Assembly: GCA_029258915.1 (NCBI GenBank)
Contig: JAPDJU010000005.1
Location: 124,001-188,000 of the forward strand
DNA length: 64,000 nt
Direction: 5' to 3'
Source of the DNA: Thermoproteota archaeon
Lineage (GTDB): Archaea > Thermoproteota > Thermoprotei_A > EX4484-217-1
Part shown: positions 1 to 64,000 of the stretch, in pieces
Position numbering within the stretch: the stretch's first letter is position 1
Layout of the letters: the number at the start of each line of letters is the position of its first letter
The notes under the pieces: generated by a model
The model's input: the letters and a program-made list of their open reading frames with translations, nothing else
Told to the model about the DNA's origin: nothing
Databases searched by the model: none
Made by a program: the position numbers and the translations under genes

Positions 1-798
1 GCATAAAATGCTAATAGTCTATCATTAAGAATGAATTTTCCATTGCTTGAAAGCGCAGCTAGCCTATCTGCATCGCCGTCATGAGCTAGTGCTGCATCTG
101 CCTTTAATACTTTAACATGTTCTCCTAATTCTTTAAGTACATCTGGTCTTGGTTCAGGGATTCTTCCTGGAAACATGCCATCATAATGGCAGTTTATTGT
201 GACAACGGATGCTCCTAATTCTCTAAGTATTATAGGTGTAATGTTCGATGCAGCTCCATTAGCGCAATCAATGACTATTCTTGCTTTTTTCTTAACCTTT
301 CCAGGTCTGAGTTTGAAAATAAGCTCTTCCATGTAATTGTTAACTATTTCAGGATAGTACTCTAGTTTTCCAACAGAATCCCATTTAGCATAGTTAAACT
401 TCTTACTGAATATTATGTCCTCCAGTTTTCTCTCCATGGAAACCGTGAACTCCATACCTTTACCGTTAAAACATTTAATACCATTATCTGGTGGAGGATT
501 ATGGCTTGCAGTGATTATTACACCTGCATTAGCTCTCAGTGCAGGTATAGAGTAGGCGAGTATTGGCGTCGGTACCAAACCTAGGTTTATAACATCTACT
601 CCTCCTGCCATAAGACCTGAAGAAACTATTGTTGCTAATAAGGGTGATGTTAACCGAACATCATGCCCAACTGTTGCTAAACCTTTTCCCTCTAAAAATG
701 TTGCTAAAGCCAAACCTACTTCATACGCTATTTCAGGCGTAATTACTTTCCCATATTCTCCACGAATACCAGCTGTACCAAAAAGTCTTTTACGCATT
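1..798 (-). CDS. Phosphohexomutase (PGM/PMM/GlmM family), 3' end beyond window
   Basis: Alpha-D-phosphohexomutase, which moves phosphate between C1 and C6 of a hexose or hexosamine. 266 codons are present, starting at ATG 798 on the minus strand and running off the left edge, so about the C-terminal 40 percent is missing. The phosphoserine motif TASHNP is at residues 96-101 (Ser98) and the metal loop DGDADR at 240-245. GlmU-like (8420) and GlmS (9652) genes on the same strand suggest it may be the phosphoglucosamine mutase of the UDP-GlcNAc pathway, but glucose or mannose specificity cannot be excluded because the sugar-binding loop lies outside the window. Confidence 0.93.
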
Positions 799-890
799 TA
801 GTTATACACCAAGATAACATATTTTAGTTCTCCATACTAAAGGTTTAACACAAAGTAAACTATAGAGCTAACAAGTATGAGTGATAGATA

Positions 891-1655
891 ATGATTGATG
901 TGCACTGCCATATACATGATGAAGTATTTGATAATGATAGAGAAGAAGTTATTAGCAGAGCTAAGGAAAAAGGAGTAAAACATATAATAATTTCTGCAAT
1001 AAAACCTGAAGAGGTTTCTAAAGCATTAAACATTGTCAATAGCTTCAAAGAATATATGAGCTTAACTATAGGTCATGATCCCGTAATTGTAAGTGATGAA
1101 GTTTTTGAAGAACAGCTTAAGAATGTAAAAAAGTACTTGGACATTATCGTAGGTATTGGTGAAGCAGGTTTAGACTATTACTTCGTTAGAGACCATGGTG
1201 AAAGAGATAGGCAAAGAAGGATTTTTGCCTTATGGATTAATGTTGCTAAGGAACTTGACTTACCCCTTGTTATCCATTCTAGGAGTGCTGGAAAATACGC
1301 AATAGAAATTCTTCTTGAACAAAAATACTTTAACGTGGTTATGCATGCTTACGATGGTTCTGTGGGCTGGGCTATTGAAGCAGCTAAACATGGTGTGTAT
1401 TTTTCAATTCCGCCAAGTGTAATATTCAGTATTCAAAAACAGAAGCTTGTAAGAAAACTGCCCTTGGAAAACCTACTTTTAGAAACAGATTCCCCAGTCC
1501 TCTCTCCTATCAGAGGAGAGAGAAATGAACCTGCAAACATAGTATATTCAGCTATGAAAATTGCCGAAATAAAAAATATTTCATTAAGTAAGGTTATCGA
1601 CGCTACTATTGAAAACACTTTAGATGTTTTTAAAAAGTTAAAGCTACAAATTTAA
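891..1655 (+). CDS. TatD family metal-dependent hydrolase
   Basis: TIM-barrel metallohydrolase of the TatD DNase family. The N-terminal metal pair is HCH at residues 5-7. A GIGEAGLDY strand (about 88-96), VIHSR (about 126-130), MHAYDG (about 152-157) and ETDSP (about 199-203) supply the remaining metal ligands. At 254 residues it is full length for the family. The ATG at 891 sits at the expected edge of the first beta strand. It converges with the phosphoesterase gene, the two overlapping by 26 bases at their 3' ends. Family members are 3'-5' exonucleases or deoxyribonucleases; the substrate here is unknown. Confidence 0.88.
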   Translation: MIDVHCHIHDEVFDNDREEVISRAKEKGVKHIIISAIKPEEVSKALNIVNSFKEYMSLTIGHDPVIVSDEVFEEQLKNVKKYLDIIVGIGEAGLDYYFVRDHGERDRQRRIFALWINVAKELDLPLVIHSRSAGKYAIEILLEQKYFNVVMHAYDGSVGWAIEAAKHGVYFSIPPSVIFSIQKQKLVRKLPLENLLLETDSPVLSPIRGERNEPANIVYSAMKIAEIKNISLSKVIDATIENTLDVFKKLKLQI

Positions 1656-2139
1656 CATCCATGGTCTTTACGTTTAAGATGGCTACTGTTGGCTCACCGC
1701 TAAGGTAGCCGCATGCTTCTCCAGGATTTATCAGTAAAGTGTTTTTAACTTTCTTTAATTCTTTTCTATGGGTATGGCCGAAAACTACAACATCAAACAT
1801 ACTGCTTTTCGCTAAAGCCTCAATAATAACATTTGAAGTACCATGAGTTATAGCTATTTTCTTGCCGTCAGTATTTATTGTAGCTATTTCTGCTTCTAAA
1901 CGGATATCATACTTTTTTGCAAGTTCAAGCAGCATTTTTCTTTCCCCATCGTTATTACCAAAAACCCCTATTACCTTAATACCCCCTTTAGCTATTCTTT
2001 TTAATGTAAATGGAGATATCCAGTCCCCAGCGTGAAGTATAAGCTCTACACTATGGTCTTTAAATACTTCTAAAGCTTTATCTACTGCTCTAAGATTATC
2101 GTGAGTATCGGAAATTAGGCCCACAAGTTTTTCTTCCAC
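1630..2139 (-). CDS. YfcE/MJ0936-type metallophosphoesterase
   Basis: Calcineurin-like phosphoesterase of the short YfcE/MJ0936 group, which hydrolyses phosphodiesters. All metal motifs are visible: DTH (Asp11, His13), GDW (Asp39), GNND (Asn62/63), THG (His99) and GHTH (His122, His124). 169 residues is the normal size. It starts with GTG at 2139; no good internal start precedes the DTH strand. It is divergent from the Nre gene with 16 bases between start codons, so the two promoters must overlap or the genes are close to leaderless. Confidence 0.9.
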   Translation of the reverse strand: MEEKLVGLISDTHDNLRAVDKALEVFKDHSVELILHAGDWISPFTLKRIAKGGIKVIGVFGNNDGERKMLLELAKKYDIRLEAEIATINTDGKKIAITHGTSNVIIEALAKSSMFDVVVFGHTHRKELKKVKNTLLINPGEACGYLSGEPTVAILNVKTMDVKFVALTF

Positions 2140-2155
2140 AATCTAACACCATGAG

Positions 2156-3496
2156 GTGATTATGTCACTAGGTTTAATAATTTTTAATGTCAAAACTACT
2201 ACACAGAATCTATTAAGTCGCTTAGAGATCGCTGCATGGTTTAATAATATGCCTGTTAAAGTGCATGCTAAATTATGTGTCCAATGTAAGGGAGTTAGGA
2301 GGCTTTGCGGTAAACCATTATGTCCTATCCTTTTAAGGTTTAGAGCATCTGTAAGAGCTATTTCAAAAGTGAGAATTAGCGGAGATAACATTATTTTCGG
2401 GTCAACCCCTCCAACACTCATAGTTGGTGAAGGAGGATACCCTGAAGTCAACATCTACACAGGAATAGTTTCTGATAAAGACCCTAAATTATATGATAAT
2501 CCAGAGGCATGGTGGGGTAGGCTTTCGTTAGAGAAAATAATTGAGCTAAGGTCGTCTCTTATTCTTCCACGGAGAAGATGTAGAGTTTCTATAGCAAAAC
2601 TGTCTAGTACAGGGAATTTCTACGAGGTACAACTTGCTTCTGCTTCTAGAAAACCTGTTGATACTGAGGCTAAGCTCCTAAAGAAACCTTATCCTATACT
2701 TAGATTTGATGGCCTTATAGCTCCATTAGGTCCAACGGCGCCTTTAGAAAGAATTAGGATAATAGACAATCCTTCATTGGATAGGGTGGTTGAAAAGGTA
2801 ATTAATGACTACGATTTAAAGGCTAAGAAAGGAGTAAGAATACTTTATAGTAAAGGTGTCTCAATATACGATATTATTAGGGTTTTCTCTGCAGGGCTAC
2901 TTGGTAAAATTAGGAAGAGAAAACTTGTTCCAACCCGCTGGGCAATAACTGCTGTAGATTCTATGCTATGTGATATGCTTGTTAAAAAAGTAAGAAACTA
3001 CCCATCAATAAACAACTTCTTAGTATACAATGTAACTTACTTAGGTAACCACTTCGAAATACTTCTCATTCCAGGCGTTTATTCTTTCGAATTACTCGAA
3101 ATTTGGTTGCCTCGAACAGTATGGACAGGGAGCATTTTAAAACCTATAGTTATTGAGAACTATGAGCTATGGGATGGTAAAATAAGACGTGATATCGATG
3201 GAGGATATTATGCACTGAAATTAGGTGTTTTAGAGAACCTATATAGTTTAAGGAGACAAGCATTAGTTATTGCAATAAGGGAAATAGGAACAGAATACTA
3301 TGCTCCCGTAGGAAACTGGCATATCAGAGAAAGTGCAAGAAAAATGTTTAATAAAAAACCTGAGAAGTTTAGCGGTTTAAAAGAAGCTTTAGCTGCCATA
3401 GGTAAAAGATTAAGTGTAGGCTTAGAAACAGTTATTGAAAACTCTGTATTACTAAGAAATGTTTTAAGACAAGAGAAAATAACAAAGTATATGTAG
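2156..3496 (+). CDS. nreA: Nre family DNA repair protein
   Basis: Member of the archaeal Nre family, known from work on Haloferax and Archaeoglobus to act in DNA damage resistance, often with PCNA. The diagnostic cysteine cluster is Cys41, Cys44, Cys51, Cys56 (C-V-Q-C-K-G ... L-C-G-K-P-L-C-P). The long body carries the conserved GEGGYPEVNIYTG segment. The last residues show no obvious PIP box. The annotated ATG leaves 40 residues before the cysteines; Met32 (ATG 2249) is a reasonable alternative start. It is followed closely by the convergent M42 peptidase. Confidence 0.82.
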   Translation: MIMSLGLIIFNVKTTTQNLLSRLEIAAWFNNMPVKVHAKLCVQCKGVRRLCGKPLCPILLRFRASVRAISKVRISGDNIIFGSTPPTLIVGEGGYPEVNIYTGIVSDKDPKLYDNPEAWWGRLSLEKIIELRSSLILPRRRCRVSIAKLSSTGNFYEVQLASASRKPVDTEAKLLKKPYPILRFDGLIAPLGPTAPLERIRIIDNPSLDRVVEKVINDYDLKAKKGVRILYSKGVSIYDIIRVFSAGLLGKIRKRKLVPTRWAITAVDSMLCDMLVKKVRNYPSINNFLVYNVTYLGNHFEILLIPGVYSFELLEIWLPRTVWTGSILKPIVIENYELWDGKIRRDIDGGYYALKLGVLENLYSLRRQALVIAIREIGTEYYAPVGNWHIRESARKMFNKKPEKFSGLKEALAAIGKRLSVGLETVIENSVLLRNVLRQEKITKYM

Positions 3497-3502
3497 CAGA
3501 AT

Positions 3503-4609
3503 TTATAATTGGCTTAAGCTCTTCACGTATTCTGTGCTAACTTTTTTCACAAACGATATTAACAGTTTTGAAGCATATACTACATCTTTAAGATCCAGTA
3601 CTTCTATTGGCGAATGAATATAGCGACAAGGTATAGATATGGTAGCTACAGGTACTCCTTCTCTTGAAAGCATTATTGCAGCTGCATCTGTGGCTCCTCC
3701 TACCAATACCTCTAACTGGTATGGTATTTTCTCCTCTTCAGCTATTTTAATAAGCAACTCTCTTAATTTTGGATGTGAAATGTTTCCCTTGTCCATAATC
3801 TTTATAGCTGGCCCTTTACCCAGTGATGTAACCCAGTCTTTTTCATCGACCTCTACTACATCGTTAGCTGTAGTTACATCAACAGCAATGCCTAGATCCG
3901 GTTTTACCGCAAAGGCTGAAACTGTAGCACCTTTTAACCCTATTTCTTCTTGTACTGTGAATACTGCATATACGTTGGCTTCATGATTTACATTACTAAG
4001 TTTTTTTAGCGTATAAATTACCGTTGCTACACCTACTCTGTCATCAAATGCTTTACCTGTAATTTTATCTGTTCCACCAAGCCTAACCATTTCTCTATCA
4101 AGTACTGCTATGGACCCTATTTTTACACCTAGCTTCTCTGCTTCCTCTTTACTTTCAACTCCTATGTCAATAAATAGCTTTTTCATTTCTAAAACTTGTT
4201 TTTTCTCTTCAGGAGTCATTAGATGTGGGGGTTTAGCTCCTATAACTCCCCGAACTTTCGTTTTCCCGGTATATATGATAACTCTTTGTCCAGGTAGAAT
4301 TCTCTCATTCCATGAACCTATGCTAGTAAATCTTAAAAAGCCTCTCTTATCTATGTGAGTTATCATTAACCCTATCTCATCCATATGTGCCGAGATCATG
4401 ACTTTGGGTCCGTTATCTTTACCCTTCTTTAAAGCTATTATGTTACCTAAACTATCCGTTTTTATCTCATCAACTACATCGCTTATCTCTTCAACTATTA
4501 TGTTCTTAACTTCGAATTCATGGCCTGAAACACCTATAGATTCAGAAAGCTTTTTTAGAAGGATAAAGAACTGAGCTTTCTCTGTTTCAGAAATCATATT
4601 TTCCACCAT
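3503..4609 (-). CDS. M42 family metallo-aminopeptidase
   Basis: Dinuclear-zinc aminopeptidase of the M42 (TET/glutamyl aminopeptidase/endoglucanase M) family, cytoplasmic and normally a self-compartmentalised complex trimming peptides. Visible ligands are His75 and Asp77 (SAHMDE), the FDDR loop at 188-191, Glu221/Glu222 (VQEEIG), Asp244 and His332 (YIHSP). 368 residues is full length. The ATG at 4609 is used; Met5 is an alternative. A small zinc-ribbon gene lies 36 bases upstream on the same strand. Confidence 0.9.
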   Translation of the reverse strand: MVENMISETEKAQFFILLKKLSESIGVSGHEFEVKNIIVEEISDVVDEIKTDSLGNIIALKKGKDNGPKVMISAHMDEIGLMITHIDKRGFLRFTSIGSWNERILPGQRVIIYTGKTKVRGVIGAKPPHLMTPEEKKQVLEMKKLFIDIGVESKEEAEKLGVKIGSIAVLDREMVRLGGTDKITGKAFDDRVGVATVIYTLKKLSNVNHEANVYAVFTVQEEIGLKGATVSAFAVKPDLGIAVDVTTANDVVEVDEKDWVTSLGKGPAIKIMDKGNISHPKLRELLIKIAEEEKIPYQLEVLVGGATDAAAIMLSREGVPVATISIPCRYIHSPIEVLDLKDVVYASKLLISFVKKVSTEYVKSLSQL

Positions 4610-4645
4610 AGTCTTTGATGACTTTCTAAACTAAAAATTCTTCTG

Positions 4646-4801
4646 TTAACCTTGCTCAGCTACACCCAATACTTTATGAAAAGTATTTGCCTTACATGTC
4701 TTACAATAGTGATATAGCCTACCAACCTTTCGTAAATCGTAGCTAACATCAAGTACCCATTTTGTCTTACATTTCTCACATATCAAAACCCATTTTGTCA
4801 T
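4646..4801 (-). CDS. Small zinc-ribbon protein, 51 aa
   Basis: A 51-residue reading frame with two CxxC pairs, CEKC near residue 8 and CKTC near residue 33, separated by 21 residues. This is the spacing of a zinc ribbon, followed by a short basic tail. The ATG is at 4801 and the TAA ends at 4646. It lies 6 bases downstream of the larger zinc-binding protein at 4808-5371, on the same strand, so the two are likely co-transcribed. Function unknown; archaeal ribbons of this size usually bind nucleic acid or act as subunits of RNA-processing complexes. Confidence 0.7.
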   Translation of the reverse strand: MTKWVLICEKCKTKWVLDVSYDLRKVGRLYHYCKTCKANTFHKVLGVAEQG

Positions 4802-4807
4802 GTTATT

Positions 4808-5371
4808 TTACCCAATAAACTTCTTCAAAATCTCTTCTACAGCTGTTGCCGTATTCTTTATTTTATCTACAGTATCTTTAAAGTCTTGGGGTAGAAAATC
4901 TTCTATTAAATCTATACTCTCTAAGGGTATGTACATTGTTCTTTTAGACTTTACATATCCGCATTTAGAACACTTATACATCTTAGTTAATTTCACCATA
5001 GGCCTAAATAATTTAGATGTTACATCTTTCCTTAGGTAAATGGGCCCCTCAATACCTACGTACGTATCTACGGTTTTCTCCTCAACAAAATATCCGCATT
5101 GAGGGCAACTGTCAACAAATGATTTTACATGTTTAGTGCAGGCTACTATACTTAGGCTTAATGGCGTCAGATCAGATACTATATTATTGGTTTTCTCTTC
5201 GTCATTAAAGGCTTTCATTACAGGTTTTTCTTCTGTTAGTTGGCTTTTAGCCCTTATATTGTTCACTTTATTTCTAATACTACTAAGTAACGTGCTAAGA
5301 ACAGATACCATTGTTGCTAACCTCATAAATTTAAGCTTACATATGCAGTTAGTTTTTAGTACTATCGCCAT
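4808..5371 (-). CDS. Uncharacterised protein with two cysteine pairs
   Basis: 187-residue protein of unknown function. The first 60 residues are basic and poorly ordered. A zinc-binding core follows: Cys-x(n)-CPQCG near residues 80-98 and CSKCG near 134-138, then the K-R-T-M-Y-I-P strand and a helical C-terminus. The start is uncertain: ATG 5371 gives an unusual cysteine-containing leader, and Met16 (ATG 5326) may be the true start. It heads a two-gene unit with the 51-residue zinc ribbon downstream. No enzyme motif was recognised. Confidence 0.6.
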   Translation of the reverse strand: MAIVLKTNCICKLKFMRLATMVSVLSTLLSSIRNKVNNIRAKSQLTEEKPVMKAFNDEEKTNNIVSDLTPLSLSIVACTKHVKSFVDSCPQCGYFVEEKTVDTYVGIEGPIYLRKDVTSKLFRPMVKLTKMYKCSKCGYVKSKRTMYIPLESIDLIEDFLPQDFKDTVDKIKNTATAVEEILKKFIG

Positions 5372-5569
5372 ATCAGCCTTACATAATTTTGAGGAATAAC
5401 TATGTTAACAGTTAAGGAGTAGGAAAGTTCAAGCACAATGAAAACATATCATTGAATTCGTTATTGACCAAGATGTTATATTGTTAATAAATGGAACCTT
5501 GTACAAAGCAAAGAGCGAGCTTAAGAAAACTCATAAGAGGTCCTACATAGGAGCGAATTTTAGAACGCT

Positions 5570-5911
5570 TTATTCAATTAATGTAAAGTCTATTATATGT
5601 AGATTACCAATACCATGGTTAATTATAATATGCTTTAACGCTATAGGAACATATATTAATGAGAAAGGTTCAATTGTAATTGTTCTTTGAAGTTCAGGGT
5701 AGTCTATTTTACCTACGCCTTCAACAACATAGTATATGTGTTCATGGTTTCTTTCTGTAGGTCTCTCTATTTTCTTACCTGGCCTAATGATTATTGAATT
5801 CACTCTTAAACTCCTCTTACCTTTAATAAATCTTCTATAAAGTTCAAGTATAACAAAGTCTCCAGTAAATGGGATTTTAGCTGCTTGATTAGATATTTTT
5901 CTAGGTATCAT
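5570..5911 (-). CDS. Small single-domain cupin protein
   Basis: 113-residue single cupin barrel. Motif 1 is NHEHIYYVVEG (His56, His58, Glu64); motif 2 is the segment around P89 to N98 with His94. This gives a typical 3-His/1-Glu metal site. It resembles the stand-alone cupin domain of mannose-6-phosphate isomerase-type proteins, but substrate and reaction cannot be told from sequence. It overlaps the 3' end of the ASCH gene by 11 bases on the same strand, so the two are probably translated from one message. Confidence 0.75.
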   Translation of the reverse strand: MIPRKISNQAAKIPFTGDFVILELYRRFIKGKRSLRVNSIIIRPGKKIERPTERNHEHIYYVVEGVGKIDYPELQRTITIEPFSLIYVPIALKHIIINHGIGNLHIIDFTLIE

Positions 5912-6548
5912 TATTTCTAACCTTAACTATGTTTTTCTTTATAAGTTCGTCTAAATATTTCCTAAGGGTTTTACGTACTTTCCAGCGCTTATTTATGCTT
6001 CCGAAGAGCCTTACTGCTGTTTTTCTTATACTTTCCGTTCTGGTTAAATCCTCAAGTATTTCCCTATCATTCTCCGGTATATTCTTGCAGTATCTTAAAG
6101 CTATTCTAGCGATTTCAACAGGTTTTAAACCTAACCATGGTTCTTCAATGTCAAGTTCTGTCAGCTTCTTTATAACATTAAACTCTATTATGGTTACTGT
6201 ATCGTCAGGTTTTATGTCACCATAGCTTTTCCTAAGTTCTTTAAGAAGTATTTTAACTGATGGGAATCCATCCTTCTTAGCATCTTCCTCTGTTAATTCC
6301 CTAATTCTCTTATGTCTAATGTTCACTATTTTAACAACGGCAACTGGTCTTCCGCCGCCATGAACTATTATCTCTTTATACTTAGGTGTAACCATGCCCA
6401 GTCTTATAGTGGTTTTCTTTATACCTTTGAGGATTAAGTCTACATATTCTCCCTTAACCATTAGATGTCTTCCGATAAACTTTTTCCTACCTTTATTATT
6501 TCCCATAACATATCCCATCATTAATGTTTTTATACAGTGTATAAGCAT
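5901..6548 (-). CDS. ASCH-domain RNA-binding-like protein with C-terminal winged helix
   Basis: ASCH (PUA-like) domain at roughly residues 22-125, recognised by KGIKKTTIRLG, the V-V-K-I-V-N-I-R-H-K strand and the acidic E-E-D-A-K-K-D-G-F turn. A helical stretch at about 140-215 is rich in K and R and looks like a winged-helix or related DNA/RNA-binding domain. ASCH domains are predicted to bind RNA or modified nucleotides. The ATG at 6548 leaves about 15 extra residues; Met16 (MGNNKGRKK) is a likely alternative start. Confidence 0.75.
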   Translation of the reverse strand: MLIHCIKTLMMGYVMGNNKGRKKFIGRHLMVKGEYVDLILKGIKKTTIRLGMVTPKYKEIIVHGGGRPVAVVKIVNIRHKRIRELTEEDAKKDGFPSVKILLKELRKSYGDIKPDDTVTIIEFNVIKKLTELDIEEPWLGLKPVEIARIALRYCKNIPENDREILEDLTRTESIRKTAVRLFGSINKRWKVRKTLRKYLDELIKKNIVKVRNNDT

Positions 6549-6572
6549 AGCTTTTCCTAGAAGATATGTGCA

Positions 6573-6630
6573 ATGATGAATACATGCAAAAGTTGAACAG
6601 CTAAAGTATGTAAGGGGGCCAAAGCGCTGA
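6573..6630 (+). ncRNA. Candidate C/D box sRNA
   Basis: C box ATGATGA 6573-6579, D' TTGA 6593-6596, a degenerate C' (ATGTAAG, 6608-6614) and D CTGA 6627-6630. The D guide (6615-6626, GGGGCCAAAGCG) is exactly 12 nt and the D' guide is 13 nt. The poor C' lowers confidence. It lies between two minus-strand genes and ends 2 bases from the oxidoreductase stop codon, so it would be antisense-oriented relative to both. Target not identified. Confidence 0.4.
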
Positions 6631-6632
6631 GC

Positions 6633-7592
6633 TCATAAAGGATATTTTACTTCCACTATTCTCCTTAACTTAGCAGATTCTAATGCTGCTTCACATACAG
6701 CTAAAGCGCGTATACCGTCCATTCCCGTTGCTTTCGGACTTCTTTTATTAATAATTGATTCTAAGAAGTCCTTATCCTCAAGAAGTAAGGGTTCTTGAAT
6801 ATTAATTTTTGGTTTAAATACCCCATCGTTTTTGAACACCGTGAGTTCGTTTGCTACAAAGTCCACATTTACAACAGCTCTTTCTCCTGTCAAGGATAGG
6901 TATCTTATTTTGTACGGTGTTACCCAGTTTGCTTCGAACACTGCTGAATAAGTTTCATAGTTTATAAGCATTGAAGCAAAGTCCTCATAATAGCTGTGTT
7001 TCAGTTTTCCAGCGTCAGCATACACATACTGAGCTTTTTCATTGAAAATGTAATGGAGTAAGTCTATATCGTGAATTGCAAGGTCTTTAATAACGCCTAC
7101 GTCCCACGGTCTATTAGGCCATAATGAGGTCCTTTTACTATTTGCTGTAAGTATTTTACCTAAAACATTGTTTTTCACTACCTTATCAATGACATAACTT
7201 ACTAATGGGTGATATCTCATAATGAAACCTACAGCTAATATTAAACCTGAATCTTTCGCATAATCATAGAGTTTAATAGCTTTGTATATAGAGTCCGTCA
7301 TAGGTTTCTCTATTAAAACATGCTTACCACTATTAATTGAGGCTAATGCGTGCTCATAATGGAGTGGGGTAGGTGTTGAAATTATTACTGCGTCTAAATC
7401 TTTCTCCCTAGCCAGCACCTTGTCTACTGAAGAGTAAAATTTAGCTCCATAAATTTTTGATACATATTTTCCCCGTTCTGCATTAACATCTACCACAATT
7501 ATATCTTTAACAAGAGTGCCATATAATGTTCTTAAAACTCTAACATGGTTTATACCCCAGCCTCCTACTCCGAAAACAGCTACTTTAAGCAT
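6633..7592 (-). CDS. Gfo/Idh/MocA family NAD(P)-dependent oxidoreductase
   Basis: Rossmann-fold sugar oxidoreductase. The dinucleotide loop is V-F-G-V-G-G-W-G near the N-terminus, EKPM is the conserved active-site lysine motif of the family, and H-D-I-D-L-L carries the catalytic-region His/Asp. The C-terminal alpha/beta domain is complete. The start is placed at the second Met (ATG 7592), which begins directly at the first beta strand; ATG 7607 would add five residues. The substrate is likely a sugar, nucleotide sugar or inositol; the nearby amino-sugar genes make a UDP-sugar possible but unproven. Confidence 0.85.
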   Translation of the reverse strand: MLKVAVFGVGGWGINHVRVLRTLYGTLVKDIIVVDVNAERGKYVSKIYGAKFYSSVDKVLAREKDLDAVIISTPTPLHYEHALASINSGKHVLIEKPMTDSIYKAIKLYDYAKDSGLILAVGFIMRYHPLVSYVIDKVVKNNVLGKILTANSKRTSLWPNRPWDVGVIKDLAIHDIDLLHYIFNEKAQYVYADAGKLKHSYYEDFASMLINYETYSAVFEANWVTPYKIRYLSLTGERAVVNVDFVANELTVFKNDGVFKPKINIQEPLLLEDKDFLESIINKRSPKATGMDGIRALAVCEAALESAKLRRIVEVKYPL

Positions 7593-7676
7593 ATGTAGTC
7601 CCGTCAAATGCTTTCTTACAACATAGCCAAAATACTTTTTCTAAACTTTAAAAATAAATATATTTGGTAGTTAACG

Positions 7677-8417
7677 TTGAGTGTTGAAGAGCTTGTCTTT
7701 GGCTTCCTAAAGGAAAACCCAGGGTCGAATCCCAGAGAAATTGCTGAAGCACTAGGTGTAGGCTACAATAGGGTAAGGGCAGCTCTTTATCGATTAAGGG
7801 AAAGGGGGTTGGTTATAAGAACGGAAAAAGGATACACAGTCGCTTACAGGGCTCCAAGGAAAATGAGGAGAGAAGATAAAGGCCGCCTAGTGGAGAAGGT
7901 GAAAAGTGATAATTTAGAAAGATTATCTAAAGAAGTAGATAAATTATCAAAAAAGGTAAGTACTATAGAAAAACGTATTAGCGAAATACTAAACTTAGTA
8001 GAAAATATACGTATTGAAATTAAAAACTTAGAAATAGTGGAAAAAAGACTTAGTAAAGAAGTTGAATTAGTGAAGTCTAGAATAAATAAACTATGGGAAT
8101 ATTTAGGTAAGCTAAAGTTTAAGGGTTATGAAAAAGATGAATTCTTAAGTTTACTAAGTGGTGAAAAAGTGCTTAGTGTAAGTAGGGCTAAAAATATTAT
8201 AAATAAACCTCTTGAAGAATACATAAGTGAAGATAAAGTTATTCTTGTTTCATCATATGTTATCGATAAAGAGTTTTATAATGAATTTAAGAAACTATTC
8301 CCCTTACCAGTAGATAAAGTAAAAAACCTTGATGAGAAATCTAGGGTACTTCTCAGAGCTATGGTTGATGAAGGACTTGCTTATTTACATAAAGGTAAGG
8401 AATATAGATTAATTTAA
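7677..8417 (+). CDS. Winged-helix DNA-binding protein with coiled coil and C-terminal module
   Basis: 246 residues starting at TTG 7677. Residues 1-60 form a winged helix (N-P-R-E-I-A-E-A-L-G-V ... L-Y-R-L-R-E-R-G-L-V). Residues about 70-145 are a heptad coiled coil rich in L, K and E. The C-terminal about 85 residues contain F-P-L-P-V-D-K-V-K-N-L followed by a helix and L-A-Y. The same C-terminal module ends the RHH protein at 41809-42360, where it reads L-P-L-P-L-D-E-V-K-K-L. A transcriptional or chromosome-architectural role is inferred. It converges with the GlmU-like gene 2 bases away. Confidence 0.8.
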   Translation: MSVEELVFGFLKENPGSNPREIAEALGVGYNRVRAALYRLRERGLVIRTEKGYTVAYRAPRKMRREDKGRLVEKVKSDNLERLSKEVDKLSKKVSTIEKRISEILNLVENIRIEIKNLEIVEKRLSKEVELVKSRINKLWEYLGKLKFKGYEKDEFLSLLSGEKVLSVSRAKNIINKPLEEYISEDKVILVSSYVIDKEFYNEFKKLFPLPVDKVKNLDEKSRVLLRAMVDEGLAYLHKGKEYRLI

Positions 8418-8419
8418 AC

Positions 8420-9637
8420 TTATAGAGTGCTTCTCTGCTGCATGATAATACTATGTGGCTTTATTTTTTCATGAGACTTAATTATACTTCCAGCAAACAA
8501 TGTGCTGTTAGCACCTATGTAAACATTACAACCAATGATTGCTCCAAGCTTTGTTAATAACTTTCCTTTAACTCTTACTGGATGTAATCGGCTGACTTTT
8601 ACACCAGAGGGCAAAATGTTTAATGTAACCGTGTGTGGTCCTAAAACACTGCTTTCGCCTATTACTGTATCGCCTATGTAGTTATATGAACTCACAGTTA
8701 CGTTAGGCTGTATAGAGGAATGTTTTACCTCACTAAATGCGCCTACTATAACATTTTCTTCTACTGACGTGTATTCTCTTATTAAACAATGATCTCCTAT
8801 AAAGCTATTTTTACCTATATATGCAGGGCCTTTTATTACAGCGTAATGGCTTATTTCGGCTTCATCATCTATTATTAATGGTCCTTCAATTACCGCTTTA
8901 GATGATATTGTAGCTTTACTACTTATATGTGAAAATCGTAGATCTCTAAGGACATATTCATTGGCTTTTAAAATATCCCACGGATACCCTATATCGACCC
9001 ACCAGTCTTCCCAAAAACTAGGTACTACAGTGTATTCTTTTGCTAGCATGTTTAATGCTTCTGTAAAACCGTGTTCCTCAACATAGTTTAAGAAGGTTGA
9101 AGGTAAAACAAAAATGCCTGCTACTGCTAATGTGCTTTCTGCTTTTTCGGGTACAGGTTTTTCACTGATGCTAACTATTTTGTTTTCGCTAATGTATGCT
9201 ACTCCATACGATTCAACATCAAGTTTAGGTGATAAAAGCATGGATGCTTCGGCACCACTGTTAATATGCGTTTCTAATGTTCTAATATATGCTTTAGGGT
9301 TAACTACTATGTCTCCATAGGCTAATACGAAGTTTGGACTTCTTATAAGGTCCTTGGCTGAAAGTATGGCAGCATCTATTCCTTTGCCTTTCTGATAAAC
9401 TATTGTTATAGAGAGAGTACGGCCCCATTTTTCCTCAACATATTTAGCAAGTTTCTTATGAGATAGCACTACTATGATTTCATCTAATGGAAGCTTAGAT
9501 AGACCTTCTAAAACATAATCTATTACCGGTTTACCTACAATACGGACCATGGATTTCGGCATACAATCAGTTATAGGTTTAAGTCTTTCTCCTCTTCCTC
9601 CGGCTAATACTACGGCTTTTAACCTATATTGAAACAT
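8420..9637 (-). CDS. Bifunctional sugar-1-phosphate nucleotidylyltransferase / acetyltransferase (GlmU-like)
   Basis: The N-terminal nucleotidyltransferase domain has LAGGRGERLKP at 11-21 and Lys28 of the P-K-S-M motif. The C-terminal left-handed beta helix starts near residue 240 with hexapeptide repeats (I-G-D-H-C, I-G-D-T-V-I, I-G-C-N-V-Y-I-G-A-N). This is the archaeal arrangement seen in Sulfolobus ST0452-type enzymes, which form UDP-GlcNAc or dTDP-sugars and acetylate GlcN-1-P. At 405 residues it is full length. It lies 14 bases downstream of glmS on the same strand, so it probably completes the UDP-GlcNAc pathway. Confidence 0.87.
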   Translation of the reverse strand: MFQYRLKAVVLAGGRGERLKPITDCMPKSMVRIVGKPVIDYVLEGLSKLPLDEIIVVLSHKKLAKYVEEKWGRTLSITIVYQKGKGIDAAILSAKDLIRSPNFVLAYGDIVVNPKAYIRTLETHINSGAEASMLLSPKLDVESYGVAYISENKIVSISEKPVPEKAESTLAVAGIFVLPSTFLNYVEEHGFTEALNMLAKEYTVVPSFWEDWWVDIGYPWDILKANEYVLRDLRFSHISSKATISSKAVIEGPLIIDDEAEISHYAVIKGPAYIGKNSFIGDHCLIREYTSVEENVIVGAFSEVKHSSIQPNVTVSSYNYIGDTVIGESSVLGPHTVTLNILPSGVKVSRLHPVRVKGKLLTKLGAIIGCNVYIGANSTLFAGSIIKSHEKIKPHSIIMQQRSTL

Positions 9638-9651
9638 GAAAATATTACCTC

Positions 9652-11484
9652 CTATTCTACTGTTACGGTTTTAGCTAAGTTTCTTGGTTTATCAGGGTCG
9701 TAACCTCTTTTTACTGCTGAATAGTAAGCTAGCAGTTGCAGTATTGGTGTGTATGTCATAGGGGAAATTAAATGGTCATGTAAAGGTATTTTAATGCTGT
9801 GATCTAAGACTTCTTTAAATTCTTCGAAGTGTTCTGGAATTAAACCGATGGTTAAAGCGTTTCTAGCTTTCATTTCAGTTACATTTCCGAGAATGTTTTC
9901 ACTATTTTCATCATCTAAAACTATAAACAATACTGGGAAGTCTTTTTCAACTAATGCTATTGGGCCGTGTTTGCTTTCCCCGGCTGGATATGCTTCGGCG
10001 TGAATGTATGCTATTTCTTTAAGCTTTAAAGCTCCCTCCATAGCTATAGGTACTCCAAGCCCTCTACCAAGATAGTACATGCTATTTTTCCTATGTACAA
10101 TTTCAGCAATACTATTAACAAATGCCTCATGTTTCATAATTGTTTTCTCAACGATTTTAGGAGTTTTTTCTAATTGTTTTCTTAAATCAGCTATTTCGCT
10201 TACATCTAAAGAATTATTTAGCTCTGCGGCTTTTAATACCGTGGCCAATTCAACAAGTACTTGTGTTGTAAAAGTCTTTGTTGCTGCAACGCCTATCTCA
10301 GGACCTGCCCTCGTATATACTGTTAAATCACTTTCTCTTGGAATTGCACTATCGATAACATTAGATATTGCAAGTATTTTTGCTCCTCGCTTTTTAAACT
10401 CTCTTACCGCCATTAACGTGTCTATAGTTTCACCGCTTTGAGAAATAGCTATTAATAGGTCTCCATGCTTAACTGATCTAACATACTTACTATATTCACT
10501 AGCTATTAGTGGTATTGTAGCAATCCCTGCTATAGAGTTAAGATAGTAATCCAATACTAAACCGGCATGAAAGCTTGTACCTGCAGCTGTAATAAACACC
10601 CTTCTAGCATTAATAATCATATTAGCTGCCTGCTCTATTTCTTCACCTAAACCATTTATTGTTTCTCTTAAGGCTCTGGGCTGCTCATGAATTTCTTTTA
10701 ACATATAATGTGGGTATCCAGCTTTTGCAGCCATTTCGGCAGTCCAGCTTATGAACCTAAGCCTCTTACTTAAATCTACAATTTTTCCTGTGTGCAGATT
10801 TTCAATAAAAACATTGGTTGGTGTTATATATCCTACTTCGAAGTCTTTAACAACAACTATTCTTCTTGTATGTTCGAGAAAAGCAGGTATATCGCTTGCT
10901 ATGAAGTTAAATCCGTCACCAATACCTATTATTAATGGTGAATCTTTTTTAGCAAAAAATATGGTGTTAGGTTCTGAGATAATTATCGCAGCTATGGCAT
11001 AACTTCCTTTAACGTGGCTTATAGCTTTTTTAAATGCCTCATAGGGTTTAAATCCCTTATTCAAATATTCTTCTATTAAATGAGCTACTACTTCAGTATC
11101 TGTTTCGCTGCGAAAAATGTGTCCTTTAGCTATTAGCTTCTTTTTCAGTTCCATATAGTTTTTAATTATCCCATTATGGACAATAGCTACGATTCTTCCA
11201 CAATCAATGTGTGGATGCGCATTATTATCGCTAGGTGCTCCATGGGTAGCCCATCTGGTATGGCCTATAACGGTGTTTCCCGGTACTCCATCAAAGTTCA
11301 TTCTTCTATGAACTTCCTCTATTTTACCTTTACCTTTTCTAACAACTATCATTCCTTTGAATATTGAAGCTAAACCTACGCTATCATAACCTCTATATTC
11401 CAGCTTTTCTAGACATTTCCGTATAATTTTAGCTGGTGAGCTTAATTTTCCTTGAAGACACGTTACACCAACAATACCACACAT
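9652..11484 (-). CDS. glmS: Glutamine--fructose-6-phosphate aminotransferase (isomerizing)
   Basis: Makes glucosamine-6-phosphate from fructose-6-phosphate and glutamine, the first step of UDP-GlcNAc synthesis. The class II glutaminase nucleophile is Cys2 (MCGIVGV). Two SIS sugar-isomerase domains follow (T-A-A-G-T-S-F-H and Y-Y-L-G-R-G segments), and the C-terminal D-K-P-R-N-L-A-K-T-V-T-V-E is canonical. 610 residues is normal. Its ATG overlaps the stop of the upstream membrane gene (TAATG at 11484), so the two are translationally coupled. Confidence 0.96.
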   Translation of the reverse strand: MCGIVGVTCLQGKLSSPAKIIRKCLEKLEYRGYDSVGLASIFKGMIVVRKGKGKIEEVHRRMNFDGVPGNTVIGHTRWATHGAPSDNNAHPHIDCGRIVAIVHNGIIKNYMELKKKLIAKGHIFRSETDTEVVAHLIEEYLNKGFKPYEAFKKAISHVKGSYAIAAIIISEPNTIFFAKKDSPLIIGIGDGFNFIASDIPAFLEHTRRIVVVKDFEVGYITPTNVFIENLHTGKIVDLSKRLRFISWTAEMAAKAGYPHYMLKEIHEQPRALRETINGLGEEIEQAANMIINARRVFITAAGTSFHAGLVLDYYLNSIAGIATIPLIASEYSKYVRSVKHGDLLIAISQSGETIDTLMAVREFKKRGAKILAISNVIDSAIPRESDLTVYTRAGPEIGVAATKTFTTQVLVELATVLKAAELNNSLDVSEIADLRKQLEKTPKIVEKTIMKHEAFVNSIAEIVHRKNSMYYLGRGLGVPIAMEGALKLKEIAYIHAEAYPAGESKHGPIALVEKDFPVLFIVLDDENSENILGNVTEMKARNALTIGLIPEHFEEFKEVLDHSIKIPLHDHLISPMTYTPILQLLAYYSAVKRGYDPDKPRNLAKTVTVE

Positions 11485-12872
11485 TATGTTCTTATCCTCT
11501 TTTTGATTTTCACCAGTAAACTCTTCTCTAAGTAAGCTAAGCCATATTTATGCGGTGTAAGATTGTAAAGAATGATAATAAGTAAAGCATTATGTAAAGC
11601 TACGGTTAGTGCACCGAACACGTTAAAGTTAATGTAGAAGAACTCCATTATGCCGTAAAAATACGTTTCAAAAAACGCTAATATGTTTCTTACTACGAAC
11701 TTCGCTGATCCCTCAAATGACATGAGCAGTAGATTTCTCGCACTATATGGATGCATATCTTCTTCAATAATTATATTCTCATTCAATACAGCTGGAGGGA
11801 AATAGTATAGTAATGGATAAATGAGCGAGCCTGTGAGTGTAGCTAAAAGTAATATGTATTTAAGTATATTTTTGCTGTTTCTGCTTAAAACATATGTTAT
11901 AAATGGGTAAGCCCAAAGAATGTATTGTGGGTTCTGTACCTTGTTAAATACTATGAAAACCAAAATTAATGCCCCTATCGCTTTAAATATGCTATCTTTG
12001 TCTCCTTCCTTAATTTTAACCTTGAACAGAACATACGAGTACACAAGCACAAATAAAGGTATCCAAACCCAGCTTAACATATTTGCATATTCAAATTTAT
12101 AGTTCGAAATAAGCATGGGTACATTAAATATAGATAGCATCTGCGGATACCGTGAAGCATGGAATTCAAAAACCTTCTTAATCATCAATACAGGGCTGTA
12201 TAGTAGGAACGGCAATGATATTGTAATCACAGGCAGCATGAAAAATAGTAAAAATCTCATAAGCTGATTTCTGTTACCTTTAAGAACTTTAAATACAAGC
12301 GGGATTAAAATTACAGGAACAAATTTTAAGGCTGTACCCAGACCCCAGAAGAGACCTGCTCTTTCATATTTTTTCTTAACAAAAGAGTAAGCCCCTAAAA
12401 CCATAAACAATACCATTAAAGGATCAAACTGATAAGCCAAATAAACTATCCATACAGGAATACCAAAAATCCACCATTTAGCTACCTTCCATCCCTCATT
12501 CCTATATAAAATGTAGCCTGTTAATACTATAGAGAATGTTAAGGGTATTCTCATGAGTAGTCTCATGGAGTCTATGTAAAATGTAGAACTGGCTATGTTA
12601 GCTAGGTTTATTAGAAAAGTTATAAGCGCATTTGATATCATATAGGTTAAGATGAACACTATAGGAACTAACGGCATATATCCTGCCTTTCTCGCATCGC
12701 TATATATTCTTAGGATATTTTTATTTTCAGCTATTTTAGCCCATTCCATGAAGACTTTTATATCGTAATAGTTCCATGCAATCCAGCTTGTGGTTATAAG
12801 CAATACTATGGCTAATGCAAAGAATAGTCCCTCCTTACGCTTCCTTAAGAACTCTAAAATTATAATTGGCAT
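11484..12872 (-). CDS. Polytopic membrane protein, probable GT-C glycosyltransferase
   Basis: 462-residue protein with about ten to eleven hydrophobic segments. The first extracytoplasmic loop contains an acidic motif in Y-Y-D-I-K-V-F-M-E-W. A later segment A-L-K-F-V-P-V-I-L-I-P resembles the lipid-linked-sugar mannosyltransferases of the GT87/DUF2029 type. Those enzymes use polyprenyl-phosphate sugars outside the membrane. It directly precedes and overlaps glmS by one base, tying it to sugar metabolism, perhaps N-glycan or surface-polymer assembly. The sugar transferred is unknown. Confidence 0.7.
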   Translation of the reverse strand: MPIIILEFLRKRKEGLFFALAIVLLITTSWIAWNYYDIKVFMEWAKIAENKNILRIYSDARKAGYMPLVPIVFILTYMISNALITFLINLANIASSTFYIDSMRLLMRIPLTFSIVLTGYILYRNEGWKVAKWWIFGIPVWIVYLAYQFDPLMVLFMVLGAYSFVKKKYERAGLFWGLGTALKFVPVILIPLVFKVLKGNRNQLMRFLLFFMLPVITISLPFLLYSPVLMIKKVFEFHASRYPQMLSIFNVPMLISNYKFEYANMLSWVWIPLFVLVYSYVLFKVKIKEGDKDSIFKAIGALILVFIVFNKVQNPQYILWAYPFITYVLSRNSKNILKYILLLATLTGSLIYPLLYYFPPAVLNENIIIEEDMHPYSARNLLLMSFEGSAKFVVRNILAFFETYFYGIMEFFYINFNVFGALTVALHNALLIIILYNLTPHKYGLAYLEKSLLVKIKKRIRT

Positions 12873-12931
12873 TCAGATTTCACTACTTGAATTTAGTTAG
12901 AAAAGTATGCTTTAAGTGTTATCTAAAGATG

Positions 12932-13942
12932 TTATTTCTGAATCTCAACAGTTACTCCTTTAGCTGAAATGCGAGCATCCATAGGGGTTCCACCAATAAT
13001 TCTAATTGCAGTACTTACCTCAGCTACTCTTCCTGGAGCCAATGCTATCATGCATCCTCCTCCACCAGCACCTGTGAGTTTTGAGCCTAAAGCTCCTGCC
13101 TGTCTGGCAGCATAGACTAAGTCGTTTAGCTCTTTCGTTGAAACACCTAATGCGTCTAATAGACCATGATTTATGTTCATTAGCTCCCCTATTTCAATGA
13201 TGTTCCCTTCAAGTAGGGCTTCCCTTGCTTCATTAGTTACTTTCCCTATTAGCTTAATTATTGTGCTTATTACTTCTTCTCTCTTATCCTTGAGCTTTTT
13301 AACTTTGGTAACAAGCTCCTTTGTTGTACTTTTTCTTTCAACATAGCCTATTACTATAGGGTATTCGTTCTTAAGCTTAAGATGCTCTATTAGCGGTTCA
13401 CCGGGCCTAGGCTTAATATATAATGTCCCTCCATATGTTGCTATTGACGTATCCATAGGGCTCGCTGCTCCTTGAACTTCAAGTTCTGTTCTATGACCTA
13501 GTTTAGCTATTTCTTTAGGTGATAATTCGTAACCTAAAGCATAAGCATAAGAAGCTATAGTTGCTACAGCTACAGCGGCGCTTGTTCCTAAACCTGCCCC
13601 CACAGGCATTGTTGATCTGACTTCAACATTAGCTCCTTTCATCTCCCCAACATGGTTAGCTGTCAGTTCAACAGCCTTTTTAATGTAGCTAACGGCTGAA
13701 ACAACTCTACCATAATCTGTTTCTAAAGTTAACTCTCCAGTATCGCTAATGAATGTTAAAATAATGCCTGGTATTTTTAGGTCCATTGCAGCTATTTTTA
13801 GGTTCTTATCGCTTCTTAGAGAAGTTTTAACATATAATCTTCGCGAAATAGCTGTGACTATTGCGGGTTCTCCATAAACTATTGCATGTTCGCCAAAAAG
13901 TGTTACTTTTCCCGGTGCGGATGCAATAACGTGCACAGTCAC
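12932..13942 (-). CDS. mvk: Mevalonate kinase
   Basis: GHMP-family kinase phosphorylating mevalonate, in the archaeal isoprenoid route to ether lipids. Motif 1 is APGKVTLFGEHAIVYGEPA (residues 9-27). Motif 2 is PVGAGLGTSAAV (about 113-124), the phosphate loop. Motif 3 is LTGAGGGGCMIA near 288-299. 336 residues is typical. The lysine or arginine of the first motif and the catalytic aspartate in the A-A-S-P-M-D segment are present. A small hypothetical gene lies 20 bases upstream on the same strand. Confidence 0.94.
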   Translation of the reverse strand: MTVHVIASAPGKVTLFGEHAIVYGEPAIVTAISRRLYVKTSLRSDKNLKIAAMDLKIPGIILTFISDTGELTLETDYGRVVSAVSYIKKAVELTANHVGEMKGANVEVRSTMPVGAGLGTSAAVAVATIASYAYALGYELSPKEIAKLGHRTELEVQGAASPMDTSIATYGGTLYIKPRPGEPLIEHLKLKNEYPIVIGYVERKSTTKELVTKVKKLKDKREEVISTIIKLIGKVTNEAREALLEGNIIEIGELMNINHGLLDALGVSTKELNDLVYAARQAGALGSKLTGAGGGGCMIALAPGRVAEVSTAIRIIGGTPMDARISAKGVTVEIQK

Positions 13943-13962
13943 GGCTTAAACCTCTTAATTTA

Positions 13963-14301
13963 TTAAAAGGGACTTGCAACACTTTCTCCGAAGTTTAATG
14001 CGTCAACAAGCTGTTTAACGTTGAAAGCTACAAAGCCCATTGCCGCATCCGGCATTCTTTGTTTAACCTTAGTCTTGAAGTGTTTTATTCTTTCCTCGTA
14101 TTCCTTAGCACTATCTACAATAGTTATTTCCTCGTATACAAAAACAGTGTCTCCTTTTCTAGCAGTACATATTAAGTGTAAAGCAACTTCTCTAACCATT
14201 TCCTTAGTCCTTATACAGAAGAATCTTTGAGAACCTTCGGTTATTTTTACAAAATCGTCAAAATCCATAACGTAAGCTATGGCTCCTGCCACGCGAAACA
14301 C
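13963..14301 (-). CDS. Uncharacterised archaeal protein, 112 aa
   Basis: Small protein of unknown function starting with GTG at 14301; GTG at residue 4 is equally possible. It looks like a compact alpha/beta domain, with strand A-I-A-Y-V-M-D-F-D-D-F-V, a helix, T-V-F-V-Y-E-E-I-T-I, a charged helix, and a final G-F-V-A-F-N-V-K-Q-L-V-D-A-L. No cysteine pair, membrane segment or catalytic motif is evident. It is located 20 bases upstream of mevalonate kinase in the same direction, so co-transcription is likely; this says little about its role. Confidence 0.6.
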   Translation of the reverse strand: MFRVAGAIAYVMDFDDFVKITEGSQRFFCIRTKEMVREVALHLICTARKGDTVFVYEEITIVDSAKEYEERIKHFKTKVKQRMPDAAMGFVAFNVKQLVDALNFGESVASPF

Positions 14302-14369
14302 CTATATTTAGGTTGAAATAGACAATTATAAAACAGTTAGGTATATACGTAATTATAGGAGAAATAAAT

Positions 14370-14744
14370 ATGCTCGACGGTCTGCCATTAGAGCTAAAGC
14401 GTAAGCTGTTGAAAAAACAAAGGGAAATTATTGAAGAATGTCTTAGAAAACAGAAAAATAAAGAATTTAAAAGAAAACCTAAGGAAATAGTGTTATCAGT
14501 GTTAGATAAGAAAGCGAAAGAAGTGTTTGCTGAAGCTGAAAAGCAGTATCCCGGTGTAATCGACTACATAACTGAGGTCTTAGCAAAATACATCATAGAA
14601 AAAAGTGTGAAAAGCATAGATGCATATGAGCTCTATAACTTACTTTTAGCTCTTGGCTTAGAAGTTAGACTTCCATTAAAAATAAAATTTGTAAGACATG
14701 GTAAAGAGTTTAGTGTTGAGGAATATGTGAAAGATGAGGAATAA
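14370..14744 (+). CDS. Uncharacterised basic helical protein, 124 aa
   Basis: 124-residue, highly charged, mostly helical protein. The first 50 residues are very basic (K-R-K-L-L-K-K, K-N-K-E-F-K-R-K-P-K), suggesting nucleic-acid contact. The middle holds a D-Y-I-T-E-V-L-A-K-Y helix and the end a short acidic tail. Function not recognised. Its 3' end overlaps the start of the threonine synthase-like gene by 11 bases, so the two form an operon and are probably coupled in translation. Confidence 0.65.
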   Translation: MLDGLPLELKRKLLKKQREIIEECLRKQKNKEFKRKPKEIVLSVLDKKAKEVFAEAEKQYPGVIDYITEVLAKYIIEKSVKSIDAYELYNLLLALGLEVRLPLKIKFVRHGKEFSVEEYVKDEE

Positions 14745-16128
14745 AATGCGTTTTCGATGCCAAAATTGTAACAGTATATATGATGAGCCTAGAATGTTAT
14801 GTCCTAAATGTGGGGGCCTTATTCTTACATATTATCCTAAACCTAAAGCACTTAATATATGCAATGAATATGAAGGAGTATGGAAATATAGAGACAATTT
14901 ACCACCTATACCAATAAACTATGTGATATCGCTTTATGAAGGAAATACTCCTCTTTTCAAAATAAAGAACTTTACCAAGAAAATCAAGTATAGAGGGAAA
15001 ATATACGTTAAGGACGAAACAAGAAATCCTACTGGAAGTTTTCGAGACCGTGTTGCTACAGTTATAGTTTCCCACGCTTTATACGTTGATGCTAAAAAGC
15101 TGGTATGTGCAACTGATGGAAACACGGGTGCTTCCATAGCAGCTTATGCTGCAAAAGCTGGAATAGAGTGCTCAGCTATAGTGCCTAAAAATGCAGACTA
15201 TGGTAAAATACTTCAGATGCTAGCTTATGGAGCAGAAATTTTAGAGTATGGTGAGATAATAGATGAGGCAGTATTAAAAGCACTGGAAGTAGCATTAACT
15301 GAGAAGTATTATCAAGCAACAGCAGAACTTAATCCCCTATCGATAGAGGGGCTAAAAACAATAGCCTATGAAATCTATGAAGTCTTAGGTAAAGTACCGG
15401 ATTGGCTGGTTATACCGACAGGTTCAGGTCTCACATTACTTAGCACAATACTTGGTTTTAAAGAACTACATAGTTTAAGTTTAGTTAGTAAAAAACCTAA
15501 ATTCCTTATAGTTCAATCCTTAGCTTGTTCACCAATAGTTGATTTCATAGAAGGTTCTAAAGTAGAACGTAGACCAAGAAAACACATACCAGGTCTGGAT
15601 GTATGTAAACCAATGATTTACACGCATATCGTAAACTTGATTAAGGAATATGAGTGTAGAGGTGTTAGAATAAATTACGTTGAAGCTTTAAATTACGTAG
15701 ACGTAGTTGCAAAACTTGAAGGACTTTTCCTAGAGCCAGCTGCTGCAGCAGCTTTTGCAGGACTAGCTAAAGCCGTTAAGGAGGCTATAATAGAACCGGG
15801 CGATGAAGTTGTTGTTTTAGCTTCCGCTACAGGGCTAAAGGCCTCTATGCTTTATGCAAAAGAACCCTCAAGGAAAAAGTACATACCAAAACTAACTGGA
15901 TTAAACACTAAGGCCTTAATTCTTGAAATTCTGAAAGCAAAAGGCCCCATCCACGGTTATGCCATATGGAAAGAGCTAGGTCTTATGTTATCTGTACAAG
16001 CCGTATATCAGCATTTAGAAGAGTTGAGAAGAAAAGGTTTAGTGAAAGTTAAAGTCGTTGGAAGGAAAAAACTGTATAGCCTAACAGATAAGGGACTACA
16101 GTTTTCTGAGATACTTGGCAAAATATGA
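14734..16128 (+). CDS. Threonine synthase-like protein fused to PadR-type wHTH; PLP lysine replaced by arginine
   Basis: Fold-type II PLP-enzyme architecture. The N-terminal zinc ribbon has Cys9, Cys12, Cys23 and Cys26. A threonine synthase-like body spans about 45-385 (D-E-T-R-N-P-T-G-S-F, A-T-D-G-N-T-G-A-S, P-T-G-S-G, E-P-A-A-A-A-A). Residues about 388-464 form a PadR-like winged helix (I-H-G-Y-A-I-W-K-E-L ... V-Y-Q-H-L-E-E-L-R-R-K-G-L-V). The family has the Schiff-base lysine in S-F-K-D-R; here the codon is CGA, giving Arg104 in S-F-R-D-R. It may therefore be a non-catalytic ligand sensor and regulator rather than ThrC. An alternative is an enzyme with altered chemistry. Confidence 0.8.
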   Translation: MRNKMRFRCQNCNSIYDEPRMLCPKCGGLILTYYPKPKALNICNEYEGVWKYRDNLPPIPINYVISLYEGNTPLFKIKNFTKKIKYRGKIYVKDETRNPTGSFRDRVATVIVSHALYVDAKKLVCATDGNTGASIAAYAAKAGIECSAIVPKNADYGKILQMLAYGAEILEYGEIIDEAVLKALEVALTEKYYQATAELNPLSIEGLKTIAYEIYEVLGKVPDWLVIPTGSGLTLLSTILGFKELHSLSLVSKKPKFLIVQSLACSPIVDFIEGSKVERRPRKHIPGLDVCKPMIYTHIVNLIKEYECRGVRINYVEALNYVDVVAKLEGLFLEPAAAAAFAGLAKAVKEAIIEPGDEVVVLASATGLKASMLYAKEPSRKKYIPKLTGLNTKALILEILKAKGPIHGYAIWKELGLMLSVQAVYQHLEELRRKGLVKVKVVGRKKLYSLTDKGLQFSEILGKI

Positions 16129-17172
16129 GTAATATGCTTTATCTATTCTCTTTATGTAGCGTAAGGCTTCCATAGGTTCTAAAACTCCCGCTCTAGTTTC
16201 TCTCAAGATCCTTTCAAATGCTATAAATTTCATCCACCTGTGCCTTTTAATTGCTTCTCTCAAGAGTGGACATCCATAAACGTAGTCGGGCTTCCTTCTA
16301 AGGATTTCTTTAGCAATAGACTTAGTATCAAACTTTGTAAGAGCTAGTGCTCCTGGAAGATTGATTCTAATAATGCCGTATTCCATGATAAACATTACTG
16401 AACTATATGATGTTGAAAGCAGGTCTCCGAAGAAAACAAGTTGCACATTTCTTCTTCTTGCCCAGTTATACACAGTCTTAGCTATTATAGGATAACACAG
16501 GCTACATGGCATAACTCTTCCTTCTAAAGCTGCTTCTACTATTTTGTTGAAAGGCTCTCTTGGACTTATGAAGTGATGTACTATGTTAAGTTTTTCTACA
16601 GCATGTTCTATGTCTTCCTTAACTTCGTCTGGAATAATATACGGTCCAGGATTAACGGTTAAAGCTATTACGTTTAATCCTAACTTTTTAAGAATATAAA
16701 GCATAGCTGTACTGTCTACACCTCCCGAGTATGCGGCTACAACATCAGCTTCATTTTCACTTTTAATTTCAGGCATTGTTCTGGGAGGATATTTTAATTC
16801 TGCTATAAGGAGAGGTTCGATATAAGTGGACAATATTTTACTTACATATTTGTTCTCTAATTTATTTGCTATCTGTTTTAATTTCTCCAAAGCACCTTTT
16901 ATTCTCAACATTTTAGTATTTAAATCACTAAGTGCAATTACTGTAATATCCTTAACTCTCAGCTTTTCCTTTAATTTCTTAACCTTTAGACCACCATAAC
17001 CTACTAAAGAGCTTTTATCTGGTCTATCAAGGACTATTATATAAAGTATGTTTTGACTTTCGTCATATACTACATTAACTATTTTTGGTTCGTATCTTGG
17101 TATAACCTTGCTTTCTACTTCAATTTTATGTAACGTTAGAAGAACATCTTCTTTTGTAAATATAGGTGACAC
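16096..17172 (-). CDS. PP-loop ATPase with N-terminal KH-like region
   Basis: PP-loop (adenine alpha-hydrolase) enzyme with SGGVDS at residues 149-154. An M-P-C-S-L-C segment near 216-221 could carry a sulfur or metal. Such enzymes adenylate a carbonyl or uridine for thiolation, amidation or lysidine formation. The N-terminal about 100 residues contain G-Y-G-G (58-61) between a helix and strand, as in KH RNA-binding domains, favouring a tRNA or RNA substrate. It starts at GTG 17172. It converges with the ThrC-like gene, overlapping it by 33 bases. A C/D box sRNA ends 13 bases upstream. Confidence 0.72.
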   Translation of the reverse strand: MSPIFTKEDVLLTLHKIEVESKVIPRYEPKIVNVVYDESQNILYIIVLDRPDKSSLVGYGGLKVKKLKEKLRVKDITVIALSDLNTKMLRIKGALEKLKQIANKLENKYVSKILSTYIEPLLIAELKYPPRTMPEIKSENEADVVAAYSGGVDSTAMLYILKKLGLNVIALTVNPGPYIIPDEVKEDIEHAVEKLNIVHHFISPREPFNKIVEAALEGRVMPCSLCYPIIAKTVYNWARRRNVQLVFFGDLLSTSYSSVMFIMEYGIIRINLPGALALTKFDTKSIAKEILRRKPDYVYGCPLLREAIKRHRWMKFIAFERILRETRAGVLEPMEALRYIKRIDKAYYSYFAKYLRKL

Positions 17173-17185
17173 CTAGAATTTATTT

Positions 17186-17234
17186 TCAGCGGAGGTTCAT
17201 TTCATCATTTACTCAGTTTAGTCAGCTTCATCAT
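17186..17234 (-). ncRNA. C/D box sRNA (dual guide)
   Basis: Read on the minus strand: C ATGATGA (17228-17234), guide AGCTGACTAAA (11 nt), D' CTGA (17213-17216), spacer GTAA, C' ATGATGA (17202-17208), guide AATGAACCTCCG (12 nt), D CTGA (17186-17189). All four boxes are consensus and the spacing is textbook for an archaeal 2'-O-methylation guide. It fills the gap between thrS and the PP-loop gene, on their strand. Predicted targets are UUUAGUCAGCU and CGGAGGUUCAUU; I could not place them in rRNA or tRNA by eye. Confidence 0.88.
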
Positions 17235-17248
17235 TCTCTTTTACAGTT

Positions 17249-19090
17249 TTATTCTTTCCTATATATAGGTCTTTTACTTAGAAGCATAGGCATGGGTAAG
17301 GGTTTCCACGGGTATCCTGTTATTTCATCTTTAATTATCTTAATTAGCTCATCTACCTTAAGGGTAACAATGTTCTTTTTGCCTCTAATCCTCACTGATA
17401 GTACATTATTTTCTAATTCTTTTTTGCCTATGACAGCTACGTATGGTATCCAGCTTTTTTCTGCATCTCTAATTTTCTTTCCAAGAGTTTCATCTCTGTC
17501 GTCTACATCGACTCTTATTTTGGCTTCTTCTAGTTTTTTGGCTATTTTTACACTATAATCGAGAAGTTCCTTGCTTATGGGAATAATTCTTACTTGAGTA
17601 GGTGCTAACCATGTAGGTAAGCGAGGTTTTTCACCGCGTTTTTCAGCGATTGCAGCGGTATCTAATATTGCATATAGGTATCTTTCCAGCGAGCCTATTA
17701 TTGCTGTATGGATTATTACTGGGTATTTCTCCTCGCCTTTTTCGCTGACATATTTGATGCCAAACCTTTTAGCATTGCCTATATCTATTTGAAAAGTACC
17801 GATTTCTCTTGGCCTTTTTAAATGGTCTATAATATTGTATTCAACGTTAATTACCCAGTAATATTTTCCTTCAGGGTAGAATACTAGGAGCACTGGTTTT
17901 CCTTCCCTCCTAACAAGGTTTAGCACGTAGTCCCAATGTTCTTTTAAAAAGCTCTTAGTGATGTTATATATTGCATAATATTCTCTACCTATTTTCCTTA
18001 TTTCGTTTAGGATTTTTTCCTGCACAATTAACGTCATTTTCTTAGCTTCTTCTAGGTCCTTATTTATTATGTGTAGGTCGGGCATGTAGAATTTTCTAAG
18101 CCTGAAACATAGTGTAAGTTCGCCTGGTCTTTCTAACCTATAGCTATCGGCTACTTCAAAAACTCCGAAAGGCAAATTCTTATAACTTATAATCCAGTCT
18201 TTAAGCATTGCAAATTGCTGATGACATGCTGCAAATCTTAAAATAAGCTTATTACCTTCAACCTTTAAACTATAAAGCCTTGATCCAAATAGTTCCGCAT
18301 GCTCTCTTACAGCATCTACATCAAGGTTAAACATGTTAGTTCCTTTAACGTAAAATACTGGTATACCTAAATCTCTAGCTATATCCCATGAATATTCAGA
18401 AAGTAAATCTATGATTAAAGCGCCTTCAGGGCCATATCTCATATGTCCATGGTCGGAGTAAGGTTCCCATTCTATAGAAAACTTAGCGCAGTATGATGGG
18501 ATTAGAGATACTCCTCCAGGAAGTTCTTTTTTAAATACTTCCTTTTCTACAAGTATTTTGAAGTTCTCATCTTTAAATTTATATTCATCTGGAGCTACTA
18601 TTTTTCCTTCCGGCGTTAAAATAGCGTATTCGTGTTTTTCTTCAATAGCTTCCTCTTTAAGTTCTTCTATCTTTACTTCCCTTGAAAGTTCAGAAAGTGG
18701 ATGGCCATAACATTTTATTTCAAACGCCTTATACCATCCGAAGGGTGCTTTATATGTTTCTACACCCATGTCCATCATTTTTGAATATAATTTACGTAAA
18801 ACACTCATAGCTTCACTTGGTGTAGCTAGATTTCTAGATAAATGAGCATAAGGGTAAATAATAACTTCGGATGCTTTAACTTTTTCAGCAACATCTGCTA
18901 TTTCTTTAGCAGTTGCTTCAACTATTGAAGGCAAATTGTCATAGTCTCTTTCTTCTACTGTAGTAAAAGCAACAAGAACGTTTCTTCCTGAGTACCTCCT
19001 ATTTTTTTCTTTAACCTCTTCTGCTTTAGCCAAAGCCCTCTGCTTAACTTCATAAGAAAATTTTTCAGCATGAATTAGCAGTATTCTCAT
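17249..19090 (-). CDS. thrS: Threonyl-tRNA synthetase, archaeal type
   Basis: Class II synthetase charging tRNA-Thr. It has the archaeal N-terminal D-aminoacyl-deacylase-like editing domain (residues 1-140, starting M-R-I-L-L-I-H-A-E). The catalytic core includes F-A-A-C-H-Q-Q-F and motif 2 Y-R-L-E-R-P-G-E-L ... F-R-L-R-K-F-Y-M-P-D-L-H. The anticodon-binding domain starts at about 505 (P-T-W-L-A-P-T-Q-V-R-I-I-P). The start is placed at ATG 19090, where family members begin; ATG 19099 would add three residues. It is full length, so no split editing/catalytic pair is needed. Confidence 0.95.
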   Translation of the reverse strand: MRILLIHAEKFSYEVKQRALAKAEEVKEKNRRYSGRNVLVAFTTVEERDYDNLPSIVEATAKEIADVAEKVKASEVIIYPYAHLSRNLATPSEAMSVLRKLYSKMMDMGVETYKAPFGWYKAFEIKCYGHPLSELSREVKIEELKEEAIEEKHEYAILTPEGKIVAPDEYKFKDENFKILVEKEVFKKELPGGVSLIPSYCAKFSIEWEPYSDHGHMRYGPEGALIIDLLSEYSWDIARDLGIPVFYVKGTNMFNLDVDAVREHAELFGSRLYSLKVEGNKLILRFAACHQQFAMLKDWIISYKNLPFGVFEVADSYRLERPGELTLCFRLRKFYMPDLHIINKDLEEAKKMTLIVQEKILNEIRKIGREYYAIYNITKSFLKEHWDYVLNLVRREGKPVLLVFYPEGKYYWVINVEYNIIDHLKRPREIGTFQIDIGNAKRFGIKYVSEKGEEKYPVIIHTAIIGSLERYLYAILDTAAIAEKRGEKPRLPTWLAPTQVRIIPISKELLDYSVKIAKKLEEAKIRVDVDDRDETLGKKIRDAEKSWIPYVAVIGKKELENNVLSVRIRGKKNIVTLKVDELIKIIKDEITGYPWKPLPMPMLLSKRPIYRKE

Positions 19091-19251
19091 GGTGTACACC
19101 AGTTCTGATGTCTGAAATGTTTTTTCTCTATCTACAACTACTTAAATCTTTACACTAAATTGTATCTAATATAGCAAGTATTATTCGGCTTCATAAGCTA
19201 TAAGTTAAATTTAACTATAATGCAAAACCTATACTATGTTGGGGATGTACT

Positions 19252-19497
19252 ATGGTAAAAGGTATAGTGCTAATCAGCACTGAAACAGGTGCTGAAGAAG
19301 AAGTTTTACTTAGATTAAACAAATTTCCTGAAGTTATATCGGCATATTTAGTTTACGGAATATATGATGTAGTTGCAATAATTGAAGGTGAAAGTTTAGA
19401 CGATATAAGGTCTATAGTTTTCAACAGAATAAGAAAAATAAAGACTGTAAAATCTACTGTTACAATGGTTGTCGTAAAGGAAGTAGGTAAAACTTAA
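19252..19497 (+). CDS. Stand-alone RAM (Lrp/AsnC ligand-binding) protein
   Basis: 81 residues that match only the C-terminal ligand-binding domain of Lrp/AsnC regulators: V-K-G-I-V-L-I-S-T-E-T-G, V-I-S-A-Y-L-V-Y-G-I-Y-D-V-V-A, then I-K-T-V-K-S-T-V-T-M-V-V-V. The N-terminal HTH is absent, and the ATG at 19252 directly precedes the first strand, so this is not a truncation. Stand-alone RAM proteins are common in archaea, form dimers or octamers, bind amino acids and may modulate full-length Lrp proteins. Monocistronic, divergent from thrS. Confidence 0.85.
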   Translation: MVKGIVLISTETGAEEEVLLRLNKFPEVISAYLVYGIYDVVAIIEGESLDDIRSIVFNRIRKIKTVKSTVTMVVVKEVGKT

Positions 19498-19562
19498 AGC
19501 TAATGTTTATTCGAAATTATAATTTTCTATTCTTCATTAAACTTAGTAGCTTATGAAATACT

Positions 19563-19985
19563 TTACATAATTTCATGCGTTAGGTCTTTACTATATTTTA
19601 AGCTTTCAGCCGTTAGAGGTCTAGGTAGAGGGATTGGCGGCGGTATACCTATTTCTCTAGACATGATAATGGCCTCGGTTAATGTTTGATGGAGTGTTGC
19701 TAGGAATATTGCTTTGGGAGGTTTCTTTTTCTTGCTAATGTCTTCATAGATGTTTTTAATGTCTATTTCTGTGCCTGAAACTAAAATGTGTCCCTTTAAG
19801 GTTATTGTAGCTACTAAAGGTGTAGTGGTCATGTTAAATACGAACGGTATTTTCAGTTTTAAAGATGTTTTTTCAATATCACCACTAGGTACAGTTAGCT
19901 GAGTGTGATATTGAATTTGCGGCGGTAGTTTTTCGCTAACACGTTCTGCAAAAATGGAAGTGAATTTAACAGTAATAACAACCAT
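19563..19985 (-). CDS. Uncharacterised protein, possibly SecB-like fold
   Basis: 140-residue protein made of alternating strands (I-P-F-V-F-N-M-T-T-T-P-L-V-A-T-I-T-L-K-G-H) followed by a helix, A-I-F-L-A-T-L-H-Q-T-L-T-E-A-I-I-M-S-R-E, and a proline-rich turn, I-P-P-P-I-P-L-P-R-P. This order of a beta sheet, a long helix and a proline-rich strand resembles SecB-type chaperones, but the match is by impression only. It lies 15 bases downstream of a small cysteine-containing gene on the same strand. Confidence 0.55.
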   Translation of the reverse strand: MVVITVKFTSIFAERVSEKLPPQIQYHTQLTVPSGDIEKTSLKLKIPFVFNMTTTPLVATITLKGHILVSGTEIDIKNIYEDISKKKKPPKAIFLATLHQTLTEAIIMSREIGIPPPIPLPRPLTAESLKYSKDLTHEIM

Positions 19986-20000
19986 TACTTATAGTTCACC

Positions 20001-20312
20001 TTAAATAATTGTAATACTGATGTCTAAGAAGTCTGTTGGTAAAGGTCTACCTTTAGAAGTATATTCGTCATATTTCCTCTTTAAGAAATCAAGAAATACG
20101 GGACATCCATCATATTTGCCTTCTCTAGTACATTTCTCGCCTAGGGTAATGAAGCACATTTTAGTTTTATGGTCAAAATACGGGCATCTTTTATAGTATT
20201 TTCTTGCAGACTTTATCATTCTTTCAACCCATACTGCTTTTTGATCTTTCTTAGTTTCCTTCGGTGCCTTCGCATATCTTTCAAGCATGTCTTCTATTCT
20301 CGGTGAAGTCAT
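20001..20312 (-). CDS. Small cysteine-motif protein
   Basis: About 103 residues from ATG 20312 (an upstream ATG at 20360 would add 16 residues). The N-terminal half is helical and basic (M-L-E-R-Y-A-K-A-P-K-E-T-K-K). The second half has four cysteines in K-R-C-P-Y-F ... M-C-F-I-T-L-G-E-K-C ... Y-D-G-C-P-V-F, a likely zinc or Fe-S site. Function unknown. It heads a two-gene unit with the 140-residue protein, and is divergent from radA with about 280 bases between. Confidence 0.62.
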   Translation of the reverse strand: MTSPRIEDMLERYAKAPKETKKDQKAVWVERMIKSARKYYKRCPYFDHKTKMCFITLGEKCTREGKYDGCPVFLDFLKRKYDEYTSKGRPLPTDFLDISITII

Positions 20313-20538
20313 TTTCCTCGCCTCTTTCACTATTTTATAATTTATATTTCGTAAGTACATTAAGGATTCCGTAGATATAAAAATTATCCCAACAAATCGT
20401 ATTGTTATACTCTGAAATTACTCTGAAAGTAATATACAAGCAACTCCATAAACCAGTTCATTTATTAAAATAATAGTTTCGGTTAACTCTCCTTCAGTCA
20501 TTGTTACACTTGGCTAGCTTTCGTAGAGTAGCAAAGAA

Positions 20539-20585
20539 TTTAAAAACCCAATATTTTAAACCTTAAGTCAGAAGAAGGTTAGGTG
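20539..20585 (+). promoter_or_regulatory. radA promoter and ribosome binding site
   Basis: An A/T-rich TATA element, TTTAAAAA at 20539-20546, is preceded by a purine-rich BRE-like stretch (GCAAAGAA). An AGGTG ribosome binding site at 20581-20585 lies 5 bases before the radA ATG. The spacing would place transcription start near 20570. Read by eye; not tested. Confidence 0.5.
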
Positions 20586-20590
20586 TCTGC

Positions 20591-21544
20591 ATGCCTAAGA
20601 AAATTAAATCCCTTACAGAATTGCCGGGTGTGGGTAGGAGTACTGCAACAAAGCTTGAAGAAGCAGGTTATTCTACTTTAGAAGCTATAGCAGTTGCATC
20701 ACCGCAGGAACTGAGTACTGCAGTAGGTATTCCTCTTGCGACAGCTCAAAGAATAATTAGAGCTGCAAGAGAAGCTTTAGATTTAAGGCTTAAAACAGCT
20801 TTAGAGCTTAAACGTGAAAGAGCAGCAGTAAGAAAAATAACAACTGGTAGCAGAAACCTTGATGCTTTACTTGGTGGCGGTGTTGAAACAAGAACAATAA
20901 CCGAGTTCTTTGGAGAATACGGTACCGGAAAAACCCAACTATGCCATCAGTTATCAGTTAACGTTCAACTACCTCCAGAGAAAGGCGGTTTAAATGGAAA
21001 GGCGGTCTACATAGATAGTGAAGGAACTTTTAGATGGGAACGTATTGAAAGTATGTCTAGAGCTTTAGGTCTTGACCCTGACGAGGTTATGGGGAACATA
21101 TTTTACATTAGAGCTGTAAATAGTGATCATCAAATGGCTATTGTTGATGAACTTTTTGACCTTGTACCTAAGGAAGGCGTTAAACTTATAGTTATAGATT
21201 CCGTTACCGGACATTTTAGAGCAGAATATATTGGTAGAGAACATTTAGCTCAAAGACAACAGAAACTTAACAAACATTTGCATCAATTAATGAGATTAGC
21301 AGAAATATACAATGTAGCTGTTATTGTAACTAATCAAGTTATGGCACGACCTGATGTATTTTATGGTGACCCTACGCAAGCTGTTGGAGGCCATGTACTA
21401 TATCATGCTCCCGGCGTTAGAGTTCAGCTAAGAAGAAGTAGAGGAAATAGAAGAATAGCTAGAGTAGTTGATGCACCTCATTTACCAGAAGGAGAAACAA
21501 TATTCATAATTACTGAGGAAGGAATAAGAGATCCCGCAGAGTAA
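20591..21544 (+). CDS. radA: DNA repair and recombination protein RadA
   Basis: Archaeal RecA/Rad51 recombinase. The N-terminal helix-hairpin-helix region ([12 protein letters not shown]) spans 1-60, followed by the linker and the ATPase core. Walker A is GEYGTGKTQ near 113-121, Walker B is [10 protein letters not shown] near 195-204, and the DNA loops lie in the [10 protein letters not shown] segment. 317 residues is full length. It forms filaments on ssDNA and carries out strand exchange. Monocistronic with its own TATA element. Confidence 0.97.
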
Positions 21545-21690
21545 AAGCAAAACAACTCAACTTTACAGCAATTAAACAATAATTATGCGGCCATTTCAAG
21601 CTTTCTCTTAATAGTTCATAGTATTCTTAATTCACTATTTAAAATAGTTTAACGCATAATCTATATATTTCCAAAAAGGATAAATAAGCA

Positions 21691-21714
21691 TATGGAATAG
21701 CTGCTATTTCCATA
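21691..21714. repeat. Near-perfect inverted repeat upstream of RHH-like gene
   Basis: Arms TATGGAATAGC (21691-21701) and GCTATTTCCATA (21703-21714) are separated by a single T; the right arm has one extra T. It lies 29 bases before the ATG of the RHH-like gene and just downstream of TATA-like sequence at 21661-21669, so it overlaps the expected transcription start. Possible operator for autoregulation. Confidence 0.6.
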
Positions 21715-21742
21715 GTTTTTATTCAACGTAATGGTGTGATTC

Positions 21743-22003
21743 ATGGGGAGAATGGTTTCAGTAATGCTTTCAGATAACGAAGCTTCTTTTCTAGAAGAGT
21801 ATTGTTTAAAGCATGGTCTTTCTAAAAGCGATGCATTACGGTATGCTATAGGTCTCTTATCTTCAGAGGAGAAAGCCGAGGGTATGCCTAAAGCTAAATT
21901 TAAGAAAATAACGTTAAGAGCCTCCTACATAAAGTATATAGTGCTTACGCATTCAAGCGTAGACATTGAAGGAGAAGATTTATACATAGAATCTTATCTT
22001 TAA
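21743..22003 (+). CDS. Small RHH-like DNA-binding protein
   Basis: 86 residues. V-S-V-M-L-S-D-N-E-A-S-F-L-E-E-Y-C-L-K, then K-S-D-A-L-R-Y-A-I-G-L-L, fits a beta strand followed by two helices as in ribbon-helix-helix proteins, though it is weaker than classical members. The C-terminal half (I-T-L-R-A-S-Y-I-K-Y-I-V) is a further strand-rich region. ATG 21743 follows an inverted repeat that could be its own operator. The DHH phosphoesterase gene begins 16 bases downstream, so they are likely one transcript. Confidence 0.6.
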   Translation: MGRMVSVMLSDNEASFLEEYCLKHGLSKSDALRYAIGLLSSEEKAEGMPKAKFKKITLRASYIKYIVLTHSSVDIEGEDLYIESYL

Positions 22004-22019
22004 TGAAGTTGAAGGGGAA

Positions 22020-23000
22020 ATGGGTAAAACAATAGTAGCTTTAACGCATGGAAGAGACTTAGATGGCATAGCGTCAGCGGCTATAATATATCGTTTTTCT
22101 AAAATAAGGAATTATAAATGCAGATTATATTTTTCAGAACCATATAATTTGGGTGAAAATTTAGAAAAAATCCTGTTATTTGAAAAAGTGTTTGATGAAC
22201 TTGTAATAGCAGATATAGGTCTTAACAGAGAAATAAGCTCGGTTATAATAAATTTACTTAGAAGGGTAAAGGAAAGAAATGTGCTTATCAAATGGTTTGA
22301 CCATCACATATGGGATGATGATTTAGCAGAATCTATAAGAAAAATTGTTGACTTACTTAAGGTTGATTCTAGGTTTTGTGCAGCAGAACTTGTCCAAATA
22401 AACTTACTACCTAGAGATTCTATAGCACGTAGAATAGCATTGCTAGCTAGAGATATGGATTTCTGGCTGAAAAAAGATGAACTATCTGTAAAAATATCTA
22501 AAATTATAAGATCTGGCAATGTTTCTAAAAATGAAATAATAGAGAAATTATCTGAAGGTATTTTCTGGGATAAGAAATTCCAAGAAATATATGACAAACT
22601 TAGTGTCTTTGAGAAAGAAATTATAGAAAAAGCCCTTAAAAACACTGAGACGTATTATATAAAGAAACTTAAAGTGGCTTTTGTAAAAGGCAAAGCTCCT
22701 GCCGGCCTTATAGCAGACACGCTTGCTGAAAAAAACTATGATATCATTGTCGTAATTTCTCCTACAGGTAAGATAAGCTTGAGGAGAGGTAAGGAAAGCA
22801 TAAACCTCGTTCCTATAGCTAAAAAACTAGGAGGCGGTGGGCATCCATATGCGGCAGGCGCTATGTTAAACTACAATGCCATTGATAGATTTTTAGCAAA
22901 GTTTTTCGGAATATTTCGGAAGAAAGATAAAATACTTAAGGTAATCGAAGAAACTATAATAGCTAAAGGAGAAGATAATGGTAGTAATACCTGTAATTAA
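22020..23000 (+). CDS. DHH family phosphoesterase
   Basis: 326-residue DHH/DHHA1 protein of the RecJ/NrnA superfamily. Motif I is T-H-G-R-D-L-D-G-I-A-S-A (residues 9-20), motif II D-I-G-L-N-R-E, motif III D-H-H-I-W-D-D, and the DHHA1 end is G-G-G-G-H-P-Y-A-A-G-A. Metal-dependent phosphodiesterase acting on short nucleic acids, cyclic dinucleotides or pAp. It lacks the extra domains of full RecJ/GAN, so a nanoRNase or dinucleotide phosphodiesterase is plausible. Its 3' end overlaps the peptidase gene by 23 bases. Confidence 0.85.
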   Translation: MGKTIVALTHGRDLDGIASAAIIYRFSKIRNYKCRLYFSEPYNLGENLEKILLFEKVFDELVIADIGLNREISSVIINLLRRVKERNVLIKWFDHHIWDDDLAESIRKIVDLLKVDSRFCAAELVQINLLPRDSIARRIALLARDMDFWLKKDELSVKISKIIRSGNVSKNEIIEKLSEGIFWDKKFQEIYDKLSVFEKEIIEKALKNTETYYIKKLKVAFVKGKAPAGLIADTLAEKNYDIIVVISPTGKISLRRGKESINLVPIAKKLGGGGHPYAAGAMLNYNAIDRFLAKFFGIFRKKDKILKVIEETIIAKGEDNGSNTCN

Positions 23001-23742
23001 AATAATACTATCGCTTACTATGCTGGCTTACACGTCATATCTTGATGTACGGTATAGAGAAGTAAACCCCAAAATATGGTTAATATTTGGCTTTTTAGGA
23101 GGCACATTGACAGCCGCTGAAATATTTGCAAATAATTACTTGCTAACCATAGTTACTATAAACATAGTCCTCGGATTAGTAATAGGGATTATTTCATATA
23201 TTCTTGGGCTTTTTGGCGGCGCAGATTTCTTATGCTTATTCATCCTAAGTATAATACACCCTTACCCGCCTGTTAGACCACTGTACTATGTAGGCCCTAT
23301 TTATCCGTTTATAGTAACCATAGTTATGAATTCGTTACTGCTATCACTTGCTGTTCCAATAATTAATTTTACCAGAAATATAAGAAACATGAAATATCTT
23401 CGGAATCTTAAAGCCCCCCTAAAATATAAACTTCTTTACCTGCTAATTGGCTATCCTGTAACGATTAAGAAATATTTAAAAATGAAATATACTTATCCGC
23501 TGATCATTTATAAGTACCATGAGGGTAAGACGGATATAAAATTTAGGTTAACATTTAACATTGAAGAGGAACACCAAGAACACCAAGAATATTTTAAAAC
23601 ACTGATAGATAAAGGGGTTTTAAAAGAGGATAATATTATATGGGTTACTCAGGGTATACCATTGCTTGTCTTTATAACGTTAGGTTATATTATGTCGATA
23701 AGCCTGGGAGATATAGTAGTGCACATGTTGTTTACTAGCTAA
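22978..23742 (+). CDS. Type IV prepilin/preflagellin peptidase (A24)
   Basis: Membrane aspartic protease removing class III signal peptides from archaellins and pilins. The first catalytic aspartate is in Y-L-D-V-R-Y-R-E-V-N-P (Asp23) and the second is the GxGD-type motif G-G-A-D-F-L (Asp83). About six hydrophobic segments are visible, with a cytoplasmic basic loop at 125-195 that contains a small E-H-Q-E-H-Q-E duplication. 254 residues fits FlaK/PibD-like enzymes. No archaellin or pilin gene lies nearby. It overlaps the DHH gene by 23 bases. Confidence 0.85.
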   Translation: MVVIPVIKIILSLTMLAYTSYLDVRYREVNPKIWLIFGFLGGTLTAAEIFANNYLLTIVTINIVLGLVIGIISYILGLFGGADFLCLFILSIIHPYPPVRPLYYVGPIYPFIVTIVMNSLLLSLAVPIINFTRNIRNMKYLRNLKAPLKYKLLYLLIGYPVTIKKYLKMKYTYPLIIYKYHEGKTDIKFRLTFNIEEEHQEHQEYFKTLIDKGVLKEDNIIWVTQGIPLLVFITLGYIMSISLGDIVVHMLFTS

Positions 23743-23810
23743 CATCGTTAACATTTAAAACTTAACCACTATATTATCATTTAGTAGCTTAGCAAAATAG
23801 GGTGAATGTT

Positions 23811-24293
23811 TTGAAGGTAATTTGGGCACCATGGAGAATAAGATATATTGAGTCTCCTAAGCCTACAGGTTGTTTTTTATGTGAGGCGATAAGGTCAGAA
23901 GACGATGCAAGGCATTACGTAGTGTATAGAGGTAATAAATGTTTCATTATTATGAACCTGTTCCCGTACAATCCGGGACATTTAATGATAGCACCTTATA
24001 GACACTTGCCTTCGCTCGAAGACTTAAGTGATGAGGAACTTTATGACTTAATAAAACTAACTAAGTTCTCACTTAAAATACTGAAGAAAGCGTTTAATCC
24101 TCATGGTTTTAATATAGGTGTTAACATAGATAGTGTTGCTGGTGCTGGTATAGAAGACCATGTGCATGTACATGTTGTTCCTAGATGGAGTGGTGATACT
24201 AACTTTATGCCCCTATTAGCTGATGTTAAAGTCATACCTCAGGCCTTAGAGGAAACATATAAAAAGTTGAAAAAGGCCCTCGAAGAAATTTAA
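23811..24293 (+). CDS. HIT family nucleotide hydrolase/transferase
   Basis: Histidine-triad protein with the triad H-V-H-V-H-V-V at about residues 121-127 and P-Y-N-P-G-H-L-M upstream. An N-terminal C-F-L-C pair near residue 20 probably binds zinc. Members hydrolyse AMP-lysine-type conjugates or dinucleoside polyphosphates. The start is placed at TTG 23811, giving the usual M-K-V-I-W-A-P-W opening; the GGTGA at 23801-23805 is 5 bases upstream and fits it better than the in-frame GTG at 23802. Confidence 0.9.
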   Translation: MKVIWAPWRIRYIESPKPTGCFLCEAIRSEDDARHYVVYRGNKCFIIMNLFPYNPGHLMIAPYRHLPSLEDLSDEELYDLIKLTKFSLKILKKAFNPHGFNIGVNIDSVAGAGIEDHVHVHVVPRWSGDTNFMPLLADVKVIPQALEETYKKLKKALEEI

Positions 24294-24316
24294 AATAAGA
24301 CATAAGGTGTACAATA

Positions 24317-25429
24317 ATGCAGATATTAGATCCATGGTCTATCGCTTACGTAGAGGATTACAATAGACTTATTGAAGTTTTTGGTATCGATGTTATAACT
24401 GAAGACATTCTTAAGCAGTTGCCTTTCCTTAATAGGTATTTTCGTAGAAAAATAGTATTTGGACATAGAGACTTTCAGCTCATAGTTAATGCTGTTAAAA
24501 ATAACAAGGAATATGCTATAATGTCGGGAATAAAACCTTCATCGACTTATCATTTAGGAAGCAAAATTACAGCAGAACAAATTATTTATCTCCAACAATT
24601 ATCCAGTAAAGCTAGAGTATTCTACGCTATAGCGGATATTGAAGCATGGGAAGACAATGGCATACCCTTTGATAAGTCCATTGAATATGCTGTAGATAAT
24701 GTTGCAGATCTAATAACATTAGGCTTAGATTTGAAAAGAGCATATATTTACCTACAGACTAAAGAATCAAGAGTTCTTAGATGGGGCTACTTTTTCGCAA
24801 GAGGGCTTTCAAGAAACCTTCTCGAATCAATTTATGGCGAAAAACATTTGGGAATGTACATGACAGCTATGGTTCAGGTAGGAGATATTCTCTTACCACA
24901 ACATCCGGACTTCGGAGGTCCTAAGCCAACAATAGTTCCTGTAGGTGTGGACCAAGATCCCCATATAAGGTTAACAAGAGATTTAGCCAGAAAATACTCA
25001 GGGAAATTTAAGTTTATACCACCTGCTTCAGTATATCATAAACTACAATGGAGCTTAAAAGGTCCAGGATATAAGATGAGCAAGAGAGACCCCATGAGCT
25101 GTTTAACACTAAGCGATACACCAGAAGACGCTTATTTAAAAATTAAAAATGCTTTCACCGGTGGAAGGGAAACTGCAGAATTGCAAAGAAAATTAGGTGG
25201 TAAACCTGAAATATGCGCAGTATATCAGTTAGCTCTATACCATATGGAAGACGATAGAAAGGTGAGGCAAATATACGAAGAATGTAAGCGAGGTTTAAGG
25301 TTATGTGGCGAATGCAAACATGAAATAGCTGAGATCTTTGTTAAGTTCTTAAAAGATTATCAGCATAAGAAGAAGTCTAATATGGAAAAGGCTAGAAAAA
25401 TAATTGAGGATATTACAGCTAAATATTAA
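24317..25429 (+). CDS. trpS: Tryptophanyl-tRNA synthetase
   Basis: Class I synthetase of the archaeal/eukaryotic TrpRS group, 370 residues. The HIGH-equivalent is Y-H-L-G-S-K in the S-S-T-Y-H-L-G segment, the tryptophan-site segment is P-V-G-V-D-Q-D-P-H, and KMSKR is present as Y-K-M-S-K-R-D-P. It begins at ATG 24317, 23 bases after the HIT gene on the same strand. Its stop overlaps by 4 bases that of the small convergent winged-helix gene. Confidence 0.95.
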   Translation: MQILDPWSIAYVEDYNRLIEVFGIDVITEDILKQLPFLNRYFRRKIVFGHRDFQLIVNAVKNNKEYAIMSGIKPSSTYHLGSKITAEQIIYLQQLSSKARVFYAIADIEAWEDNGIPFDKSIEYAVDNVADLITLGLDLKRAYIYLQTKESRVLRWGYFFARGLSRNLLESIYGEKHLGMYMTAMVQVGDILLPQHPDFGGPKPTIVPVGVDQDPHIRLTRDLARKYSGKFKFIPPASVYHKLQWSLKGPGYKMSKRDPMSCLTLSDTPEDAYLKIKNAFTGGRETAELQRKLGGKPEICAVYQLALYHMEDDRKVRQIYEECKRGLRLCGECKHEIAEIFVKFLKDYQHKKKSNMEKARKIIEDITAKY

Positions 25430-25620
25430 GCTAGCTTATAAACAAATTTCCCTTTCTCAAAATTAGGTACTTTTAACAATATACTCCCTCTAACCATGTC
25501 AGCTATTATTTTTCTTAGTACAAATTTATCTATGTTCATATATTGGCTTAGTTCCTCAAATGTTAATTCGCCCTTTTCTTTAAGAATGCTTATAATTTTT
25601 TCTTTTACCTTATTTTCCAT
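25426..25620 (-). CDS. Small winged-helix protein, 64 aa
   Basis: 64-residue minimal winged helix: V-K-E-K-I-I-S-I-L-K-E-K-G-E (helix 1), T-F-E-E-L-S-Q-Y-M-N (helix 2), F-V-L-R-K-I-I-A-D-M-V (recognition helix), then a two-strand wing, S-I-L-L-K-V-P ... K-F-V-Y-K. It begins at ATG 25620. Likely a DNA-binding regulator acting as a dimer. Its 3' end overlaps that of trpS by 4 bases. Confidence 0.75.
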   Translation of the reverse strand: MENKVKEKIISILKEKGELTFEELSQYMNIDKFVLRKIIADMVRGSILLKVPNFEKGKFVYKLA

Positions 25621-25738
25621 ATCTAATATCTCCTCTTACATGCTAATACAGTCTCTCATCCTGTGTTTTATAGTTTTCACAGTTAAAGACGACTAAATTG
25701 ATATAGGAATAAGAATACAGCATAGACTCGGGGATACT

Positions 25739-26425
25739 ATGCCTAGGTTGTCTTCAGGTTTAGTGATAGCTGGAGCGTATGCGAACAAGCTAAGAAGAAC
25801 GTTATTTGCACAATTAGGCGGGAGAGTTAAGAAAAAAGAAATAGAACCACGCGAAGTTGCAAGAGCATCTGGAGAACTTAATTCGACATTATTCTTCATT
25901 TTAAGAGATTTAGAGATCGATAAGGGAGATGTTGTCAGAATAGCTATAGAGTATGAAGTAGAGGAAGGAAAAATTAAATGGATTTGGGGAACATTAGAAA
26001 TACAGCATTACAGATTAGTACCAGAAACTACCGAGAAAGCTAAAATAAAGCTTAAAGAGGTATTAGAGAAAAAAGTAGCAGCTCCTGCAGTACCTATTGA
26101 GCTTGAAGTAGAATATTTAGGACCTGCAAAGGAAGGTCTTGAAGACGTTTATGCCATCAAAATGCCTAAAGAGGCAGAAATGGTATTAGCAGGTGCAGTA
26201 AGGGTTCTATACAAGGATGAAGCAGGTGAAGCATTGGCAATAATAGTTACGCCTGAAGGTAGGGCTTTCAAATACAGTATAAAACTATCTTATAGTCCAG
26301 ATCCCCTAAAAGTAGCTGCTAGCATTAAAGGAGAATTAATAAAAGCATTTTCTGAAAATCTACTTAAGGAAATTGAAAGAGAAAAAGCGAAAGAACTATT
26401 AAAAGAACTTATGAAGCTAGAATAA
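25739..26425 (+). CDS. Uncharacterised archaeal protein, DUF2258-like
   Basis: 228 residues starting M-P-R-L-S-S-G-L-V-I-A-G-A-Y-A-N-K-L-R-R-T-L-F, an opening I associate with the DUF2258 family found mainly in crenarchaea. There are two alpha/beta halves with many strands and a basic helical C-terminus (about 195-228). The function of the family is not established as far as I know. A C/D box sRNA follows 11 bases after the stop codon on the same strand. Confidence 0.65.
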   Translation: MPRLSSGLVIAGAYANKLRRTLFAQLGGRVKKKEIEPREVARASGELNSTLFFILRDLEIDKGDVVRIAIEYEVEEGKIKWIWGTLEIQHYRLVPETTEKAKIKLKEVLEKKVAAPAVPIELEVEYLGPAKEGLEDVYAIKMPKEAEMVLAGAVRVLYKDEAGEALAIIVTPEGRAFKYSIKLSYSPDPLKVAASIKGELIKAFSENLLKEIEREKAKELLKELMKLE

Positions 26426-26436
26426 GGAGTTAAGTG

Positions 26437-26490
26437 GCGATGAAGAAGTCCTCGATCACTGAAGTACTGATGACGGTGGGGTTTAACTGA
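26437..26490 (+). ncRNA. C/D box sRNA candidate
   Basis: C box GCGATGA 26437-26443 (one change from RUGAUGA), guide AGAAGTCCTCGATCA, D' CTGA 26459-26462, spacer of 5, C' TGATGA 26468-26473, guide CGGTGGGGTTTAA (13 nt), D CTGA 26487-26490. The 54-nt span and box order fit archaeal 2'-O-methylation guides. Short flanking GGC/GCC pairing closes the terminal stem. It sits between the DUF2258-like gene and the kinase-like gene, on their strand. Targets not identified. Confidence 0.75.
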
Positions 26491-26531
26491 GCCCATATAA
26501 TACTAAAGCAATTGCAGTAATAGCGAATAAA

Positions 26532-28004
26532 GTGAATTTAGACAACCTAGTGTACTATGAGGAACTCCACGTATTTAAGAAGTTTAATGTACCTTCAATA
26601 AAATTTACAAGAAAACGTAATGAATTAAATGTAAAAATAAGTGTGGGCCTTCCATTACTAAACCTAGATATAGCATATGGAGTGTATGGTACAAGCCTAG
26701 CATTAAGATTCCTAATAGACTATGAAGCCTTAAAAAACCCAATAAAAGCAAAAGAGCTTGAAATAAAGTCTATAGTAAATATTGTCAAAAACTCTACAGA
26801 GAGACTAATTTCCGAGCTAGGTTTTTTCGCTAAAAACGTTCTAATATCCCCTAGCTTTTACGTTTATGAAGTATGTTCGATGCATAAAGCACTCTTTGAT
26901 ATACTGGACCCGCTTGTATTGGCATTAACTATGAAAATATGTAAATATAGGGAGGTGATAGAAGAGAAAATAGTGCAATATAGCGGGATTTTAGAAAAGT
27001 ACAACATAGTACGGTTTATACCTAAACTTTTCATGTTTGAGCCTACGGAAGATCTCTTGAGGAAAGCAGTAAGTAAAGATAAGCTTAGATTTCTTAAAAG
27101 TTACATGTACGATGCGATGCTTCCATACATGAATTATTTGTTAAAAACAAGACAAGCATTATCTTCGCTAACATTAGGCTCAATAAATGTTGTACGTGAG
27201 AAAATAGTATATCCGAACCCATACTCTGAAGTGTATTTCAAAGTAGATGATAAGCTAGTAAAACTCCATGAAACATTGAGGAACGTTAAAGTTATTAAAG
27301 ATCTCGGGGGCATAGTCAACTACACTGTTCTTGCTAAGCTAAAAAAGAATGGAGAAAAACTTGTTGTTATGAAGAAGTATAGAAACTGGAAGGCTATTAA
27401 ATGGTTACCTACTGCTCTATGGACAATAGGCTCAATAGATTTCACACCAATACCGGGTGAGAGGCTGTTAAGGGAAACTAGAGCATTAATTATATTAGCT
27501 AAATACGGTTTCAAAGTTCCCTCCATATACAGTATAGACTGGGTAAATAAGGTACTTGTAAGAGAATACATTGAAGGCATACCTCTAAGTGACATTATAA
27601 GGAAGAAGAAAAAGAAATTGAGCGAAATAGCTTATAGAGTCGGTGCACTTTTGGCAAGTATACATTCTAAAGGTATAACTTTAGGCGATAGTAGACCTTC
27701 AAACATCATTTTATCTAATGGTAATCTTATACCTGTAGATTTAGAGCAATCATCCAATACTATTCCACCTGCCTGGGATATAGTGGAATTTCTATCATTC
27801 ATGTCAATGGATCTACTATTTAGAATCAAAGAATCGCTAAACGCTGCTAAGAGCTTCGCTGAAGGATATTTATCAATAAGTGATAACAGGAAAGTTTTTT
27901 ACGATTCATTCAAAGCGAAATATGTACGAATACTATTACCCATATCTCCTATACTCCCCCTCATAGCAGGCTATGTTAAAGACATAATAGAGGAGACTGC
28001 ATAG
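26532..28004 (+). CDS. Bud32/RIO-like kinase-fold protein with long N-terminal region
   Basis: 490 residues. The C-terminal about 170 residues resemble small-molecule or RIO/Bud32 kinases: V-R-E-Y-I-E-G-I-P-L hinge, L-G-D-S-R-P-S-N-I-I-L catalytic loop (about 382-392) and P-V-D-L-E-Q in place of DFG. The usual His of H-G-D is Leu. The N-terminal about 270 residues are not recognised and contain strongly hydrophobic beta-like stretches. The start is uncertain: GTG 26532 is used, with 16 further open codons upstream but no ATG. It overlaps the next gene by one base (TAGTG). Confidence 0.65.
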   Translation: MNLDNLVYYEELHVFKKFNVPSIKFTRKRNELNVKISVGLPLLNLDIAYGVYGTSLALRFLIDYEALKNPIKAKELEIKSIVNIVKNSTERLISELGFFAKNVLISPSFYVYEVCSMHKALFDILDPLVLALTMKICKYREVIEEKIVQYSGILEKYNIVRFIPKLFMFEPTEDLLRKAVSKDKLRFLKSYMYDAMLPYMNYLLKTRQALSSLTLGSINVVREKIVYPNPYSEVYFKVDDKLVKLHETLRNVKVIKDLGGIVNYTVLAKLKKNGEKLVVMKKYRNWKAIKWLPTALWTIGSIDFTPIPGERLLRETRALIILAKYGFKVPSIYSIDWVNKVLVREYIEGIPLSDIIRKKKKKLSEIAYRVGALLASIHSKGITLGDSRPSNIILSNGNLIPVDLEQSSNTIPPAWDIVEFLSFMSMDLLFRIKESLNAAKSFAEGYLSISDNRKVFYDSFKAKYVRILLPISPILPLIAGYVKDIIEETA

Positions 28005-28195
28005 TGGTTAAGCTTGAAATACTTGAAAAATATGAGCTTTTAGGCGAAATGAGGTATAGGGTGAGAATTAAAAACACAAAAATAATACTGAATGTGACAG
28101 CAACATCAGATAACGAGGCTCTTAAGAAAGCTAAGGAATTAATTAATGAAATTAAACTACATGAGGTCATAGATCAATACAAGGTTGAAGCATAA
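28004..28195 (+). CDS. Uncharacterised small protein, 63 aa
   Basis: 63 residues starting at GTG 28004, whose G is the last base of the preceding TAG, so translation is coupled. Predicted strand-strand-strand-helix order: V-K-L-E-I-L-E-K-Y-E-L, M-R-Y-R-V-R-I, K-I-I-L-N-V-T-A, then N-E-A-L-K-K-A-K-E-L-I. This looks like a small RNA-binding or adaptor domain. It is a likely partner of the kinase-like protein; function unknown. Confidence 0.6.
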   Translation: MVKLEILEKYELLGEMRYRVRIKNTKIILNVTATSDNEALKKAKELINEIKLHEVIDQYKVEA

Positions 28196-28200
28196 ACACA

Positions 28201-29070
28201 TTACTCTTGAAAATATGGTATTAGCTCCTTAGGTATAGAACAGCAAGCTTCAATAACTTTAATTTTATATTTGTCAACCATATGCTTTAATGGATTCACT
28301 ATTCTATCTACCAATCTTAACTTATAAACGGCAAGGTCTAAAGTAAACTTCATTGCCCAAGGTCTCATACATCCTAAAGCTAGCTCACCCTTAATTTTAC
28401 GATTTCCATAGCGTATTACGTTTATTATATCGCTTACAGAAGGCGGGTTAACATGTTCCATAGCAGTGCCTTTAGTCGGGATGAATACAAGGAATACAAG
28501 TATGTACGGTTTAAAATCAGCTATCACGTCAACTGCTTCGTACTCCTTGACGATTTTACCATAATTTAAGCCTATGGGTATATGAGGTGCAATGTATGGT
28601 GGTCCATATTTTTCAAGGATTTCTAAGCTTTTAATGAAGTCTTCAGGTTCTTTAGACTTTAAATTCATTATATCTTTGATTACTTCTTCATCTAAAACTA
28701 CTTCGTAATCTATTATATCTACGCCTGCTTCTCTCATTTTAATAGCTAAATCTTTGTTTACAAGGCCTGAATGTACGCTAATAATGAATTTAAAGTCTCT
28801 CTTAATGTCTTTAATAGTACTTAAAAAAGGTTCTACAGGCAGCTTTCCTTCTAAGTCAAAACCTCCACTAATAAGAAGACCTTTTGCACCTTTTTTAGCA
28901 AGAAACTTAGCTGTCTCATACAGTTTCTTAGGCGTTAATGTAGCTTCCATGTTTCTTAAATAATAACCTTGACAATACTTACATTTTAATGGACATATAG
29001 AGCCAGTTATGCTTACATCAGGGAATTTTGAACCCGGTATGAATGCAAAAACTTCTCTCATAAACTTCAC
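28201..29070 (-). CDS. Radical SAM protein, biotin synthase-like (COG1856-type)
   Basis: 289-residue radical SAM enzyme with the 4Fe-4S motif C-P-L-K-C-K-Y-C (Cys26, Cys30, Cys33). The SAM-binding strand is L-L-I-S-G-G-F-D and the barrel is complete. A second cysteine group near the C-terminus (L-G-C-M-R-P and E-A-C-C-S-I-P) could hold an auxiliary cluster, as in sulfur-inserting enzymes. It resembles the biotin-synthase-homologue group in archaea, some members of which serve in lipoate synthesis; assignment to that step is only a suggestion. Confidence 0.75.
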   Translation of the reverse strand: MKFMREVFAFIPGSKFPDVSITGSICPLKCKYCQGYYLRNMEATLTPKKLYETAKFLAKKGAKGLLISGGFDLEGKLPVEPFLSTIKDIKRDFKFIISVHSGLVNKDLAIKMREAGVDIIDYEVVLDEEVIKDIMNLKSKEPEDFIKSLEILEKYGPPYIAPHIPIGLNYGKIVKEYEAVDVIADFKPYILVFLVFIPTKGTAMEHVNPPSVSDIINVIRYGNRKIKGELALGCMRPWAMKFTLDLAVYKLRLVDRIVNPLKHMVDKYKIKVIEACCSIPKELIPYFQE

Positions 29071-29120
29071 TTACTCCATTTTTAGCATAATTGTGCTCAA
29101 TGCTATTGTAACTTTAAACA

Positions 29121-29141
29121 GGTACCTTATAAATATGTACC
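29121..29141. promoter_or_regulatory. Palindrome around a TATA-like element
   Basis: GGTAC at 29121-29125 and GTACC at 29137-29141 flank an 11-base AT core containing TTATAAAT, which reads as a TATA element on either strand. It lies about 50-70 bases upstream of the radical SAM start, where its promoter is expected. Binding of a dimeric regulator would block the TATA site. Inference only. Confidence 0.4.
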
Positions 29142-29240
29142 TAATAATTTGCTACAATGTCCAATATAAACACTCCATTAAATATACAACGAGAATGTAA
29201 CCCATAATTTATACATTTGTTCACATTTAAAATGAAATAT

Positions 29241-29280
29241 TTATATTAATGTTTTATACGTTGAGAGTTAAATATAAAAT
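29241..29280 (+). promoter_or_regulatory. Probable glnA promoter
   Basis: Two TATA-like elements, TTTATATTA at 29241-29249 and TTAAATATAAAA at 29268-29279, lie 72 and 41 bases before the ATG at 29321. Either could direct transcription start within the leader. There may be two start sites. Confidence 0.4.
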
Positions 29281-29320
29281 ACTGTTCAAACCTAATGATA
29301 CTAACTGTAGGTAAGTGTCT

Positions 29321-30721
29321 ATGAAACGCTGTTCTACTGCTAACTTTAAAATGCCAAACTCTATAGAGTGGGTGGAACTACAGTTCACATCAGTTACAGG
29401 TAAACTGCATAGCATTACATGTTCAGTAAATATGGCAGAGAAAGAGAAAGTAGAATATCTAAGCAAGCTCGATGGTAGTTCTATTGAAGGTTTTAGTACA
29501 ATAGATGAAAGTGATTTAGTTGTCAAGGCAGACATAAAAACTTTTGCCTTAATTCCATGGGATAATAAGCGAGCTAGGTTCATAGGGAAAATATATAAGG
29601 GATACGGTAAGGGAAGATTGGAAAAAGATCCAAGATACATCGCTGAAAGAGCCGAAACATACCTTAAAGACCTAGGCTACGTTAGTTACTGGGGCCCGGA
29701 AGTGGAATTCTTCATATTTGACAAAGTTATTGTAGATATGAGTAGACCTGAATATAAGCAAGCATATGAAATAGTAACCAGTGAGTCAGCATTTTATACT
29801 ACAGATTCCCCATTAAAGCTTAAGGGAGGATATTACATTCATGAACCATCAGATAAAATTTTTAAAGTTAGACATGAAATAGCAGAAATTCTCAAAAAAT
29901 ACTTTAAAATAGTTGTGGAAGCACATCACCATGAAGTTGCTGCTGCAGGGCAATGTGAAATAGTCTTTAAAAATGATAAACTTGTACAAACAGCAGATAA
30001 TGTTCAAACATTAAAATATGTAGCTAGAAACATAGCTACCAAGCATAGCATGGTAGCTACGTTTATGCCTAAACCAATATATGGTGATAATGGTTCAGGA
30101 ATGCATGTACATATAAGCTTATGGGATCTTAAAGGTAAAAACGTGTTCTATGATCCAAACGATGAATATGCTGAATTAAGCCAGCTTGGAAGATACTTTA
30201 TAGGAGGTCTTCTTGAACATGCACGTTCACTTTCCGCAATAGTTTCACCTACTACAAACAGTTATAAACGGCTAATGCCGGGTTTCGAAGCACCTGTGTA
30301 TTTGACGTGGAGTAGGGGCAATAGAAGTGCTGCAATAAGAATACCAATATATCATAAAGGAAAAGAGAACCATAAGAGAATAGAGTATAGGCCTCCTGAT
30401 CCTTCAGCAAACCCGTATTTAGCATTTGCCGCTATTTTAGCAGCAGGCCTAGATGGATTAAAGAAGAAAATAGATCCTGGAAGCCCTGTCAATAAGGATG
30501 TTTATCATTTAACAGCTATCGAGAAAAGAGAATTGGGAATTAAAGAATTGCCTAGAACTCTTTGGGAAGCATTAGATGAGCTTGAAAGTGACCATGAATA
30601 CTTATATCCCATATTTACTAGGGAAATTATCGAAACCTACATAGACATTAAGAGAAAAGAAGTTATCGATATAGAAAGTTATCCAACACCTGCAGAGTTT
30701 TACACCTACTTTACTACATAG
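29321..30721 (+). CDS. glnA: Glutamine synthetase, type I
   Basis: Makes glutamine from glutamate, ammonia and ATP. Recognised by L-D-G-S-S-I-E-G-F (residues about 47-55), W-G-P-E-V-E-F-F metal ligands, A-H-H-H-E-V, N-G-S-G-M-H-V-H, and M-P-G-F-E-A-P ... R-I-P-I-Y-H. About 466 residues. No N-L-Y-D-L-P-type adenylylation loop is seen near the C-terminus, as in archaeal forms. The ATG at 29321 is preferred over the in-frame GTG at 29315, because the AGGT at 29309-29312 is 8 bases before the ATG but only 2 before the GTG. It provides amide nitrogen for GlmS and GatCAB encoded in the same window. Confidence 0.96.
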   Translation: MKRCSTANFKMPNSIEWVELQFTSVTGKLHSITCSVNMAEKEKVEYLSKLDGSSIEGFSTIDESDLVVKADIKTFALIPWDNKRARFIGKIYKGYGKGRLEKDPRYIAERAETYLKDLGYVSYWGPEVEFFIFDKVIVDMSRPEYKQAYEIVTSESAFYTTDSPLKLKGGYYIHEPSDKIFKVRHEIAEILKKYFKIVVEAHHHEVAAAGQCEIVFKNDKLVQTADNVQTLKYVARNIATKHSMVATFMPKPIYGDNGSGMHVHISLWDLKGKNVFYDPNDEYAELSQLGRYFIGGLLEHARSLSAIVSPTTNSYKRLMPGFEAPVYLTWSRGNRSAAIRIPIYHKGKENHKRIEYRPPDPSANPYLAFAAILAAGLDGLKKKIDPGSPVNKDVYHLTAIEKRELGIKELPRTLWEALDELESDHEYLYPIFTREIIETYIDIKRKEVIDIESYPTPAEFYTYFTT

Positions 30722-31296
30722 TTAAAAAGAAAATCTCCTATAAGGAATACTAAAGGAGCTACAGCGAATGCCCAAATAACTTGTTCTAAAGAATGTTTTC
30801 TAAGTTTAATTCTCGTCCATGCAACGATAATAGATACTAAGAATATTAGTAAGGCTCCGGTTATGCTAATATACTTAGCAAATATTATGAATGTTATGAA
30901 GACTGTTAAAACGTGAATGCTTATTTTATCTATAAAATCTGCAATAAGCGATACGGTGATTGTAACCAAATATATGAAAACTATTTTTGCGAGAAAGAAA
31001 ACATTAAAGATAGTGTATATTACAAACACGGTCAAAGCTAATGCTAAAGTAAACGCTATAAATGCTTTTCTCTCAAAGCTTAAAGATAGGTCTTCACTAA
31101 CAACATGAAAATATCTTAAAATACCATACAAAGTAATGGGCAGGCCGGATAATAGAAGAATTCCTCCTAAAGCTAAAAGTAAAGGTTCATGATATTTAAG
31201 TGCTATAATAGGTAATGTGTATGCAGGGTGTATGTAAGGGTTCATTATTTTAGATACTATATAAGCAACCTTGCCCATGCTCTGATGCTTAATCAC
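30706..31296 (-). CDS. PAP2-like membrane phosphatase
   Basis: 196 residues with about six membrane segments. The C-terminal part has W-T-R-I-K-L-R-K-H-S-L-E-Q-V, which matches the last PAP2 motif (S/R...H...D-like), and K-I-S-I-H-V-L matches the middle motif. These suggest an integral-membrane phosphatase or related lipid phosphatase; the first lysine motif is not clear. The ATG at 31296 gives a short soluble N-terminus. It overlaps the end of glnA by 16 bases, convergent. Confidence 0.65.
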   Translation of the reverse strand: MIKHQSMGKVAYIVSKIMNPYIHPAYTLPIIALKYHEPLLLALGGILLLSGLPITLYGILRYFHVVSEDLSLSFERKAFIAFTLALALTVFVIYTIFNVFFLAKIVFIYLVTITVSLIADFIDKISIHVLTVFITFIIFAKYISITGALLIFLVSIIVAWTRIKLRKHSLEQVIWAFAVAPLVFLIGDFLFNYVVK

Positions 31297-31406
31297 ACTA
31301 CATTCTCCTCAGAAACTTAACACATGCCATTAGCATCTATGAATTTTTACTACATCCTTTGCTAAAATATTTTAGTAGCGAAACACTACAGTTAAAGGGA
31401 AAGAAG

Positions 31407-32135
31407 TTGAAGATAAAAGTAAAGCCTTTCGCTATATTCAGAGACATCATAGGTAAGGCTGAGTTTACGTTAGAGTTTGATTCTGAAATTTCTGTTGGTA
31501 AACTAATAAACTACTTAAAAGAGAGGTTTCCAGACATCAGTATGTACATTGATGAATATGAAATAGAACCCGTAATAGTCTTAGTAAACGGTAAACCGGC
31601 TACTGGGAAGACTATGTTAAGAGACGGCGATGAAGTAGCATTTTTCCCTCCAGCAGCTGGAGGTACTAGTGAGGGTAAAGTAATTACACAAGATGTAGAT
31701 ATAGAAAAAATTATTCAAAAAATAAGAAATGTAAAAGACTTTGATAAAGTAGGTGCCATGGTTATTTTCATAGGCTTTGTGAAGGGAACTATAGGTAATA
31801 AAAAGGTGTATGGATTATCGTATGAGGCATATGAACCTTACGCTTCAAAAAAACTGCAGGAAATAGCTAATGATCTTTTAAAAAACGATAAAGTTGTTGA
31901 TGTTAGAATATACCATAAGGTAGCCAATTTAAAACCTGGAGAAACAACTATCTACATTATGGTATCTGCTATAGATAGAAATACCGCGTTTGAAACAGCA
32001 AGAAAAGCACTTGAAAGAGTTAAAAAAGAGATTCCTATATGGAAGCTTGAAGTAAGAGATAATGGGGAATATTGGGTTATAGGTGATGGAAAGCGTGTAC
32101 CTAGACCCGTGAAAAGTAAGACTAAATTAAACTAA
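31407..32135 (+). CDS. MoaD-MoaE fusion (molybdopterin synthase)
   Basis: Residues 1-86 form a MoaD/ubiquitin-like domain ending F-F-P-P-A-A-G-G (Gly85-Gly86). Residues about 95-242 are MoaE, with I-G-F-V-K-G, Y-E-A-Y-E-P, I-Y-H-K-V-A and K-K-E-I-P-I-W-K-L-E. Molybdopterin synthase adds two sulfurs to precursor Z, which requires a free C-terminal Gly-Gly thiocarboxylate on MoaD; here it is followed by T-S-E-G-K. Cleavage after Gly86 is therefore expected. The start is placed at TTG 31407 (M-K-I-K-V-K-P-F); an in-frame TTG at 31359 would add 16 residues. Confidence 0.88.
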   Translation: MKIKVKPFAIFRDIIGKAEFTLEFDSEISVGKLINYLKERFPDISMYIDEYEIEPVIVLVNGKPATGKTMLRDGDEVAFFPPAAGGTSEGKVITQDVDIEKIIQKIRNVKDFDKVGAMVIFIGFVKGTIGNKKVYGLSYEAYEPYASKKLQEIANDLLKNDKVVDVRIYHKVANLKPGETTIYIMVSAIDRNTAFETARKALERVKKEIPIWKLEVRDNGEYWVIGDGKRVPRPVKSKTKLN

Positions 32136-32523
32136 TAATTACCTCCTTTACTTCTTTATTAACTATATATGCTCCATAGCTTCCTGAAGTAGAATCTATT
32201 ATTAACCAAGGTATATGCCATAATCTCATATACTTTAGATCTACTTTCGACGGGTATGGTGATGCCTTATGGGAATGAAATATTCCAATAACTTCTAGGT
32301 TTTTCTTATAAGCATACATAAACACCTTATAAACTTCAAGCGGATCCATGTAAAACATTTCCTCTCTATTTACAGCAATGTTCCTTACGAACACTGTTTC
32401 TAATACTTTAAAAATTGATTTTTCAACCCTACCTAATAGTAGTCCACATATTTCATATTGAGCATGTAAAGCATTATTCACTATTTTTGCTAGCTCACTC
32501 TTACTAATAACCAAGATTATCAT
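32122..32523 (-). CDS. JAMM/MPN+ metalloprotease
   Basis: 133-residue JAMM-domain isopeptidase with Glu24 in Y-E-I-C-G-L-L-L-G and the zinc motif H-S-H-K-A-S-P-Y-P-S-K-V-D (His83, His85, Ser92, Asp95). The spacing between His85 and Ser is six residues rather than the usual seven. Haloferax JAMM1 is known to release MoaE-linked and SAMP-type ubiquitin-like proteins after Gly-Gly. It faces the MoaD-MoaE fusion, overlapping by 14 bases at the 3' ends, so that protein is the obvious candidate substrate. Confidence 0.85.
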   Translation of the reverse strand: MIILVISKSELAKIVNNALHAQYEICGLLLGRVEKSIFKVLETVFVRNIAVNREEMFYMDPLEVYKVFMYAYKKNLEVIGIFHSHKASPYPSKVDLKYMRLWHIPWLIIDSTSGSYGAYIVNKEVKEVIISLI

Positions 32524-32729
32524 AATACTTCAAAACCCAGTCTAAGTATTTTTAAACTTAACTTAAAATATATCAAGCTTAGCACTAATCTTTTGAACGG
32601 GTATTGTTTCTATTACTACTCATGAAGTACTGTTTCGTAAAGTAAAGATTAAATTTTTCCAAGAGAAAACTAGGTAGCTAAAAACTTAACAATAAAACTA
32701 AACTACTACATCATTGTTTAAAGAAGCAA

Positions 32730-32885
32730 TTAAAATAGCTTATTTAACGGAAATTCGTGACCGCAGCGTGGACACTTTACGTAACCGCAATCGCCGAAGG
32801 TAGCATATGGGCATCCTTGACATGAAAAAGCTCTTGAATATGATAAATCAAATTTGAACCCGCACTTAGGACACGTGAGCACCAT
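32730..32885 (-). CDS. Small zinc-ribbon protein, 51 aa
   Basis: 51 residues, M-V-L-T-C-P-K-C-G-F-K-F-D to P-L-N-K-L-F, from ATG 32885. It contains three CxxC units: C-P-K-C, C-Q-G-C-P and C-P-R-C-G, plus a further Cys in D-C-G-Y. This could hold one or two zinc ions, or an iron centre. It is preceded on the same strand by the FeoC-like gene with 33 bases between. The C-x2-C-P style matches small ribbons found beside archaeal iron-transport genes, but no transporter is present here. Confidence 0.72.
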   Translation of the reverse strand: MVLTCPKCGFKFDLSYSRAFSCQGCPYATFGDCGYVKCPRCGHEFPLNKLF

Positions 32886-32918
32886 GGGTTAGCACCTATT
32901 TGTTTTTCAATGTTTTCA

Positions 32919-33224
32919 TTATACAGTTTTAGCTAATACCTTTTTACCCTTTTCTGTTAACGTGTAGGCTTTAATATTCTTTCTAACATTTAACCTATAT
33001 TGACACAGCTTAGAAAAAGGACAATTAGGGCATGAAGTTATATCGCATACAATTACTTTCAAATAACCTTTTTCTATTAAGTAGTTTATTAATTCCTGTG
33101 CTAGATCTTCACTTACCCTTAAGTCTTTTAATAAATAGTTTAAAAACACTATTTTGCGTTTATGTATATAGCTAAGAATTTTTACGATTAAGGTTCCTTC
33201 AAAGCTACTTGTGTTCAACAACAT
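32919..33224 (-). CDS. FeoC-like winged-helix protein with cysteine cluster
   Basis: 101 residues. A winged helix (I-L-S-Y-I-H-K-R-K ... L-R-V-S-E-D-L-A-Q-E-L-I-N-Y-L-I-E-K-G-Y-L) is followed by C-D-I-T-S-C-P-N-C-P-F-S-K-L-C, four cysteines spaced as in FeoC-type Fe-S wings. A final strand and helix (A-Y-T-L-T-E-K-G-K-K) resemble other transcription-factor wings. It may sense iron or redox state. It overlaps the upstream gene by 20 bases. No feoA or feoB in the window. Confidence 0.7.
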   Translation of the reverse strand: MLLNTSSFEGTLIVKILSYIHKRKIVFLNYLLKDLRVSEDLAQELINYLIEKGYLKVIVCDITSCPNCPFSKLCQYRLNVRKNIKAYTLTEKGKKVLAKTV

Positions 33225-33822
33225 ACCCTCTTATTAAGCTCAAAAGTTTAGATATCTTATCTAGCTTAGGAAAATCATGTATTCTTTTAGCCATAATTTT
33301 CACTGCTAAAGCACTTTTATTCTCAGCCTGCGAGAGGATTATACTAAATCTAAAGGGGGCTTTGACTTTTTTCATCTTTTTAAGGCTCTCTTCGCTAACT
33401 TTATCAAATATGTATGAGAACACCATAACCCATTCTTCACCATTAAATTCTAAGAACCAATCACCTGTATTATATGGAGAAGTTTCTTTTTCACGAAGCA
33501 TAAATATGAACCTGTTCTCTCCAATGTCAATGCTTACTTCTTCCAGTTCATAATAATCGTAAATTCCTAAAGGTTCTAAAATTTCATGTTCTAAAGAGTC
33601 TATGATAAATAAGCTGAGGGGGACACGGTATATTTCCTCAATAAACATTTTAAAACTTGATATTTTCTCATCTACAATTTTCCTTAATATTGGTTCATAT
33701 GATTCCAATATTTCATAGCAAATATCCATTATGTTTACGTGAAATTTCTCAGCTAATTTCTTTAGCAGTTTCTGGTTCTTAGAAGATAATTTAACCATAA
33801 CGTAACTTTTCTCTTCACCCAT
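33205..33822 (-). CDS. Uncharacterised protein, 205 aa
   Basis: 205-residue soluble protein of unknown function. The N-terminus (Y-V-M-V-K-L-S-S-K-N-Q-K-L-L-K-K-L-A-E-K-F) could be a strand and helix of an RHH-type DNA-binding motif. The rest is strand-rich with no cysteine pairs, membrane segments or known motif. It heads a three-gene unit (205 aa protein, FeoC-like, zinc ribbon), overlapping the FeoC-like gene by 20 bases. Confidence 0.6.
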   Translation of the reverse strand: MGEEKSYVMVKLSSKNQKLLKKLAEKFHVNIMDICYEILESYEPILRKIVDEKISSFKMFIEEIYRVPLSLFIIDSLEHEILEPLGIYDYYELEEVSIDIGENRFIFMLREKETSPYNTGDWFLEFNGEEWVMVFSYIFDKVSEESLKKMKKVKAPFRFSIILSQAENKSALAVKIMAKRIHDFPKLDKISKLLSLIRGYVVEHK

Positions 33823-33902
33823 GGGTAATCATCTAAATACTTTGACTATGTCTACTATAGACATAATAGTTTTTAGATATCTACCTTAATAACTTATCTT
33901 AG

Positions 33903-33958
33903 ATGATGAGTGTGGCGGGCTTGACTCTAAAGAGGATGAAGACTTAGGAGCCCCCTGA
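33903..33958 (+). ncRNA. C/D box sRNA, D' guide complementary to 16S decoding site
   Basis: C ATGATGA 33903-33909, guide GTGTGGCGGGC 33910-33920, D' TTGA 33921-33924, C' AGGATGA 33933-33939, guide AGACTTAGGAGCCCC, D CTGA 33955-33958. The first guide pairs over all 11 nt (one G-U) with the universal 16S segment GCCCGUCACAC, E. coli G1401-C1411. The fifth base before D' faces G1405. The D guide target (GGGGCUCCUAAGUCU) was not placed. It ends 28 bases before the TPR gene start, on the same strand. Confidence 0.82.
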
Positions 33959-33986
33959 TATCAACGGTTCTCAGATACAATAATCC

Positions 33987-34823
33987 ATGGTGCATATGTT
34001 GAGTAGTAACTCAGAGTTCTATAAAGAACTCATTAAGATCATTGAGAAGTATGAAAATCTTAAGAAGGTTAAAGATAAAAATATCAAGAACTTTTCTGAA
34101 GAACTTACAAGGCTTATAAGCATAATCAATAATGCTGCTAAGAAGTATGGTAAAGAATGGTTATACTTTACTGCAGCTGACATTTTTGAAGACATATATG
34201 AAGGTTTTAACGAAGTTTCAGCAAAATATCTGTACCTAGCTATGAGCTATGTGTTAAGGGTTTTTGAAGGACTAATAATAGCATGGTTTGAAGACAGTAA
34301 AGGTTTCTTTAAAGAAAACATAAACCCCATATTATTAGCAGATACAATTGATAGATTAATGTATGCCGTTAAGGGGTTAGAGAATTTTGAAACATATAAT
34401 ACTTTAGGTGGACTATTTAAGAAGCTTGTAGAAAACTTGAACAGGGAAACATATAGAAAAACATGGAACAACTTTTGGGAAAGAGCCAGAAGCTACTACT
34501 TAAAATCTTTAAGTATAAATGCAAACAATTATGAAGCTTATGAAGGACTTGGCGACCTTTACTTACTTCTTGAAGATTATAAAAAAGCCCTAAATTACTA
34601 CACTAATGCTGTATTATTAAATAAAAGCGAAGGAAGATTATGGATTAAATTAGCATGGGTTTTTGAAAAAATAGGTGATATAGATAAGGCCATAGAGGTT
34701 CTAGAAGAATCGTTGAAACATGGTGTGATGAGAGAAGCAGTGAAGAAACTTATTGAACTCTATAGAAGAAAGGGTGTTAAGGAAAAAGTAGAAACGTTAA
34801 ATAGGCTACTAAAAGAAAACTAA
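33987..34823 (+). CDS. TPR repeat protein
   Basis: 278 residues. The C-terminal half holds at least three tetratricopeptide repeats: Y-Y-L-K-S-L-S-I-N-A-N-N-Y-E-A-Y-E-G-L-G-D-L-Y, K-A-L-N-Y-Y-T-N-A-V-L-L-N and A-W-V-F-E-K-I-G-D-I-D-K-A-I-E-V-L-E-E-S-L. The N-terminal 130 residues are helical without a recognised domain. A scaffold or adaptor protein. ATG 33987 is used, with ATG 33996 as an alternative. It lies 28 bases downstream of a C/D box sRNA and may share its transcript. Confidence 0.8.
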   Translation: MVHMLSSNSEFYKELIKIIEKYENLKKVKDKNIKNFSEELTRLISIINNAAKKYGKEWLYFTAADIFEDIYEGFNEVSAKYLYLAMSYVLRVFEGLIIAWFEDSKGFFKENINPILLADTIDRLMYAVKGLENFETYNTLGGLFKKLVENLNRETYRKTWNNFWERARSYYLKSLSINANNYEAYEGLGDLYLLLEDYKKALNYYTNAVLLNKSEGRLWIKLAWVFEKIGDIDKAIEVLEESLKHGVMREAVKKLIELYRRKGVKEKVETLNRLLKEN

Positions 34824-34891
34824 GATTACATGAAACATAGTCGATTGTACAGCTCTACATTACCTTAAATCGATGCTTTGGTGTATGGTTT

Positions 34892-35275
34892 ATGAGAAAA
34901 AAGAGAGTTAAAGGAGGCATCTTAGCGCTGATAGGGTATATTCTTTCTCCACTATCATGGTGGAACGATGCATTTGTCAATATACCACTATCATATGCTA
35001 TTGCTTGCATTTTAGTGTTGTTTCTTCCTAAAGAGTATTTCACTTTACTCTTCATCTTAGCATATAATGGAACTAATGTCTTAGGTTTTGTACTTTTACA
35101 CTTAGGCGTAGAAACTACCGTAAGTAATGAAGTAAAGCTTACTAAAAAGAATATTGTGAAGTACATCGTTGTTTCCGTGGTGTACACATTAGTCGTCTAT
35201 ATTCTCGCTGAACTAGGTTTAGCAAAACCTGCTTTTGAATATTTTACATTCGGCTTAATTTGCGTATTTCACTAA
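34892..35275 (+). CDS. Small membrane protein, 127 aa
   Basis: 127 residues with four hydrophobic segments (about 8-22, 32-46, 47-73 and 89-108) and a basic N-terminus, M-R-K-K-R-V-K-G-G, suggesting a cytoplasmic N-terminal end. No catalytic motif. Unknown function. It converges with the DUF457 membrane protein, the stop codons overlapping by 4 bases. Confidence 0.65.
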   Translation: MRKKRVKGGILALIGYILSPLSWWNDAFVNIPLSYAIACILVLFLPKEYFTLLFILAYNGTNVLGFVLLHLGVETTVSNEVKLTKKNIVKYIVVSVVYTLVVYILAELGLAKPAFEYFTFGLICVFH

Positions 35276-35727
35276 ACTATACTGTAAGTTATTCGAATTA
35301 TGTATAAAACTAAAGCTCCTAAACCTAAAGAGGAAAAAAGAGTGTTAATGAAAAAATCATCATAACGTCTGTTTATAATTTTAAATGTTTTAGAAGTTAA
35401 CGGCCACATAAGTGCTATACCTCTTTTTGTAAATAGGTCAAGCAGCATATGGGTGAAGTACCCTATAAAGAAAGCCTGTAGAAGTAATGTAAGTATAGGT
35501 ATAGGTCTTGTAATTATGAACATAGTAACGTATAATGGACCCAAACCTATTATGGTTAGAGAGAAAACGTTGTGCATGAGCTTTCTATGTTTAAACTTAA
35601 CATCTATATCAGGGAAAACTCCGCCTAATACTGACGCTAAGATTGTAGGCAAAATATAAGTAATATCGGGGTTTATGAGTAGCAATGCCATGCCTGCTGC
35701 AAAGATTTCATGAGTTATTTTTCTCAT
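35272..35727 (-). CDS. YdjM/DUF457-type membrane-bound hydrolase
   Basis: About 151 residues with four membrane segments. It carries the family signature of metal-binding residues: I-T-H-E near the start, F-P-D-I-D-V-K-F-K-H-R and L-M-H-N, then Y-F-T-H-M-L-L-D-L-F-T-K-R-G and L-M-W-P. This is the inner-membrane LexA-regulated/YdjM metal-dependent hydrolase family, whose substrate is not well defined. The start is placed at ATG 35727 (M-R-K-I-T-H-E); ATG 35742 would add five residues. Confidence 0.82.
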   Translation of the reverse strand: MRKITHEIFAAGMALLLINPDITYILPTILASVLGGVFPDIDVKFKHRKLMHNVFSLTIIGLGPLYVTMFIITRPIPILTLLLQAFFIGYFTHMLLDLFTKRGIALMWPLTSKTFKIINRRYDDFFINTLFSSLGLGALVLYIIRITYSIV

Positions 35728-35852
35728 AAACCTACACGCCACCTACGTAGTACATATGAGGAAAATATGTTGATTAGAGTTCTGCCTCATAGCCTTTATA
35801 GGTTATCAATAACATTTAAGTCAAAAGCTAAAGAGTTAGTTATGAGAGCAGT

Positions 35853-36992
35853 GTGAGAAGAATGCTATTTGGAAGCTGGATTCTTTACAGACCAGACGCT
35901 GTTCAGGTATGGAAGAACCAGGATGTTATTCGTAGACTTTCATGGTATTATAAGGTAATGAAGGACATTAAGCCTGCTAAATTCATGATAGCTAAAAGAA
36001 TAGAAGTTCACGATGATCCCAGAAAACTAGACTTTGAAGGTCTATGGGACCTTCATGATAAAGCAGCTAAAGATTTTAGAAGAACATTTAGTGATATAAA
36101 AAATGATAATCTAACCCTAAGTGAACTAGAAAAACCTAAAACAAGCTTTCTAGATGTTAAAATAGAACTTACGAAAAGAATGCTGAAAAAATGCATATTC
36201 TGTGAAAGAAAATGCATGGTAGACCGGGCAAACGGGCATTTAGGCTTAGTCTGTAAGTTAGATTATAAAACATATGTTCACTCATGGTTTCACCATTTAG
36301 GCGAAGAATCCCCATTAGTTCCCAGCGGCACAATATTTTATGGAAGCTGTAACTTTAGGTGCATATATTGTCAAAACTACGACATTAGCCAAACAGAGAT
36401 TTACAGCGGTGTTGAAGTGACAGCTAAAGAGCTGGCTGTAATACAGAAAGAATTAAGGGTTAATGGGGCCAGAAATATAAACCATGTAGGAGGAGAGCCT
36501 ACACCTAACTTGCATACGATAGTTGAGTCATTAAAATACTTAGATATTAATGTTCCTCAATTATGGAATAGCAACATGTACTTAACTGTTGAATCAATGA
36601 AGATCCTAGTAGATATCATAGATATTTGGCTACCCGACTTCAAATACGGCAACAATGAATGTGCCATGAGACTCTCTTCAGCACCTAAATATTTTGAAAC
36701 TGTAACTAGGAATCTCGAAATAGCTATAAAGCATGGCGATATGATTATAAGGCATTTAGTTTTACCTAACCATTTAGAATGCTGCACTAAGCCCATTTTA
36801 AGATGGATAGCTAAGAATCTACCGAAAGATAAAGTCCTCGTAAACATTATGGCACAATACAGGCCTGAGTATTTAGTAGCAAAACATCCTAGTAAATGGT
36901 CTGAAATAGCTAGAAGACCTACACATAAAGAAATGGTAGAAGCATACAGTTTAGCTAAGAGTTTAGGTATAGCATTTGAACCTGTAAGTTAA
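35853..36992 (+). CDS. Radical SAM protein, PflX/COG1313-like
   Basis: 379 residues. A cysteine-rich N-terminal part (C-I-F-C-E-R-K-C-M near 112-120) precedes the radical SAM core, Y-G-S-C-N-F-R-C-I-Y-C-Q-N (CxxxCxxC). H-V-G-G-E-P-T follows. It belongs to the group of uncharacterised homologues of pyruvate formate-lyase activase (PflX), distinct from true activases. There is no glycyl-radical enzyme in the window. It begins with GTG 35853; ATG 35862 is an alternative. It overlaps the convergent zinc-finger gene by 4 bases. Confidence 0.8.
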   Translation: MRRMLFGSWILYRPDAVQVWKNQDVIRRLSWYYKVMKDIKPAKFMIAKRIEVHDDPRKLDFEGLWDLHDKAAKDFRRTFSDIKNDNLTLSELEKPKTSFLDVKIELTKRMLKKCIFCERKCMVDRANGHLGLVCKLDYKTYVHSWFHHLGEESPLVPSGTIFYGSCNFRCIYCQNYDISQTEIYSGVEVTAKELAVIQKELRVNGARNINHVGGEPTPNLHTIVESLKYLDINVPQLWNSNMYLTVESMKILVDIIDIWLPDFKYGNNECAMRLSSAPKYFETVTRNLEIAIKHGDMIIRHLVLPNHLECCTKPILRWIAKNLPKDKVLVNIMAQYRPEYLVAKHPSKWSEIARRPTHKEMVEAYSLAKSLGIAFEPVS

Positions 36993-37228
36993 AGTTTCTT
37001 AGACGACGGTTTTCTCTGTTCACTAAGCTTCAATGAAAATTCATCTAATACTTCTTTAATAGCATTTTTAATTTCCTCTCCAGTAAGTCTTGAAAGAAGT
37101 GTTTTAAAGAATTTCATTGCACAGCTCTTACTATGAAAGGTAAGAGTATATCCTCCAACATCGAGGACTATTCCTTGTCCTTGATAAAATATTCTTCCAC
37201 AAACTATACATTCTAATTTTTTCTTCAT
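36989..37228 (-). CDS. Small TRASH-like zinc-finger protein
   Basis: 79 residues. C-I-V-C-G-R-I-F near the N-terminus and F-H-S-K-S-C-A-M-K-F-F form a treble-clef/TRASH-like metal site (Cys-x2-Cys ... His ... Cys). A helical, lysine-rich C-terminus follows. Such proteins are metal sensors or nucleic-acid-binding cofactors in archaea. Monocistronic; starts ATG 37228; convergent with the radical SAM gene. Confidence 0.7.
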   Translation of the reverse strand: MKKKLECIVCGRIFYQGQGIVLDVGGYTLTFHSKSCAMKFFKTLLSRLTGEEIKNAIKEVLDEFSLKLSEQRKPSSKKL

Positions 37229-37341
37229 CCTATTGTCACCTATATTTCTTCTTTGTAGAAAACATTTTTTAGCAGAACTGCCTTATGCGGATAGGCCTCT
37301 AGACCATGGGTACAATCTAAGGGTAATGTAAGATGCTATAG

Positions 37342-40188
37342 GTGCTTTTAGTGAACGACTGCATAAACAGCGATATACTAAGAAACCTTGTTAGGGAAAG
37401 AGGGTGGCGTAATCTTACATTACCTCAAAAACTAACTATACCTAAAATTAAAGCCGGCTATAATGTTCTTCTCGTAGCTCCAACAGGTTACGGTAAGACC
37501 GAAGCAGCTTTACTGCCTATATTTGAAATGATGCTTAAAAACAATGTTAAGCCTGTATCTGTAATTTACATTACACCTCTAAAAGCTCTAATAAATGATT
37601 TAACGCGTAGACTTGCTTGGTGGGCTAGTAGGCTCGGTTTTAATGTAGCTCGTAAACATGGTGATGTGCCTTCCTATGAAAGAGCTAAGAGATTAAGAAA
37701 AGCCCCTCACATATTAGTTACAACACCTGAAGGCCTTAAAATAGATCTTGACTGGGCTTCGAAATTTAGAAAATTCTACACTAACGTCAAATGGGTTATT
37801 ATAGATGAGGTTCACGAATTAGTTCTCTCTAAAAGAGGAATACAATTGTCTATCCTTCTAGAGAGACTTAAGAAAATAGCTGGAAGAGATTTCCAGAGAA
37901 TAGCGCTTTCAGCAACCATAGGAAACCCGGAAGTTATTGCTAAGCTTATTTTTGGATCATCAAGACGTAAACATGTAGTAATAGAAATAAACGAAGAGAA
38001 AACAATGATTTTCGAAATAGATTCTATAGATGAGGAAAACAATGATGAAGAACTATGGAATTCCATATCAAAGACTGTTATGAAACATGTAGAACAACCA
38101 AGTCTAATCTTCGTTAATTCCAGAGCTGCCGCTGAAAGATTGCATGAGGTACTAGAGAAACATGGGCTAAAGAGTATAGGAGTTCATCATTCCTCGGTTT
38201 CCAAAGATCTTAGATTAAAAATGGAAGATATGCTTAGTAGCAACGAAATTACAGGTGTTATCTGTACTAAAACTCTAGAATTAGGGATAGATGTAGAGAA
38301 TATAAAGAAAGTTATACAATTCCAACCTCCAGGCTCTACTACTACATTACTGCAAAGAGTAGGTAGAAGCGGACATAGTGCTTCCAAGGAATCTCATGGT
38401 GTAATAGTGTGTTTAGGCGAGGTAGACGTTTTAGAGGCATTAGCCACTGCGATTTTAGCTGTAAATAAAGACTTGGAGGAACCATGTATTTTAGAAAAAC
38501 CACTGGATGTATTAGCTAAGGAAATCTTAGGAATCATACTTCAATATGAAGGAGCAAACATAGATACTATATATGAAATAATTAAAGGAGCTTACCCCTA
38601 TAGGAACCTTACAAAGAAAGAATTAATCAACTTACTAAAATATTTAGCTAAAAATAACATAATAACGCTGGACCCTATATCACAAGCGCTTAGAATAGGC
38701 CCTATGTTCTTCAAAATATGGAGATTTAACATTGAAAATGGGTTAAAAACATGGTGGATGAAGAGTTTTTCAGAGTTTTTCACTACAATAAGTGAGAAAC
38801 AATCGTTCCAAGTAAAATATGGGACACGAACTATAGGCGATATAGACTCACATTATGTTTATAGATTTTTAAGAGTAGGTGACGTATTTAGGCTTTCAGG
38901 AAAGAACTGGAAAGTTTTAGAAATAGATGATAATACCATGAGAATTCCTGTTATACCGTCAGATGATGTGGAAGCAGAAATACCTATATGGAAAGGGGAG
39001 GGTATAAGAAGGTCAAGCAAACTTTCAAAGACTATGGGTTCTCTTCTCACAACCTTTATGTCAGGGAGCATGGTTTCCCATAGAAACGTAATAGTTCATA
39101 AAGAAGCCGTTAGAAAAATCACGAAACTTATAAGCAACATAAAAACATATGGCTTCCAAGTTCCTGATGAAAAAACTTTAGTTGTAGAAAAAGTAAATGA
39201 TGAAACAACATTCCTATATTGGATGGGTCAAAATTTAGCCGAAACCCTATCTCATATTCTTATGTACCTTATTTCAGCTAAATACACGTTAAATGTTCAA
39301 GCAAAGGTTTCCCATATAGGCTTTTCAATAAAGGTGAGAGGTGTTGATCCTTTAAAGTTACTACTAAGTATAGATACGAGTGAAGTAGAAGAGCTTATTA
39401 TGCGAGCGTTGGATAGATCTCCTCTATACTACTACACTCTAAGGGAATTACAGCTAAGTTTCGGGAAAATAGGCAAAGTAAGTATGGAGGATAAAATAAT
39501 ACATGAGGAAGCTAAAAGACAGGTTATAGCACGTTACATGAATGTTAATGAAGCTAAGAATTTTATTGAAAAATTAAAGAACGGCGAAATAAACATAGTA
39601 ATCGTTAAAGGTAAGAATTCACCTTTGGGGGGACACATTATAAAGCTGCCTCCTGTAAGACCTTGGATCAAAGATTCCACATTACTGATCATTCAGACAT
39701 TAGAAGATATTGCCTTAACAGCTGATGAGCTTTCAGAAATACTTGAACTACCACGTAGAACTATAGAACATAAGTTAAAGGTACTAAGAAAACCTGGCGT
39801 TGCAGATAGAGTTGTTCAGTTTATAGATGTTGATATAAATGAGTGGAGATGGGTTCTTCTCAGGAATATAAAACATATTTATAAGTCCCCAGAATACAGT
39901 GCATCATTTAAACCACTGGATATGGATGAAATATTTACACTATATATAAAACCTTTAGGTGAAAACTCATATTACACCACATATTTTACGGTTAGAGAAT
40001 TACTTGGTAATATTAGGGAATTCCTACTTAGGGTGCCATTTAATGAAATATATGAAGTAAGAGTTGTTCCATTAAATAGTATTCTTGGAACGTTTACACC
40101 AAAATATTTCTATGTGTCTAAACAAGCACTGCCATACATAACACTTAATGGTGTTACATATCTTCAGATAGCCAAGGGTTATGGGTAA
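37342..40188 (+). CDS. Lhr-type superfamily 2 ATP-dependent helicase
   Basis: 948-residue large helicase-related protein. Walker A is A-P-T-G-Y-G-K-T (about 50-57), Walker B D-E-V-H, motif III S-A-T, and motif VI V-G-R-S-G-H-S. The Lhr-specific winged helix and the beta-sheet C-terminal domain fill the remaining half. Archaeal Lhr unwinds branched DNA and DNA-RNA hybrids in repair. The annotated start is GTG 37342; GTG 37351, with GGTG six bases before it, is equally good. Confidence 0.9.
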   Translation: MLLVNDCINSDILRNLVRERGWRNLTLPQKLTIPKIKAGYNVLLVAPTGYGKTEAALLPIFEMMLKNNVKPVSVIYITPLKALINDLTRRLAWWASRLGFNVARKHGDVPSYERAKRLRKAPHILVTTPEGLKIDLDWASKFRKFYTNVKWVIIDEVHELVLSKRGIQLSILLERLKKIAGRDFQRIALSATIGNPEVIAKLIFGSSRRKHVVIEINEEKTMIFEIDSIDEENNDEELWNSISKTVMKHVEQPSLIFVNSRAAAERLHEVLEKHGLKSIGVHHSSVSKDLRLKMEDMLSSNEITGVICTKTLELGIDVENIKKVIQFQPPGSTTTLLQRVGRSGHSASKESHGVIVCLGEVDVLEALATAILAVNKDLEEPCILEKPLDVLAKEILGIILQYEGANIDTIYEIIKGAYPYRNLTKKELINLLKYLAKNNIITLDPISQALRIGPMFFKIWRFNIENGLKTWWMKSFSEFFTTISEKQSFQVKYGTRTIGDIDSHYVYRFLRVGDVFRLSGKNWKVLEIDDNTMRIPVIPSDDVEAEIPIWKGEGIRRSSKLSKTMGSLLTTFMSGSMVSHRNVIVHKEAVRKITKLISNIKTYGFQVPDEKTLVVEKVNDETTFLYWMGQNLAETLSHILMYLISAKYTLNVQAKVSHIGFSIKVRGVDPLKLLLSIDTSEVEELIMRALDRSPLYYYTLRELQLSFGKIGKVSMEDKIIHEEAKRQVIARYMNVNEAKNFIEKLKNGEINIVIVKGKNSPLGGHIIKLPPVRPWIKDSTLLIIQTLEDIALTADELSEILELPRRTIEHKLKVLRKPGVADRVVQFIDVDINEWRWVLLRNIKHIYKSPEYSASFKPLDMDEIFTLYIKPLGENSYYTTYFTVRELLGNIREFLLRVPFNEIYEVRVVPLNSILGTFTPKYFYVSKQALPYITLNGVTYLQIAKGYG

Positions 40189-40191
40189 AAA

Positions 40192-40938
40192 TTATTCCCC
40201 TATTTCTACAAAATCCTTTAATTTATTATATAAGTCTCTAGGCTTCTTCGTATAAAGCCTTATTCTCGTTACACTTCTACCAGCCATTGCAGCTTCTTGA
40301 ACAATGTCTAAGTCTACGAAGTTTCTTTTCTCATTACATACAATGTTTTTAGCTTTAAGCGGAAAAGTTAAGGATAAACCCGCTCCTGCTTCCGAATATA
40401 TTCCTTTCTCGGTTACTACGTAATCATTAAGTACCATTAATGTTGTGAAGCCTCGACGTTTAACCATAATGCTTTGGCCTAGTCTTGAAATCATTGAAAC
40501 TGCAAAGAAAGTTTCGTACAATATTACATATCTTATGAGACGTTCAAAAAACTCTAACTTTTCAGCTTCACCTACAATAAACCCTCTTAAATGCGGAATT
40601 AGGATAAGTAGTATGAAAATTGCTACAAAAGGTAAAATCATAGATAAGAATTGACCTTTCATTTCAGATATAAGCAAACGGTCTCTGGTCATTAATTGCC
40701 GTACTTCAGCTGCTTTAGCTCTAAATATCCTTTTAGCTTTCTTTACAACGTCTATGTCCTTTACTCTGCCTTTAATCATTTTCCTTGTGAAATAATACAT
40801 TAGTGCTCCGAAGATTAAAATGTAGATAACTATGAATACAGTTATATATCCTGGAGGAAGCAATGCATTTGCAAATGCGAAACTTAACAAAAGCGTTTGG
40901 CTTAAACCATATTGCATAAAGAACCTTTTAAACCTCAT
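40192..40938 (-). CDS. DUF106-like membrane protein (Oxa1/YidC/EMC3 superfamily?)
   Basis: 248 residues with two N-terminal membrane segments, a basic coiled-coil-like cytoplasmic loop (K-R-I-F-R-A-K-A-A-E-V-R-Q-L), two more membrane segments (about 88-113 and 130-147), and a soluble C-terminal domain of about 90 residues. This topology resembles the archaeal DUF106 insertases, but the extra C-terminal domain is unusual and the identity is tentative. It is divergent from the sRNA-rich unit starting at 41029 and converges with the Lhr gene, 3 bases apart. Confidence 0.55.
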   Translation of the reverse strand: MRFKRFFMQYGLSQTLLLSFAFANALLPPGYITVFIVIYILIFGALMYYFTRKMIKGRVKDIDVVKKAKRIFRAKAAEVRQLMTRDRLLISEMKGQFLSMILPFVAIFILLILIPHLRGFIVGEAEKLEFFERLIRYVILYETFFAVSMISRLGQSIMVKRRGFTTLMVLNDYVVTEKGIYSEAGAGLSLTFPLKAKNIVCNEKRNFVDLDIVQEAAMAGRSVTRIRLYTKKPRDLYNKLKDFVEIGE

Positions 40939-40991
40939 TAACAGCTGACCTCAGAATGTAACTTAACTAATCTTATTTAAAACTTTGTGGA

Positions 40992-41005
40992 AATTAATAT
41001 ATTTT
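40992..41005 (+). promoter_or_regulatory. Promoter of the sRNA/41157 transcript
   Basis: ATTAATATATTTTT at 40992-41005 contains a TATA box with an A-rich upstream element. It would start transcription near 41025-41030, almost exactly at the C box of the first sRNA, so the RNA would be at the 5' end of the message. Confidence 0.5.
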
Positions 41006-41028
41006 TGCTCTACAAACTATACTCAGGA

Positions 41029-41078
41029 GTGATGAATGAACCCGGATCTGAAATAATGATTGCATGTGGAAGGTCTGA
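41029..41078 (+). ncRNA. C/D box sRNA
   Basis: C GTGATGA 41029-41035, guide ATGAACCCGGAT (12 nt), D' CTGA 41048-41051, spacer AATA, C' ATGATTG 41056-41062, guide CATGTGGAAGGT (12 nt), D CTGA 41075-41078. Both guides are exactly 12 nt. Predicted targets are AUCCGGGUUCAU and ACCUUCCACAUG; the first resembles a tRNA T-arm sequence. First member of a three-sRNA cluster. Confidence 0.85.
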
Positions 41079-41094
41079 CCATAACATAAAGTAG

Positions 41095-41148
41095 CCGATG
41101 AAGAAAACGCGAAAACCACTGAAAAATGACGAAGTTATCCCCGTCGGA
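41095..41148 (+). ncRNA. C/D box sRNA, D guide complementary to 23S PTC loop
   Basis: C box CCGATGA 41095-41101, D' CTGA 41119-41122, spacer AAA, C' ATGACGA 41126-41132, guide AGTTATCCCCGT (12 nt, 41133-41144), D box CGGA 41145-41148 (non-standard). Bases 41134-41143 pair perfectly with the universal 23S segment CGGGGAUAAC, E. coli C2443-C2452. The fifth base before D faces G2446. The imperfect D box is the main doubt, but its 3' end resembles that of the sRNA at 41750. It ends 8 bases before the ATG at 41157 and overlaps that gene's GGAGG. Confidence 0.65.
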
Positions 41149-41156
41149 GGTTTAAA

Positions 41157-41744
41157 ATGAAATTTTCAAGGAACATACATTTAATTGCTAATTTAAAACC
41201 CCAGATTCTGATTACAAAGATCATAAAGGAGGCTAAAAATTATGGGTTAAATATTGTAGAAATTAACGAAGAAGAGAGAACAGTTAGACTTATTGTTCCA
41301 CTTAAAATGTATCCTATTATACCTGAAATTGCTAGAAGATTCTGTAGCTATGTTGAATACCAAGTGGTCTCTAGGGCTAGACATGGTCTCTCTGCTGCAA
41401 AACTTAAGAAAATATATAAAGAGTTAAAGAACGTGGAAAATATTAAATGCTGGCTTATTGAACCACCGAAATCTTATGCTAGAATTTTGGGTTTACATAC
41501 GACGGCTCATGGTGTAGTATTTATTGAAATTTATCCCGCTAGAGCAGGTGTTAAAGGTAAGATTATGTTAAAATATATAGGTGAAAAAACTACATGCACC
41601 ACTACTTATTTCTTAACAGTAACAGTATCACACACGTTTTTTACCTATATTAGTAGAGAAAAATTCTACAACGTTATTGAGAAGGCAGCAAAGAGCTTTA
41701 TTCTTTGTGAGAAAGTGTTAAAGAATTTGCTAGGTAAATTATAG
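41157..41744 (+). CDS. Uncharacterised protein encoded between C/D box sRNAs
   Basis: 195 residues of unknown function. Mixed alpha/beta with a basic central part (S-R-A-R-H-G-L-S-A-A-K-L-K-K-I-Y). Two strand-rich regions follow, H-G-V-V-F-I-E-I-Y-P-A-R and T-T-Y-F-L-T-V-T-V. No membrane segment or cysteine pair. It starts at ATG 41157 behind GGAGG (41147-41151). Two C/D sRNAs precede it and one follows 5 bases after its stop, all on the same strand, so it probably shares a transcript with them. A link to RNA modification is possible. Confidence 0.65.
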   Translation: MKFSRNIHLIANLKPQILITKIIKEAKNYGLNIVEINEEERTVRLIVPLKMYPIIPEIARRFCSYVEYQVVSRARHGLSAAKLKKIYKELKNVENIKCWLIEPPKSYARILGLHTTAHGVVFIEIYPARAGVKGKIMLKYIGEKTTCTTTYFLTVTVSHTFFTYISREKFYNVIEKAAKSFILCEKVLKNLLGKL

Positions 41745-41749
41745 AATAG

Positions 41750-41805
41750 GTGATGAATGCCCTATCCTTTGAGGACACCCGATGAAGTAAAGTAATCCCG
41801 TCTGA
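41750..41805 (+). ncRNA. C/D box sRNA
   Basis: C GTGATGA 41750-41756, guide ATGCCCTATCCT (12 nt), D' TTGA 41769-41772, spacer GGACAC, C' CCGATGA 41779-41785, guide ending AAGTAATCCCGT, D CTGA 41802-41805. It starts 5 bases after the stop of the unknown gene. Its 3' half (CCCGTCTGAGTTT) resembles that of the sRNA at 41095 (CCCGTCGGAGGTTT), suggesting duplication. The D guide does not match the same 23S site. Confidence 0.78.
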
Positions 41806-41808
41806 GTT

Positions 41809-42360
41809 TCAAACCTTCTTTATAGTTTTTGTCGTCACATCTTGATAAACTAAAGCTGCGCTTTTTAAAACTTCTAATAACTTAACTTCTTCCCTACTTA
41901 ACTTCTTAACTTCATCTAAAGGCAATGGTAATTTATTTAAGAACTCATTTAGCTTAGGCTTGTATACAAGGTACGCTTTTCCAGCTGCATATATTATGTC
42001 CAAAACTCCATCATAAATTAACCTTTCTACTCTTTCACGTGAAACTTTAATTCTATCCATTGGGTATACTACAACATCTTTCATGAACTCTACGAATCTA
42101 TTATGTTTTGCCTTAGCTGTTTCTCTTCTTGTACTTACAGTCCTTTTTAACTCGCTTACCTCTTTCTCAAGTACGTCTATTCTCTCCATAACTCTATATA
42201 TTAAGTCACCAAAGCGTTCTACTCTAGCTTCTATAAGAAATCTTAAAACATCGTTAATACTTACTTCCTTTCCAAATATTTTCTCAATAAGTTCTCTTAA
42301 GTGCTCTAATTTTTCAAATACTTCATCTGTAACTATAATTGTTTTAGGCATTATTTCCAC
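41809..42360 (-). CDS. RHH DNA-binding protein with coiled coil and shared C-terminal module
   Basis: 183 residues. Residues 4-55 form a ribbon-helix-helix (K-T-I-I-V-T-D-E-V-F-E-K-L ... V-S-I-N-D-V-L-R-F-L-I-E-A). A coiled coil follows (V-M-E-R-I-D-V-L-E-K-E-V-S-E-L-K). The C-terminal domain has L-P-L-P-L-D-E-V-K-K-L ... L-L-E-V-L ... L-V-Y. The last domain is homologous by eye to the C-terminus of the winged-helix protein at 7677-8417. Likely DNA-binding regulator or architectural protein. Divergent from reverse gyrase only in the sense that it lies just upstream on the same strand (31-base gap). Confidence 0.8.
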   Translation of the reverse strand: MEIMPKTIIVTDEVFEKLEHLRELIEKIFGKEVSINDVLRFLIEARVERFGDLIYRVMERIDVLEKEVSELKRTVSTRRETAKAKHNRFVEFMKDVVVYPMDRIKVSRERVERLIYDGVLDIIYAAGKAYLVYKPKLNEFLNKLPLPLDEVKKLSREEVKLLEVLKSAALVYQDVTTKTIKKV

Positions 42361-42391
42361 GAACTAAATTACTGTATTAACGGTATAAATT

Positions 42392-45300
42392 TTACCATGA
42401 AACCTCAGCTTCCTTCCCTGCTTTTATAGGAACAAGCATGGCGAGTTTCTGCAATTCTCCATGCAGGTTTCTTAGTATATCAATGTAATTTAATTCTCCT
42501 CTTTCTATTGCCTCCATGATTTGTTCTAGCAGTCTTGTTGTTTCTTCTGAAACGAAAGGTTCAAAGTTATTGTAGAGATAGGAATAAACACTCTTACCTG
42601 TAGCTGTAGGGACTAAGTATTTGTTTTTGCTTTCAATAACGTATCCTCTTTTAAGAATTGTGCTTAAAACTTTAGCATATGTCGAAGGTCTTCCTATACC
42701 TTTTTCCTTCATCAACTTTATTACATCACCTTGCCTATAGAGCCTTTCCAAAGAGCCTTTCCATAGTCTATAGCTAACTATTTTTAAAACATCGCCTTTG
42801 CTTATACTACGCCATGATTCATTAACAGTTATAGGTAAAACTTTAAGGAATCCTTCTTTAATTACTTTGGAAACGAATTCTATAACTTTCACGTTCTCCC
42901 CTATCTTGACGTGTAACCTTGTCTTTTCAACAACGGCTTTAATCATTTGACTCGCTATAAATCGTCTAAATATTAAATCATAGACTTTAAAATGGTCGTA
43001 TGTAAGGTTAGCATATACTTTTATTGAACCTGTTAAGATCATTTTCCTTAAACGCTCAACATCCAGTGGCCTTGTAGGTCTAATGCATTCATGAGCGCCA
43101 TGTGGACTCCATTTTCTGGGATTAAACAGTTCTTCATCATTAAAGACATCTTTTAAGTAGCTTTTTGCAACTTCTATGCCTTGATTTGAAACCCTTATGC
43201 TATCTGTTCTGTGATATGTTATAAGACCTGATTCAAAGAGCTGCTGAAGAATTTTCATAGCATATTTAGTATCCATCCTATAGTATGTTGAAAGATCGAA
43301 AAGCAAACTATTGGTATTGTAAGGAGGCGGTGGATTTATTTCCTCAGTAAAACTGGACTTTATAAGTATAAATGCACCACTCTTAGCATAGTCTTTAATC
43401 ATAGCCCTATTTACATGTACATCGTAGTCTATCCTTACCGTTAACCCGTTTTCTAGAACATAATCTACAAATAATCTACGTGTTTTCTTCCATTTTTCAT
43501 GCTGCTTTATTATCCATCCTAGTACTGGTGTTTGCACTCTTCCGGCCGAAAGCCAATGTTTGCCAAAATACAACCATAGTTTTCTTGATAGTTCAAACCC
43601 TATCCATCTGTCTTCAATTCTCCTAACAATCTGAGCCTCAACAAGTCTCAGATTAATACCTCTAGGTCTGGCTAAAGCATTCACTATAGCTCTTCTAGTT
43701 ATTTCATGAAATTCTATTCTGTATATTTCCCCTACATATGGCTTTAAAAGAACATAAATATCCCATGCTATTTTTTCTCCTTCACTATCAGGATCCGTTG
43801 CTATAAAGACGACATCAACTTCTTGTGCTAACCTACGGAGAATATCAATTACTTCTTTAGAATCCATTATTCTTGATGATTCACATTTAGGACAAATATT
43901 TTCATCTAATGTAAACTGGTATCCACAGCTTCTACACCGTTTAATCGTTGAATATACGGGTGTTATAGTATTATTTACCAGTACACCATGATATCCTATT
44001 TCATTATCAGAAACTAAGTCTAATATATGGCCTCTTGTAGCTACTATAGTCACCATATAGTCCTTTGTACCTAAAATAGGGTCCCCTATTATTACCTCAT
44101 ATGCCATGATCCTGCCTAGTCTTCTCTTAGACGGCTTTCCAAAAAACGAGGCTATGGTTCTAGCTTTTGTTGGTGATTCCACCACCATAAGAGCTGAAAT
44201 AATAGGGTCTTTAAAAACCGCTTTTACTTTTCCTTCTAAAATGCTTTTTACAAATTCTCTGTCTTTGTCTATTTCTGCTATTACCTTCTCTAAGTTTACC
44301 TGACTTAACAGCTTTGTCTCAAATGCATCTATGTAGTATTTTAGCTGCTTACAGAACGCCTTGAAAACCTTCTCACTATCTACAATAACTATAGATAATC
44401 CCTTTGTCATACCATTAGCGAACATTCTTGATGTTCTACCACTGGCTTGAATATATGTCATAACGTCAGGTACTACAACGTAAAGTTTACCGTTTATTTC
44501 TCTTAATATTAGTAAGTTGTTTTCCTTAACCTTACGCTTTATATCTTCAATGTAAACTTTACTAAGAATATAATTCTTTACCTCTACCAGGAAAAGCCTA
44601 ATTTTCTCTAGAAACCCTTCTAATGCAACATTCTCTCTTAACGATTTAATTATTAATCTATGTTCTTTATAGCTTATCTTTTCTATGACCTTTCTTAACC
44701 TGTTAATGTAACTGGCTATTCTATCTTTGTCATCATCAATTATATCTTCCAATACTAAAAGCATAGACAGTATTTTTAGTGGATTATTCAAGCTCTTATC
44801 TAAAGCAACTTGAAACTTAGGAACGCCAAGGAATATAGCGTATCTTATTTTATCAGGTATGTCGAGGCCTCTAACTATAACACCATAGTAGCTGGCAACG
44901 CCAACTAAGATATCAACGTCGCCTTTAATGAACTTTTCAATGTATCCTCTTCTTGAAGACGATGCTAAGGCAGCTTTAATGTTTTCTTTATTTAAATATT
45001 GTACAAGATCCTTTGCTACGTTTATACCTAGGTCTTGAGAAATAAAGATTAGGCCTCCGGGGCCTAAGGTTTTAACAAAATCCAATATCTGCTTCTTGTA
45101 GTCATCATCCATATAAACATACGTGTCAGCAACATTCCTCATATATTCTACAACGGTTCCTGCTTCAAAGTTTAAAAGTTCTTTAAAAATTTTAGCTTTA
45201 ATGCCTTTACTTCTACCTGTAGCACTACTTACTACTACTTGGCCTATTTTATGTCCTTTAATATAGTCTTCTATTTCCTTTCTTAATTTGGCTATTTTAT

Positions 45301-46117
45301 TTTTCTTTTCCTCTATTTTGTCGTACTGAGCATTGGTCATTAAGAGCTTAACTAACTCTATTTTGTCAAGTACGAGTCTATACGCCTTATTAATTACATC
45401 ACTGTTAAAACCTATTAGCTGAAGAACCCTATCTACATTCTTAGAGTTTCTTAGTAAAGCATCTACATCGTCAACTATGATTAATGTAAATCTATTTTTA
45501 GCTATTTTATCAAAGTTTCTAGATAGCTGTGCTGCTGTAGATAGTAATATGTCAAACTCTCCCTTAGTTAAAATTTTCTTTTCCTCTTCTCTATGATATT
45601 GCCGGCAGCCTAAAGCTAACACTTTAATGTTAAGGGAGGATGAATTAACTATGTTTAATATACCATTATACACTTGCTTTAACAATACCTTAGTGGGAAC
45701 TATGAAGTATAATTTCCCTTTTCCCTTGGCTATATGGTATAAACTATAAACCATTAAGAAAGTTGTTTTCCCTACACCAGTAGGTGCTATTATAGCAAAG
45801 CTTTCTCCTCTTATTAATCTCTTAGCCCATGTTCTTTGAGCGCTCCAAGGTGTCTTACCTGTAATTGTTTTAAAGAACTTTAAAAAATCCTTAAACTCTG
45901 TCTCTAAATCGTATATTTTTTTAAACTTTAATAGTTTGTTCTTGAAGAGAAGTTTTTCATATATGAATTTAATTTTCTCTTTCTCTCTTAAATATTCTTC
46001 ATATCTGAGATCACATGCAGGTAAACATTTTTCACATGGTAAGCCTAATTCAAGTCTCTCAGAAGAAATAGACCCCTCACAATTAGGGCATACTCTACAT
46101 ATTACAGTAAAAGGCAA
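42392..46117 (-). CDS. rgy: Reverse gyrase
   Basis: 1241-residue fusion of an SF2 helicase and topoisomerase IA, which introduces positive supercoils and is the hallmark of hyperthermophiles. The N-terminal zinc finger has Cys10, Cys13, Cys28 and Cys31. Walker A is A-P-T-G-V-G-K-T (111-118) and Walker B I-V-D-D-V-D. The TOPRIM domain begins V-V-E-S-P-T-K-A-R-T, with D-P-D-S-E-G-E further on; a second zinc finger is C-R-S-C ... C-P-K-C. The catalytic tyrosine is Tyr968 in T-Y-H-R-T-D-S. All parts are present and uninterrupted. Confidence 0.97.
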   Translation of the reverse strand: MPFTVICRVCPNCEGSISSERLELGLPCEKCLPACDLRYEEYLREKEKIKFIYEKLLFKNKLLKFKKIYDLETEFKDFLKFFKTITGKTPWSAQRTWAKRLIRGESFAIIAPTGVGKTTFLMVYSLYHIAKGKGKLYFIVPTKVLLKQVYNGILNIVNSSSLNIKVLALGCRQYHREEEKKILTKGEFDILLSTAAQLSRNFDKIAKNRFTLIIVDDVDALLRNSKNVDRVLQLIGFNSDVINKAYRLVLDKIELVKLLMTNAQYDKIEEKKNKIAKLRKEIEDYIKGHKIGQVVVSSATGRSKGIKAKIFKELLNFEAGTVVEYMRNVADTYVYMDDDYKKQILDFVKTLGPGGLIFISQDLGINVAKDLVQYLNKENIKAALASSSRRGYIEKFIKGDVDILVGVASYYGVIVRGLDIPDKIRYAIFLGVPKFQVALDKSLNNPLKILSMLLVLEDIIDDDKDRIASYINRLRKVIEKISYKEHRLIIKSLRENVALEGFLEKIRLFLVEVKNYILSKVYIEDIKRKVKENNLLILREINGKLYVVVPDVMTYIQASGRTSRMFANGMTKGLSIVIVDSEKVFKAFCKQLKYYIDAFETKLLSQVNLEKVIAEIDKDREFVKSILEGKVKAVFKDPIISALMVVESPTKARTIASFFGKPSKRRLGRIMAYEVIIGDPILGTKDYMVTIVATRGHILDLVSDNEIGYHGVLVNNTITPVYSTIKRCRSCGYQFTLDENICPKCESSRIMDSKEVIDILRRLAQEVDVVFIATDPDSEGEKIAWDIYVLLKPYVGEIYRIEFHEITRRAIVNALARPRGINLRLVEAQIVRRIEDRWIGFELSRKLWLYFGKHWLSAGRVQTPVLGWIIKQHEKWKKTRRLFVDYVLENGLTVRIDYDVHVNRAMIKDYAKSGAFILIKSSFTEEINPPPPYNTNSLLFDLSTYYRMDTKYAMKILQQLFESGLITYHRTDSIRVSNQGIEVAKSYLKDVFNDEELFNPRKWSPHGAHECIRPTRPLDVERLRKMILTGSIKVYANLTYDHFKVYDLIFRRFIASQMIKAVVEKTRLHVKIGENVKVIEFVSKVIKEGFLKVLPITVNESWRSISKGDVLKIVSYRLWKGSLERLYRQGDVIKLMKEKGIGRPSTYAKVLSTILKRGYVIESKNKYLVPTATGKSVYSYLYNNFEPFVSEETTRLLEQIMEAIERGELNYIDILRNLHGELQKLAMLVPIKAGKEAEVSW

Positions 46118-46204
46118 GCCCTACACCTAAATACTTCGTCAATGAAGCTTACTTTAAATAAGACTTAAGAGGTAATAATACCGTGCAAGAAGGAGGCCGT
46201 AACT

Positions 46205-47740
46205 ATGCCTATAACTGTTAAAGAAATGCGAGTACTAGAGATAAATAGTTGTGCTCTTGGTGTTTCAACACGTATACTTATGGAAAATGCTGGTTCGCTT
46301 ACTGCAAAGATTATTGTAGACAGGCTTGGTAGAAAAGGAAAGGCCGTAATTTTTGCAGGTAAGGGTGGTAATGCTGGAGATAGTTTTGTTGTTGCTAGAC
46401 AGCTGGCAGGCTATGGGTATAATGTTGATGTACTATTATTTTACAGTATAAATGACATTACAAACAAAGATACGTTAGACAACTTAAAGATACTATGTAC
46501 CATGGATAAAACTGTTAGAATATTTAAACCTGGAACTTTCGCTTTAGAAACTATAAAAGCCGATGTCTTAATTGATGGTCTCTTAGGCGTTGGAGTAAAG
46601 CCTCCATTAAGAGAGCCTATAAAGTCTGCTATAGAAATGTTCAACAGGAGTAAGGGGTTTAAAGTAGCTATAGACGTACCTTCAGGTCTCAACCCGGATA
46701 CTGGCGAAATAGTAGGAGACTGTGTTAGGGCTAATCTAACTGTAACTTTTCATGACGTTAAATATGGTCTTTTGAAAGCTAAAGAGTACGCAGGAGAAAT
46801 AGTGATTGTAAAAATAGGAATACCTCCTGAAGCAGCCTTGTATGTGGGACCAGGTAATGTAATTTACGAAGTGCCAGCTAAGCCTAAAGATGCTCATAAG
46901 GGTATGGGAGGCAGAGTACTTGTAATCGGCGGTTCTGAGCTTTATAGTGGAGCCCCTGCGCTTTCGGCATTAGCCTCTTTAAAGTCAGGTGCAGATCTAG
47001 CCTTTGTAGCTGCACCTGAAAGTGTAGCTTACGTTATCTCTTCGTATTCACCTAACTTAATAGTCAAGAAGCTTCCCGGTGTTAACCTTAATATAAAGGC
47101 TTTAAATGAATTAAAAGCCTTTATAAATAGGATCGATGCCATAGTTATGGGACCCGGCCTAGGGCTATCTGATGAAACTAAGGAAGCTGTCATCGAACTT
47201 ATACATGAAATTACTAAGGCAAATAAACCTATGGTTTTAGATGCTGATGCTCTTAAAATACTCGCAGAGCATGGCCGTGCAGATTTAAAGGGCAGCACCA
47301 TTTTAACACCACACCTTAAAGAAGCCTTAATGTTGCTTAAATCGCACAGGGATGTATATTCCCTTAATGATAGAATTAACGTTGCTACTGAGATATCTAA
47401 AATATATAATGCCGTAGTTCTTCTTAAAGGCCCTGTTGACATTATAGTGTATAATGATTCCTTAAAACTAAATAGAACAGGAAACCAGGGAATGAGCGTT
47501 GGCGGTACAGGAGATACCTTAACAGGAATAGCAGCGACATTGCTTGCGAGAAAGATTAATCCATTTAAAGCGGCATATATAGCTGCTTTTGTTAACGGCG
47601 TATCAGGCGACTTAGCTTATAAAGAACTTGGTGAAAGACTTACTGCCACTGATATTCTAAACAACATACCTATAGTGTTTAAATCTCCTCTAGAAAGCTA
47701 TATCGAAACACGAAATTTCTTAATAATCTCCTCTAAGTAG
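46205..47740 (+). CDS. nnr: Bifunctional NAD(P)H-hydrate epimerase / dehydratase
   Basis: 511 residues: a YjeF_N epimerase domain (residues 1-210: M-E-N-A-G, F-A-G-K-G-G-N-A-G-D, D-V-P-S-G-L-N) fused to the carbohydrate-kinase-like dehydratase (220-511: H-K-G-M-G-G-R-V-L-V-I-G-G, G-P-G-L-G, D-A-D-A-L-K, N-Q-G-M-S-V-G-G-T-G-D-T-L-T-G). Repairs NAD(P)H hydrate formed especially at high temperature. It begins at ATG 46205 behind GGAGG. Divergent from reverse gyrase. Confidence 0.94.
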   Translation: MPITVKEMRVLEINSCALGVSTRILMENAGSLTAKIIVDRLGRKGKAVIFAGKGGNAGDSFVVARQLAGYGYNVDVLLFYSINDITNKDTLDNLKILCTMDKTVRIFKPGTFALETIKADVLIDGLLGVGVKPPLREPIKSAIEMFNRSKGFKVAIDVPSGLNPDTGEIVGDCVRANLTVTFHDVKYGLLKAKEYAGEIVIVKIGIPPEAALYVGPGNVIYEVPAKPKDAHKGMGGRVLVIGGSELYSGAPALSALASLKSGADLAFVAAPESVAYVISSYSPNLIVKKLPGVNLNIKALNELKAFINRIDAIVMGPGLGLSDETKEAVIELIHEITKANKPMVLDADALKILAEHGRADLKGSTILTPHLKEALMLLKSHRDVYSLNDRINVATEISKIYNAVVLLKGPVDIIVYNDSLKLNRTGNQGMSVGGTGDTLTGIAATLLARKINPFKAAYIAAFVNGVSGDLAYKELGERLTATDILNNIPIVFKSPLESYIETRNFLIISSK

Positions 47741-47751
47741 TTTAAGAATAA

Positions 47752-47760
47752 AATTTATAT
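47752..47760 (+). promoter_or_regulatory. TATA box of alba
   Basis: AATTTATAT at 47752-47760 is 63 bases before the alba ATG, placing transcription start near 47785. A GGGGT at about 47810-47815 could serve as ribosome binding site. A weaker T/A stretch follows at 47800. Confidence 0.45.
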
Positions 47761-47823
47761 GTAAGAACTAGGGTACTGTCTAGAAGGCTAAAAAGATTTT
47801 AAAGTATTTAGGGGTACAAAGCT

Positions 47824-48120
47824 ATGTCTCAGCAAGCGCAACCAACTCCAAGTAATGTAGTTTTAGTTGGTAAAAAACCAGTAATGAACTATGTCTTAGC
47901 AACATTGACTCTATTAAACCAAGGCGTTGATGAAGTCGTAGTAAAGGCTAGAGGTAGGGCGATAAGCAAGGCCGTGGATACAGTAGAGATAGTGAGAAAC
48001 AGATTTTTAGCAGGCCAAGTAGACGTTAAAGACATTAAAATAGGAAGCCAGACAATACAAAGCCCTGACGGCAGACAATCCAGAGTTTCAACAATAGAAA
48101 TAACGATAGTAAGGAAATAA
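47824..48120 (+). CDS. albA: Alba chromatin / RNA-binding protein
   Basis: 98 residues with the Alba fold. [13 protein letters not shown] carries the conserved nucleic-acid-binding lysine pair, [12 protein letters not shown] follows, and a basic hairpin ([10 protein letters not shown]) comes before the last strand. It binds DNA and RNA without clear sequence preference and is highly abundant in Thermoproteota. It has its own promoter, as expected for strong expression. Confidence 0.96.
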
Positions 48121-48214
48121 CCGACGATAACGTGGTAACAGTAAGCTAAAAGTACATGTTTTCTTTTGCCATGTCCCTTCTTTATTTGTTTCCACATTAA
48201 CTCTCGAAATAAAG

Positions 48215-48580
48215 CTATTCTTCTTCAAAAAGCTCAATTAGTATTCTTGCTTTGACTTCTTTGCTTTTAAACGGTGGTGGTGTTACGCCTAAATCAACAG
48301 CTAAAAATACAGGGTTACCCAATGAGTCCTTAAATCTAACTTCGGCAACGTACTTCTTTTTAGGTCCTGCCTCTAGAGACTTCATTAAAGCTTCATATAT
48401 TCTAGAAAGAGCCATCTGTAATGCTATAGGGCTTGTAAAGTCCTCAGGTTTTAACTGTATTTGGGTGAAGCTTCCTAGAATTTCTCCTATCTTAGCTTCA
48501 CCATGATATATTGCTATTTTCTTTTTCTCTTCAGTCACACTAACTACACCAGTAGAGGGAATCTGAGAAACCCTTACCAC
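48215..48580 (-). CDS. Uncharacterised archaeal protein, 121 aa
   Basis: 121-residue protein, beta-rich at the N-terminus (K-K-I-A-I-Y-H-G-E-A-K-I-G-E-I-L), then a helix, A-L-Q-M-A-L-S-R-I-Y-E-A-L, and a strand with F-L-A-V-D-L-G-V-T-P-P-P-F, ending acidic. Function not recognised. Convergent with alba, with 94 bases between. Confidence 0.6.
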   Translation of the reverse strand: MVRVSQIPSTGVVSVTEEKKKIAIYHGEAKIGEILGSFTQIQLKPEDFTSPIALQMALSRIYEALMKSLEAGPKKKYVAEVRFKDSLGNPVFLAVDLGVTPPPFKSKEVKARILIELFEEE

Positions 48581-48702
48581 TTTTTACTACTTAAATCTTT
48601 ACATAACCTTAATGGTAATACCCTAAAGTATTATCTATTATCCTATATACCAATATCTCTTTAAACAAACCTATTGGAACTTAGTTACTGTAGGAGGATA
48701 AT

Positions 48703-49050
48703 GTGGTAGAGCATAACATATGTCCCTACTATAAATATGGCCAATGTACTGTGGTCCCTCCTAAACTAGCGTATGCTGTCGTTAGTGCGACTAGATGTAG
48801 AAAGTACTGGAAAACATGTAGGTACTATAGGAAGAAACTAGGTTTAAATAATGAAAAAGAAAGCAGAAATGAACCTAAACAGAGAAATATACCGTTAACC
48901 AGTTTTCTTGGCCGTATAGAACATGAAATAGTTATTACTACAGATGTTAAGAAAATGAATTCTAAAGGTAAAAAAAATTTAGAGCGGAAGATGTCTAAAG
49001 TCTTTCAAATGTTATTAACTGAGACGAAGGAAAAGAAAGAGGTTTCTTAA
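48703..49050 (+). CDS. Small cysteine-rich basic protein
   Basis: 115 residues from GTG 48703, five bases behind GGAGG. Four cysteines in I-C-P-Y-Y-K-Y-G-Q-C and R-C-R-K-Y-W-K-T-C-R-Y-Y suggest a metal site or CCCH-like finger. The rest is basic and probably disordered until a helical end. Function unknown; could bind RNA. The 3' end overlaps that of the winged-helix gene by 56 bases. Confidence 0.65.
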   Translation: MVEHNICPYYKYGQCTVVPPKLAYAVVSATRCRKYWKTCRYYRKKLGLNNEKESRNEPKQRNIPLTSFLGRIEHEIVITTDVKKMNSKGKKNLERKMSKVFQMLLTETKEKKEVS

Positions 49051-49369
49051 GCTTTACAATAAGCTTATTTTCTACAGCTCTAACTTCACTTTCAATACCC
49101 ATGCTTTTCATTCTTTTGGAAATTCTAGAAGCCATATACTTGAGTAAATATTTTACAAAAGCTTCTTCAGGTTTTAATACTTTAAACGAATATTTATTCA
49201 TCTTTTCTAAGAAACCCATTTTCCATAATCTCTTTACGTCCTTAATAGCTATCTTTTTACTTGAAAAAACAGTGAGGGTGTCTAATGCTTCACCTATATT
49301 GAATGTTCTTTGTCCAAAAGAGAAGTATAGTATGAAATATGTTGATAAAAGCCTTTTATTAAGTTTCAA
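48995..49369 (-). CDS. Winged-helix domain protein
   Basis: About 124 residues from TTG 49369 (M-K-L-N-K-R-L-L-S-T-Y-F). An upstream TTG at 49420 would add 17 residues, but those would overlap the C/D sRNA at 49383-49439, so the downstream start is preferred. The middle (I-G-E-A-L-D-T-L ... I-A-I-K-D-V-K-R-L-W-K-M-G-F-L) reads as a winged helix. The end is helical and basic with a strand pair. Likely transcription-related DNA-binding protein. Confidence 0.62.
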   Translation of the reverse strand: MKLNKRLLSTYFILYFSFGQRTFNIGEALDTLTVFSSKKIAIKDVKRLWKMGFLEKMNKYSFKVLKPEEAFVKYLLKYMASRISKRMKSMGIESEVRAVENKLIVKLKKPLSFPSSQLITFERL

Positions 49370-49382
49370 GGCACCCACACGC

Positions 49383-49439
49383 TCAGAGCCCGGTTTTATA
49401 TCATTACTTTTAGATCTCAACCCTTACGAGCTTCATCAT
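49383..49439 (-). ncRNA. C/D box sRNA candidate
   Basis: Minus strand: C ATGATGA (49433-49439), guide AGCTCGTAAGGG (12 nt), D' TTGA (49417-49420), C' ATGATAT (49398-49404), guide AAAACCGGGCT (11 nt), D CTGA (49383-49386). Nine bases of the first guide target (CCCUUACGA) occur in the 16S segment GGCCCUUACGACC of bacteria, so a 16S site is possible. It ends 13 bases upstream of the winged-helix start, on the same strand. Confidence 0.68.
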
Positions 49440-49497
49440 AGCTTTTTCTCTATCGTAAATAATTACTTTACTTGGTTTAAATAAATGGTTCGTGGTT

Positions 49498-49549
49498 GCC
49501 CGTGCATTATATTTTGGGTATTTTCGAAACTACGGGAACCTGCACGGGC
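49498..49549 (-). repeat. Inverted repeat spanning tnpB 3' end (possible omega-RNA stem)
   Basis: Arms GCCCGTGCA (49498-49506) and TGCACGGGC (49541-49549) flank the last 11 codons and the stop of tnpB. A perfect 9-bp stem at the 3' end of a TnpB gene is where its guide RNA scaffold and the element's right end are expected. Confidence 0.5.
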
Positions 49550-50736
49550 TTCCCCTTCATCCCTTCTTGGGTTTGCATTTGGTCAGGGGCTTTCGGGGTC
49601 TCCACGGAACCACGAGACCCCACATCCTGAGTGAGGAGCCTAAATCCTCTTAGAGCTAGGTTCCAAGAAGCAACAATATCCCTAGTAACGACGTGTCCAT
49701 TAGGTAGCTTAACTAATCTGTAGCTAATAAAAGAGAGTTTACCGCCAATGGGTGATGCCTTAGAAGTGCCTCTGGGATTAACATACATTACTGGTATTCC
49801 TTCCATTAATACCTTATAGTTTATGTATGACTGTATCCTACGGTATGTCCATAGCGATAGTTTCTTATTGAATTTCTTAGAACCATTTACTCTATTCCTT
49901 AGCTTGCTTAAGTCCTCAAGGAGTATTACTGCATTATATTCCTTCGCTATCTCTACTAACTTCCTAGACATGTGATGGCATGAATCATTAAGTATATTTT
50001 TTGCTCTCCTCCCGTGCTTCCTAATGGATTCTTTTATTCCTTTAACATACCTCCATTTCCTAGAATACCTCCTCTGTATCTTCTCAGCAATAATTCTATG
50101 GGTTAACGCTCTCTTCAAACCACTAAACGATGTAGTACCCGTAGTTATGAGTCTACCTTCTAGATCAGTTATCGTGAATGTTATATTGTTGAAGTTAATG
50201 TCTACACCCATAACGGCTTTAGGTCTTCTTAACTCCACCTCCCTCTCGAAGGTTAAATACACCCATATAGTGTTGACCCTATAACTTACTAGTATTTCTT
50301 TAAGCCTCCATGAGTTGTTAAGGTACTTATCTAGGTAGTCATACCATATTAGCTTCAGTTCTACCCATTCATTATTGAGGACAGCTACTCTCATTATTTT
50401 GTTTCTTATGTCTAGTTTGTAGTCTTGGTAGTCTAGTCTCGCTGTTAGCTTCCTCAGAACTGGTTTTGAGCCTCCATTCTTCTTGGTTGCTTTTACTACT
50501 TCTCTCGCTCTTTTCTCAATCTTGTGGCAATGATGCGCACGGAAACCTTGCTCTCTAAGTGCTCTGTAGAACCTGTGGTGTAGCTCCCTTATAGAAGGTA
50601 TGTGATCTAAATACCATACCTCGTTAGCTACATATTGTGTCCAGTCACGAAATGCTTTGAGGAACAGTATTAGTTTATGGAGGGAGCTAGGATTAGGAGT
50701 AACCACCTTCACCTTTGCGGTTACTTTAACCCTCAT
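49507..50736 (-). CDS. tnpB: TnpB (RNA-guided nuclease) lacking zinc-ribbon cysteines
   Basis: IS200/IS605-family OrfB with RuvC residues D in V-M-G-V-D-I-N, E in L-L-E-D-L-S, and D in T-R-D-I-V-A-S-W-N-L-A. The nucleic-acid-binding N-terminus is basic. The zinc ribbon that normally reads T-S-x2-C-x2-C-G ... C-x2-C is present only as T-S-K-A-S-P-I-G-G with no cysteines up to the last RuvC aspartate. The start is set at ATG 50736 behind GGAG; ATG 50751 is an alternative. No TnpA is present, so the element is non-autonomous. Confidence 0.88.
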   Translation of the reverse strand: MRVKVTAKVKVVTPNPSSLHKLILFLKAFRDWTQYVANEVWYLDHIPSIRELHHRFYRALREQGFRAHHCHKIEKRAREVVKATKKNGGSKPVLRKLTARLDYQDYKLDIRNKIMRVAVLNNEWVELKLIWYDYLDKYLNNSWRLKEILVSYRVNTIWVYLTFEREVELRRPKAVMGVDINFNNITFTITDLEGRLITTGTTSFSGLKRALTHRIIAEKIQRRYSRKWRYVKGIKESIRKHGRRAKNILNDSCHHMSRKLVEIAKEYNAVILLEDLSKLRNRVNGSKKFNKKLSLWTYRRIQSYINYKVLMEGIPVMYVNPRGTSKASPIGGKLSFISYRLVKLPNGHVVTRDIVASWNLALRGFRLLTQDVGSRGSVETPKAPDQMQTQEGMKGKPVQVPVVSKIPKI

Positions 50737-50771
50737 CCCCAGCTCCCACATAATGAATTTTATGTGAACAG

Positions 50772-50780
50772 TTTTATAAG
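50772..50780. promoter_or_regulatory. Bidirectional TATA element between tnpB and small gene
   Basis: TTTTATAAG reads as a TATA box on both strands. It is about 25-40 bases from the tnpB start on one side and 33 bases from the ATG of the 48-aa gene on the other. A single site may drive both genes. Confidence 0.45.
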
Positions 50781-50812
50781 TTTTTGTACACAATTATTAC
50801 CTTGGTGTGAGT

Positions 50813-50959
50813 ATGAGCATTGTGTACAACTTTGAAGGTAAGATAATAAAGTTCGCTGGGAACCGCTACGTAATCTATCCACCAAAGGAATACCAAGAAA
50901 AACTAAAGCAGTATCATGGTAAAAGAGTAAAGGTCATAGTAATCATAGAATCGGAATAA
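50813..50959 (+). CDS. Small protein divergent from tnpB, 48 aa
   Basis: 48 residues from ATG 50813 (with GGTGTGA before it): a compact strand pattern, I-V-Y-N-F-E-G-K-I-I-K-F-A-G-N-R-Y-V-I-Y-P-P-K-E-Y, a short helix, Q-E-K-L-K-Q-Y-H-G-K, and a strand, V-K-V-I-V-I-I-E. The layout resembles a SpoVT/AbrB-like or other small beta-barrel DNA-binding fold. It shares the promoter region with tnpB and so may belong to the element. Function unknown. Confidence 0.7.
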   Translation: MSIVYNFEGKIIKFAGNRYVIYPPKEYQEKLKQYHGKRVKVIVIIESE

Positions 50960-51012
50960 AATATTCTTAAATATCTAGAAGTTTTCATAATTACCAAAAT
51001 ACCATAAAGTAC

Positions 51013-51987
51013 TCAAACAAGTGAATAGTCTCTAAATATAGCTATTACTGGTTCTTTATGTGATTTACTAAGCATCGCTCTTCCCATACCCTTAGTATTA
51101 AATGCTGCACCTACGTATCCACGGAAGTCTACAATTATTAATCCTGCTGTATTTTCTCCAAAAAATGCTGACATATATTCTATGCTTTTAACAGCTGCAG
51201 AGGTAGCGTTTAAACCGGCTTCTACGAACTCTACGGCCTTTCTACATAAACCTGCTATTAAGATGTATTCTCCAATACCTGTTGATGAAGCAGCAGCATT
51301 CTTATTTGCATAGAATCCTGCACCAACTATAGGTGTGTCCCCTATTCTTCCCGGTAATTTTAACCAGTATCCTCCTGTTGAAGTAGCAGCTGCTAATCTT
51401 CCTTCCCTATCTAAAGCTACAGCACCCACTGTTCCATAAGCTATATCCTTATATTTTTGTACAAGTTCACTTATTCTTCGTAAATGTTTAATATCTCCTT
51501 TGAGGAGCCTTGAATAAAGTTCATTATACTTTCTCTTCTTGTCTTCTTGCGGTGCGAAATCGTATGTTTCTAACCCTAGTTTCTCTCCCAATTTCTCTGC
51601 AAAATCACCAGCTAAAAGTACATGGTCTGTATGGTCCATAATAGCTTTAGCTAAAAGTATAGGGTTTCTTATTTTTCTAATTAAAGCTACACCCGCTGCT
51701 CTCATGGTCTTACCGTCCATTATTCCCGCATCCATTTCAACATATCCATGAAGGTTAAGCACAGAACCTATTCCTGCATTCATATGTCCGCAATCTTCCA
51801 TCATCTTAACAGCCTCAACAACACCTTCGATAGCGCTTCCAGAAAGTAAAGCTTCATAACCGTTAGTTACTGCGTCTTTTAAGCATGATCTATATTCTTT
51901 AAAATTCCTCCTACTAAAACTCCCCGCACCACCATGGACGAGAATAATGGGTTTCTCAAACGGCTGTACATGATGTTTCATTTTCAA
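51013..51987 (-). CDS. Isoaspartyl peptidase / L-asparaginase (Ntn type)
   Basis: Ntn-hydrolase precursor of the plant-type asparaginase family, cleaving itself before Thr186 in Y-G-T-V-G-A-V-A-L-D to expose the nucleophile. N-terminal V-H-G-G-A-G, then A-G-I-G-S and M-D-A-G-I-M-D; after cleavage G-R-I-G-D-T-P-I-V-G-A-G and S-S-T-G-I-G-E. All are complete. It removes isoaspartyl residues, useful for protein repair at high temperature, or hydrolyses asparagine. 324 residues is normal. Confidence 0.92.
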   Translation of the reverse strand: MKMKHHVQPFEKPIILVHGGAGSFSRRNFKEYRSCLKDAVTNGYEALLSGSAIEGVVEAVKMMEDCGHMNAGIGSVLNLHGYVEMDAGIMDGKTMRAAGVALIRKIRNPILLAKAIMDHTDHVLLAGDFAEKLGEKLGLETYDFAPQEDKKRKYNELYSRLLKGDIKHLRRISELVQKYKDIAYGTVGAVALDREGRLAAATSTGGYWLKLPGRIGDTPIVGAGFYANKNAAASSTGIGEYILIAGLCRKAVEFVEAGLNATSAAVKSIEYMSAFFGENTAGLIIVDFRGYVGAAFNTKGMGRAMLSKSHKEPVIAIFRDYSLV

Positions 51988-52054
51988 AACACCTACAGTT
52001 ACTTTGAGAATAAAATTTTAAGCTTTATTCTAAAACCTAAACAAGGGGTAATCT

Positions 52055-52849
52055 TTGCCATATTATGCTATAGTAATTATGCCTACAGAGCTAAATTATC
52101 AGCAAAGCATAGTAAGTGTTATGAAAGCTATAAGTGAACTGTTTAATTTAGGGTACGAGGTTTACTATTCTCTAGAACCATTTACACTTAAGGTTAAAGA
52201 AACAATAATTTCATCTTCATACAAATGGTTCTCTAGATGTTTCGGAATAAACACTCTAATAGTACCTGTATCTGAAAGTGAAGACTTAGATCTTATTTTA
52301 CAAGTAGCAGAAAAACATGGAGTAAATATAGCATATTCTCATGAAAGATTATGGATTAAGGGTAGAAAGTTAAAGTTTTTGTGTATTGACGCATTTAAAA
52401 ATGTACCTAAGAATGTCACTGAAACAGTATTAAGCATGGGATTTAACGTAAGTCCAGATAAGGATTATCCAAACATTTCTACGCTTAATAATTTTCTGGT
52501 CTTTTCTTATAACAATAATGAAATTTTTAGAGAGTATTTTTATTTAGAGGAAAAAGTTTCTGTAGAGAATATATATGTTAAAAAGCCATGGCACACCTTA
52601 GTATATGGCGTGAATTTTAACAAGGTATATGAGAAGCTTTTAGGTACAAGGATTCAGCTACATAAGTATCACAACATGTACCTAGAACCCTTAGTCTTAG
52701 CAAATAATGAATACCCTTTACTTATTGAGGATATCTCTAATAATGCTGTATTTCTTTATTTGCATTTTCAAGCTGGTTCTCACACGGAGAAACTGCTTGC
52801 TAATATATTGCTTTACATGTCCAGTACACAAGTTAGATTGCATCTTTAA
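52055..52849 (+). CDS. Uncharacterised protein, 264 aa
   Basis: 264 residues from TTG 52055 (ATG 52079 is an alternative start). Alpha/beta with motifs not recognised: Y-A-I-V-I-M-P-T-E-L, L-I-V-P-V-S-E-S-E-D-L, H-G-V-N-I-A-Y-S-H-E-R-L, L-Y-L-H-F-Q-A-G-S-H. No membrane segment or cysteine cluster. It is separated by 67 bases from the asparaginase, divergent. Function unknown. Confidence 0.6.
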   Translation: MPYYAIVIMPTELNYQQSIVSVMKAISELFNLGYEVYYSLEPFTLKVKETIISSSYKWFSRCFGINTLIVPVSESEDLDLILQVAEKHGVNIAYSHERLWIKGRKLKFLCIDAFKNVPKNVTETVLSMGFNVSPDKDYPNISTLNNFLVFSYNNNEIFREYFYLEEKVSVENIYVKKPWHTLVYGVNFNKVYEKLLGTRIQLHKYHNMYLEPLVLANNEYPLLIEDISNNAVFLYLHFQAGSHTEKLLANILLYMSSTQVRLHL

Positions 52850-52914
52850 GTTATTTCTGCAAATATTAAAATAGGTAATACTAAATTTTTTAACTTGAGC
52901 GAACGGGTGGCATA

Positions 52915-53376
52915 TTGTCTGATATAGATCCTTCGTTTTTAAAGTACATAAACAGCCGGCGGGTAAAGATGTTAAAATATATTGTTTGGGGTGTGAACAG
53001 CATCGATGAGTTATCTCATGTTATGCTTACTGGTAAAAATGTTGTTAAGAGGCATGCTAGGTTGCTTGAAACAATAGGAGTACTTAACATTAAGAGTAAC
53101 ACTCTAGAGTTGAACAAAGCACCACGAAATATTGCATTGCTTTACTGTATTGGTATAATAGATGAGAAAGGGTTTTTTAAAATGGTTCGAGATTACATAT
53201 TATCAATAATAGAGCAATGTAGTAGGAGAGTTAATGTAGAGAACATAAATATTTACTTTTCAGGAGATGGAGGACTACTTATAGAAACAGCAAGTAAAAT
53301 AGATGAAAGTATAAAAAGTAAAATTGCTGAAAGAATACTTAAAAAACTAAAATTCACATATGTTCATTTTAAGTAG
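52915..53376 (+). CDS. Winged-helix regulator-like protein
   Basis: 153 residues from TTG 52915, behind GGGTGG. The N-terminal 60 residues form a winged helix (M-L-K-Y-I-V-W-G-V-N-S-I-D-E-L-S-H-V-M ... V-V-K-R-H-A-R-L-L-E-T-I-G-V-L). The C-terminal domain is alpha/beta with I-N-I-Y-F-S-G-D-G-G-L-L-I. Probable transcription regulator. A C/D sRNA begins 2 bases after the stop codon. Confidence 0.68.
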   Translation: MSDIDPSFLKYINSRRVKMLKYIVWGVNSIDELSHVMLTGKNVVKRHARLLETIGVLNIKSNTLELNKAPRNIALLYCIGIIDEKGFFKMVRDYILSIIEQCSRRVNVENINIYFSGDGGLLIETASKIDESIKSKIAERILKKLKFTYVHFK

Positions 53377-53378
53377 GG

Positions 53379-53428
53379 ATGATGAGTTGAAACATACTGA
53401 GTTTAATGCGGATCACCGACCTCTCTGA
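53379..53428 (+). ncRNA. C/D box sRNA candidate
   Basis: C ATGATGA 53379-53385, guide GTTGAAACATA (11 nt), D' CTGA 53397-53400, degenerate C' ATGCGGA 53406-53412, guide TCACCGACCTCT (12 nt), D CTGA 53425-53428. It starts right after the winged-helix gene stop and its last 16 bases overlap the 3' end of the convergent zinc-protein gene. The second target is AGAGGUCGGUGA; not placed. Confidence 0.68.
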
Positions 53429-53655
53429 CCATGCTTAACAATATGTGGTTGTGTAATTCTTCTTTTACTGCCTCTCACATTTGTTATTACACGTACTACA
53501 ATAATCTCCTTCGTCTTTCTTGGACTAGGCCATAATTTCCACTTACATATACCACATATTTTAGCTCTAAATTTCCTATTATTCCTGAGATCCTTCAGTT
53601 CAACTAACCATCTTGCTCTATGACTTTTACATATTTCACAGTCTTTCTTAACCAT
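53413..53655 (-). CDS. Small zinc-finger protein, 80 aa
   Basis: 80 residues: C-E-I-C-K-S-H-R-A-R-W near the N-terminus and C-G-I-C-K-W-K-L-W-P near residue 35 form a zinc site. A basic C-terminus (R-G-S-K-R-R-I-T-Q-P-H-I-V-K-H-G-Q-R-G-R) favours RNA or ribosome binding. Starts ATG 53655. Convergent with the winged-helix gene and overlapping the sRNA at 53379. Function unknown. Confidence 0.7.
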   Translation of the reverse strand: MVKKDCEICKSHRARWLVELKDLRNNRKFRAKICGICKWKLWPSPRKTKEIIVVRVITNVRGSKRRITQPHIVKHGQRGR

Positions 53656-53723
53656 CTTGTAGCCCTTCTTCGCTATAGTACTTTGTTAAGGATAGTATTT
53701 TAAAACTGTTTCTTCTAAGTTCT

Positions 53724-54284
53724 ATGTGGAGGTTAAAAGTTTTGGTTGAGCCGAGATTTAACCTGATAATGTCTACATATGCTTTAAGAGAAGAGGCAGC
53801 TATAGAGGAGCTAACACAGTACGTTGGCGGCGTTTACGTTGTTTGGAAGCAAAGGTCTTTAGTTTTAGTTAGAACTACACGTATGGATCCATATGATGCA
53901 GTTAAAACCGTTAAAGAAAATATAGATCCTAAGTTTACCAATATTTTAAGAATAATTCCCGTAGACTTAGTGTATTCTCCGGTTCTTGAAGACGTAGCTA
54001 AAGTAATATGGGACTTAGCTAATGAAAAGATAGGATCCAATGAAACATTTAGAATAACCCTTGAAGGCCATTTACTTAAGGTAACAGACGAAGGAGGGCT
54101 TATTGAAGCACGAAGCAGAGAGTCAATAGACTATATTGCTAAAAACATAGATAGAAAAGTTAGTTTGAAAAATCCTGATAAAATAGTTTACATTAAAGTA
54201 GTTAGAGTTGCTGGAAAACCCTACGCAGCCATATCTATTTGTAAACCAGAAGATATAATATCAACGCAGAAAATGAGTAAATGA
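53724..54284 (+). CDS. THUMP-domain protein (TAN1-like)
   Basis: 186 residues: an N-terminal ferredoxin-like part with R-E-E-A-A-I-E-E-L-T, then a THUMP domain with I-P-V-D-L-V-Y-S-P-V and T-F-R-I-T-L-E-G ... V-Y-I-K-V-V-R-V-A-G. THUMP domains capture the 3' CCA end of tRNA. A TAN1-like protein lacking an enzyme domain probably helps a tRNA acetyltransferase make ac4C12. It converges with XPB. Confidence 0.78.
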   Translation: MWRLKVLVEPRFNLIMSTYALREEAAIEELTQYVGGVYVVWKQRSLVLVRTTRMDPYDAVKTVKENIDPKFTNILRIIPVDLVYSPVLEDVAKVIWDLANEKIGSNETFRITLEGHLLKVTDEGGLIEARSRESIDYIAKNIDRKVSLKNPDKIVYIKVVRVAGKPYAAISICKPEDIISTQKMSK

Positions 54285-54302
54285 GAAAGAATATCTCAAA
54301 AA

Positions 54303-55931
54303 TTATTTGAAGAGAATCTCGGTTAAATCAAAACTCTTTCTCCGCCTTGACTGTAGCTCCTCAAGAGTGCCTCTGACTATTATTTCATAGAGCCTAGCTT
54401 CCTTACCCTCTGAAGGTCTTAATAGTCTACCGAGTCTTTGAATAAACTGTCTTCTAGAACCAGTACCTGTAACTATGATTCCTACGTTAGCATCCGGTAT
54501 ATCTAGTCCTTCGTCACCAACCGTTGTAACTACGAGAACACGTGTTTTACCTTCCTTAAAATCTCTTAAAATCTCCTGTCTTTTTTTAGTTCCAGTTTCC
54601 CCTATAAGCACAGGCGCATTGAGTAGCTTTCCCAATTCCTTAGCTTGATCAACGTATTGTGTGAAAATTATTATTTTACTCCCTTTCTTGAGCTCTAGCT
54701 TCACAATTTTCTCTACAGCTTTCTTCTTGTTTTCTGCTTTATGAACAATTTGTCTTAACTTACTATGTACCCTTAACGTGTTTTGTGCTCTTATATCTCC
54801 GCTCTTTGCTTTTTCAAGAATTACACTAAACTTTTCACCGCCAGCAAGTTCCCTATATGTTTTATACAGTTCCTTGTATTTCTCATATTCCTTAGGTGTT
54901 AACGCTACCTCTATTGGATATATTATGTATGGAGCAAGATAGCCTCTTATAGCTAATTCTGATGGCGATTTATAATAAACGATACCACCCATAAGAGGAA
55001 AGAGCTCCTCATGCTTTCCATCTTCCCTTACCACAGTAGCTGATAGCCCCATTCTCTTAAGCGCAAAAGAATTCATAGCTATGTATCTAAACTTATCCGA
55101 TGGCAAATGGTGACATTCGTCGATTATTAGAAACGAGAAATATTTTGCTAGGAGATTAATATGTCTGTATGCTGTTTGATACGTAGATATCGTTATCGGT
55201 GATAGTCTTTTTTCCTCACCATAATATAAGCCTATATAATCTCTTCCTATACTTGTAAACTTAGTTATCATTTCTCTCCATTGGAACATTTGTTCCTTAG
55301 TGTAAGTTACTACTAATGTTCTCTCAGAAAGCTTTGCTATAGCAGCTACGGCTATTACAGTTTTTCCTGCTCCTGTGGGTAAAGCTATGATACCTTTAGC
55401 TCCCTTACTAAGCCACGTATTTAAAGCTTCAAGTTGATAATCTCTTAAAACCACGTTAAGTCCTATAGTGAATGGCAATTTAAGCGTTTCAGAAAGACCT
55501 GTTTCATCTATAACTCTTAAACCTATTTCGCTGAGCTTTCTCTTTAGGTCAAAAAAGTATAAGGGTTTGACATAAATTTTCTTTAAGTATCTGTCGTATA
55601 TAACGAAGTTTTTTATTTCCTTAAATCTCTCACCAAGATAAATAGGAGTCTGGAGCACAACTTTATCTCTATCCCAAACCAGTTTAACTGTTCTCTTTGA
55701 TAGAATGCGTTCCTTTATTTTCTCCAATGATTTCTTATTTAAGAATACTCCTAGCTCTTCAAGTATTGAGACTACTTCATCAAAATCCATATTGTTTCGA
55801 TGTATTTTATCAAAGTTTATGACAAATTTTGAACCTCTTTCCCTACTCCACCCTAAATAGTCTGCTATAGTGAGAAGTTTCTCGTACTCCTCCTTGTCTA
55901 ACCATTTTTTAATTTCAAAGTATATTGACAA
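54303..55931 (-). CDS. xpb: XPB-type DNA helicase
   Basis: 542-residue SF2 helicase of the XPB/Rad25 family. Walker A is L-P-T-G-A-G-K-T, Walker B D-E-C-H-H, motif III S-A-T, motif VI Q-R-L-G-R-L-L-R-P, with the XPB-specific R-E-D region. The N-terminal about 130 residues are the damage-recognition-like domain. Used in repair and transcription-related DNA opening. It lies 6 bases downstream of an unknown gene on the same strand, not of a recognisable Bax1 nuclease. Confidence 0.9.
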   Translation of the reverse strand: MSIYFEIKKWLDKEEYEKLLTIADYLGWSRERGSKFVINFDKIHRNNMDFDEVVSILEELGVFLNKKSLEKIKERILSKRTVKLVWDRDKVVLQTPIYLGERFKEIKNFVIYDRYLKKIYVKPLYFFDLKRKLSEIGLRVIDETGLSETLKLPFTIGLNVVLRDYQLEALNTWLSKGAKGIIALPTGAGKTVIAVAAIAKLSERTLVVTYTKEQMFQWREMITKFTSIGRDYIGLYYGEEKRLSPITISTYQTAYRHINLLAKYFSFLIIDECHHLPSDKFRYIAMNSFALKRMGLSATVVREDGKHEELFPLMGGIVYYKSPSELAIRGYLAPYIIYPIEVALTPKEYEKYKELYKTYRELAGGEKFSVILEKAKSGDIRAQNTLRVHSKLRQIVHKAENKKKAVEKIVKLELKKGSKIIIFTQYVDQAKELGKLLNAPVLIGETGTKKRQEILRDFKEGKTRVLVVTTVGDEGLDIPDANVGIIVTGTGSRRQFIQRLGRLLRPSEGKEARLYEIIVRGTLEELQSRRRKSFDLTEILFK

Positions 55932-55937
55932 TACTTT

Positions 55938-56393
55938 TCACTCCATATAATCATATCCTATTATTTTAATCTCTCCAGGTATTTTGAACCCTAAATCTCT
56001 AAGTTTATGCGTTATCTCCTTAACTACATTATTCATTTGTACACTGTCCTTAACATCTATTATAGCATATATCTGGTCTTCACTTTCCCTATAAAGTACA
56101 GACATTTTTAATAGATTATTCCTCAAGTCTACAACCACTTTATCCCATTGAACCCTATGTTTTTCAGCATTTTCTCTACTCACAATTACTTTAATACCTT
56201 GAACGTTAGCTTCCTCTCCGGATACCGTGTTTATCTCTAGCGTTAATGAAACTGTAGGGTTTACGTTATAGAAGAGTTCTAAATATCTGCTACCTCTGTA
56301 TATTGCTTCCTCTAAAACCCAAAGTATATAGTAATCCTTTGGTACATACCGTTTTAGCATGTTCTTTAATTCCCTAATTGAAATTTTAAACAT
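55938..56393 (-). CDS. Uncharacterised protein upstream of XPB
   Basis: 151 residues, alpha/beta: helical N-terminus (I-R-E-L-K-N-M-L-K-R-Y), strand-rich centre (V-S-L-T-L-E-I-N-T-V) and a C-terminal V-V-K-E-I-T-H-K-L-R-D-L-G-F helix and strand. No catalytic motif. The 6-base gap to XPB suggests co-translation. It is far shorter than Bax1, the usual archaeal XPB partner, and shows no similarity to it by eye. Unknown function. Confidence 0.6.
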   Translation of the reverse strand: MFKISIRELKNMLKRYVPKDYYILWVLEEAIYRGSRYLELFYNVNPTVSLTLEINTVSGEEANVQGIKVIVSRENAEKHRVQWDKVVVDLRNNLLKMSVLYRESEDQIYAIIDVKDSVQMNNVVKEITHKLRDLGFKIPGEIKIIGYDYME

Positions 56394-56473
56394 GACATGT
56401 TCCTTGCGTGTTTAATTTAACCTAAAACTTTATCTATACTCTATTATTTTTAAAACTTCAGAGTGAAGGAATA

Positions 56474-57070
56474 TTGATAATTAAACTTTACAATTGCTTA
56501 GATTACATTAAAAAGATCGAAAAAGAATATACTGATATTCTAAATAAAGTAAATAATAAGTTTAAGAGTAAAGGAGTACCTGTTTCCATTTACTTAGCTA
56601 AAGATGAAAAACACGTTAACGGTAAAGTCTTTATCAGATACTATGGAGTGAAAATTAAGGTTCAAGGGGAAATAGATGTTGAAAATGTAATTTTACCTCC
56701 ACGTTTCATGCTAGATGGGTTTGAATACGTTATAGACAACGATACTGTGCTTTGCTCTTATAAAGTGTTTAGGAAGTATGCTAACATGCTAGGACCATGT
56801 ATGGTGGTTGTTGAATTAGATAAGTTAAAGAACATAATTGTTTCTAAAATCCGTGAAAAAGCTTACAAAGTTAAGAGAGATTATATTGCGAAAACTAAAA
56901 TACCTATCTCACGGGTTCCCTTAATGCAAACAGGTATTATAAAGATGATATCCGAAGAGTTAAACATCACATACGAAGATCTAATAGATTATTTAGTGTA
57001 CTTGAGTGATAAAGGTGATATAAATATATCCTTTGGCGAAAGCGGGGAACTATGGTTACTTACTATGTAG
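56474..57070 (+). CDS. Uncharacterised protein with C-terminal winged-helix-like region
   Basis: 198 residues from TTG 56474. N-terminal alpha/beta part (I-I-K-L-Y-N-C-L-D-Y-I ... V-S-I-Y-L-A-K-D). The C-terminus (I-I-K-M-I-S-E-E-L-N-I-T-Y-E-D-L-I-D-Y-L-V-Y-L-S-D-K-G-D-I) resembles a winged helix with a final W-L-L-T. The gene lies between the XPB operon (divergent) and gatC. Function unknown. Confidence 0.58.
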   Translation: MIIKLYNCLDYIKKIEKEYTDILNKVNNKFKSKGVPVSIYLAKDEKHVNGKVFIRYYGVKIKVQGEIDVENVILPPRFMLDGFEYVIDNDTVLCSYKVFRKYANMLGPCMVVVELDKLKNIIVSKIREKAYKVKRDYIAKTKIPISRVPLMQTGIIKMISEELNITYEDLIDYLVYLSDKGDINISFGESGELWLLTM

Positions 57071-57139
57071 AAAACATAGCAAAAAGCAACACTGTCCTAG
57101 CATCCTTAAATTTTAGTTTTCTTCAAGATATTTTAGAGT

Positions 57140-57445
57140 GTGGTAAAGTTGTCTACTAGGGTAAAGAATATGGAAAAATTATTGGAGCATCTTTCATGGC
57201 TTGCTAGAGTAAAGTTATGCAATTATGAGAGAAAATTGTTGGTTAACGATATTGCTAAAATAATGGAGTTTTTCAATAGATTAGGTGAAATTGACGTTAA
57301 AGATGTTGAACCAACTACTCACGTTATAGAGCTGGTTAGTGTTTTTAGGGAAGATAAGCCAGGGAAACCTTTAAGCCTGGATAAGGCTTTAAAAAACGCT
57401 CCTTCCAAGGAGGGGGGATTCTTTAAAGCGCCAAGAATACTTTAG
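57140..57445 (+). CDS. gatC: Aspartyl/glutamyl-tRNA amidotransferase subunit C
   Basis: 101 residues from GTG 57140. Small helical subunit that wraps GatA, with the typical [10 protein letters not shown] opening, D-V-E-P-T-T-H and F-R-E-D-K-P motifs. The start is chosen to keep the first helix. First gene of gatCAB; 10-base gap to gatA. Confidence 0.9.
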
Positions 57446-57455
57446 GTGCTATAAT

Positions 57456-58925
57456 ATGGATGTTCTTTCTAAACCAGCAAATGAACTCGGAGAACTCATT
57501 TTGTCAGGCGCCATATCAATAGTGGACCTTATAGATAAAGTTTATGAACGGATAATGAAACTTGAAAGTAAAGTGAATGCGATCATAACTTTAAGAAGCA
57601 GAAGCGATCTTCTTAAAGAGGCGGAGAATAAGGAAAAGGAAATTAAAAGAGGTGCAGCAAAGGGGCTGCTCTTCGGGGTTCCAGTTGCAGTTAAGGATAA
57701 TATTTCAACTAAGGGTATTAGAACAACATGTGGTTCTAAAATTCTAGAAAACTATGTTCCGCCATATGATGCTACCGTAGTAAAGTTGCTTAAGAAAGAG
57801 GGAGCTATAATAATATGTAAAACAAACATGGACGAATTTGCAATGGGTTCTTCTACTGAAACAAGCTACTTTGGACCTACGAGAAACCCTTGGGATCTAG
57901 AGAGAGTTCCAGGAGGGTCTTCTGGGGGTAGCGCGGCTGTTTTAGCAGCGGGAATAGTTCCCTTAGCTTTAGGTTCAGATACTGGTGGGTCTGTTAGATG
58001 TCCAGCAGCATTCACAGCTACTGTAGGTTTAAAGCCGACATATGGTTTAGTTAGCAGATACGGTTTAATAGCCTATGCTAATAGTCTTGAACAAATAGGG
58101 CCTATGGCTAGAAATGTTACAGATGTTGCATTACTTCTCAACGTAATTTCCAAGTATGATGAGAATGATGGAACATCGATACCTGGATCTAGACCTGACT
58201 ACATGTATTCGCTTAGCAATCCATATCATATCAAAGGATCGTTAAAAGTGGGTTTAGTAGTTGAAATGATGGGTGAAGGCGTGTCCGACGAGGTAAGGAA
58301 AGTTATACTCAGAGCTTTGGATAAAATTTCAGGCGAAGGAATAGAGATAGAGGAAGTAAGTTTATCTTCACTGAAATACGCTTTACCAGCTTACTATATT
58401 ATAGCTATGTCTGAGGCTAGTTCTAACCTTGCAAGATATGATGGTGTAAGATATGGCTTTAGGGCTAAAATAGATGGTGATTGGAATAAAGTATATATGG
58501 AAACCAGAGCACAAGGTTTTGGTTTAGAAGTAAAACGTAGAATAATAATGGGAACTTTCGCTTTAAGCGCTGGGTATTTTGACCAATACTATCTTAGAGC
58601 TCTTAAAGTAAGAACGCTTATCTTAAACGACTTTAGGAGGGCATTTAAGAAATTTAATGTTTTAGTAGGTCCAACAATGCCTATATTACCCTTCAAAATA
58701 GGGGAGAAAATAAAAGATCCTTTAGCTATGTACATGTGTGATATTGAAACAGTTTCCGCCAATCTTGCGGGAATTCCCGCCATATCTATTCCTGCAGGTT
58801 TTATAGGCAACCTTCCCGTGGGTTTACAGATCATGGCACCTCCTTTACATGAGGAATTACTGCTTAAGATTAGCAAGATTTTCGAAGATAAAATAGGGTT
58901 AAGAAACTTAATAGCACCTCTATGA
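57456..58925 (+). CDS. gatA: Aspartyl/glutamyl-tRNA amidotransferase subunit A
   Basis: 489-residue amidase-signature glutaminase releasing ammonia for tRNA amidation. The Ser-cisSer-Lys triad is visible as Lys80 (P-V-A-V-K-D-N), Ser155 (G-G-S-S-G-G) and Ser179 (T-G-G-S-V-R-C-P). Works with GatB and GatC to convert Asp-tRNA-Asn to Asn-tRNA, since no AsnRS is seen here. Intact C-terminus (P-A-I-S-I-P-A-G). Confidence 0.96.
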
Positions 58926-58934
58926 GGTGATGTT

Positions 58935-60401
58935 ATGGAAAAACTTAAAGTTAAAATAGGTTTGGAGGTTCATGTTCAACTTACTAAGCTTAAAACAAAG
59001 CTCTTCTGCTCATGTCCTTCAGATTACAGAGGAAAACCGCCGAACACTTATGTGTGCCCTGTTTGCCTAGGTTTACCTGGTTCCTTACCTAAAGTAAATA
59101 GTAAAGCTATAGAATATGCTGTAATGGTTGCTTTAGCATTAAACTGTAAAATTAACAGAAAAGTAATGTTCTTTAGAAAACACTATTTCTACCCGGATAT
59201 GACCAAAAACTTTCAAATAACACAATATGATAGAGCAGGAGGTGCGCCAATAGCCGTTAACGGCTACCTTAAGCTAAGCACTAGCGATAAAGAAAAAGTT
59301 GTTAGAATAAGGCGTATAAATATTGAGGAAGATCCTGGTAAACTAGTCTATCCTACAGGCTCAATAATCACAAGTCCCTATACACTTGTAGATTATAATA
59401 GAGCCGGTATTGCCTTACTAGAAATAGTTACAGAACCCGATATAGAAACTCCGGCTGAGGCTAGACTGTTTCTGCAGAAGCTTAGATCTATTCTTGAACA
59501 CCTGGATGTTTGCGATTGCGGGTTAGAAGGAGCAGTCAGGACAGATGCTAACATTTCTGTTGCTGGAGGAGGTAGAGTAGAGATCAAAAACATAGGATCA
59601 ATAAAGGATGTAGAAAAAGCATTAATGTATGAAATATTAAGACAGAAAGAAGCGCTGCTGAAAGGGTTAAGTATTAGAAGTGAAACCCGCCATTGGGATG
59701 ATGTAAGGAAGGTTACTGTACCGTTAAGGGTAAAGGAAGAGGAACAAGATTACAGGTATTTTCCTGAAGCAGATATACCTCCAATAATAATTACAGAAGA
59801 GTTTATCGAGAAAATTGCTAAGCAAATGCCTGAACTCCCAGATGAAAGACTTAAAAGGTTTCAAAGAGAATATGGCCTTCCATACTATGACTCATCAGTT
59901 TTAGTATCTAACAAAAAATTAGCTGACTTCTTCGAAGAAACAGTTAAACTCTATAAAAGAAATCCTAAGAAAGTAGCAAACGTGATAATTAATGATTTTC
60001 TTAGGTGGATTCATGAAAAAGGATTAGAACTAGACAACGTGAAAGCAAAACCAAAGGACATAGCCGAGCTTTTAAAGCTACTTGATAATGGAATTATAAG
60101 TATTAAGATAGCCAAGACGGTATTACCTGAAATAATAGTTTCAGGTAAAAGTCCCTCACAAGTTGTGAAAGAAAGAAAATTGCTCAAAATTTCAGACAAA
60201 CAAATCATAAGGCAAATAGCTTTAAAGATATTTAGAGAACATAAGAAAGCAGCTTTTGATGCGTTGAAAGATAAGAAAGCAATAAATTACCTTATAGGGC
60301 AAATTATGAAATATACTAAAGGTAGAGCGGATCCTGCAGTTACAGGCAAGGTTGTAAAGGAATTATTAACAGATCTTAAGGAGGGAAAGCTGAAGCTTTA
60401 G
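58935..60401 (+). CDS. gatB: Aspartyl/glutamyl-tRNA amidotransferase subunit B
   Basis: 488 residues. The kinase and amidotransferase core starts K-I-G-L-E-V-H-V-Q-L and contains a zinc site, C-S-C-P ... C-P-V-C-L-G-L-P-G-S-L-P. The Y-R-Y-F-P-E-A-D-I-P-P segment follows, then the helical tRNA-binding tail (about 310-488). Activates the carboxylate of Asp or Glu on tRNA by phosphorylation. ATG 58935, 9 bases after gatA. Confidence 0.96.
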   Translation: MEKLKVKIGLEVHVQLTKLKTKLFCSCPSDYRGKPPNTYVCPVCLGLPGSLPKVNSKAIEYAVMVALALNCKINRKVMFFRKHYFYPDMTKNFQITQYDRAGGAPIAVNGYLKLSTSDKEKVVRIRRINIEEDPGKLVYPTGSIITSPYTLVDYNRAGIALLEIVTEPDIETPAEARLFLQKLRSILEHLDVCDCGLEGAVRTDANISVAGGGRVEIKNIGSIKDVEKALMYEILRQKEALLKGLSIRSETRHWDDVRKVTVPLRVKEEEQDYRYFPEADIPPIIITEEFIEKIAKQMPELPDERLKRFQREYGLPYYDSSVLVSNKKLADFFEETVKLYKRNPKKVANVIINDFLRWIHEKGLELDNVKAKPKDIAELLKLLDNGIISIKIAKTVLPEIIVSGKSPSQVVKERKLLKISDKQIIRQIALKIFREHKKAAFDALKDKKAINYLIGQIMKYTKGRADPAVTGKVVKELLTDLKEGKLKL

Positions 60402-60406
60402 TAATG

Positions 60407-60459
60407 TCATTGCGTGGGTCTTTCATCATATTTTCAGCACTTAATCCCTTAATCATCCA
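60407..60459 (-). ncRNA. Possible C/D box sRNA (antisense to gat operon end)
   Basis: Minus strand: weak C TGGATGA (60453-60459), 15-nt guide, D' CTGA (60434-60437), spacer AAAT, perfect C' ATGATGA (60423-60429), guide AAGACCCACGCA (12 nt), and D ATGA (60407-60410). The D'-C' pair is ideal, the outer boxes are not. It lies just after gatB, opposite in strand. Lower confidence. Confidence 0.38.
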
Positions 60460-60522
60460 TAAATATCTATACGACAAAACCGGTATAAACGTTTGTAAAC
60501 ATAGCCTTTTAAGGTGAATAAT

Positions 60523-60768
60523 ATGGGCACTTACAAAATAGTAAAGTGTCCTTACTGTAAGGGTATATTGGCTGTTAAATTACATCAGAAAACTAAGACA
60601 TGCACGTATTGCGGTAAGAAATTTAAGGTCCTACCTCTTAAGGCTCTTGCCCTAGCACGGGATTCTGAGGAGGCTGGCTTGCTCGTTAAATATTTGAAGG
60701 CCAAGGAAGCTAAGGTAGAAGAATTTTTGTATCGCAGGAAAAATAGATCCGAAGGAAATAATGATTAA
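60523..60768 (+). CDS. Small zinc-ribbon protein
   Basis: 81 residues from ATG 60523 (GTG 60514 would add three). Zinc ribbon C-P-Y-C-K-G ... C-T-Y-C-G-K-K near residues 9-32, then a helical arm (E-A-G-L-L-V-K-Y-L-K-A-K-E-A-K-V-E-E-F-L-Y-R-R-K). AAGGTG before the ATG supports this start. It overlaps the HTH-PRTase gene by 8 bases. Possibly DUF1922-like; function unknown. Confidence 0.75.
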   Translation: MGTYKIVKCPYCKGILAVKLHQKTKTCTYCGKKFKVLPLKALALARDSEEAGLLVKYLKAKEAKVEEFLYRRKNRSEGNND

Positions 60769-61588
60769 TATATTTAGTTTTTCCCATGTAATAGAACCTA
60801 AAAAAATTTTTAAACCGGTAATTAAAAATTATAGCAAAACTATAGCAGGGTTAGACTTTATGAGCGTTTCAGCAGATAAATATGAAGCACTTAGATTTCG
60901 TCTAATGGTTATTGAAAGGCTAAAGCTTTTAAAGCGAATGTTTTCTTATAAGGAACTATCGTCAATTACAGGTGTTCCCGAAACCGTTCTTTGCAGATAC
61001 ATTAAAGGATCAATCATTCCGAGCTACGATCAAGCGGAAAGAATATGGCATGCCTTAAATAAAATGGTTGATATTAGAAAGCTCATTCTAGAAAAACTTG
61101 AGGTAATTGGTGAAGGATTTGTAGATTTATCTCAGATAATCTCTGACCCATATATGCTACAGTATATAGCTCAACATGTCTACATGCTTTTTGCAGGTAA
61201 AAGAGTTACGAAGGTATTAGCACCAGCTGTAAACGGTATACCGTTCGCTACAGCAATAGCCTTAACATTTCAGGTACCCTTAGTTATAGCTAGAAGATCA
61301 AGAAACATTAACGTAATAGACTATATTGAAGGATCATATATAGGACCCTCAGCTGATATAATAACATTTTATGTTCCTAAGAGAATGATTAAAAGAAAAG
61401 ATGAAGTTCTAATAGTTGACGACATTGTTAGAACAGGTAAAACTCTTAGAACAATGGTGAAAATTATTGAGAAAGTTAAAGCGATAATAAGTGGTGCTGT
61501 AATATTAGTAGGTATAGGTGAAGCATGGAAGAAAGAAATAAATATACCAGTAGATGTTATTGTTCAGCTGCCTGAAGCATTAAAGTAA
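60761..61588 (+). CDS. HTH-phosphoribosyltransferase regulator (GfcR/COG0856-like)
   Basis: 275 residues. Residues 35-110 carry a helix-turn-helix (Y-K-E-L-S-S-I-T-G-V-P-E-T-V-L-C-R-Y-I-K-G), followed by a type I PRTase domain (E-V-L-I-V-D-D-I-V-R-T-G-K-T-L, the PRPP loop). The same arrangement is used by GfcR, the glucose/fructose catabolism regulator of haloarchaea, and by related orotate PRTase homologues. It probably senses PRPP or a nucleotide. The ATG overlaps the zinc ribbon gene. Confidence 0.8.
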   Translation: MINIFSFSHVIEPKKIFKPVIKNYSKTIAGLDFMSVSADKYEALRFRLMVIERLKLLKRMFSYKELSSITGVPETVLCRYIKGSIIPSYDQAERIWHALNKMVDIRKLILEKLEVIGEGFVDLSQIISDPYMLQYIAQHVYMLFAGKRVTKVLAPAVNGIPFATAIALTFQVPLVIARRSRNINVIDYIEGSYIGPSADIITFYVPKRMIKRKDEVLIVDDIVRTGKTLRTMVKIIEKVKAIISGAVILVGIGEAWKKEINIPVDVIVQLPEALK

Positions 61589-61615
61589 TAGCTATTGCTC
61601 TAATGAGGAATAGTA

Positions 61616-63373
61616 ATGTATGGAAACATAGAAAAAGCTATTTCAAAATATTATTCTAAATTTCTCTTTAAAACACCTAAACATACAATACTGCTTCTCA
61701 TATATTTTTTAGAAATATTACTGTATTCATTAATTCTGTTTACCAGAAATTACACATTCTTAGCTTCGTTTCCCGCATTGCTTATCTCTCATTTACTATT
61801 GTACTTGGTTTTAAGAGGCACTATTATTGCTAAAATTAACTATCACCGTAGATTCTTAACTCTAATAATATTTATTACTGGTTTATCTTTGTTCATAGAT
61901 ATGCTACTTACAGTTATATTCAATATTAAAACACCTTTTCTGATATCATATATTGCTTCATCCTTTATTCTTTACATACTACTTATACCTGAAAATAACG
62001 TTAAAGCACTGTTTGGTGCTTCATTAGCTATAATAGCATACTATATTACTTCACTAATGTTTCTCTACGGCTACTTGAACTTAACAATGTTATCTAAAAC
62101 TTTGATACTAGTGTTTTCCTCACCCTTACTATGTTTTTTCTTAGCTAAAGCACATTATTGGAGTACGAACATAGTATTAAAAACTGATAGTATATTGCTT
62201 GCCAGAAGCTTCTTAGAGCTATGGTTTGCACATAATCCTTCATACTTTGAAAGAATACTTAAGAAGTTCTCGGAAACAAAAAGTCTATGGGTAAAAGCAT
62301 ACACTATAGTTAAAGAAGGCATGTTGAAAGGCATAATCTTAACATCACTTATCCACTCGGGGCCATTTAGGAATGCGGGAAGTTCCAAGTATATTTCGGT
62401 ACTAAGAAATGCTTTAGAAAGGGAGTTTAAGGTACCTACTATCATTCTTCACACTACAACAACTCATGTTAACGATTTGACATCATCAATAGAGCTAGAA
62501 CATGTAAAAAATAAAGTAATAAAGAAAATTAAAGAGGATGCTGGAGTAAAGATAGAATCCATAGGCTTAATAACATGTAATGTGGCCGACGGTTATGGCA
62601 TCTTCCATATTCCCTTTGAACATGCCCCCATGTTTATTTTATTTAAAAACAGTAATGGTATAGACGACCTACCTGAAACATTAAGTAGAAAGATAGAGTC
62701 TTACATAAGTAAGTTTGGATTAAAAGATGTTTTCATAGTTGAAGCACACAATAGTATTCCGAACGAATTAAGATTTATGGAGCAAGAAATTGAGATGTTT
62801 AATAAGCTAGTTTATAGTAGTATTAATGATAATAGCAGGCTACTACGCAAATATCCTTTAGAAATAGGCATAGGTGAGGCTGTCGATAATAATCTTTTAG
62901 AATGCCCTGACTTATGTTCAAATAAAATCCAAGCTTTAGCTATAAAATCTGGAGAAAAAATATTGGCATTAGCAATAGTAGACGGCAATAATGCGTTAGA
63001 GAACTTTAGGAAAGAAGTTATTTCCAAAATTAAAGAACTAGGTATAGAATATGTTGAGCTAATAACTACCGATAACCATGAAAGAACGGGTATGATTACA
63101 GGAAAACACGTCTATGTACCTGTAGGAGCAAGTCCATGTAGAAAACACATAATAGCTAACACCATGTTAGCTATTAAAAATGCTCTTAGTGATTTAAGCA
63201 AAGGCAGTCTTTACTTTTACCGCATAGATTTAAACCTAAAAACTTTAGGAAGTAAAGGGCTTTCTTTGCTTAATAAAATAGCGTATAACATTGGAAAAAT
63301 TGTATGTTTGTTTTTTATACAAAAATTCATTGCCTATATCATACCTTTACTTATCATAGTTCTTATATACTAG
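61616..63373 (+). CDS. DUF2070-like membrane protein
   Basis: 585 residues. Six or seven membrane segments fill residues 25-185, followed by a large soluble domain (H-S-G-P-F-R-N-A-G-S-S near 245-255, then E-A-H-N-S, T-D-N-H-E, G-A-S-P-C-R) and a final hydrophobic segment. The H-x-G-P-F-R-N-x-G-S-S motif matches DUF2070, an archaea-specific family of unknown function. The His/Asp-rich soluble motifs suggest a metal-dependent enzyme. Confidence 0.72.
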   Translation: MYGNIEKAISKYYSKFLFKTPKHTILLLIYFLEILLYSLILFTRNYTFLASFPALLISHLLLYLVLRGTIIAKINYHRRFLTLIIFITGLSLFIDMLLTVIFNIKTPFLISYIASSFILYILLIPENNVKALFGASLAIIAYYITSLMFLYGYLNLTMLSKTLILVFSSPLLCFFLAKAHYWSTNIVLKTDSILLARSFLELWFAHNPSYFERILKKFSETKSLWVKAYTIVKEGMLKGIILTSLIHSGPFRNAGSSKYISVLRNALEREFKVPTIILHTTTTHVNDLTSSIELEHVKNKVIKKIKEDAGVKIESIGLITCNVADGYGIFHIPFEHAPMFILFKNSNGIDDLPETLSRKIESYISKFGLKDVFIVEAHNSIPNELRFMEQEIEMFNKLVYSSINDNSRLLRKYPLEIGIGEAVDNNLLECPDLCSNKIQALAIKSGEKILALAIVDGNNALENFRKEVISKIKELGIEYVELITTDNHERTGMITGKHVYVPVGASPCRKHIIANTMLAIKNALSDLSKGSLYFYRIDLNLKTLGSKGLSLLNKIAYNIGKIVCLFFIQKFIAYIIPLLIIVLIY

Positions 63374-63411
63374 GTTTAGTTTCACCTACTACGGTAAAAG
63401 GGTGTAACTTA

Positions 63412-64000
63412 ATGGTTTCTTCAGGTTTCAATAAAGTTATTAGCGCACAACGTAAAGTTATTGCTGAACGTTTTAAGAAAATAAAACATAAAATAGTTAT
63501 CATGAGTGGTAAAGGAGGGGTTGGAAAAAGCTTTATTGCAGCAAATCTTTCCGTAGCTTTAGCTATGTTAAACAGGAAAGTAGGCATCTTTGACGCTGAC
63601 TTTCATGGCCCTGACGTACCTAAGATTTTAGGTGTTAGAGGGAATGTTTTACGTGTTGGACCTAAAGGTATTGAACCTGTAGTAGCTAAACATGGTATTA
63701 AGGTTCTTTCCTTAGATTTTATGCTTTCAAGTGATGAAACACCGATCATCTGGAGGGGGCCTTTAAAAGCTACTGCTATTAGGCAGCTTTTAGCTGAAGT
63801 AAACTGGGGTGATTTAGACTACTTCATAGTTGATTTGCCCCCAGGTACAGGTGATGAGCCTTTAAGCGTTGCCCATGAAACTCCAGGTCTTGATGGAATA
63901 GTTTTAGTAACTATACCTTCAGAGGTTTCTTTACTAGACGTTAAGAGAGCTGCTACTTTCGCTAAAAGACTTAATATCCCGATTTTAGGTGTTGTTGAGA
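63412..64000 (+). CDS. Mrp/NBP35 family Fe-S carrier ATPase (3' end beyond window)
   Basis: N-terminal 196 residues of a P-loop ATPase that assembles or delivers Fe-S clusters. The deviant Walker A is M-S-G-K-G-G-V-G-K-S (31-40), then D-A-D-F-H-G-P-D-V-P, W-R-G-P-L-K and V-D-L-P-P-G-T-G-D-E. ATG 63412; GGGTG precedes. It runs off the right edge of the window, so the CxxC motif cannot be checked. Confidence 0.94.
   Translation, partial: MVSSGFNKVISAQRKVIAERFKKIKHKIVIMSGKGGVGKSFIAANLSVALAMLNRKVGIFDADFHGPDVPKILGVRGNVLRVGPKGIEPVVAKHGIKVLSLDFMLSSDETPIIWRGPLKATAIRQLLAEVNWGDLDYFIVDLPPGTGDEPLSVAHETPGLDGIVLVTIPSEVSLLDVKRAATFAKRLNIPILGVVE

Follow-up and report, generated by a model that had tools for sequence, protein, structure and literature searches.

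Gene organization and domain architecture of P0001

By the window we mean the whole 64,000-nucleotide stretch of DNA that was analysed. It encodes, on the forward strand, a threonine synthase (ThrC)-like protein, P0001, which carries a winged helix (wHTH) at its C-terminus (Table 1). The short gene that overlaps its start codes for a product with no match in Pfam or NCBIfam; the same gene is the upstream neighbor of the P0001 homologue in four further loci (L132, L133, L134 and L135) and is conserved within the order.

Table 1. Features of the P0001 locus (positions are those of the window)
Feature	Position	Strand	Evidence or remark
124-aa gene, no known family	14370..14744	+	3' end overlaps P0001 start by 11 nt
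P0001, ThrC-like pseudoenzyme with C-terminal winged helix, 464 aa, proposed vitamin B6 regulator	14734..16128	+	
N-terminal zinc-ribbon cysteines C9, C12, C23, C26	14758..14811	+	Alignment: invariant in 45 fused homologues
PALP / ThrC-like fold-type-II domain, residues 65-364	14926..15825	+	Pfam PF00291, Foldseek
Codon CGA = R104, position of the PLP Schiff-base lysine	15043..15045	+	Sequence; homologue column tabulated
PadR-like winged-helix domain, residues 389-464, putative DNA-binding	15898..16125	+	Pfam PF03551, AF2

A sequence-only reading of this gene had described a ThrC-like protein fused to a PadR-type domain, with its PLP-binding lysine replaced by R104. The open reading frame, the CGA codon and the Pfam matches to both PALP (E 2.8e-68) and PadR (residues 396-455; 32.0 bits, over the gathering score of 27) bear this out. 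When P0001 is aligned with solved threonine synthases, R104 falls in the column of the PLP lysine, in the motif NPTGSFRDR (DNA context aca aga aat cct act gga agt ttt cga gac cgt). The further claim that the remaining PLP-fold motifs are kept stands for most of them, including those adjoining R104, but not for all: for instance, the Thr of TGHGLK is S364 in P0001. The AlphaFold2 model displays the ThrC fold (mean pLDDT 91) followed by a low-confidence linker (residues 381-388) and a C-terminal domain with the order helix-helix-helix-strand-strand-helix (helices 392-403, 408-415 and 421-433; strands 437-442 and 445-450; helix 452-463). Together with the PadR match, this domain agrees with the winged helix earlier placed at residues 388-464. 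In Foldseek comparisons with solved structures, threonine synthases rank first, with a TM-score on the target of about 0.84. No independent structural match was obtained for the winged helix, the PDB structures listed being all ThrC or other PLP folds, and its sequence matched PDB entries only at E-values of 0.1 or above.

Loss of the Schiff-base lysine in a wHTH-fused family

Related genomes furnished 61 loci with a wHTH-fused ThrC-like gene, in 60 of which the residue at the lysine position could be read: it is R in 50, one of M, I, L, Y or F in seven, and K in three. The sequence-only reading had allowed that R104 might be a sequencing error, and had called for a search for homologues with the same R and the same wHTH. 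As R recurs in 50 of 60 readable fused homologues from separate genomes, it is neither a chance substitution nor such an error, the latter being ruled out by conservation across dozens of genomes. We further compiled a 78-row alignment of wHTH-fused and unfused homologues, to which members associated with pdxS-pdxT (pdxST) were added. Here the lysine is missing in 57 of the 60 fused proteins (R 26, I 8, A 8, S 6, L 4, V 2, and Y, F and M once each) versus being kept in all 18 unfused ones. A homologue set in which K is always present, which would have refuted the proposal, is thus not what is found. In a tree from which the winged helix and the lysine column had been left out, the wHTH is gained or lost in a single change, while the K/non-K state changes twice. 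Judged by these homologues, P0001 is a member of a widespread archaeal family and no oddity. The three K-keeping fused proteins (L011, L111 and L123) form one clade nested inside the R clade; they have no ECF gene nearby, share other neighbors, and have possibly regained the lysine.

These data bear on whether P0001 might still function as a threonine synthase or as an enzyme akin to it, with the DNA-binding domain as a mere accessory. Its best NCBIfam model, and closest named family, is indeed NF004170 (PRK05638) 'threonine synthase', which matches at full length with the winged helix included (residues 7-459); the solved-structure fold match points to ThrC and three fused members retain K. 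However, the score of 372.8 bits is under the curated cut-off of 421, and the name implies an enzyme while the catalytic lysine is absent from those members that were read: NF004170 members over the cut-off occur in 18 genomes of the class, and those whose motif was read carry R. Moreover, the check for a second intact thrC suggested by the sequence-only reading shows that intact K-type ThrC paralogues are encoded elsewhere in the window genome (L002 with NPTGSFKDR and L003 with NPSGSFKDR). P0001 shares the fold and most active-site motifs with threonine synthase (PDB 2zsj, 1uim, 2d1f) but differs in lacking the catalytic lysine, which is missing in nearly all family members, and in its added, putatively DNA-binding domain. 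Since the Schiff-base lysine is gone, the ThrC-derived domain is predicted to be catalytically dead; by this criterion P0001 is not a threonine synthase, and we find the enzymatic alternative scarcely credible.

Association with ECF importers and pdxS-pdxT

We examined the neighborhoods of the fused genes, calling neighboring genes with a simple ORF script. An ECF S-component-like gene lies near the fused gene in 38 of the 61 loci; in 31 of these it comes immediately after the fused gene, on the same strand, often with EcfA and EcfT next. In the window genome the ECF S homologue is on another contig (G000:C2:17920-18591), with EcfA- and EcfT-like genes after it; a 244-aa membrane-like protein (L153 3757-4491) closes this operon after EcfT. 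The sole PDB sequence match of this S component is 4HZU_S, i.e. HmpT, with E 4e-12; it was compared by PDB search only, and the S components of two relatives were assigned to PF07155. Both of the archaeal S components that were aligned with HmpT have a Glu opposite its Glu41. The substrate of HmpT is reported to be pyridoxamine, on the basis of mass spectrometry (PMC4860826). While HmpT/PdxU2 is the only solved relative of the proposed target S component, it is bacterial (Lactobacillus brevis) and the similarity is weak and spans about half of the archaeal protein; furthermore, S components switch substrate easily and this similarity therefore leaves the substrate unfixed.

In Bathyarchaeia-type loci the ECF S gene is followed by a gene for an AIR-synthase-like protein (PF00586/PF02769), a cluster found in 16 loci; loci with this protein are L093-L095, L098, L103, L105, L107, L108, L114, L117-L121 and L126. 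Its nearest models are HypE, ThiL and SelD, all under the cut-off.

The second recurrent association is with pdxST. In about 19 of the 57 pdxS loci read, a wHTH-fused ThrC-like gene adjoins pdxS or pdxT, being placed upstream, downstream or divergently (families f4, f7, f10, f13, f14, f21 and f49); all such proteins with a readable motif lack the lysine, having A, S, V, I or L in its place. Some fused I- and L-forms (L205-L207, L209 and L210; f12 and other families) have no pdxST or ECF neighbor in the stretch read, and a biotin-carboxylase-like gene is close by in L205-L207.

At the level of gene content, PdxS is present in 2 of 33 R-form genomes versus 107 of 193 other genomes of the class (p = 2.8e-8). 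R-form here means a full-length fused match, and four of the 33 (f15) carry Y or F where read. ThiC, which served as the control, is depleted too (3 of 33 versus 68 of 193, p = 0.002), so that general auxotrophy explains part of the PdxS signal. The genome sample comes mostly from one phylum and some of the counts include related, phylogenetically non-independent genomes; hence, the Fisher p-values here and below overstate the evidence, and the tree and the tests in trans weigh more.

Conserved operators at the proposed target genes

A palindrome stands upstream of the linked ECF genes, just past a TATA-like sequence. In Thermoprotei-type genomes it reads TTAAAG-N6-CTTTAA, while its Bathyarchaeia-type equivalent is TAGTATAGTTNNAACTATACTA, with the shared core AGTTNNAACT. 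The pattern AAAGNNNNAACTT was found upstream of 11 of 12 linked ECF genes versus 0.5% of shuffled regions, and AGTTNNAACT upstream of 15 of 23 Bathyarchaeia-type linked ECF genes versus 0.9% of shuffled regions; these counts are descriptive only, because the same sequences defined the pattern. Of 14 Bathyarchaeia-type genomes, 12 have just 1-4 occurrences each of the long palindrome (up to two mismatches), and all matches with zero or one mismatch in the 14 lie at the regulator/ECF junction.

Unlinked ECF genes are free of this circularity. In the window genome an exact TTAAAGGAAAAACTTTAA is located about 37 nt before the start codon of the S component in the unlinked ECF operon (G000:C2). This 1.6 Mb genome has four exact sites in all, and the one at the ECF operon is the sole intergenic one, the other three being inside ORFs. 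With the pattern fixed beforehand, the core was then recovered at 7 of 8 unlinked ECF genes found afterwards in other R-form genomes, making 8 of 9 with the window genome included (the exception is G242). The motif was not found at the ECF genes of Y- and F-form genomes. Since the genome of P0001 has neither an ECF gene adjacent to the regulator nor pdxS, the role of P0001 itself rests on this one site in trans and on its relatives.

At the ECF promoter of the window genome and of two close relatives, a second, degenerate operator copy, CAAGTTnTTTCTTTAA, is seen just 3' of the first (L153 7632-7690, L265 and L266). Elsewhere in the window genome, a short stretch (L005, G000:C5:13723-13993) resembles residues 5-80 of P0001 (E 1e-5) and adjoins a one-mismatch TTAAAG-N6-CTTTAA site. 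We saw no operator at the promoter of P0001 itself or, in most loci, upstream of the fused gene, and autoregulation was counted out on the latter ground.

The location of the operators also speaks to the idea that the fused protein regulates threonine biosynthesis by sensing threonine, phosphohomoserine or a related amino acid, with the ECF and pdxST links being incidental. Such a role would fit a sensor domain of ThrC descent, and family f26 indeed has eight Bathyarchaeia-type loci (L086, L101, L102, L106, L112, L113, L115 and L116) in which a K-type thrC is a divergent near neighbor of the fused gene. Yet, a search of the divergent promoters facing thrC for the operator did not find it there, the conserved copy being upstream of the ECF gene instead. 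Outside this one family thr genes are not a shared neighbor of the fused genes, whereas pdxST and ECF genes recur in unrelated lineages. We accordingly hold a threonine regulon to be very improbable.

Of 54 pdxS promoters, only three (L200, L225 and L227) have an exact R-type core. All three come from the four examined genomes in which an R-form occurs without a local regulator of pdxST (p = 1.6e-4). Of the genomes combining an R-form with pdxST, G037 has CTTAAAGATTAAACTTTATA 36 nt before pdxS, G273 and G380 have AGTTNNAACT cores at pdxS, and G454 has a core with one mismatch. In the fifth, G042, an S-form regulator adjoins pdxST and the operator there is TTGAACGTTCAA. This second operator (up to two mismatches) is found at all 17 pdxS promoters beside A-, S- or V-form genes, as against 0.65% in shuffles. 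It is also found at six more pdxS promoters without an adjacent regulator. A whole-genome profile search with an A/S profile detected an unlinked full-length A/S-clade regulator in 6 of 6 such genomes versus 0 of 25 motif-free genomes (p = 1.4e-6); the residues at the lysine position of these six are T, A, A, M, Y and M.

The pdxST data also speak against a regulon for thiamine/HMP or for mixed vitamins rather than B6. ECF S components serve many vitamins, HmpT was originally named after hydroxymethylpyrimidine, an AIRS/ThiL-like gene sits beside the ECF gene in the Bathyarchaeia-type loci, and ThiC, too, is depleted in R-form genomes. Against it stand the direct adjacency of pdxST in about 19 loci and the R-type operators upstream of pdxS in genomes that have both an R-form and pdxST; in addition, PdxS shows a far stronger association than ThiC does. 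We therefore consider a thiamine or mixed regulon very improbable, and favor vitamin B6 as the object of regulation.

A proposed vitamin B6 sensor derived from threonine synthase

Taken together, these analyses show, at the level of sequence, that loss of the lysine is tied to the wHTH, that neighborhoods and operators are conserved, and that regulators and operators co-occur in trans. We think it probable that P0001 acts as a transcription factor controlling the supply of vitamin B6, in which a lysine-less, ThrC-derived sensor is joined to a winged helix. This reading rests on genomic evidence: DNA binding, the B6 ligand and repression are all inferred, in the absence of binding, expression or growth data. 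The sequence-only reading had conceived of a ligand-sensing regulator derived from an enzyme, comparable in principle to MocR/GabR but without the Schiff-base residue, an idea supported by the linked and unlinked operators and by the target genes, though without data on DNA binding or ligand; a regulon for vitamin B6 uptake and synthesis goes beyond that proposal and is supported by the same kind of comparison.

Mechanistically, a B6 vitamer, with PLP as the first choice, would most likely bind non-covalently, without a Schiff base, as the signal. The PadR-like winged helix, probably as a dimer, would bind TTAAAG-N6-CTTTAA in the promoter of the ECF operon, and its presence on this palindrome, downstream of the TATA-like element, would block transcription; the palindromic form of the operators agrees with dimeric binding, itself an inference. 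The importer would thus be held off when B6 is high and released when B6 is low. Where the lysine has given way to a residue other than arginine, relatives may play the same role for pdxS-pdxT, such that import or synthesis would be shut off under plentiful B6, the sign of regulation being inferred.

How far the old active site is used for sensing may differ across the family. The R-forms keep N130 and G232 of the PLP pocket, nearly always keep G230 and S231, and have S or T at 364. Retaining most PLP contacts, they could bind PLP. In the A/S-forms further contacts are gone, namely the Asn of the SxGN loop and the Thr of TGHGLK, and canonical PLP binding is doubtful there because of these additional losses, even as a model of the A/S clade retains the fold and the winged helix (mean pLDDT 88). 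A strict pairing of D for T in the SxGN loop with R was considered and rejected: some clades have SDGN, while the Bathyarchaeia-type R-forms have SNGN or SSGN. Hence, the ligand need not be PLP in every family member, and that of the A/S-forms is predicted with less certainty. It is conceivable that these proteins regulate B6 genes with no PLP in the old active site at all, and sense another vitamer, an intermediate or a protein partner. That the lysine gave way to residues as unlike as R, I, A, S, Y and F, and that the A/S clade dispensed with further PLP contacts as though the old chemistry were gone, lend this some force; the invariance or near-invariance of N130, the phosphate loop G230-S231-G232 and S/T364 in the R-forms weighs against it. 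We regard it as unlikely, though it deserves to be kept in mind beside the PLP-sensing reading that we prefer.

Relationship to known regulators and implications

The family is best read as the functional counterpart of PdxR in Archaea: it would sense B6, probably act as a repressor, and have been built independently on a fold-type-II pseudoenzyme. MocR proteins, which are reported not to occur in Archaea, combine an N-terminal GntR winged helix with an aminotransferase domain of fold type I, and the MocR member PdxR controls pdxST, pdxK and pdxU (PMC5320631). In both groups a PLP-enzyme fold is joined to a winged helix, and the P0001 family is connected to pdxST and B6 transport genes by genome context and operators only. 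In contrast to MocR/PdxR, its winged helix is C-terminal and PadR-like, its enzyme-derived domain is of the fold-type-II PALP/ThrC kind, and the PLP lysine is R104 in P0001, with K persisting in just 3 of 60 fused homologues. On these comparisons the family would work like PdxR and yet is no member of MocR/PdxR.

A further parallel is offered by ThiR and RbkR, archaeal vitamin regulators that likewise join a DNA-binding domain to an enzyme-derived one, but which serve thiamine and riboflavin, respectively, with other domains and from other families. Our literature searches, confined to open-licence papers, found neither this family, when directed at ThrC with PadR or winged-helix domains or at PLP pseudoenzyme regulators, nor any archaeal regulator of vitamin B6 genes. 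B6 transporters and alternative B6 kinases are regarded as open problems (PMC9997740). The AIR-synthase-like protein of the Bathyarchaeia-type loci is a candidate for the missing B6 kinase or for a partner.

On balance, we lean towards a scenario in which B6-sensing factors evolved in Archaea independently of bacterial PdxR/MocR. Under it, a fold-type-II PLP enzyme would have been fused to a wHTH and would then have discarded the lysine, leaving PLP to be sensed as a ligand that binds reversibly and without a covalent bond. Two or more branches whose operators differ would have arisen, one covering import (ECF) and another synthesis (pdxST).

The operators, targets and residues are explicit enough for direct testing. 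If the proposal is true, vitamin B6 metabolism would gain its regulators in Archaea, the domain from which MocR is stated to be absent (PMC5320631), and a candidate archaeal B6 importer would be named; the proposal would also correct the 'threonine synthase' annotation, which is probably wrong for the whole family. It would also mean that a PLP enzyme has become a regulator of B6 genes for a second time, by convergence, and in this case the loss of the covalent lysine may itself have made the sensor.

Follow-up and report, generated by a model that had tools for sequence, protein, structure and literature searches.

The window analysed here, a stretch of 64,000 nucleotides of Thermoproteota DNA, contains a Thermoproteota-wide dual-guide C/D box sRNA that probably docks on the 3′ ends of pre-tRNA-Lys and pre-tRNA-Trp, where the sRNP that it is predicted to form would control or time 3′ maturation. 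Comparative sequence analysis establishes an RNA gene, pairing of its D guide with tRNA trailers that is accompanied by compensatory changes, and selection for CA at trailer positions +1 and +2, and the results hint that the maturation of tRNA ends may include a step guided by RNA.

The sRNA is placed in a 164-nt intergenic gap, flanked by a minus-strand open reading frame (start 33822) and a plus-strand TPR gene (start 33987), and reads ATGATGA-GTGTGGCGGGC-TTGA-CTCTAAAGAGG-ATGAAGA-CTTAGGAGCCCC-CTGA. The elements, together with the D guide target, are as follows:

33903–33958, plus strand: C/D box sRNA gene, with all four boxes, 56 nt from the C box through the D box
33903–33909, plus strand: C box ATGATGA, read from the sequence (RTGANGA in relatives)
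33910–33921, plus strand: D′ guide GTGTGGCGGGC(T), fitting the 3′ end GGCCCG-CCA-CAU of pre-tRNA-Lys(UUU) and pre-tRNA-Arg(UCG)
33921–33924, plus strand: D′ box TTGA, overlapping the 12-nt reading of the guide by one base
33925–33935, plus strand: D′–C′ spacer CTCTAAAGAGG, a short possible hairpin
33936–33942, plus strand: C′ box ATGAAGA, placed by alignment with RTGAAGA of relatives
33943–33954, plus strand: D guide CTTAGGAGCCCC, 12 nt, with the complement GGGCUCCUAA at +13 in the pre-tRNA-Trp trailer
33955–33958, plus strand: D box CTGA, read from the sequence
G000:C6:26903–26912, minus strand: D guide target GGGCUCCUAA in the pre-tRNA-Trp trailer

The initial annotation had called a C/D box sRNA here, and this call holds, with the boxes in place and comparative support from relatives; the C box, the 11-nt guide GTGTGGCGGGC (33910–33920) and the D′ box TTGA are likewise present as claimed. 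C (RUGAUGA) and D (CUGA) boxes lie near the ends at 33903–33958 with D′ and C′ boxes between them, an arrangement kept in relatives, and directly 5′ of D and D′ stand guides of ~10–12 nt that have a conserved RNA target and are complementary to pre-tRNA. The D′ guide GTGTGGCGGGC is found once within the window, and Rfam returned no match above the gathering score anywhere in the 64 kb. Elsewhere in the window, a ThiS/MoaD-MoaE fusion gene adjoins, convergently, a JAMM/Prok-JAB protease gene (31359–32523), an arrangement that recalls the processing of ubiquitin-like modifiers. A reverse gyrase with zf_Rg, DEAD, Toprim and Topoisom_bac domains (42392–46117, minus strand) indicates a hyperthermophile, and a TnpB/Cas12f1-like protein is encoded at 49507–50793 (minus strand).

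When an 86-nt stretch was used as a BLAST query against 60 relatives, matches were obtained in two genomes, G006 (query 13–69, 88% identical) and G024 (query 15–69, 82% identical). These alignments correspond to window positions 33902–33958, and because the homology ends exactly at the limits of the C and D boxes, it points to a real RNA gene. The box-guide-box-guide-box layout is common to ~50 further Thermoproteota loci, and a pattern scan of GTDB genomes with both guides recovered 32 loci, all labelled as Thermoproteota and none bacterial, distributed among Desulfurococcales, Pyrodictiaceae, Zestosphaera and MAGs assigned to ‘Sulfolobales’ and ‘Thermoprotei’. Alignment of the relatives identifies ATGAAGA as the C′ box and gives 12 nt for both guides in most members, with a D′ box CNGA following the 12-nt guide in most of them.

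Several families depart from this layout. In several relatives of families f5 and f8 (for example L003, L004, L092, L104 and L107), the D′–C′ loop is a long stem-loop and the D′ box is one base shorter, so that a K-turn seems to stand in place of the usual K-loop. Family f9 (L114, L115, L118 and L018, presumably Sulfolobaceae) keeps the D′ guide and has a different D guide, which fits the body of tRNA-Lys at most, with an 8-nt complementarity (CGUAGGUC) to the variable-loop region in G012 and G031 and one of 7 nt in G032 and G014. The f12 loci L075 and L076 hold a diverged C/D sRNA (guide ATGTGGCGGC, D guide CTTAGAAGGG) that may belong, remotely, to the sRNA family.

The D guide CTTAGGAGCCCC forms 10 of 10 pairs with GGGCUCCUAA, located 13 nt past the CCA of the organism’s own pre-tRNA-Trp, at −19.2 kcal/mol, compared with −11.9 for the next best of its own tRNA trailers. 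Since the D guide is identical in different lineages, its exact complement GGGCTCCTAA was sought in nine genomes; none of them has more than six occurrences, one being the sRNA itself where the guide has that sequence. In seven of the nine, the complement lies just past a tRNA CCA, namely that of tRNA-Trp in G000, G024, G080, G103, G133 and G153 and that of tRNA-Lys in G018; ARAGORN gives some of these tRNA-Trp genes another label on account of their introns, and Trp was assigned from the shared exon sequence. With tRNA-Trp and tRNA-Lys genes gathered from 44 more genomes, the D motif begins 12–20 nt after the CCA in 27 tRNA-Trp genes from eight family-level groups, the intervening bases being variable, and also past the CCA of tRNA-Lys in some lineages. 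Trailer shuffling gave p of ~0.003–0.013 in 34 of 48 genomes, the floor being 0.003. Three genomes (G126, G147 and G155; loci L314, L288 and L282) keep the D guide as TTAGGAGCCC; their tRNA-Trp trailers have neither the D motif nor CA at +1/+2, and the motif was also absent from the tRNA-Lys trailers examined.

The guide and the trailer change together. Over nine pairs and 19 distinct guide-target rows, which are related rather than phylogenetically independent (one clade, f8, contributes five) and for some of which the best-matching segment of a 45-nt trailer was taken as the target, 97.1% of cells are paired, and changes on both sides are seen at six of the nine pairs, in 24 cells. None of 500 shuffles reaches the observed percentage paired, number of changed cells or covariation score, and 5 of 500 reach the number of pairs; sliding by 1–3 columns lowers pairing to 58.5% or less. 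Examples of guides with their trailers are:

G018: guide ATAGGAGCCC, trailer GGGCTCCTAT
G033: guide CAGGAGCCC, trailer GGGCTCCTG (CAGG/CCTG)
G116: guide TCTAGGAGCCCTT, trailer AAGGGCTCCTAGA
G176: guide TAGGAGCCT, trailer AGGCTCCTA (GCCT/AGGC)
Family f8 (G093, G099, G134): guide GTGGACCCG, tRNA-Lys trailer CGGGTCCAC

The D′ guide GTGTGGCGGGCT forms a 12-position duplex with the pre-tRNA-Lys 3′ end GGCCCG-CCA-CAU that spans the 3′ cleavage site. In the organism’s own genome, the full duplex is available only with tRNA-Lys(UUU) (−25.0 kcal/mol) and tRNA-Arg(UCG) (−24.4 kcal/mol). When the four 5′ guide positions were left free, TGTG remained invariant in true family matches, and this recurrence at unconstrained positions argues that TGTGGCGG is selected. 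Its complement CCGCCACA corresponds to C71-C72-G73-C74-C75-A76 of tRNA-Lys followed by the trailer CA. Across genomes, 31 of 34 tRNA-Lys genes carry this CA at +1/+2; among the 40 tRNAs of the organism’s own genome, five have CA directly after the encoded CCA. In tRNA-Trp, CA occupies +1/+2 in 27/27 genes with the D motif and in 1/11 without it; thus, CA tracks the D motif, which indicates joint gain and joint loss of the two guide sites on tRNA-Trp. These gene counts, too, are not phylogenetically independent. Judged by sequence, the D′ pairing is imperfect outside the organism’s own clade: guide position −3 places T or A opposite C70 in most lineages, and a C of the guide lies opposite A73 of tRNA-Trp.

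On the basis of these pairings, we suggest that the D′ guide would engage C71-C72-G73-CCA of pre-tRNA-Lys, here also of pre-tRNA-Arg(UCG), together with the CA that opens the trailer, as well as CCA-CA of pre-tRNA-Trp around the A73 mismatch, and that the D guide would engage a short motif located ~12–20 nt inside the pre-tRNA-Trp trailer and, in some lineages, the pre-tRNA-Lys trailer. A predicted L7Ae-Nop5-fibrillarin sRNP would form and bind the precursor, such that the D′ duplex lies over the point behind the CCA at which RNase Z cuts and the D duplex holds the trailer, and 3′ maturation would thereby be controlled or timed. Archaeal (methanogen) RNase Z cleaves directly after an encoded CCA (PMC7479834); binding of the sRNP to the precursor 3′ end, with control of its maturation, is favoured because the D′ duplex would span this cut and the D duplex would hold the trailer. 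The precursor may also become 2′-O-methylated, with the predicted N+5 position being C72 or G73 when counted from D′ (the choice varies with the start assigned to D′) and, when counted from D, the C in the trailer GGGC. More tentatively, the sRNP may serve mainly as an RNA-guided factor in tRNA 3′-end maturation rather than as a methylation guide, setting the time or place of the RNase Z cut on pre-tRNA-Lys and pre-tRNA-Trp.

It is possible, if rather doubtful, that the RNA is instead a conventional 2′-O-methylation guide acting on uncleaved pre-tRNA, with the D′ guide directing modification of C72 (or G73) in tRNA-Lys and tRNA-Arg and the D guide either methylating the trailer or being a side product. 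The standard C/D layout with 12-nt guides would be expected of such an RNA, 16% of Pyrobaculum guides have predicted tRNA targets (PMC7994747), and the organism’s own duplex between the D′ guide and pre-tRNA-Lys is free of mismatches. However, the D site lies in RNA that is discarded, and the mismatch at −3 in most lineages is two nucleotides from N+5. In addition, the D-box offset in family f10 is shifted by two nucleotides with the pairing kept, and consequently the predicted N+5 nucleotide is not conserved.

E. coli has tRNA-derived sponges of sRNAs, for example 3′ETS-leuZ, and with this precedent the tRNA trailers could be regarded as decoys that titrate the sRNA away from a true target elsewhere. 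While co-varying trailer pairing would appear identical under such an arrangement, we consider it improbable: the D′ guide fits the pre-tRNA-Lys and pre-tRNA-Trp 3′ ends too, CA at +1/+2 follows the D motif, no conserved rRNA target was found, and the organism’s own SRP RNA and RNase P RNA offer no good match to a guide.

The initial annotation had directed the D′ guide to the decoding site of the 16S rRNA, with an 11-nt duplex containing one G–U pair and methylation of G1405. A guide function at this site, or at a neighbouring site in h27 near E. coli 877, is now very improbable. In its favour, the guide can form 9 pairs with GCCCGUCGC (−18.8 kcal/mol) and, in h27, 10 with AGCCCGCCGC (−21.6 kcal/mol) within the organism’s own genome, and for S. 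acidocaldarius and N. equitans there are predicted h44 sites close to A1408 (PMC4644070). However, where GCCCGUCACAC had been assumed to be universally conserved, the organism’s own 16S reads GCCCGUCGCUC; the decoding site (G000:C8) has CACACCGCCCGTCGCTCCACCC and lacks the ACAC end. The alignment of guide and own 16S, which the annotation had proposed as a check, therefore reveals the very difference that it had named as telling against it, and the duplex comprises 9 contiguous pairs, including two G–U, followed by a mismatch. Indeed, 138 of 150 shuffled guides equal the score of the real guide somewhere in the organism’s 16S and 23S, which places the decoding-site match at chance level, and several other places in 16S and 23S pair with the guide equally well or better. 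In many relatives, GGTC or GGAC replaces GGGC in the guide, whereas the 16S segment is constant (11 other genomes with full 16S); thus, no 16S target is maintained, and no unbroken complementarity to the own 16S is kept in relatives. The guide TGTG suits the CACA of the pre-tRNA, not the CGCU of 16S, and the duplex with pre-tRNA-Lys is the stronger one (−25.0 versus −18.8 kcal/mol).

Neither the decoding site nor the h27 site co-varies with the guide, and three further candidates were likewise rejected. The 16S 530-loop sequence CAGCCGCCGCGG is present in 12/12 genomes, but it offers only 8 core pairs, two of them G–U, and CGCG would suit it better than the TGTG that the guide invariably has. 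For the D guide, AGGGUUCCU in 23S requires a G–U pair everywhere and is changed in family f11. The anticodon loop CTCCTAA of tRNA-Arg(CCU) has a mismatch at position 31 in the organism’s own genome. We note that the single 16S gene (G000:C8:29093–31288, minus strand) is 2196 bp long against an expected ~1480, with an insertion of ~700 bp between GGTCGGG and the AATTGACGG region, upstream of the decoding site; a reading frame within the insertion looks like a LAGLIDADG homing endonuclease. The own 23S match is also ~700 bp longer than the model. Finally, trailers are short and could share a signal, but the idea that the motif in the Trp trailer resembles the guide complement by coincidence, being a conserved terminator or processing signal with no connection to the sRNA, is largely refuted because guide and trailer co-vary, with compensatory changes in several lineages and with family f8 changed wholesale on both sides and moved to the Lys trailer.

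In its C/D′ and C′/D boxes, its two 11–12-nt guides, its 56-nt length and its single intergenic gene, the RNA is similar to other archaeal C/D box sRNAs. Archaeal guides for 2′-O-methylation of rRNA and tRNA target mature RNA, whereas both guides here fit precursor-tRNA 3′ ends, including the trailer that is removed. C/D guides that act on tRNA are already known, as is one encoded in the intron of pre-tRNA-Trp (PMC7994747). The latter (sR50; Cm34/Um39) is likewise a guide for precursor tRNA, including tRNA-Trp, but acts on the anticodon arm and belongs to euryarchaea, whereas the present RNA is a separate gene of Thermoproteota that addresses the 3′ end and trailer. The proposed chaperone C/D sRNAs, such as sR15 and sR17 of N. 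equitans, likewise use two guides to contact neighbouring positions in a single precursor, the client there being pre-rRNA and here pre-tRNA. The bacterial 3′ETS-leuZ sponge shares the complementarity of an sRNA to a tRNA 3′ external spacer; here, however, an archaeal C/D sRNP is predicted, the other guide matches the acceptor/CCA junction, and a sponge role is only a rival reading.

About one third of archaeal C/D sRNAs have no significant complementarity to rRNA, and for many of these the matches to tRNA or 5S are uncompiled (Dennis et al. 2015, PMC4644070); some archaeal C/D guides are termed orphans. Trailers go unmentioned in the review text (PMC7994747), and our search of the openly readable literature yielded no guide directed at tRNA trailers, although a mention in a target table elsewhere is possible. 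The case presented here illustrates that a plausible rRNA match of a G+C-rich guide can be due to chance, and a guide without an rRNA target gains a co-varying partner in a tRNA tail that exists only in the precursor. If the proposed docking is correct, the maturation of tRNA 3′ ends would gain an RNA-guided component, and targets of C/D guides would be worth seeking in precursor sequences as well as in mature rRNA and tRNA.

Follow-up and report, generated by a model that had tools for sequence, protein, structure and literature searches.

Archaeal C/D box sRNAs and protein-coding genes are known to share sequence. One account of these RNAs (PMC7994747) describes most of them as having no promoter of their own and many as overlapping the ends of open reading frames (ORFs), and for overlaps at the 5′ end it raises the possibility that the frame is a chance frame or a pseudogene. 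In another described system, the binding of L7Ae to k-turns in leaders is reported to block translation (PMC5539422). Here we describe a cassette of heat-loving archaea in which C/D box sRNAs flank one ORF, an sRNA-ORF-sRNA arrangement that we have not met in the open-licence literature and that may be in print elsewhere.

Layout of the cassette and the evidence for its sRNAs

The window, by which we mean the whole stretch of 64,000 nt that was analysed (G000:C1:124001-188000), belongs to the 1.6 Mb genome of a Thermoproteota archaeon (GCA_029258915.1, contig JAPDJU010000005.1). On its + strand lie, in this order, a TATA-like stretch, sRNA1, sRNA2, an ORF and sRNA3, and the gaps between successive elements from sRNA1 onwards are 16, 8 and 5 nt:

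40192-40938, - strand: DUF2208 gene, the upstream neighbour of the cassette
40993..41005, + strand: TATA-like stretch AATTAATATATTT, found in the sequence by eye
41029..41078, + strand: sRNA1, C/D box sRNA (C 41029-41035 GTGATGA; D′ 41048-41051 CTGA; C′ about 41053-41059; D 41075-41078 CTGA), from the four-box regex, its guide targets and the guides kept in relative G006
41095..41148, + strand: sRNA2 (sRNA-B), C/D box sRNA (C 41095-41101 CCGATGA; D′ 41119-41122 CTGA; C′ 41126-41132 ATGACGA; D 41145-41148 CGGA, non-canonical), with the D guide GTTATCCCCG at 41134-41143
41126..41155, + strand: short frame MTKLSPSEV* from the C′ box of sRNA2, ending one base ahead of the ORF's ATG
41146..41151, + strand: Shine-Dalgarno-like GGAGGT, overlapping the D box of sRNA2 (CGGA) and ending five bases 5′ of the ATG
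41157..41744, + strand: ORF of 195 aa (ATG at 41157, TAG at 41742-41744), from homologues, dN/dS and an AlphaFold model
41750..41805, + strand: sRNA3 (sRNA-C), C/D box sRNA (C 41750-41756 GTGATGA; D′ 41769-41772 TTGA, non-canonical; C′ 41779-41785 CCGATGA; D 41802-41805 CTGA), with the D′ guide TGCCCTATCC to tRNA-Arg D arms
41809-42360, - strand: small gene between the cassette and reverse gyrase, whose only matches are VapB antitoxin-like and sub-threshold

A first-pass annotation had placed three same-strand C/D box sRNAs around the ORF at 41157-41744, and direct reading of the boxes bore this out. The TATA box that it had seen ahead of the first sRNA was located by eye as AATTAATATATTT, about 25-35 nt 5′ of sRNA1, and this stretch is likely to be the promoter of the whole unit. 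A scan with bacterial-type promoter and terminator models, which are unsuited to archaea, gave nothing useful. The window ORF merely abuts sRNA2 and sRNA3, and neither its start codon nor its stop codon lies inside an sRNA.

The strict four-box regex found five sites in the 64 kb window, sRNA1 included, and none in 40 Markov shuffles. Both sRNA2 and sRNA3 are too degenerate for this regex, with one non-canonical box each, and their counterparts in relatives have canonical boxes; the case for these two is therefore mainly one of conservation, to which their guide targets add. The two features by which we recognized an archaeal C/D box sRNA were present, namely C, D′, C′ and D boxes at guide-length spacing and guide complementarity to rRNA or tRNA beside a D or D′ box. 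Targets were sought in the 16S, the 23S and 30 of the 41 tRNA genes of the same genome, with 400 shuffled guides each as the measure of significance. The D guide of sRNA2 pairs over 11 bp with 16S or 10 bp with 23S (candidate sites CGGGGATAAC), which shuffles equal in a share of 0.02, and the D′ guide of sRNA3 pairs over 11 bp with the D arm of one tRNA-Arg and 10 bp with those of others (shuffle share 0.015). As for sRNA1, its D′ guide pairs with tRNA T arms (shuffle share 0.08), while pairing of its D guide with the anticodon loop of tRNA-Gly(UCC) is not significant alone (0.36); both guides are kept in G006. The D′ guide of sRNA2 (0.64) and the D guide of sRNA3 (0.55) had no better-than-chance target in this set of 16S, 23S and 30 of 41 tRNA genes. 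Rfam and ARAGORN gave no match within the window. The predicted role of these sRNAs is that they would be bound by L7Ae, Nop5 and fibrillarin and would guide 2′-O-methylation.

Some further observations concern the window and its genome. The four-box regex pointed to four more canonical C/D box sRNA candidates, at 33903-33958 (+), 53379-53428 (+), 49383-49439 (-) and 17186-17234 (-). The 16S and 23S matches (L003, L004) measure 2196 and 3712 nt against models of 1478 and 2987 positions, which indicates insertions, probably introns. At match positions 694 and 3265 the 23S of this genome (L004) reads GAAACACGGGCC and ACATCGATG, and guides for GAAACACGGACC and ACCTCGAT, carried by relatives, are missing from the window cassette; guide and 23S target may have been lost together in the window genome, in a comparison that uses the 23S of this genome alone.

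The surroundings of the cassette also recur. Positions 37342-46117 of the window form a conserved block of a helicase gene, DUF2208, the guide sRNAs with the ORF and, on the other strand, reverse gyrase, to which relatives add Alba and MgtC-like genes (both named by eye). Recurrent neighbours are a helicase upstream, DUF2208 in families f1, f4 and f5, and, on the downstream side, genes for reverse gyrase, Alba and an MgtC-like protein. G018 lacks the ORF, and its guide precedes the MgtC-like gene.

Conservation of guide B, the ORF and sRNA-C across the class

The starting point was a two-sequence profile of the window protein and its G006 counterpart (28% identical), which led to relatives in other families of the class; the search was run at E ≤ 0.5 and its weak rows enter no count. 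The flanks of those first relatives carried the same guides as the window cassette. Two independent searches, one for guide B and one with a protein profile, were made of the same 229 class genomes and then compared.

Guide B (GTTATCCCCG plus D box) was present in 84 of the 229 genomes, against 3 hits for the reversed control. Part of these 84 exact hits is probably due to chance, and G081, three f12 hits and one f9 hit, which show no C or C′ box by eye, were left in the denominator. The first-pass annotation had named conservation of the arrangement in relatives as its own test; run here, this test went in its favour, with an ORF of about 150-205 aa on the same strand, starting in or just past guide B, at 69 of the 84 guide loci and in several families (f1 1/1, f4 22/22, f5 1/1, f7 19/22, f8 17/17, f10 3/4, f15 3/3, f16 3/3, f3 0/6, f9 0/1, f11 0/1, f12 0/3). 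G037 is a further f4 case with a variant guide. The base adjoining the D box of guide B varies among relatives. Upstream of guide B and the ORF, the sRNA-A guide GGTCCGTGTT was found at 50 of the 69 loci, and at 0 of 69 in the opposite-strand control.

The protein search gave a matching picture from the other side. A 20-row profile (A3: window, G006 and the first-search hits that came with loci) matched in 56 genomes, 49 of them at E ≤ 2.1e-9; the other seven matches (E 1.7e-4 to 8.3e-3) lay in ORFs of other kinds or sizes and were dropped. Exact guide B stood on the same strand, 7-173 nt (median 41) 5′ of the first matched residue, for 44 of the 49 strong homologues, and three more (G069, G071, G203) had a variant guide at that place. 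G080 and G084 keep the protein with no guide B upstream, and the reverse, guide B without the ORF, was seen in six f3 genomes, G092, G093, G027 and G018. The link between guide and protein is thus breakable, having been lost in both directions in several lineages. Three genomes of the window's own order, G001 and G002 (67% and 59% complete) and G003 (98%), had neither the protein nor guide B; a looser guide pattern gave two exact hits in G003 with no cassette nearby, one of them antisense to 16S by our reading.

The 22 f4 ORFs comprise 8 found by the iterated profile and 14 accepted by place, strand and frame, and the three f10 ORFs were likewise accepted by place. Alignments A4 (72 of the 74 ORFs, two fragments being omitted), A5 (45 of those) and A6 (18 of the 22 f4 ORFs) were built. 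Profile A6 of the f4 ORFs, some rows of which had been found by profile, matched A3 with a probability of 95% (E 4e-8). Comparison of the f10 ORFs with the rest was weak and short of significance (12%, E 0.0024), and their homology to the rest, as judged by profile, is not proven. Outside the class, two f34 hits fell in frames of 452 and 464 aa that look by eye like glycoside hydrolases of family 57, and they were rejected as false positives. Ten named contigs came up in a DNA pattern scan, all from Desulfurococcales or Staphylothermus MAGs, and one protein scan of genome contigs gave no match.

Downstream of the ORF, sRNA-C consists of CGCCCTATCC toward the tRNA-Arg D arm, followed by GAATCCCG or TCGAACCC. 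It was found 3′ of the ORF, with the same tRNA-Arg guide as in the window, at 28 of the 74 ORF loci in five families (f1 1/1, f4 18/22, f10 3/3, f15 3/3, f16 3/3), by a regex that missed G117, where it is visible by eye, and that scores inverted copies in G029 and G005 as absent. It was missing after the ORF in f7 (0/23) and f8 (0/18), and in f5 (0/1) the contig ends. The G006 contig stops inside the ORF and so offers no sequence in which sRNA-C could be seen. In G029 and G005 (L166, L167) sRNA-C still adjoins the ORF but is encoded on the opposite strand, as though this small segment had been inverted. The similar 3′ halves of the last two sRNAs, noted at first pass and taken there to point to duplication around the gene, are true as letters and do not reflect a shared history. 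sRNA-B and sRNA-C are distinct families that are separately kept elsewhere and carry unlike guides, GTTATCCCCG before the gene and CGCCCTATCC with GAATCCCG or TCGAACCC after it, and the duplication was rejected.

Overlap with coding sequence and the encoded protein

In relatives of the window cassette, C/D box sRNAs overlap the ORF with its start or stop codon inside them. The start codon lies in the C′ box, about 8 nt 5′ of guide B, at 31 of the 69 loci (in f4, at 18 of 22). The frame that begins there reads LSP(S/T/A/P)(E/D) across the guide and the D box, so that the guide itself is read as codons (LSPSE); eight loci have no later ATG, GTG or TTG up to about +107. Loci with another frame, the window among them, start the ORF 3′ of the D box, and the short frame of the window reads LSPSE, just as many relatives do at the N terminus of their ORF. 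At the other end, the stop codon is the C-box TGA of sRNA-C at eight f4 loci (of the 74 ORF loci), and elsewhere the frame enters sRNA-C and ends in peptides such as MNALSKD. Many f7 and f8 ORFs begin past the guide and overlap it slightly or not at all, yet these loci keep the order too.

The ORF protein belongs to no Pfam or NCBIfam family and matched no PDB sequence below E 0.07. It behaves as the product of a real gene under purifying selection: dN/dS was 0.08-0.44 in 16 of 20 close pairs, the other four being saturated. Divergence is very fast, 71 homologues being 6-28% identical to the window protein. AlphaFold predicted a confident fold for both the window protein (pLDDT 90.0, pTM 0.82) and an f8 protein (pLDDT 92.8, pTM 0.87), and net charge is positive in 73 of 74 ORF proteins (+18 in the window). 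The predicted fold resembles that of TBP (Z 8.5, rmsd 4.7 and 141 aligned residues for the window model; Z 7.1 for the f8 model) and that of the N-terminal tRNA-binding domain of archaeal-type SerRS (Z 7.0 and 7.9, respectively). We speak of likeness in fold and claim no homology, because these scores are close to those of unrelated models and a commonplace arrangement can yield them; no sequence match to TBP was found, and the ORF protein has no sequence link to archaeal-type SerRS either. Absence from the match lists of the fold searches excludes no family. The TBP-like fold of the models and the basic charge would be compatible with nucleic-acid binding. Our guess is a nucleic-acid-binding protein serving RNA upkeep, and its role may lie wholly outside RNA modification, with which the first-pass annotation had tentatively linked it.

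Proposed mechanism, alternatives and relation to known systems

We consider it probable that the cassette is an ancient sRNA-mRNA-sRNA transcription unit in which translation draws on nucleotides that sRNA excision also uses. One promoter 5′ of the first sRNA would yield a precursor that carries C/D box sRNAs and the ORF message and, after the ORF in several families, one more sRNA of the C/D box type. L7Ae, Nop5 and fibrillarin would capture the sRNAs for 2′-O-methylation of rRNA and tRNA, and ribosomes would translate the ORF from the same RNA; in the many relatives where the ORF start falls within the second sRNA and its end within the third sRNA's C box, the shared nucleotides would act as both guide and codons. 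The wedging of the ORF between sRNAs and the shared start and stop signals suggest a common transcript for the protein and the guide RNAs, and the layout, with a single TATA-like site, small gaps and, in relatives, codons shared with the sRNAs, is compatible with one. Excision of sRNA2 would remove the leader or the start codon, so that a single RNA molecule could hardly yield both products; given the reported block by L7Ae (PMC5539422) and the frequent lack of own promoters and overlap with ORF ends (PMC7994747), a guide sRNA placed there suggests that excision and translation are mutually exclusive for each molecule. From the sequences, then, we infer a joint transcript, its processing and a competition between excision and translation. 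A bolder form is a self-gated circuit, in which the leader is a working guide sRNA and every transcript has two alternative fates, assembly into a C/D RNP or use as a translatable mRNA. The protein would be a TBP-fold RNA or rRNP factor, made in inverse proportion to the C/D core proteins that are free, and it would act back on the maturation of ribosomes or tRNA; we regard this circuit as speculative and rather unlikely.

Another reading is that the sRNAs are expressed through the ORF transcript, as is frequent for archaeal C/D sRNAs, with no regulatory or functional link to the protein, and that overlap alone preserves the order, since breakage harms both partners. C/D sRNAs commonly overlap ORF ends according to PMC7994747, and some lineages have kept the guides without the ORF and others the ORF without the guides, which means that neither needs the other. 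Yet in f7 and f8 the order is kept though many ORFs start past the guide, where there is little or no overlap to hold it, and we give this reading an even chance. The elements could also be independent small units, each sRNA having its own promoter partly within the neighbouring element and the clustering being a relic. The inversion of sRNA-C relative to the ORF in G029 and G005 agrees with this, as does the TATA-like motif reported for about 20% of C/D genes (PMC7994747), but gaps of 16, 8 and 5 nt are too small for promoters unless these lie inside the preceding element, and we hold separate units to be improbable. The ORF might be taken for a chance frame 3′ of an sRNA, or for a pseudogene, because of its very fast divergence (6-28% identity over the 71 homologues); a dN/dS of 0.08-0.44, a kept length, pLDDT values of 90-93 and occurrence in many genera speak against this so strongly that we give it hardly any credence.

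Under the shared-transcript reading that we favour, the cassette would be a natural system for studying how one archaeal RNA serves both guide-RNA maturation and translation. The partnership between guide and protein has outlasted a divergence that leaves the protein barely recognizable, and it draws attention to a well-folded family of proteins, as yet without a name, whose place may be in RNA biology.

Among known systems, the vertebrate snoRNA host genes, as referred to in PMC7994747, also release guide RNAs from the transcript of a protein gene, whereas the cassette has no introns and its guides sit at the ORF ends, overlapping coding sequence. The likeness to L7Ae leader autoregulation (PMC5539422) is that a k-turn element in or beside the leader could block translation when bound; here, however, what occupies the leader is an entire guide sRNA whose target is conserved, and regulation is a proposal. 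Closest are the ORF-overlapping archaeal C/D sRNAs of PMC7994747, for which that account likewise describes the lack of an own promoter, a stop codon in the C box, a start in the guide or after the D box, and clusters of two or three. Their partners are described there as variable. The cassette differs in that one guide and one protein family, often with a second guide, have remained partners in up to eight families, and in that both ends of the ORF are commonly shared with sRNAs. Overlap between C/D sRNAs and ORFs is therefore already known, and the new aspect is the stable partnership of a guide with a protein family across up to eight families.
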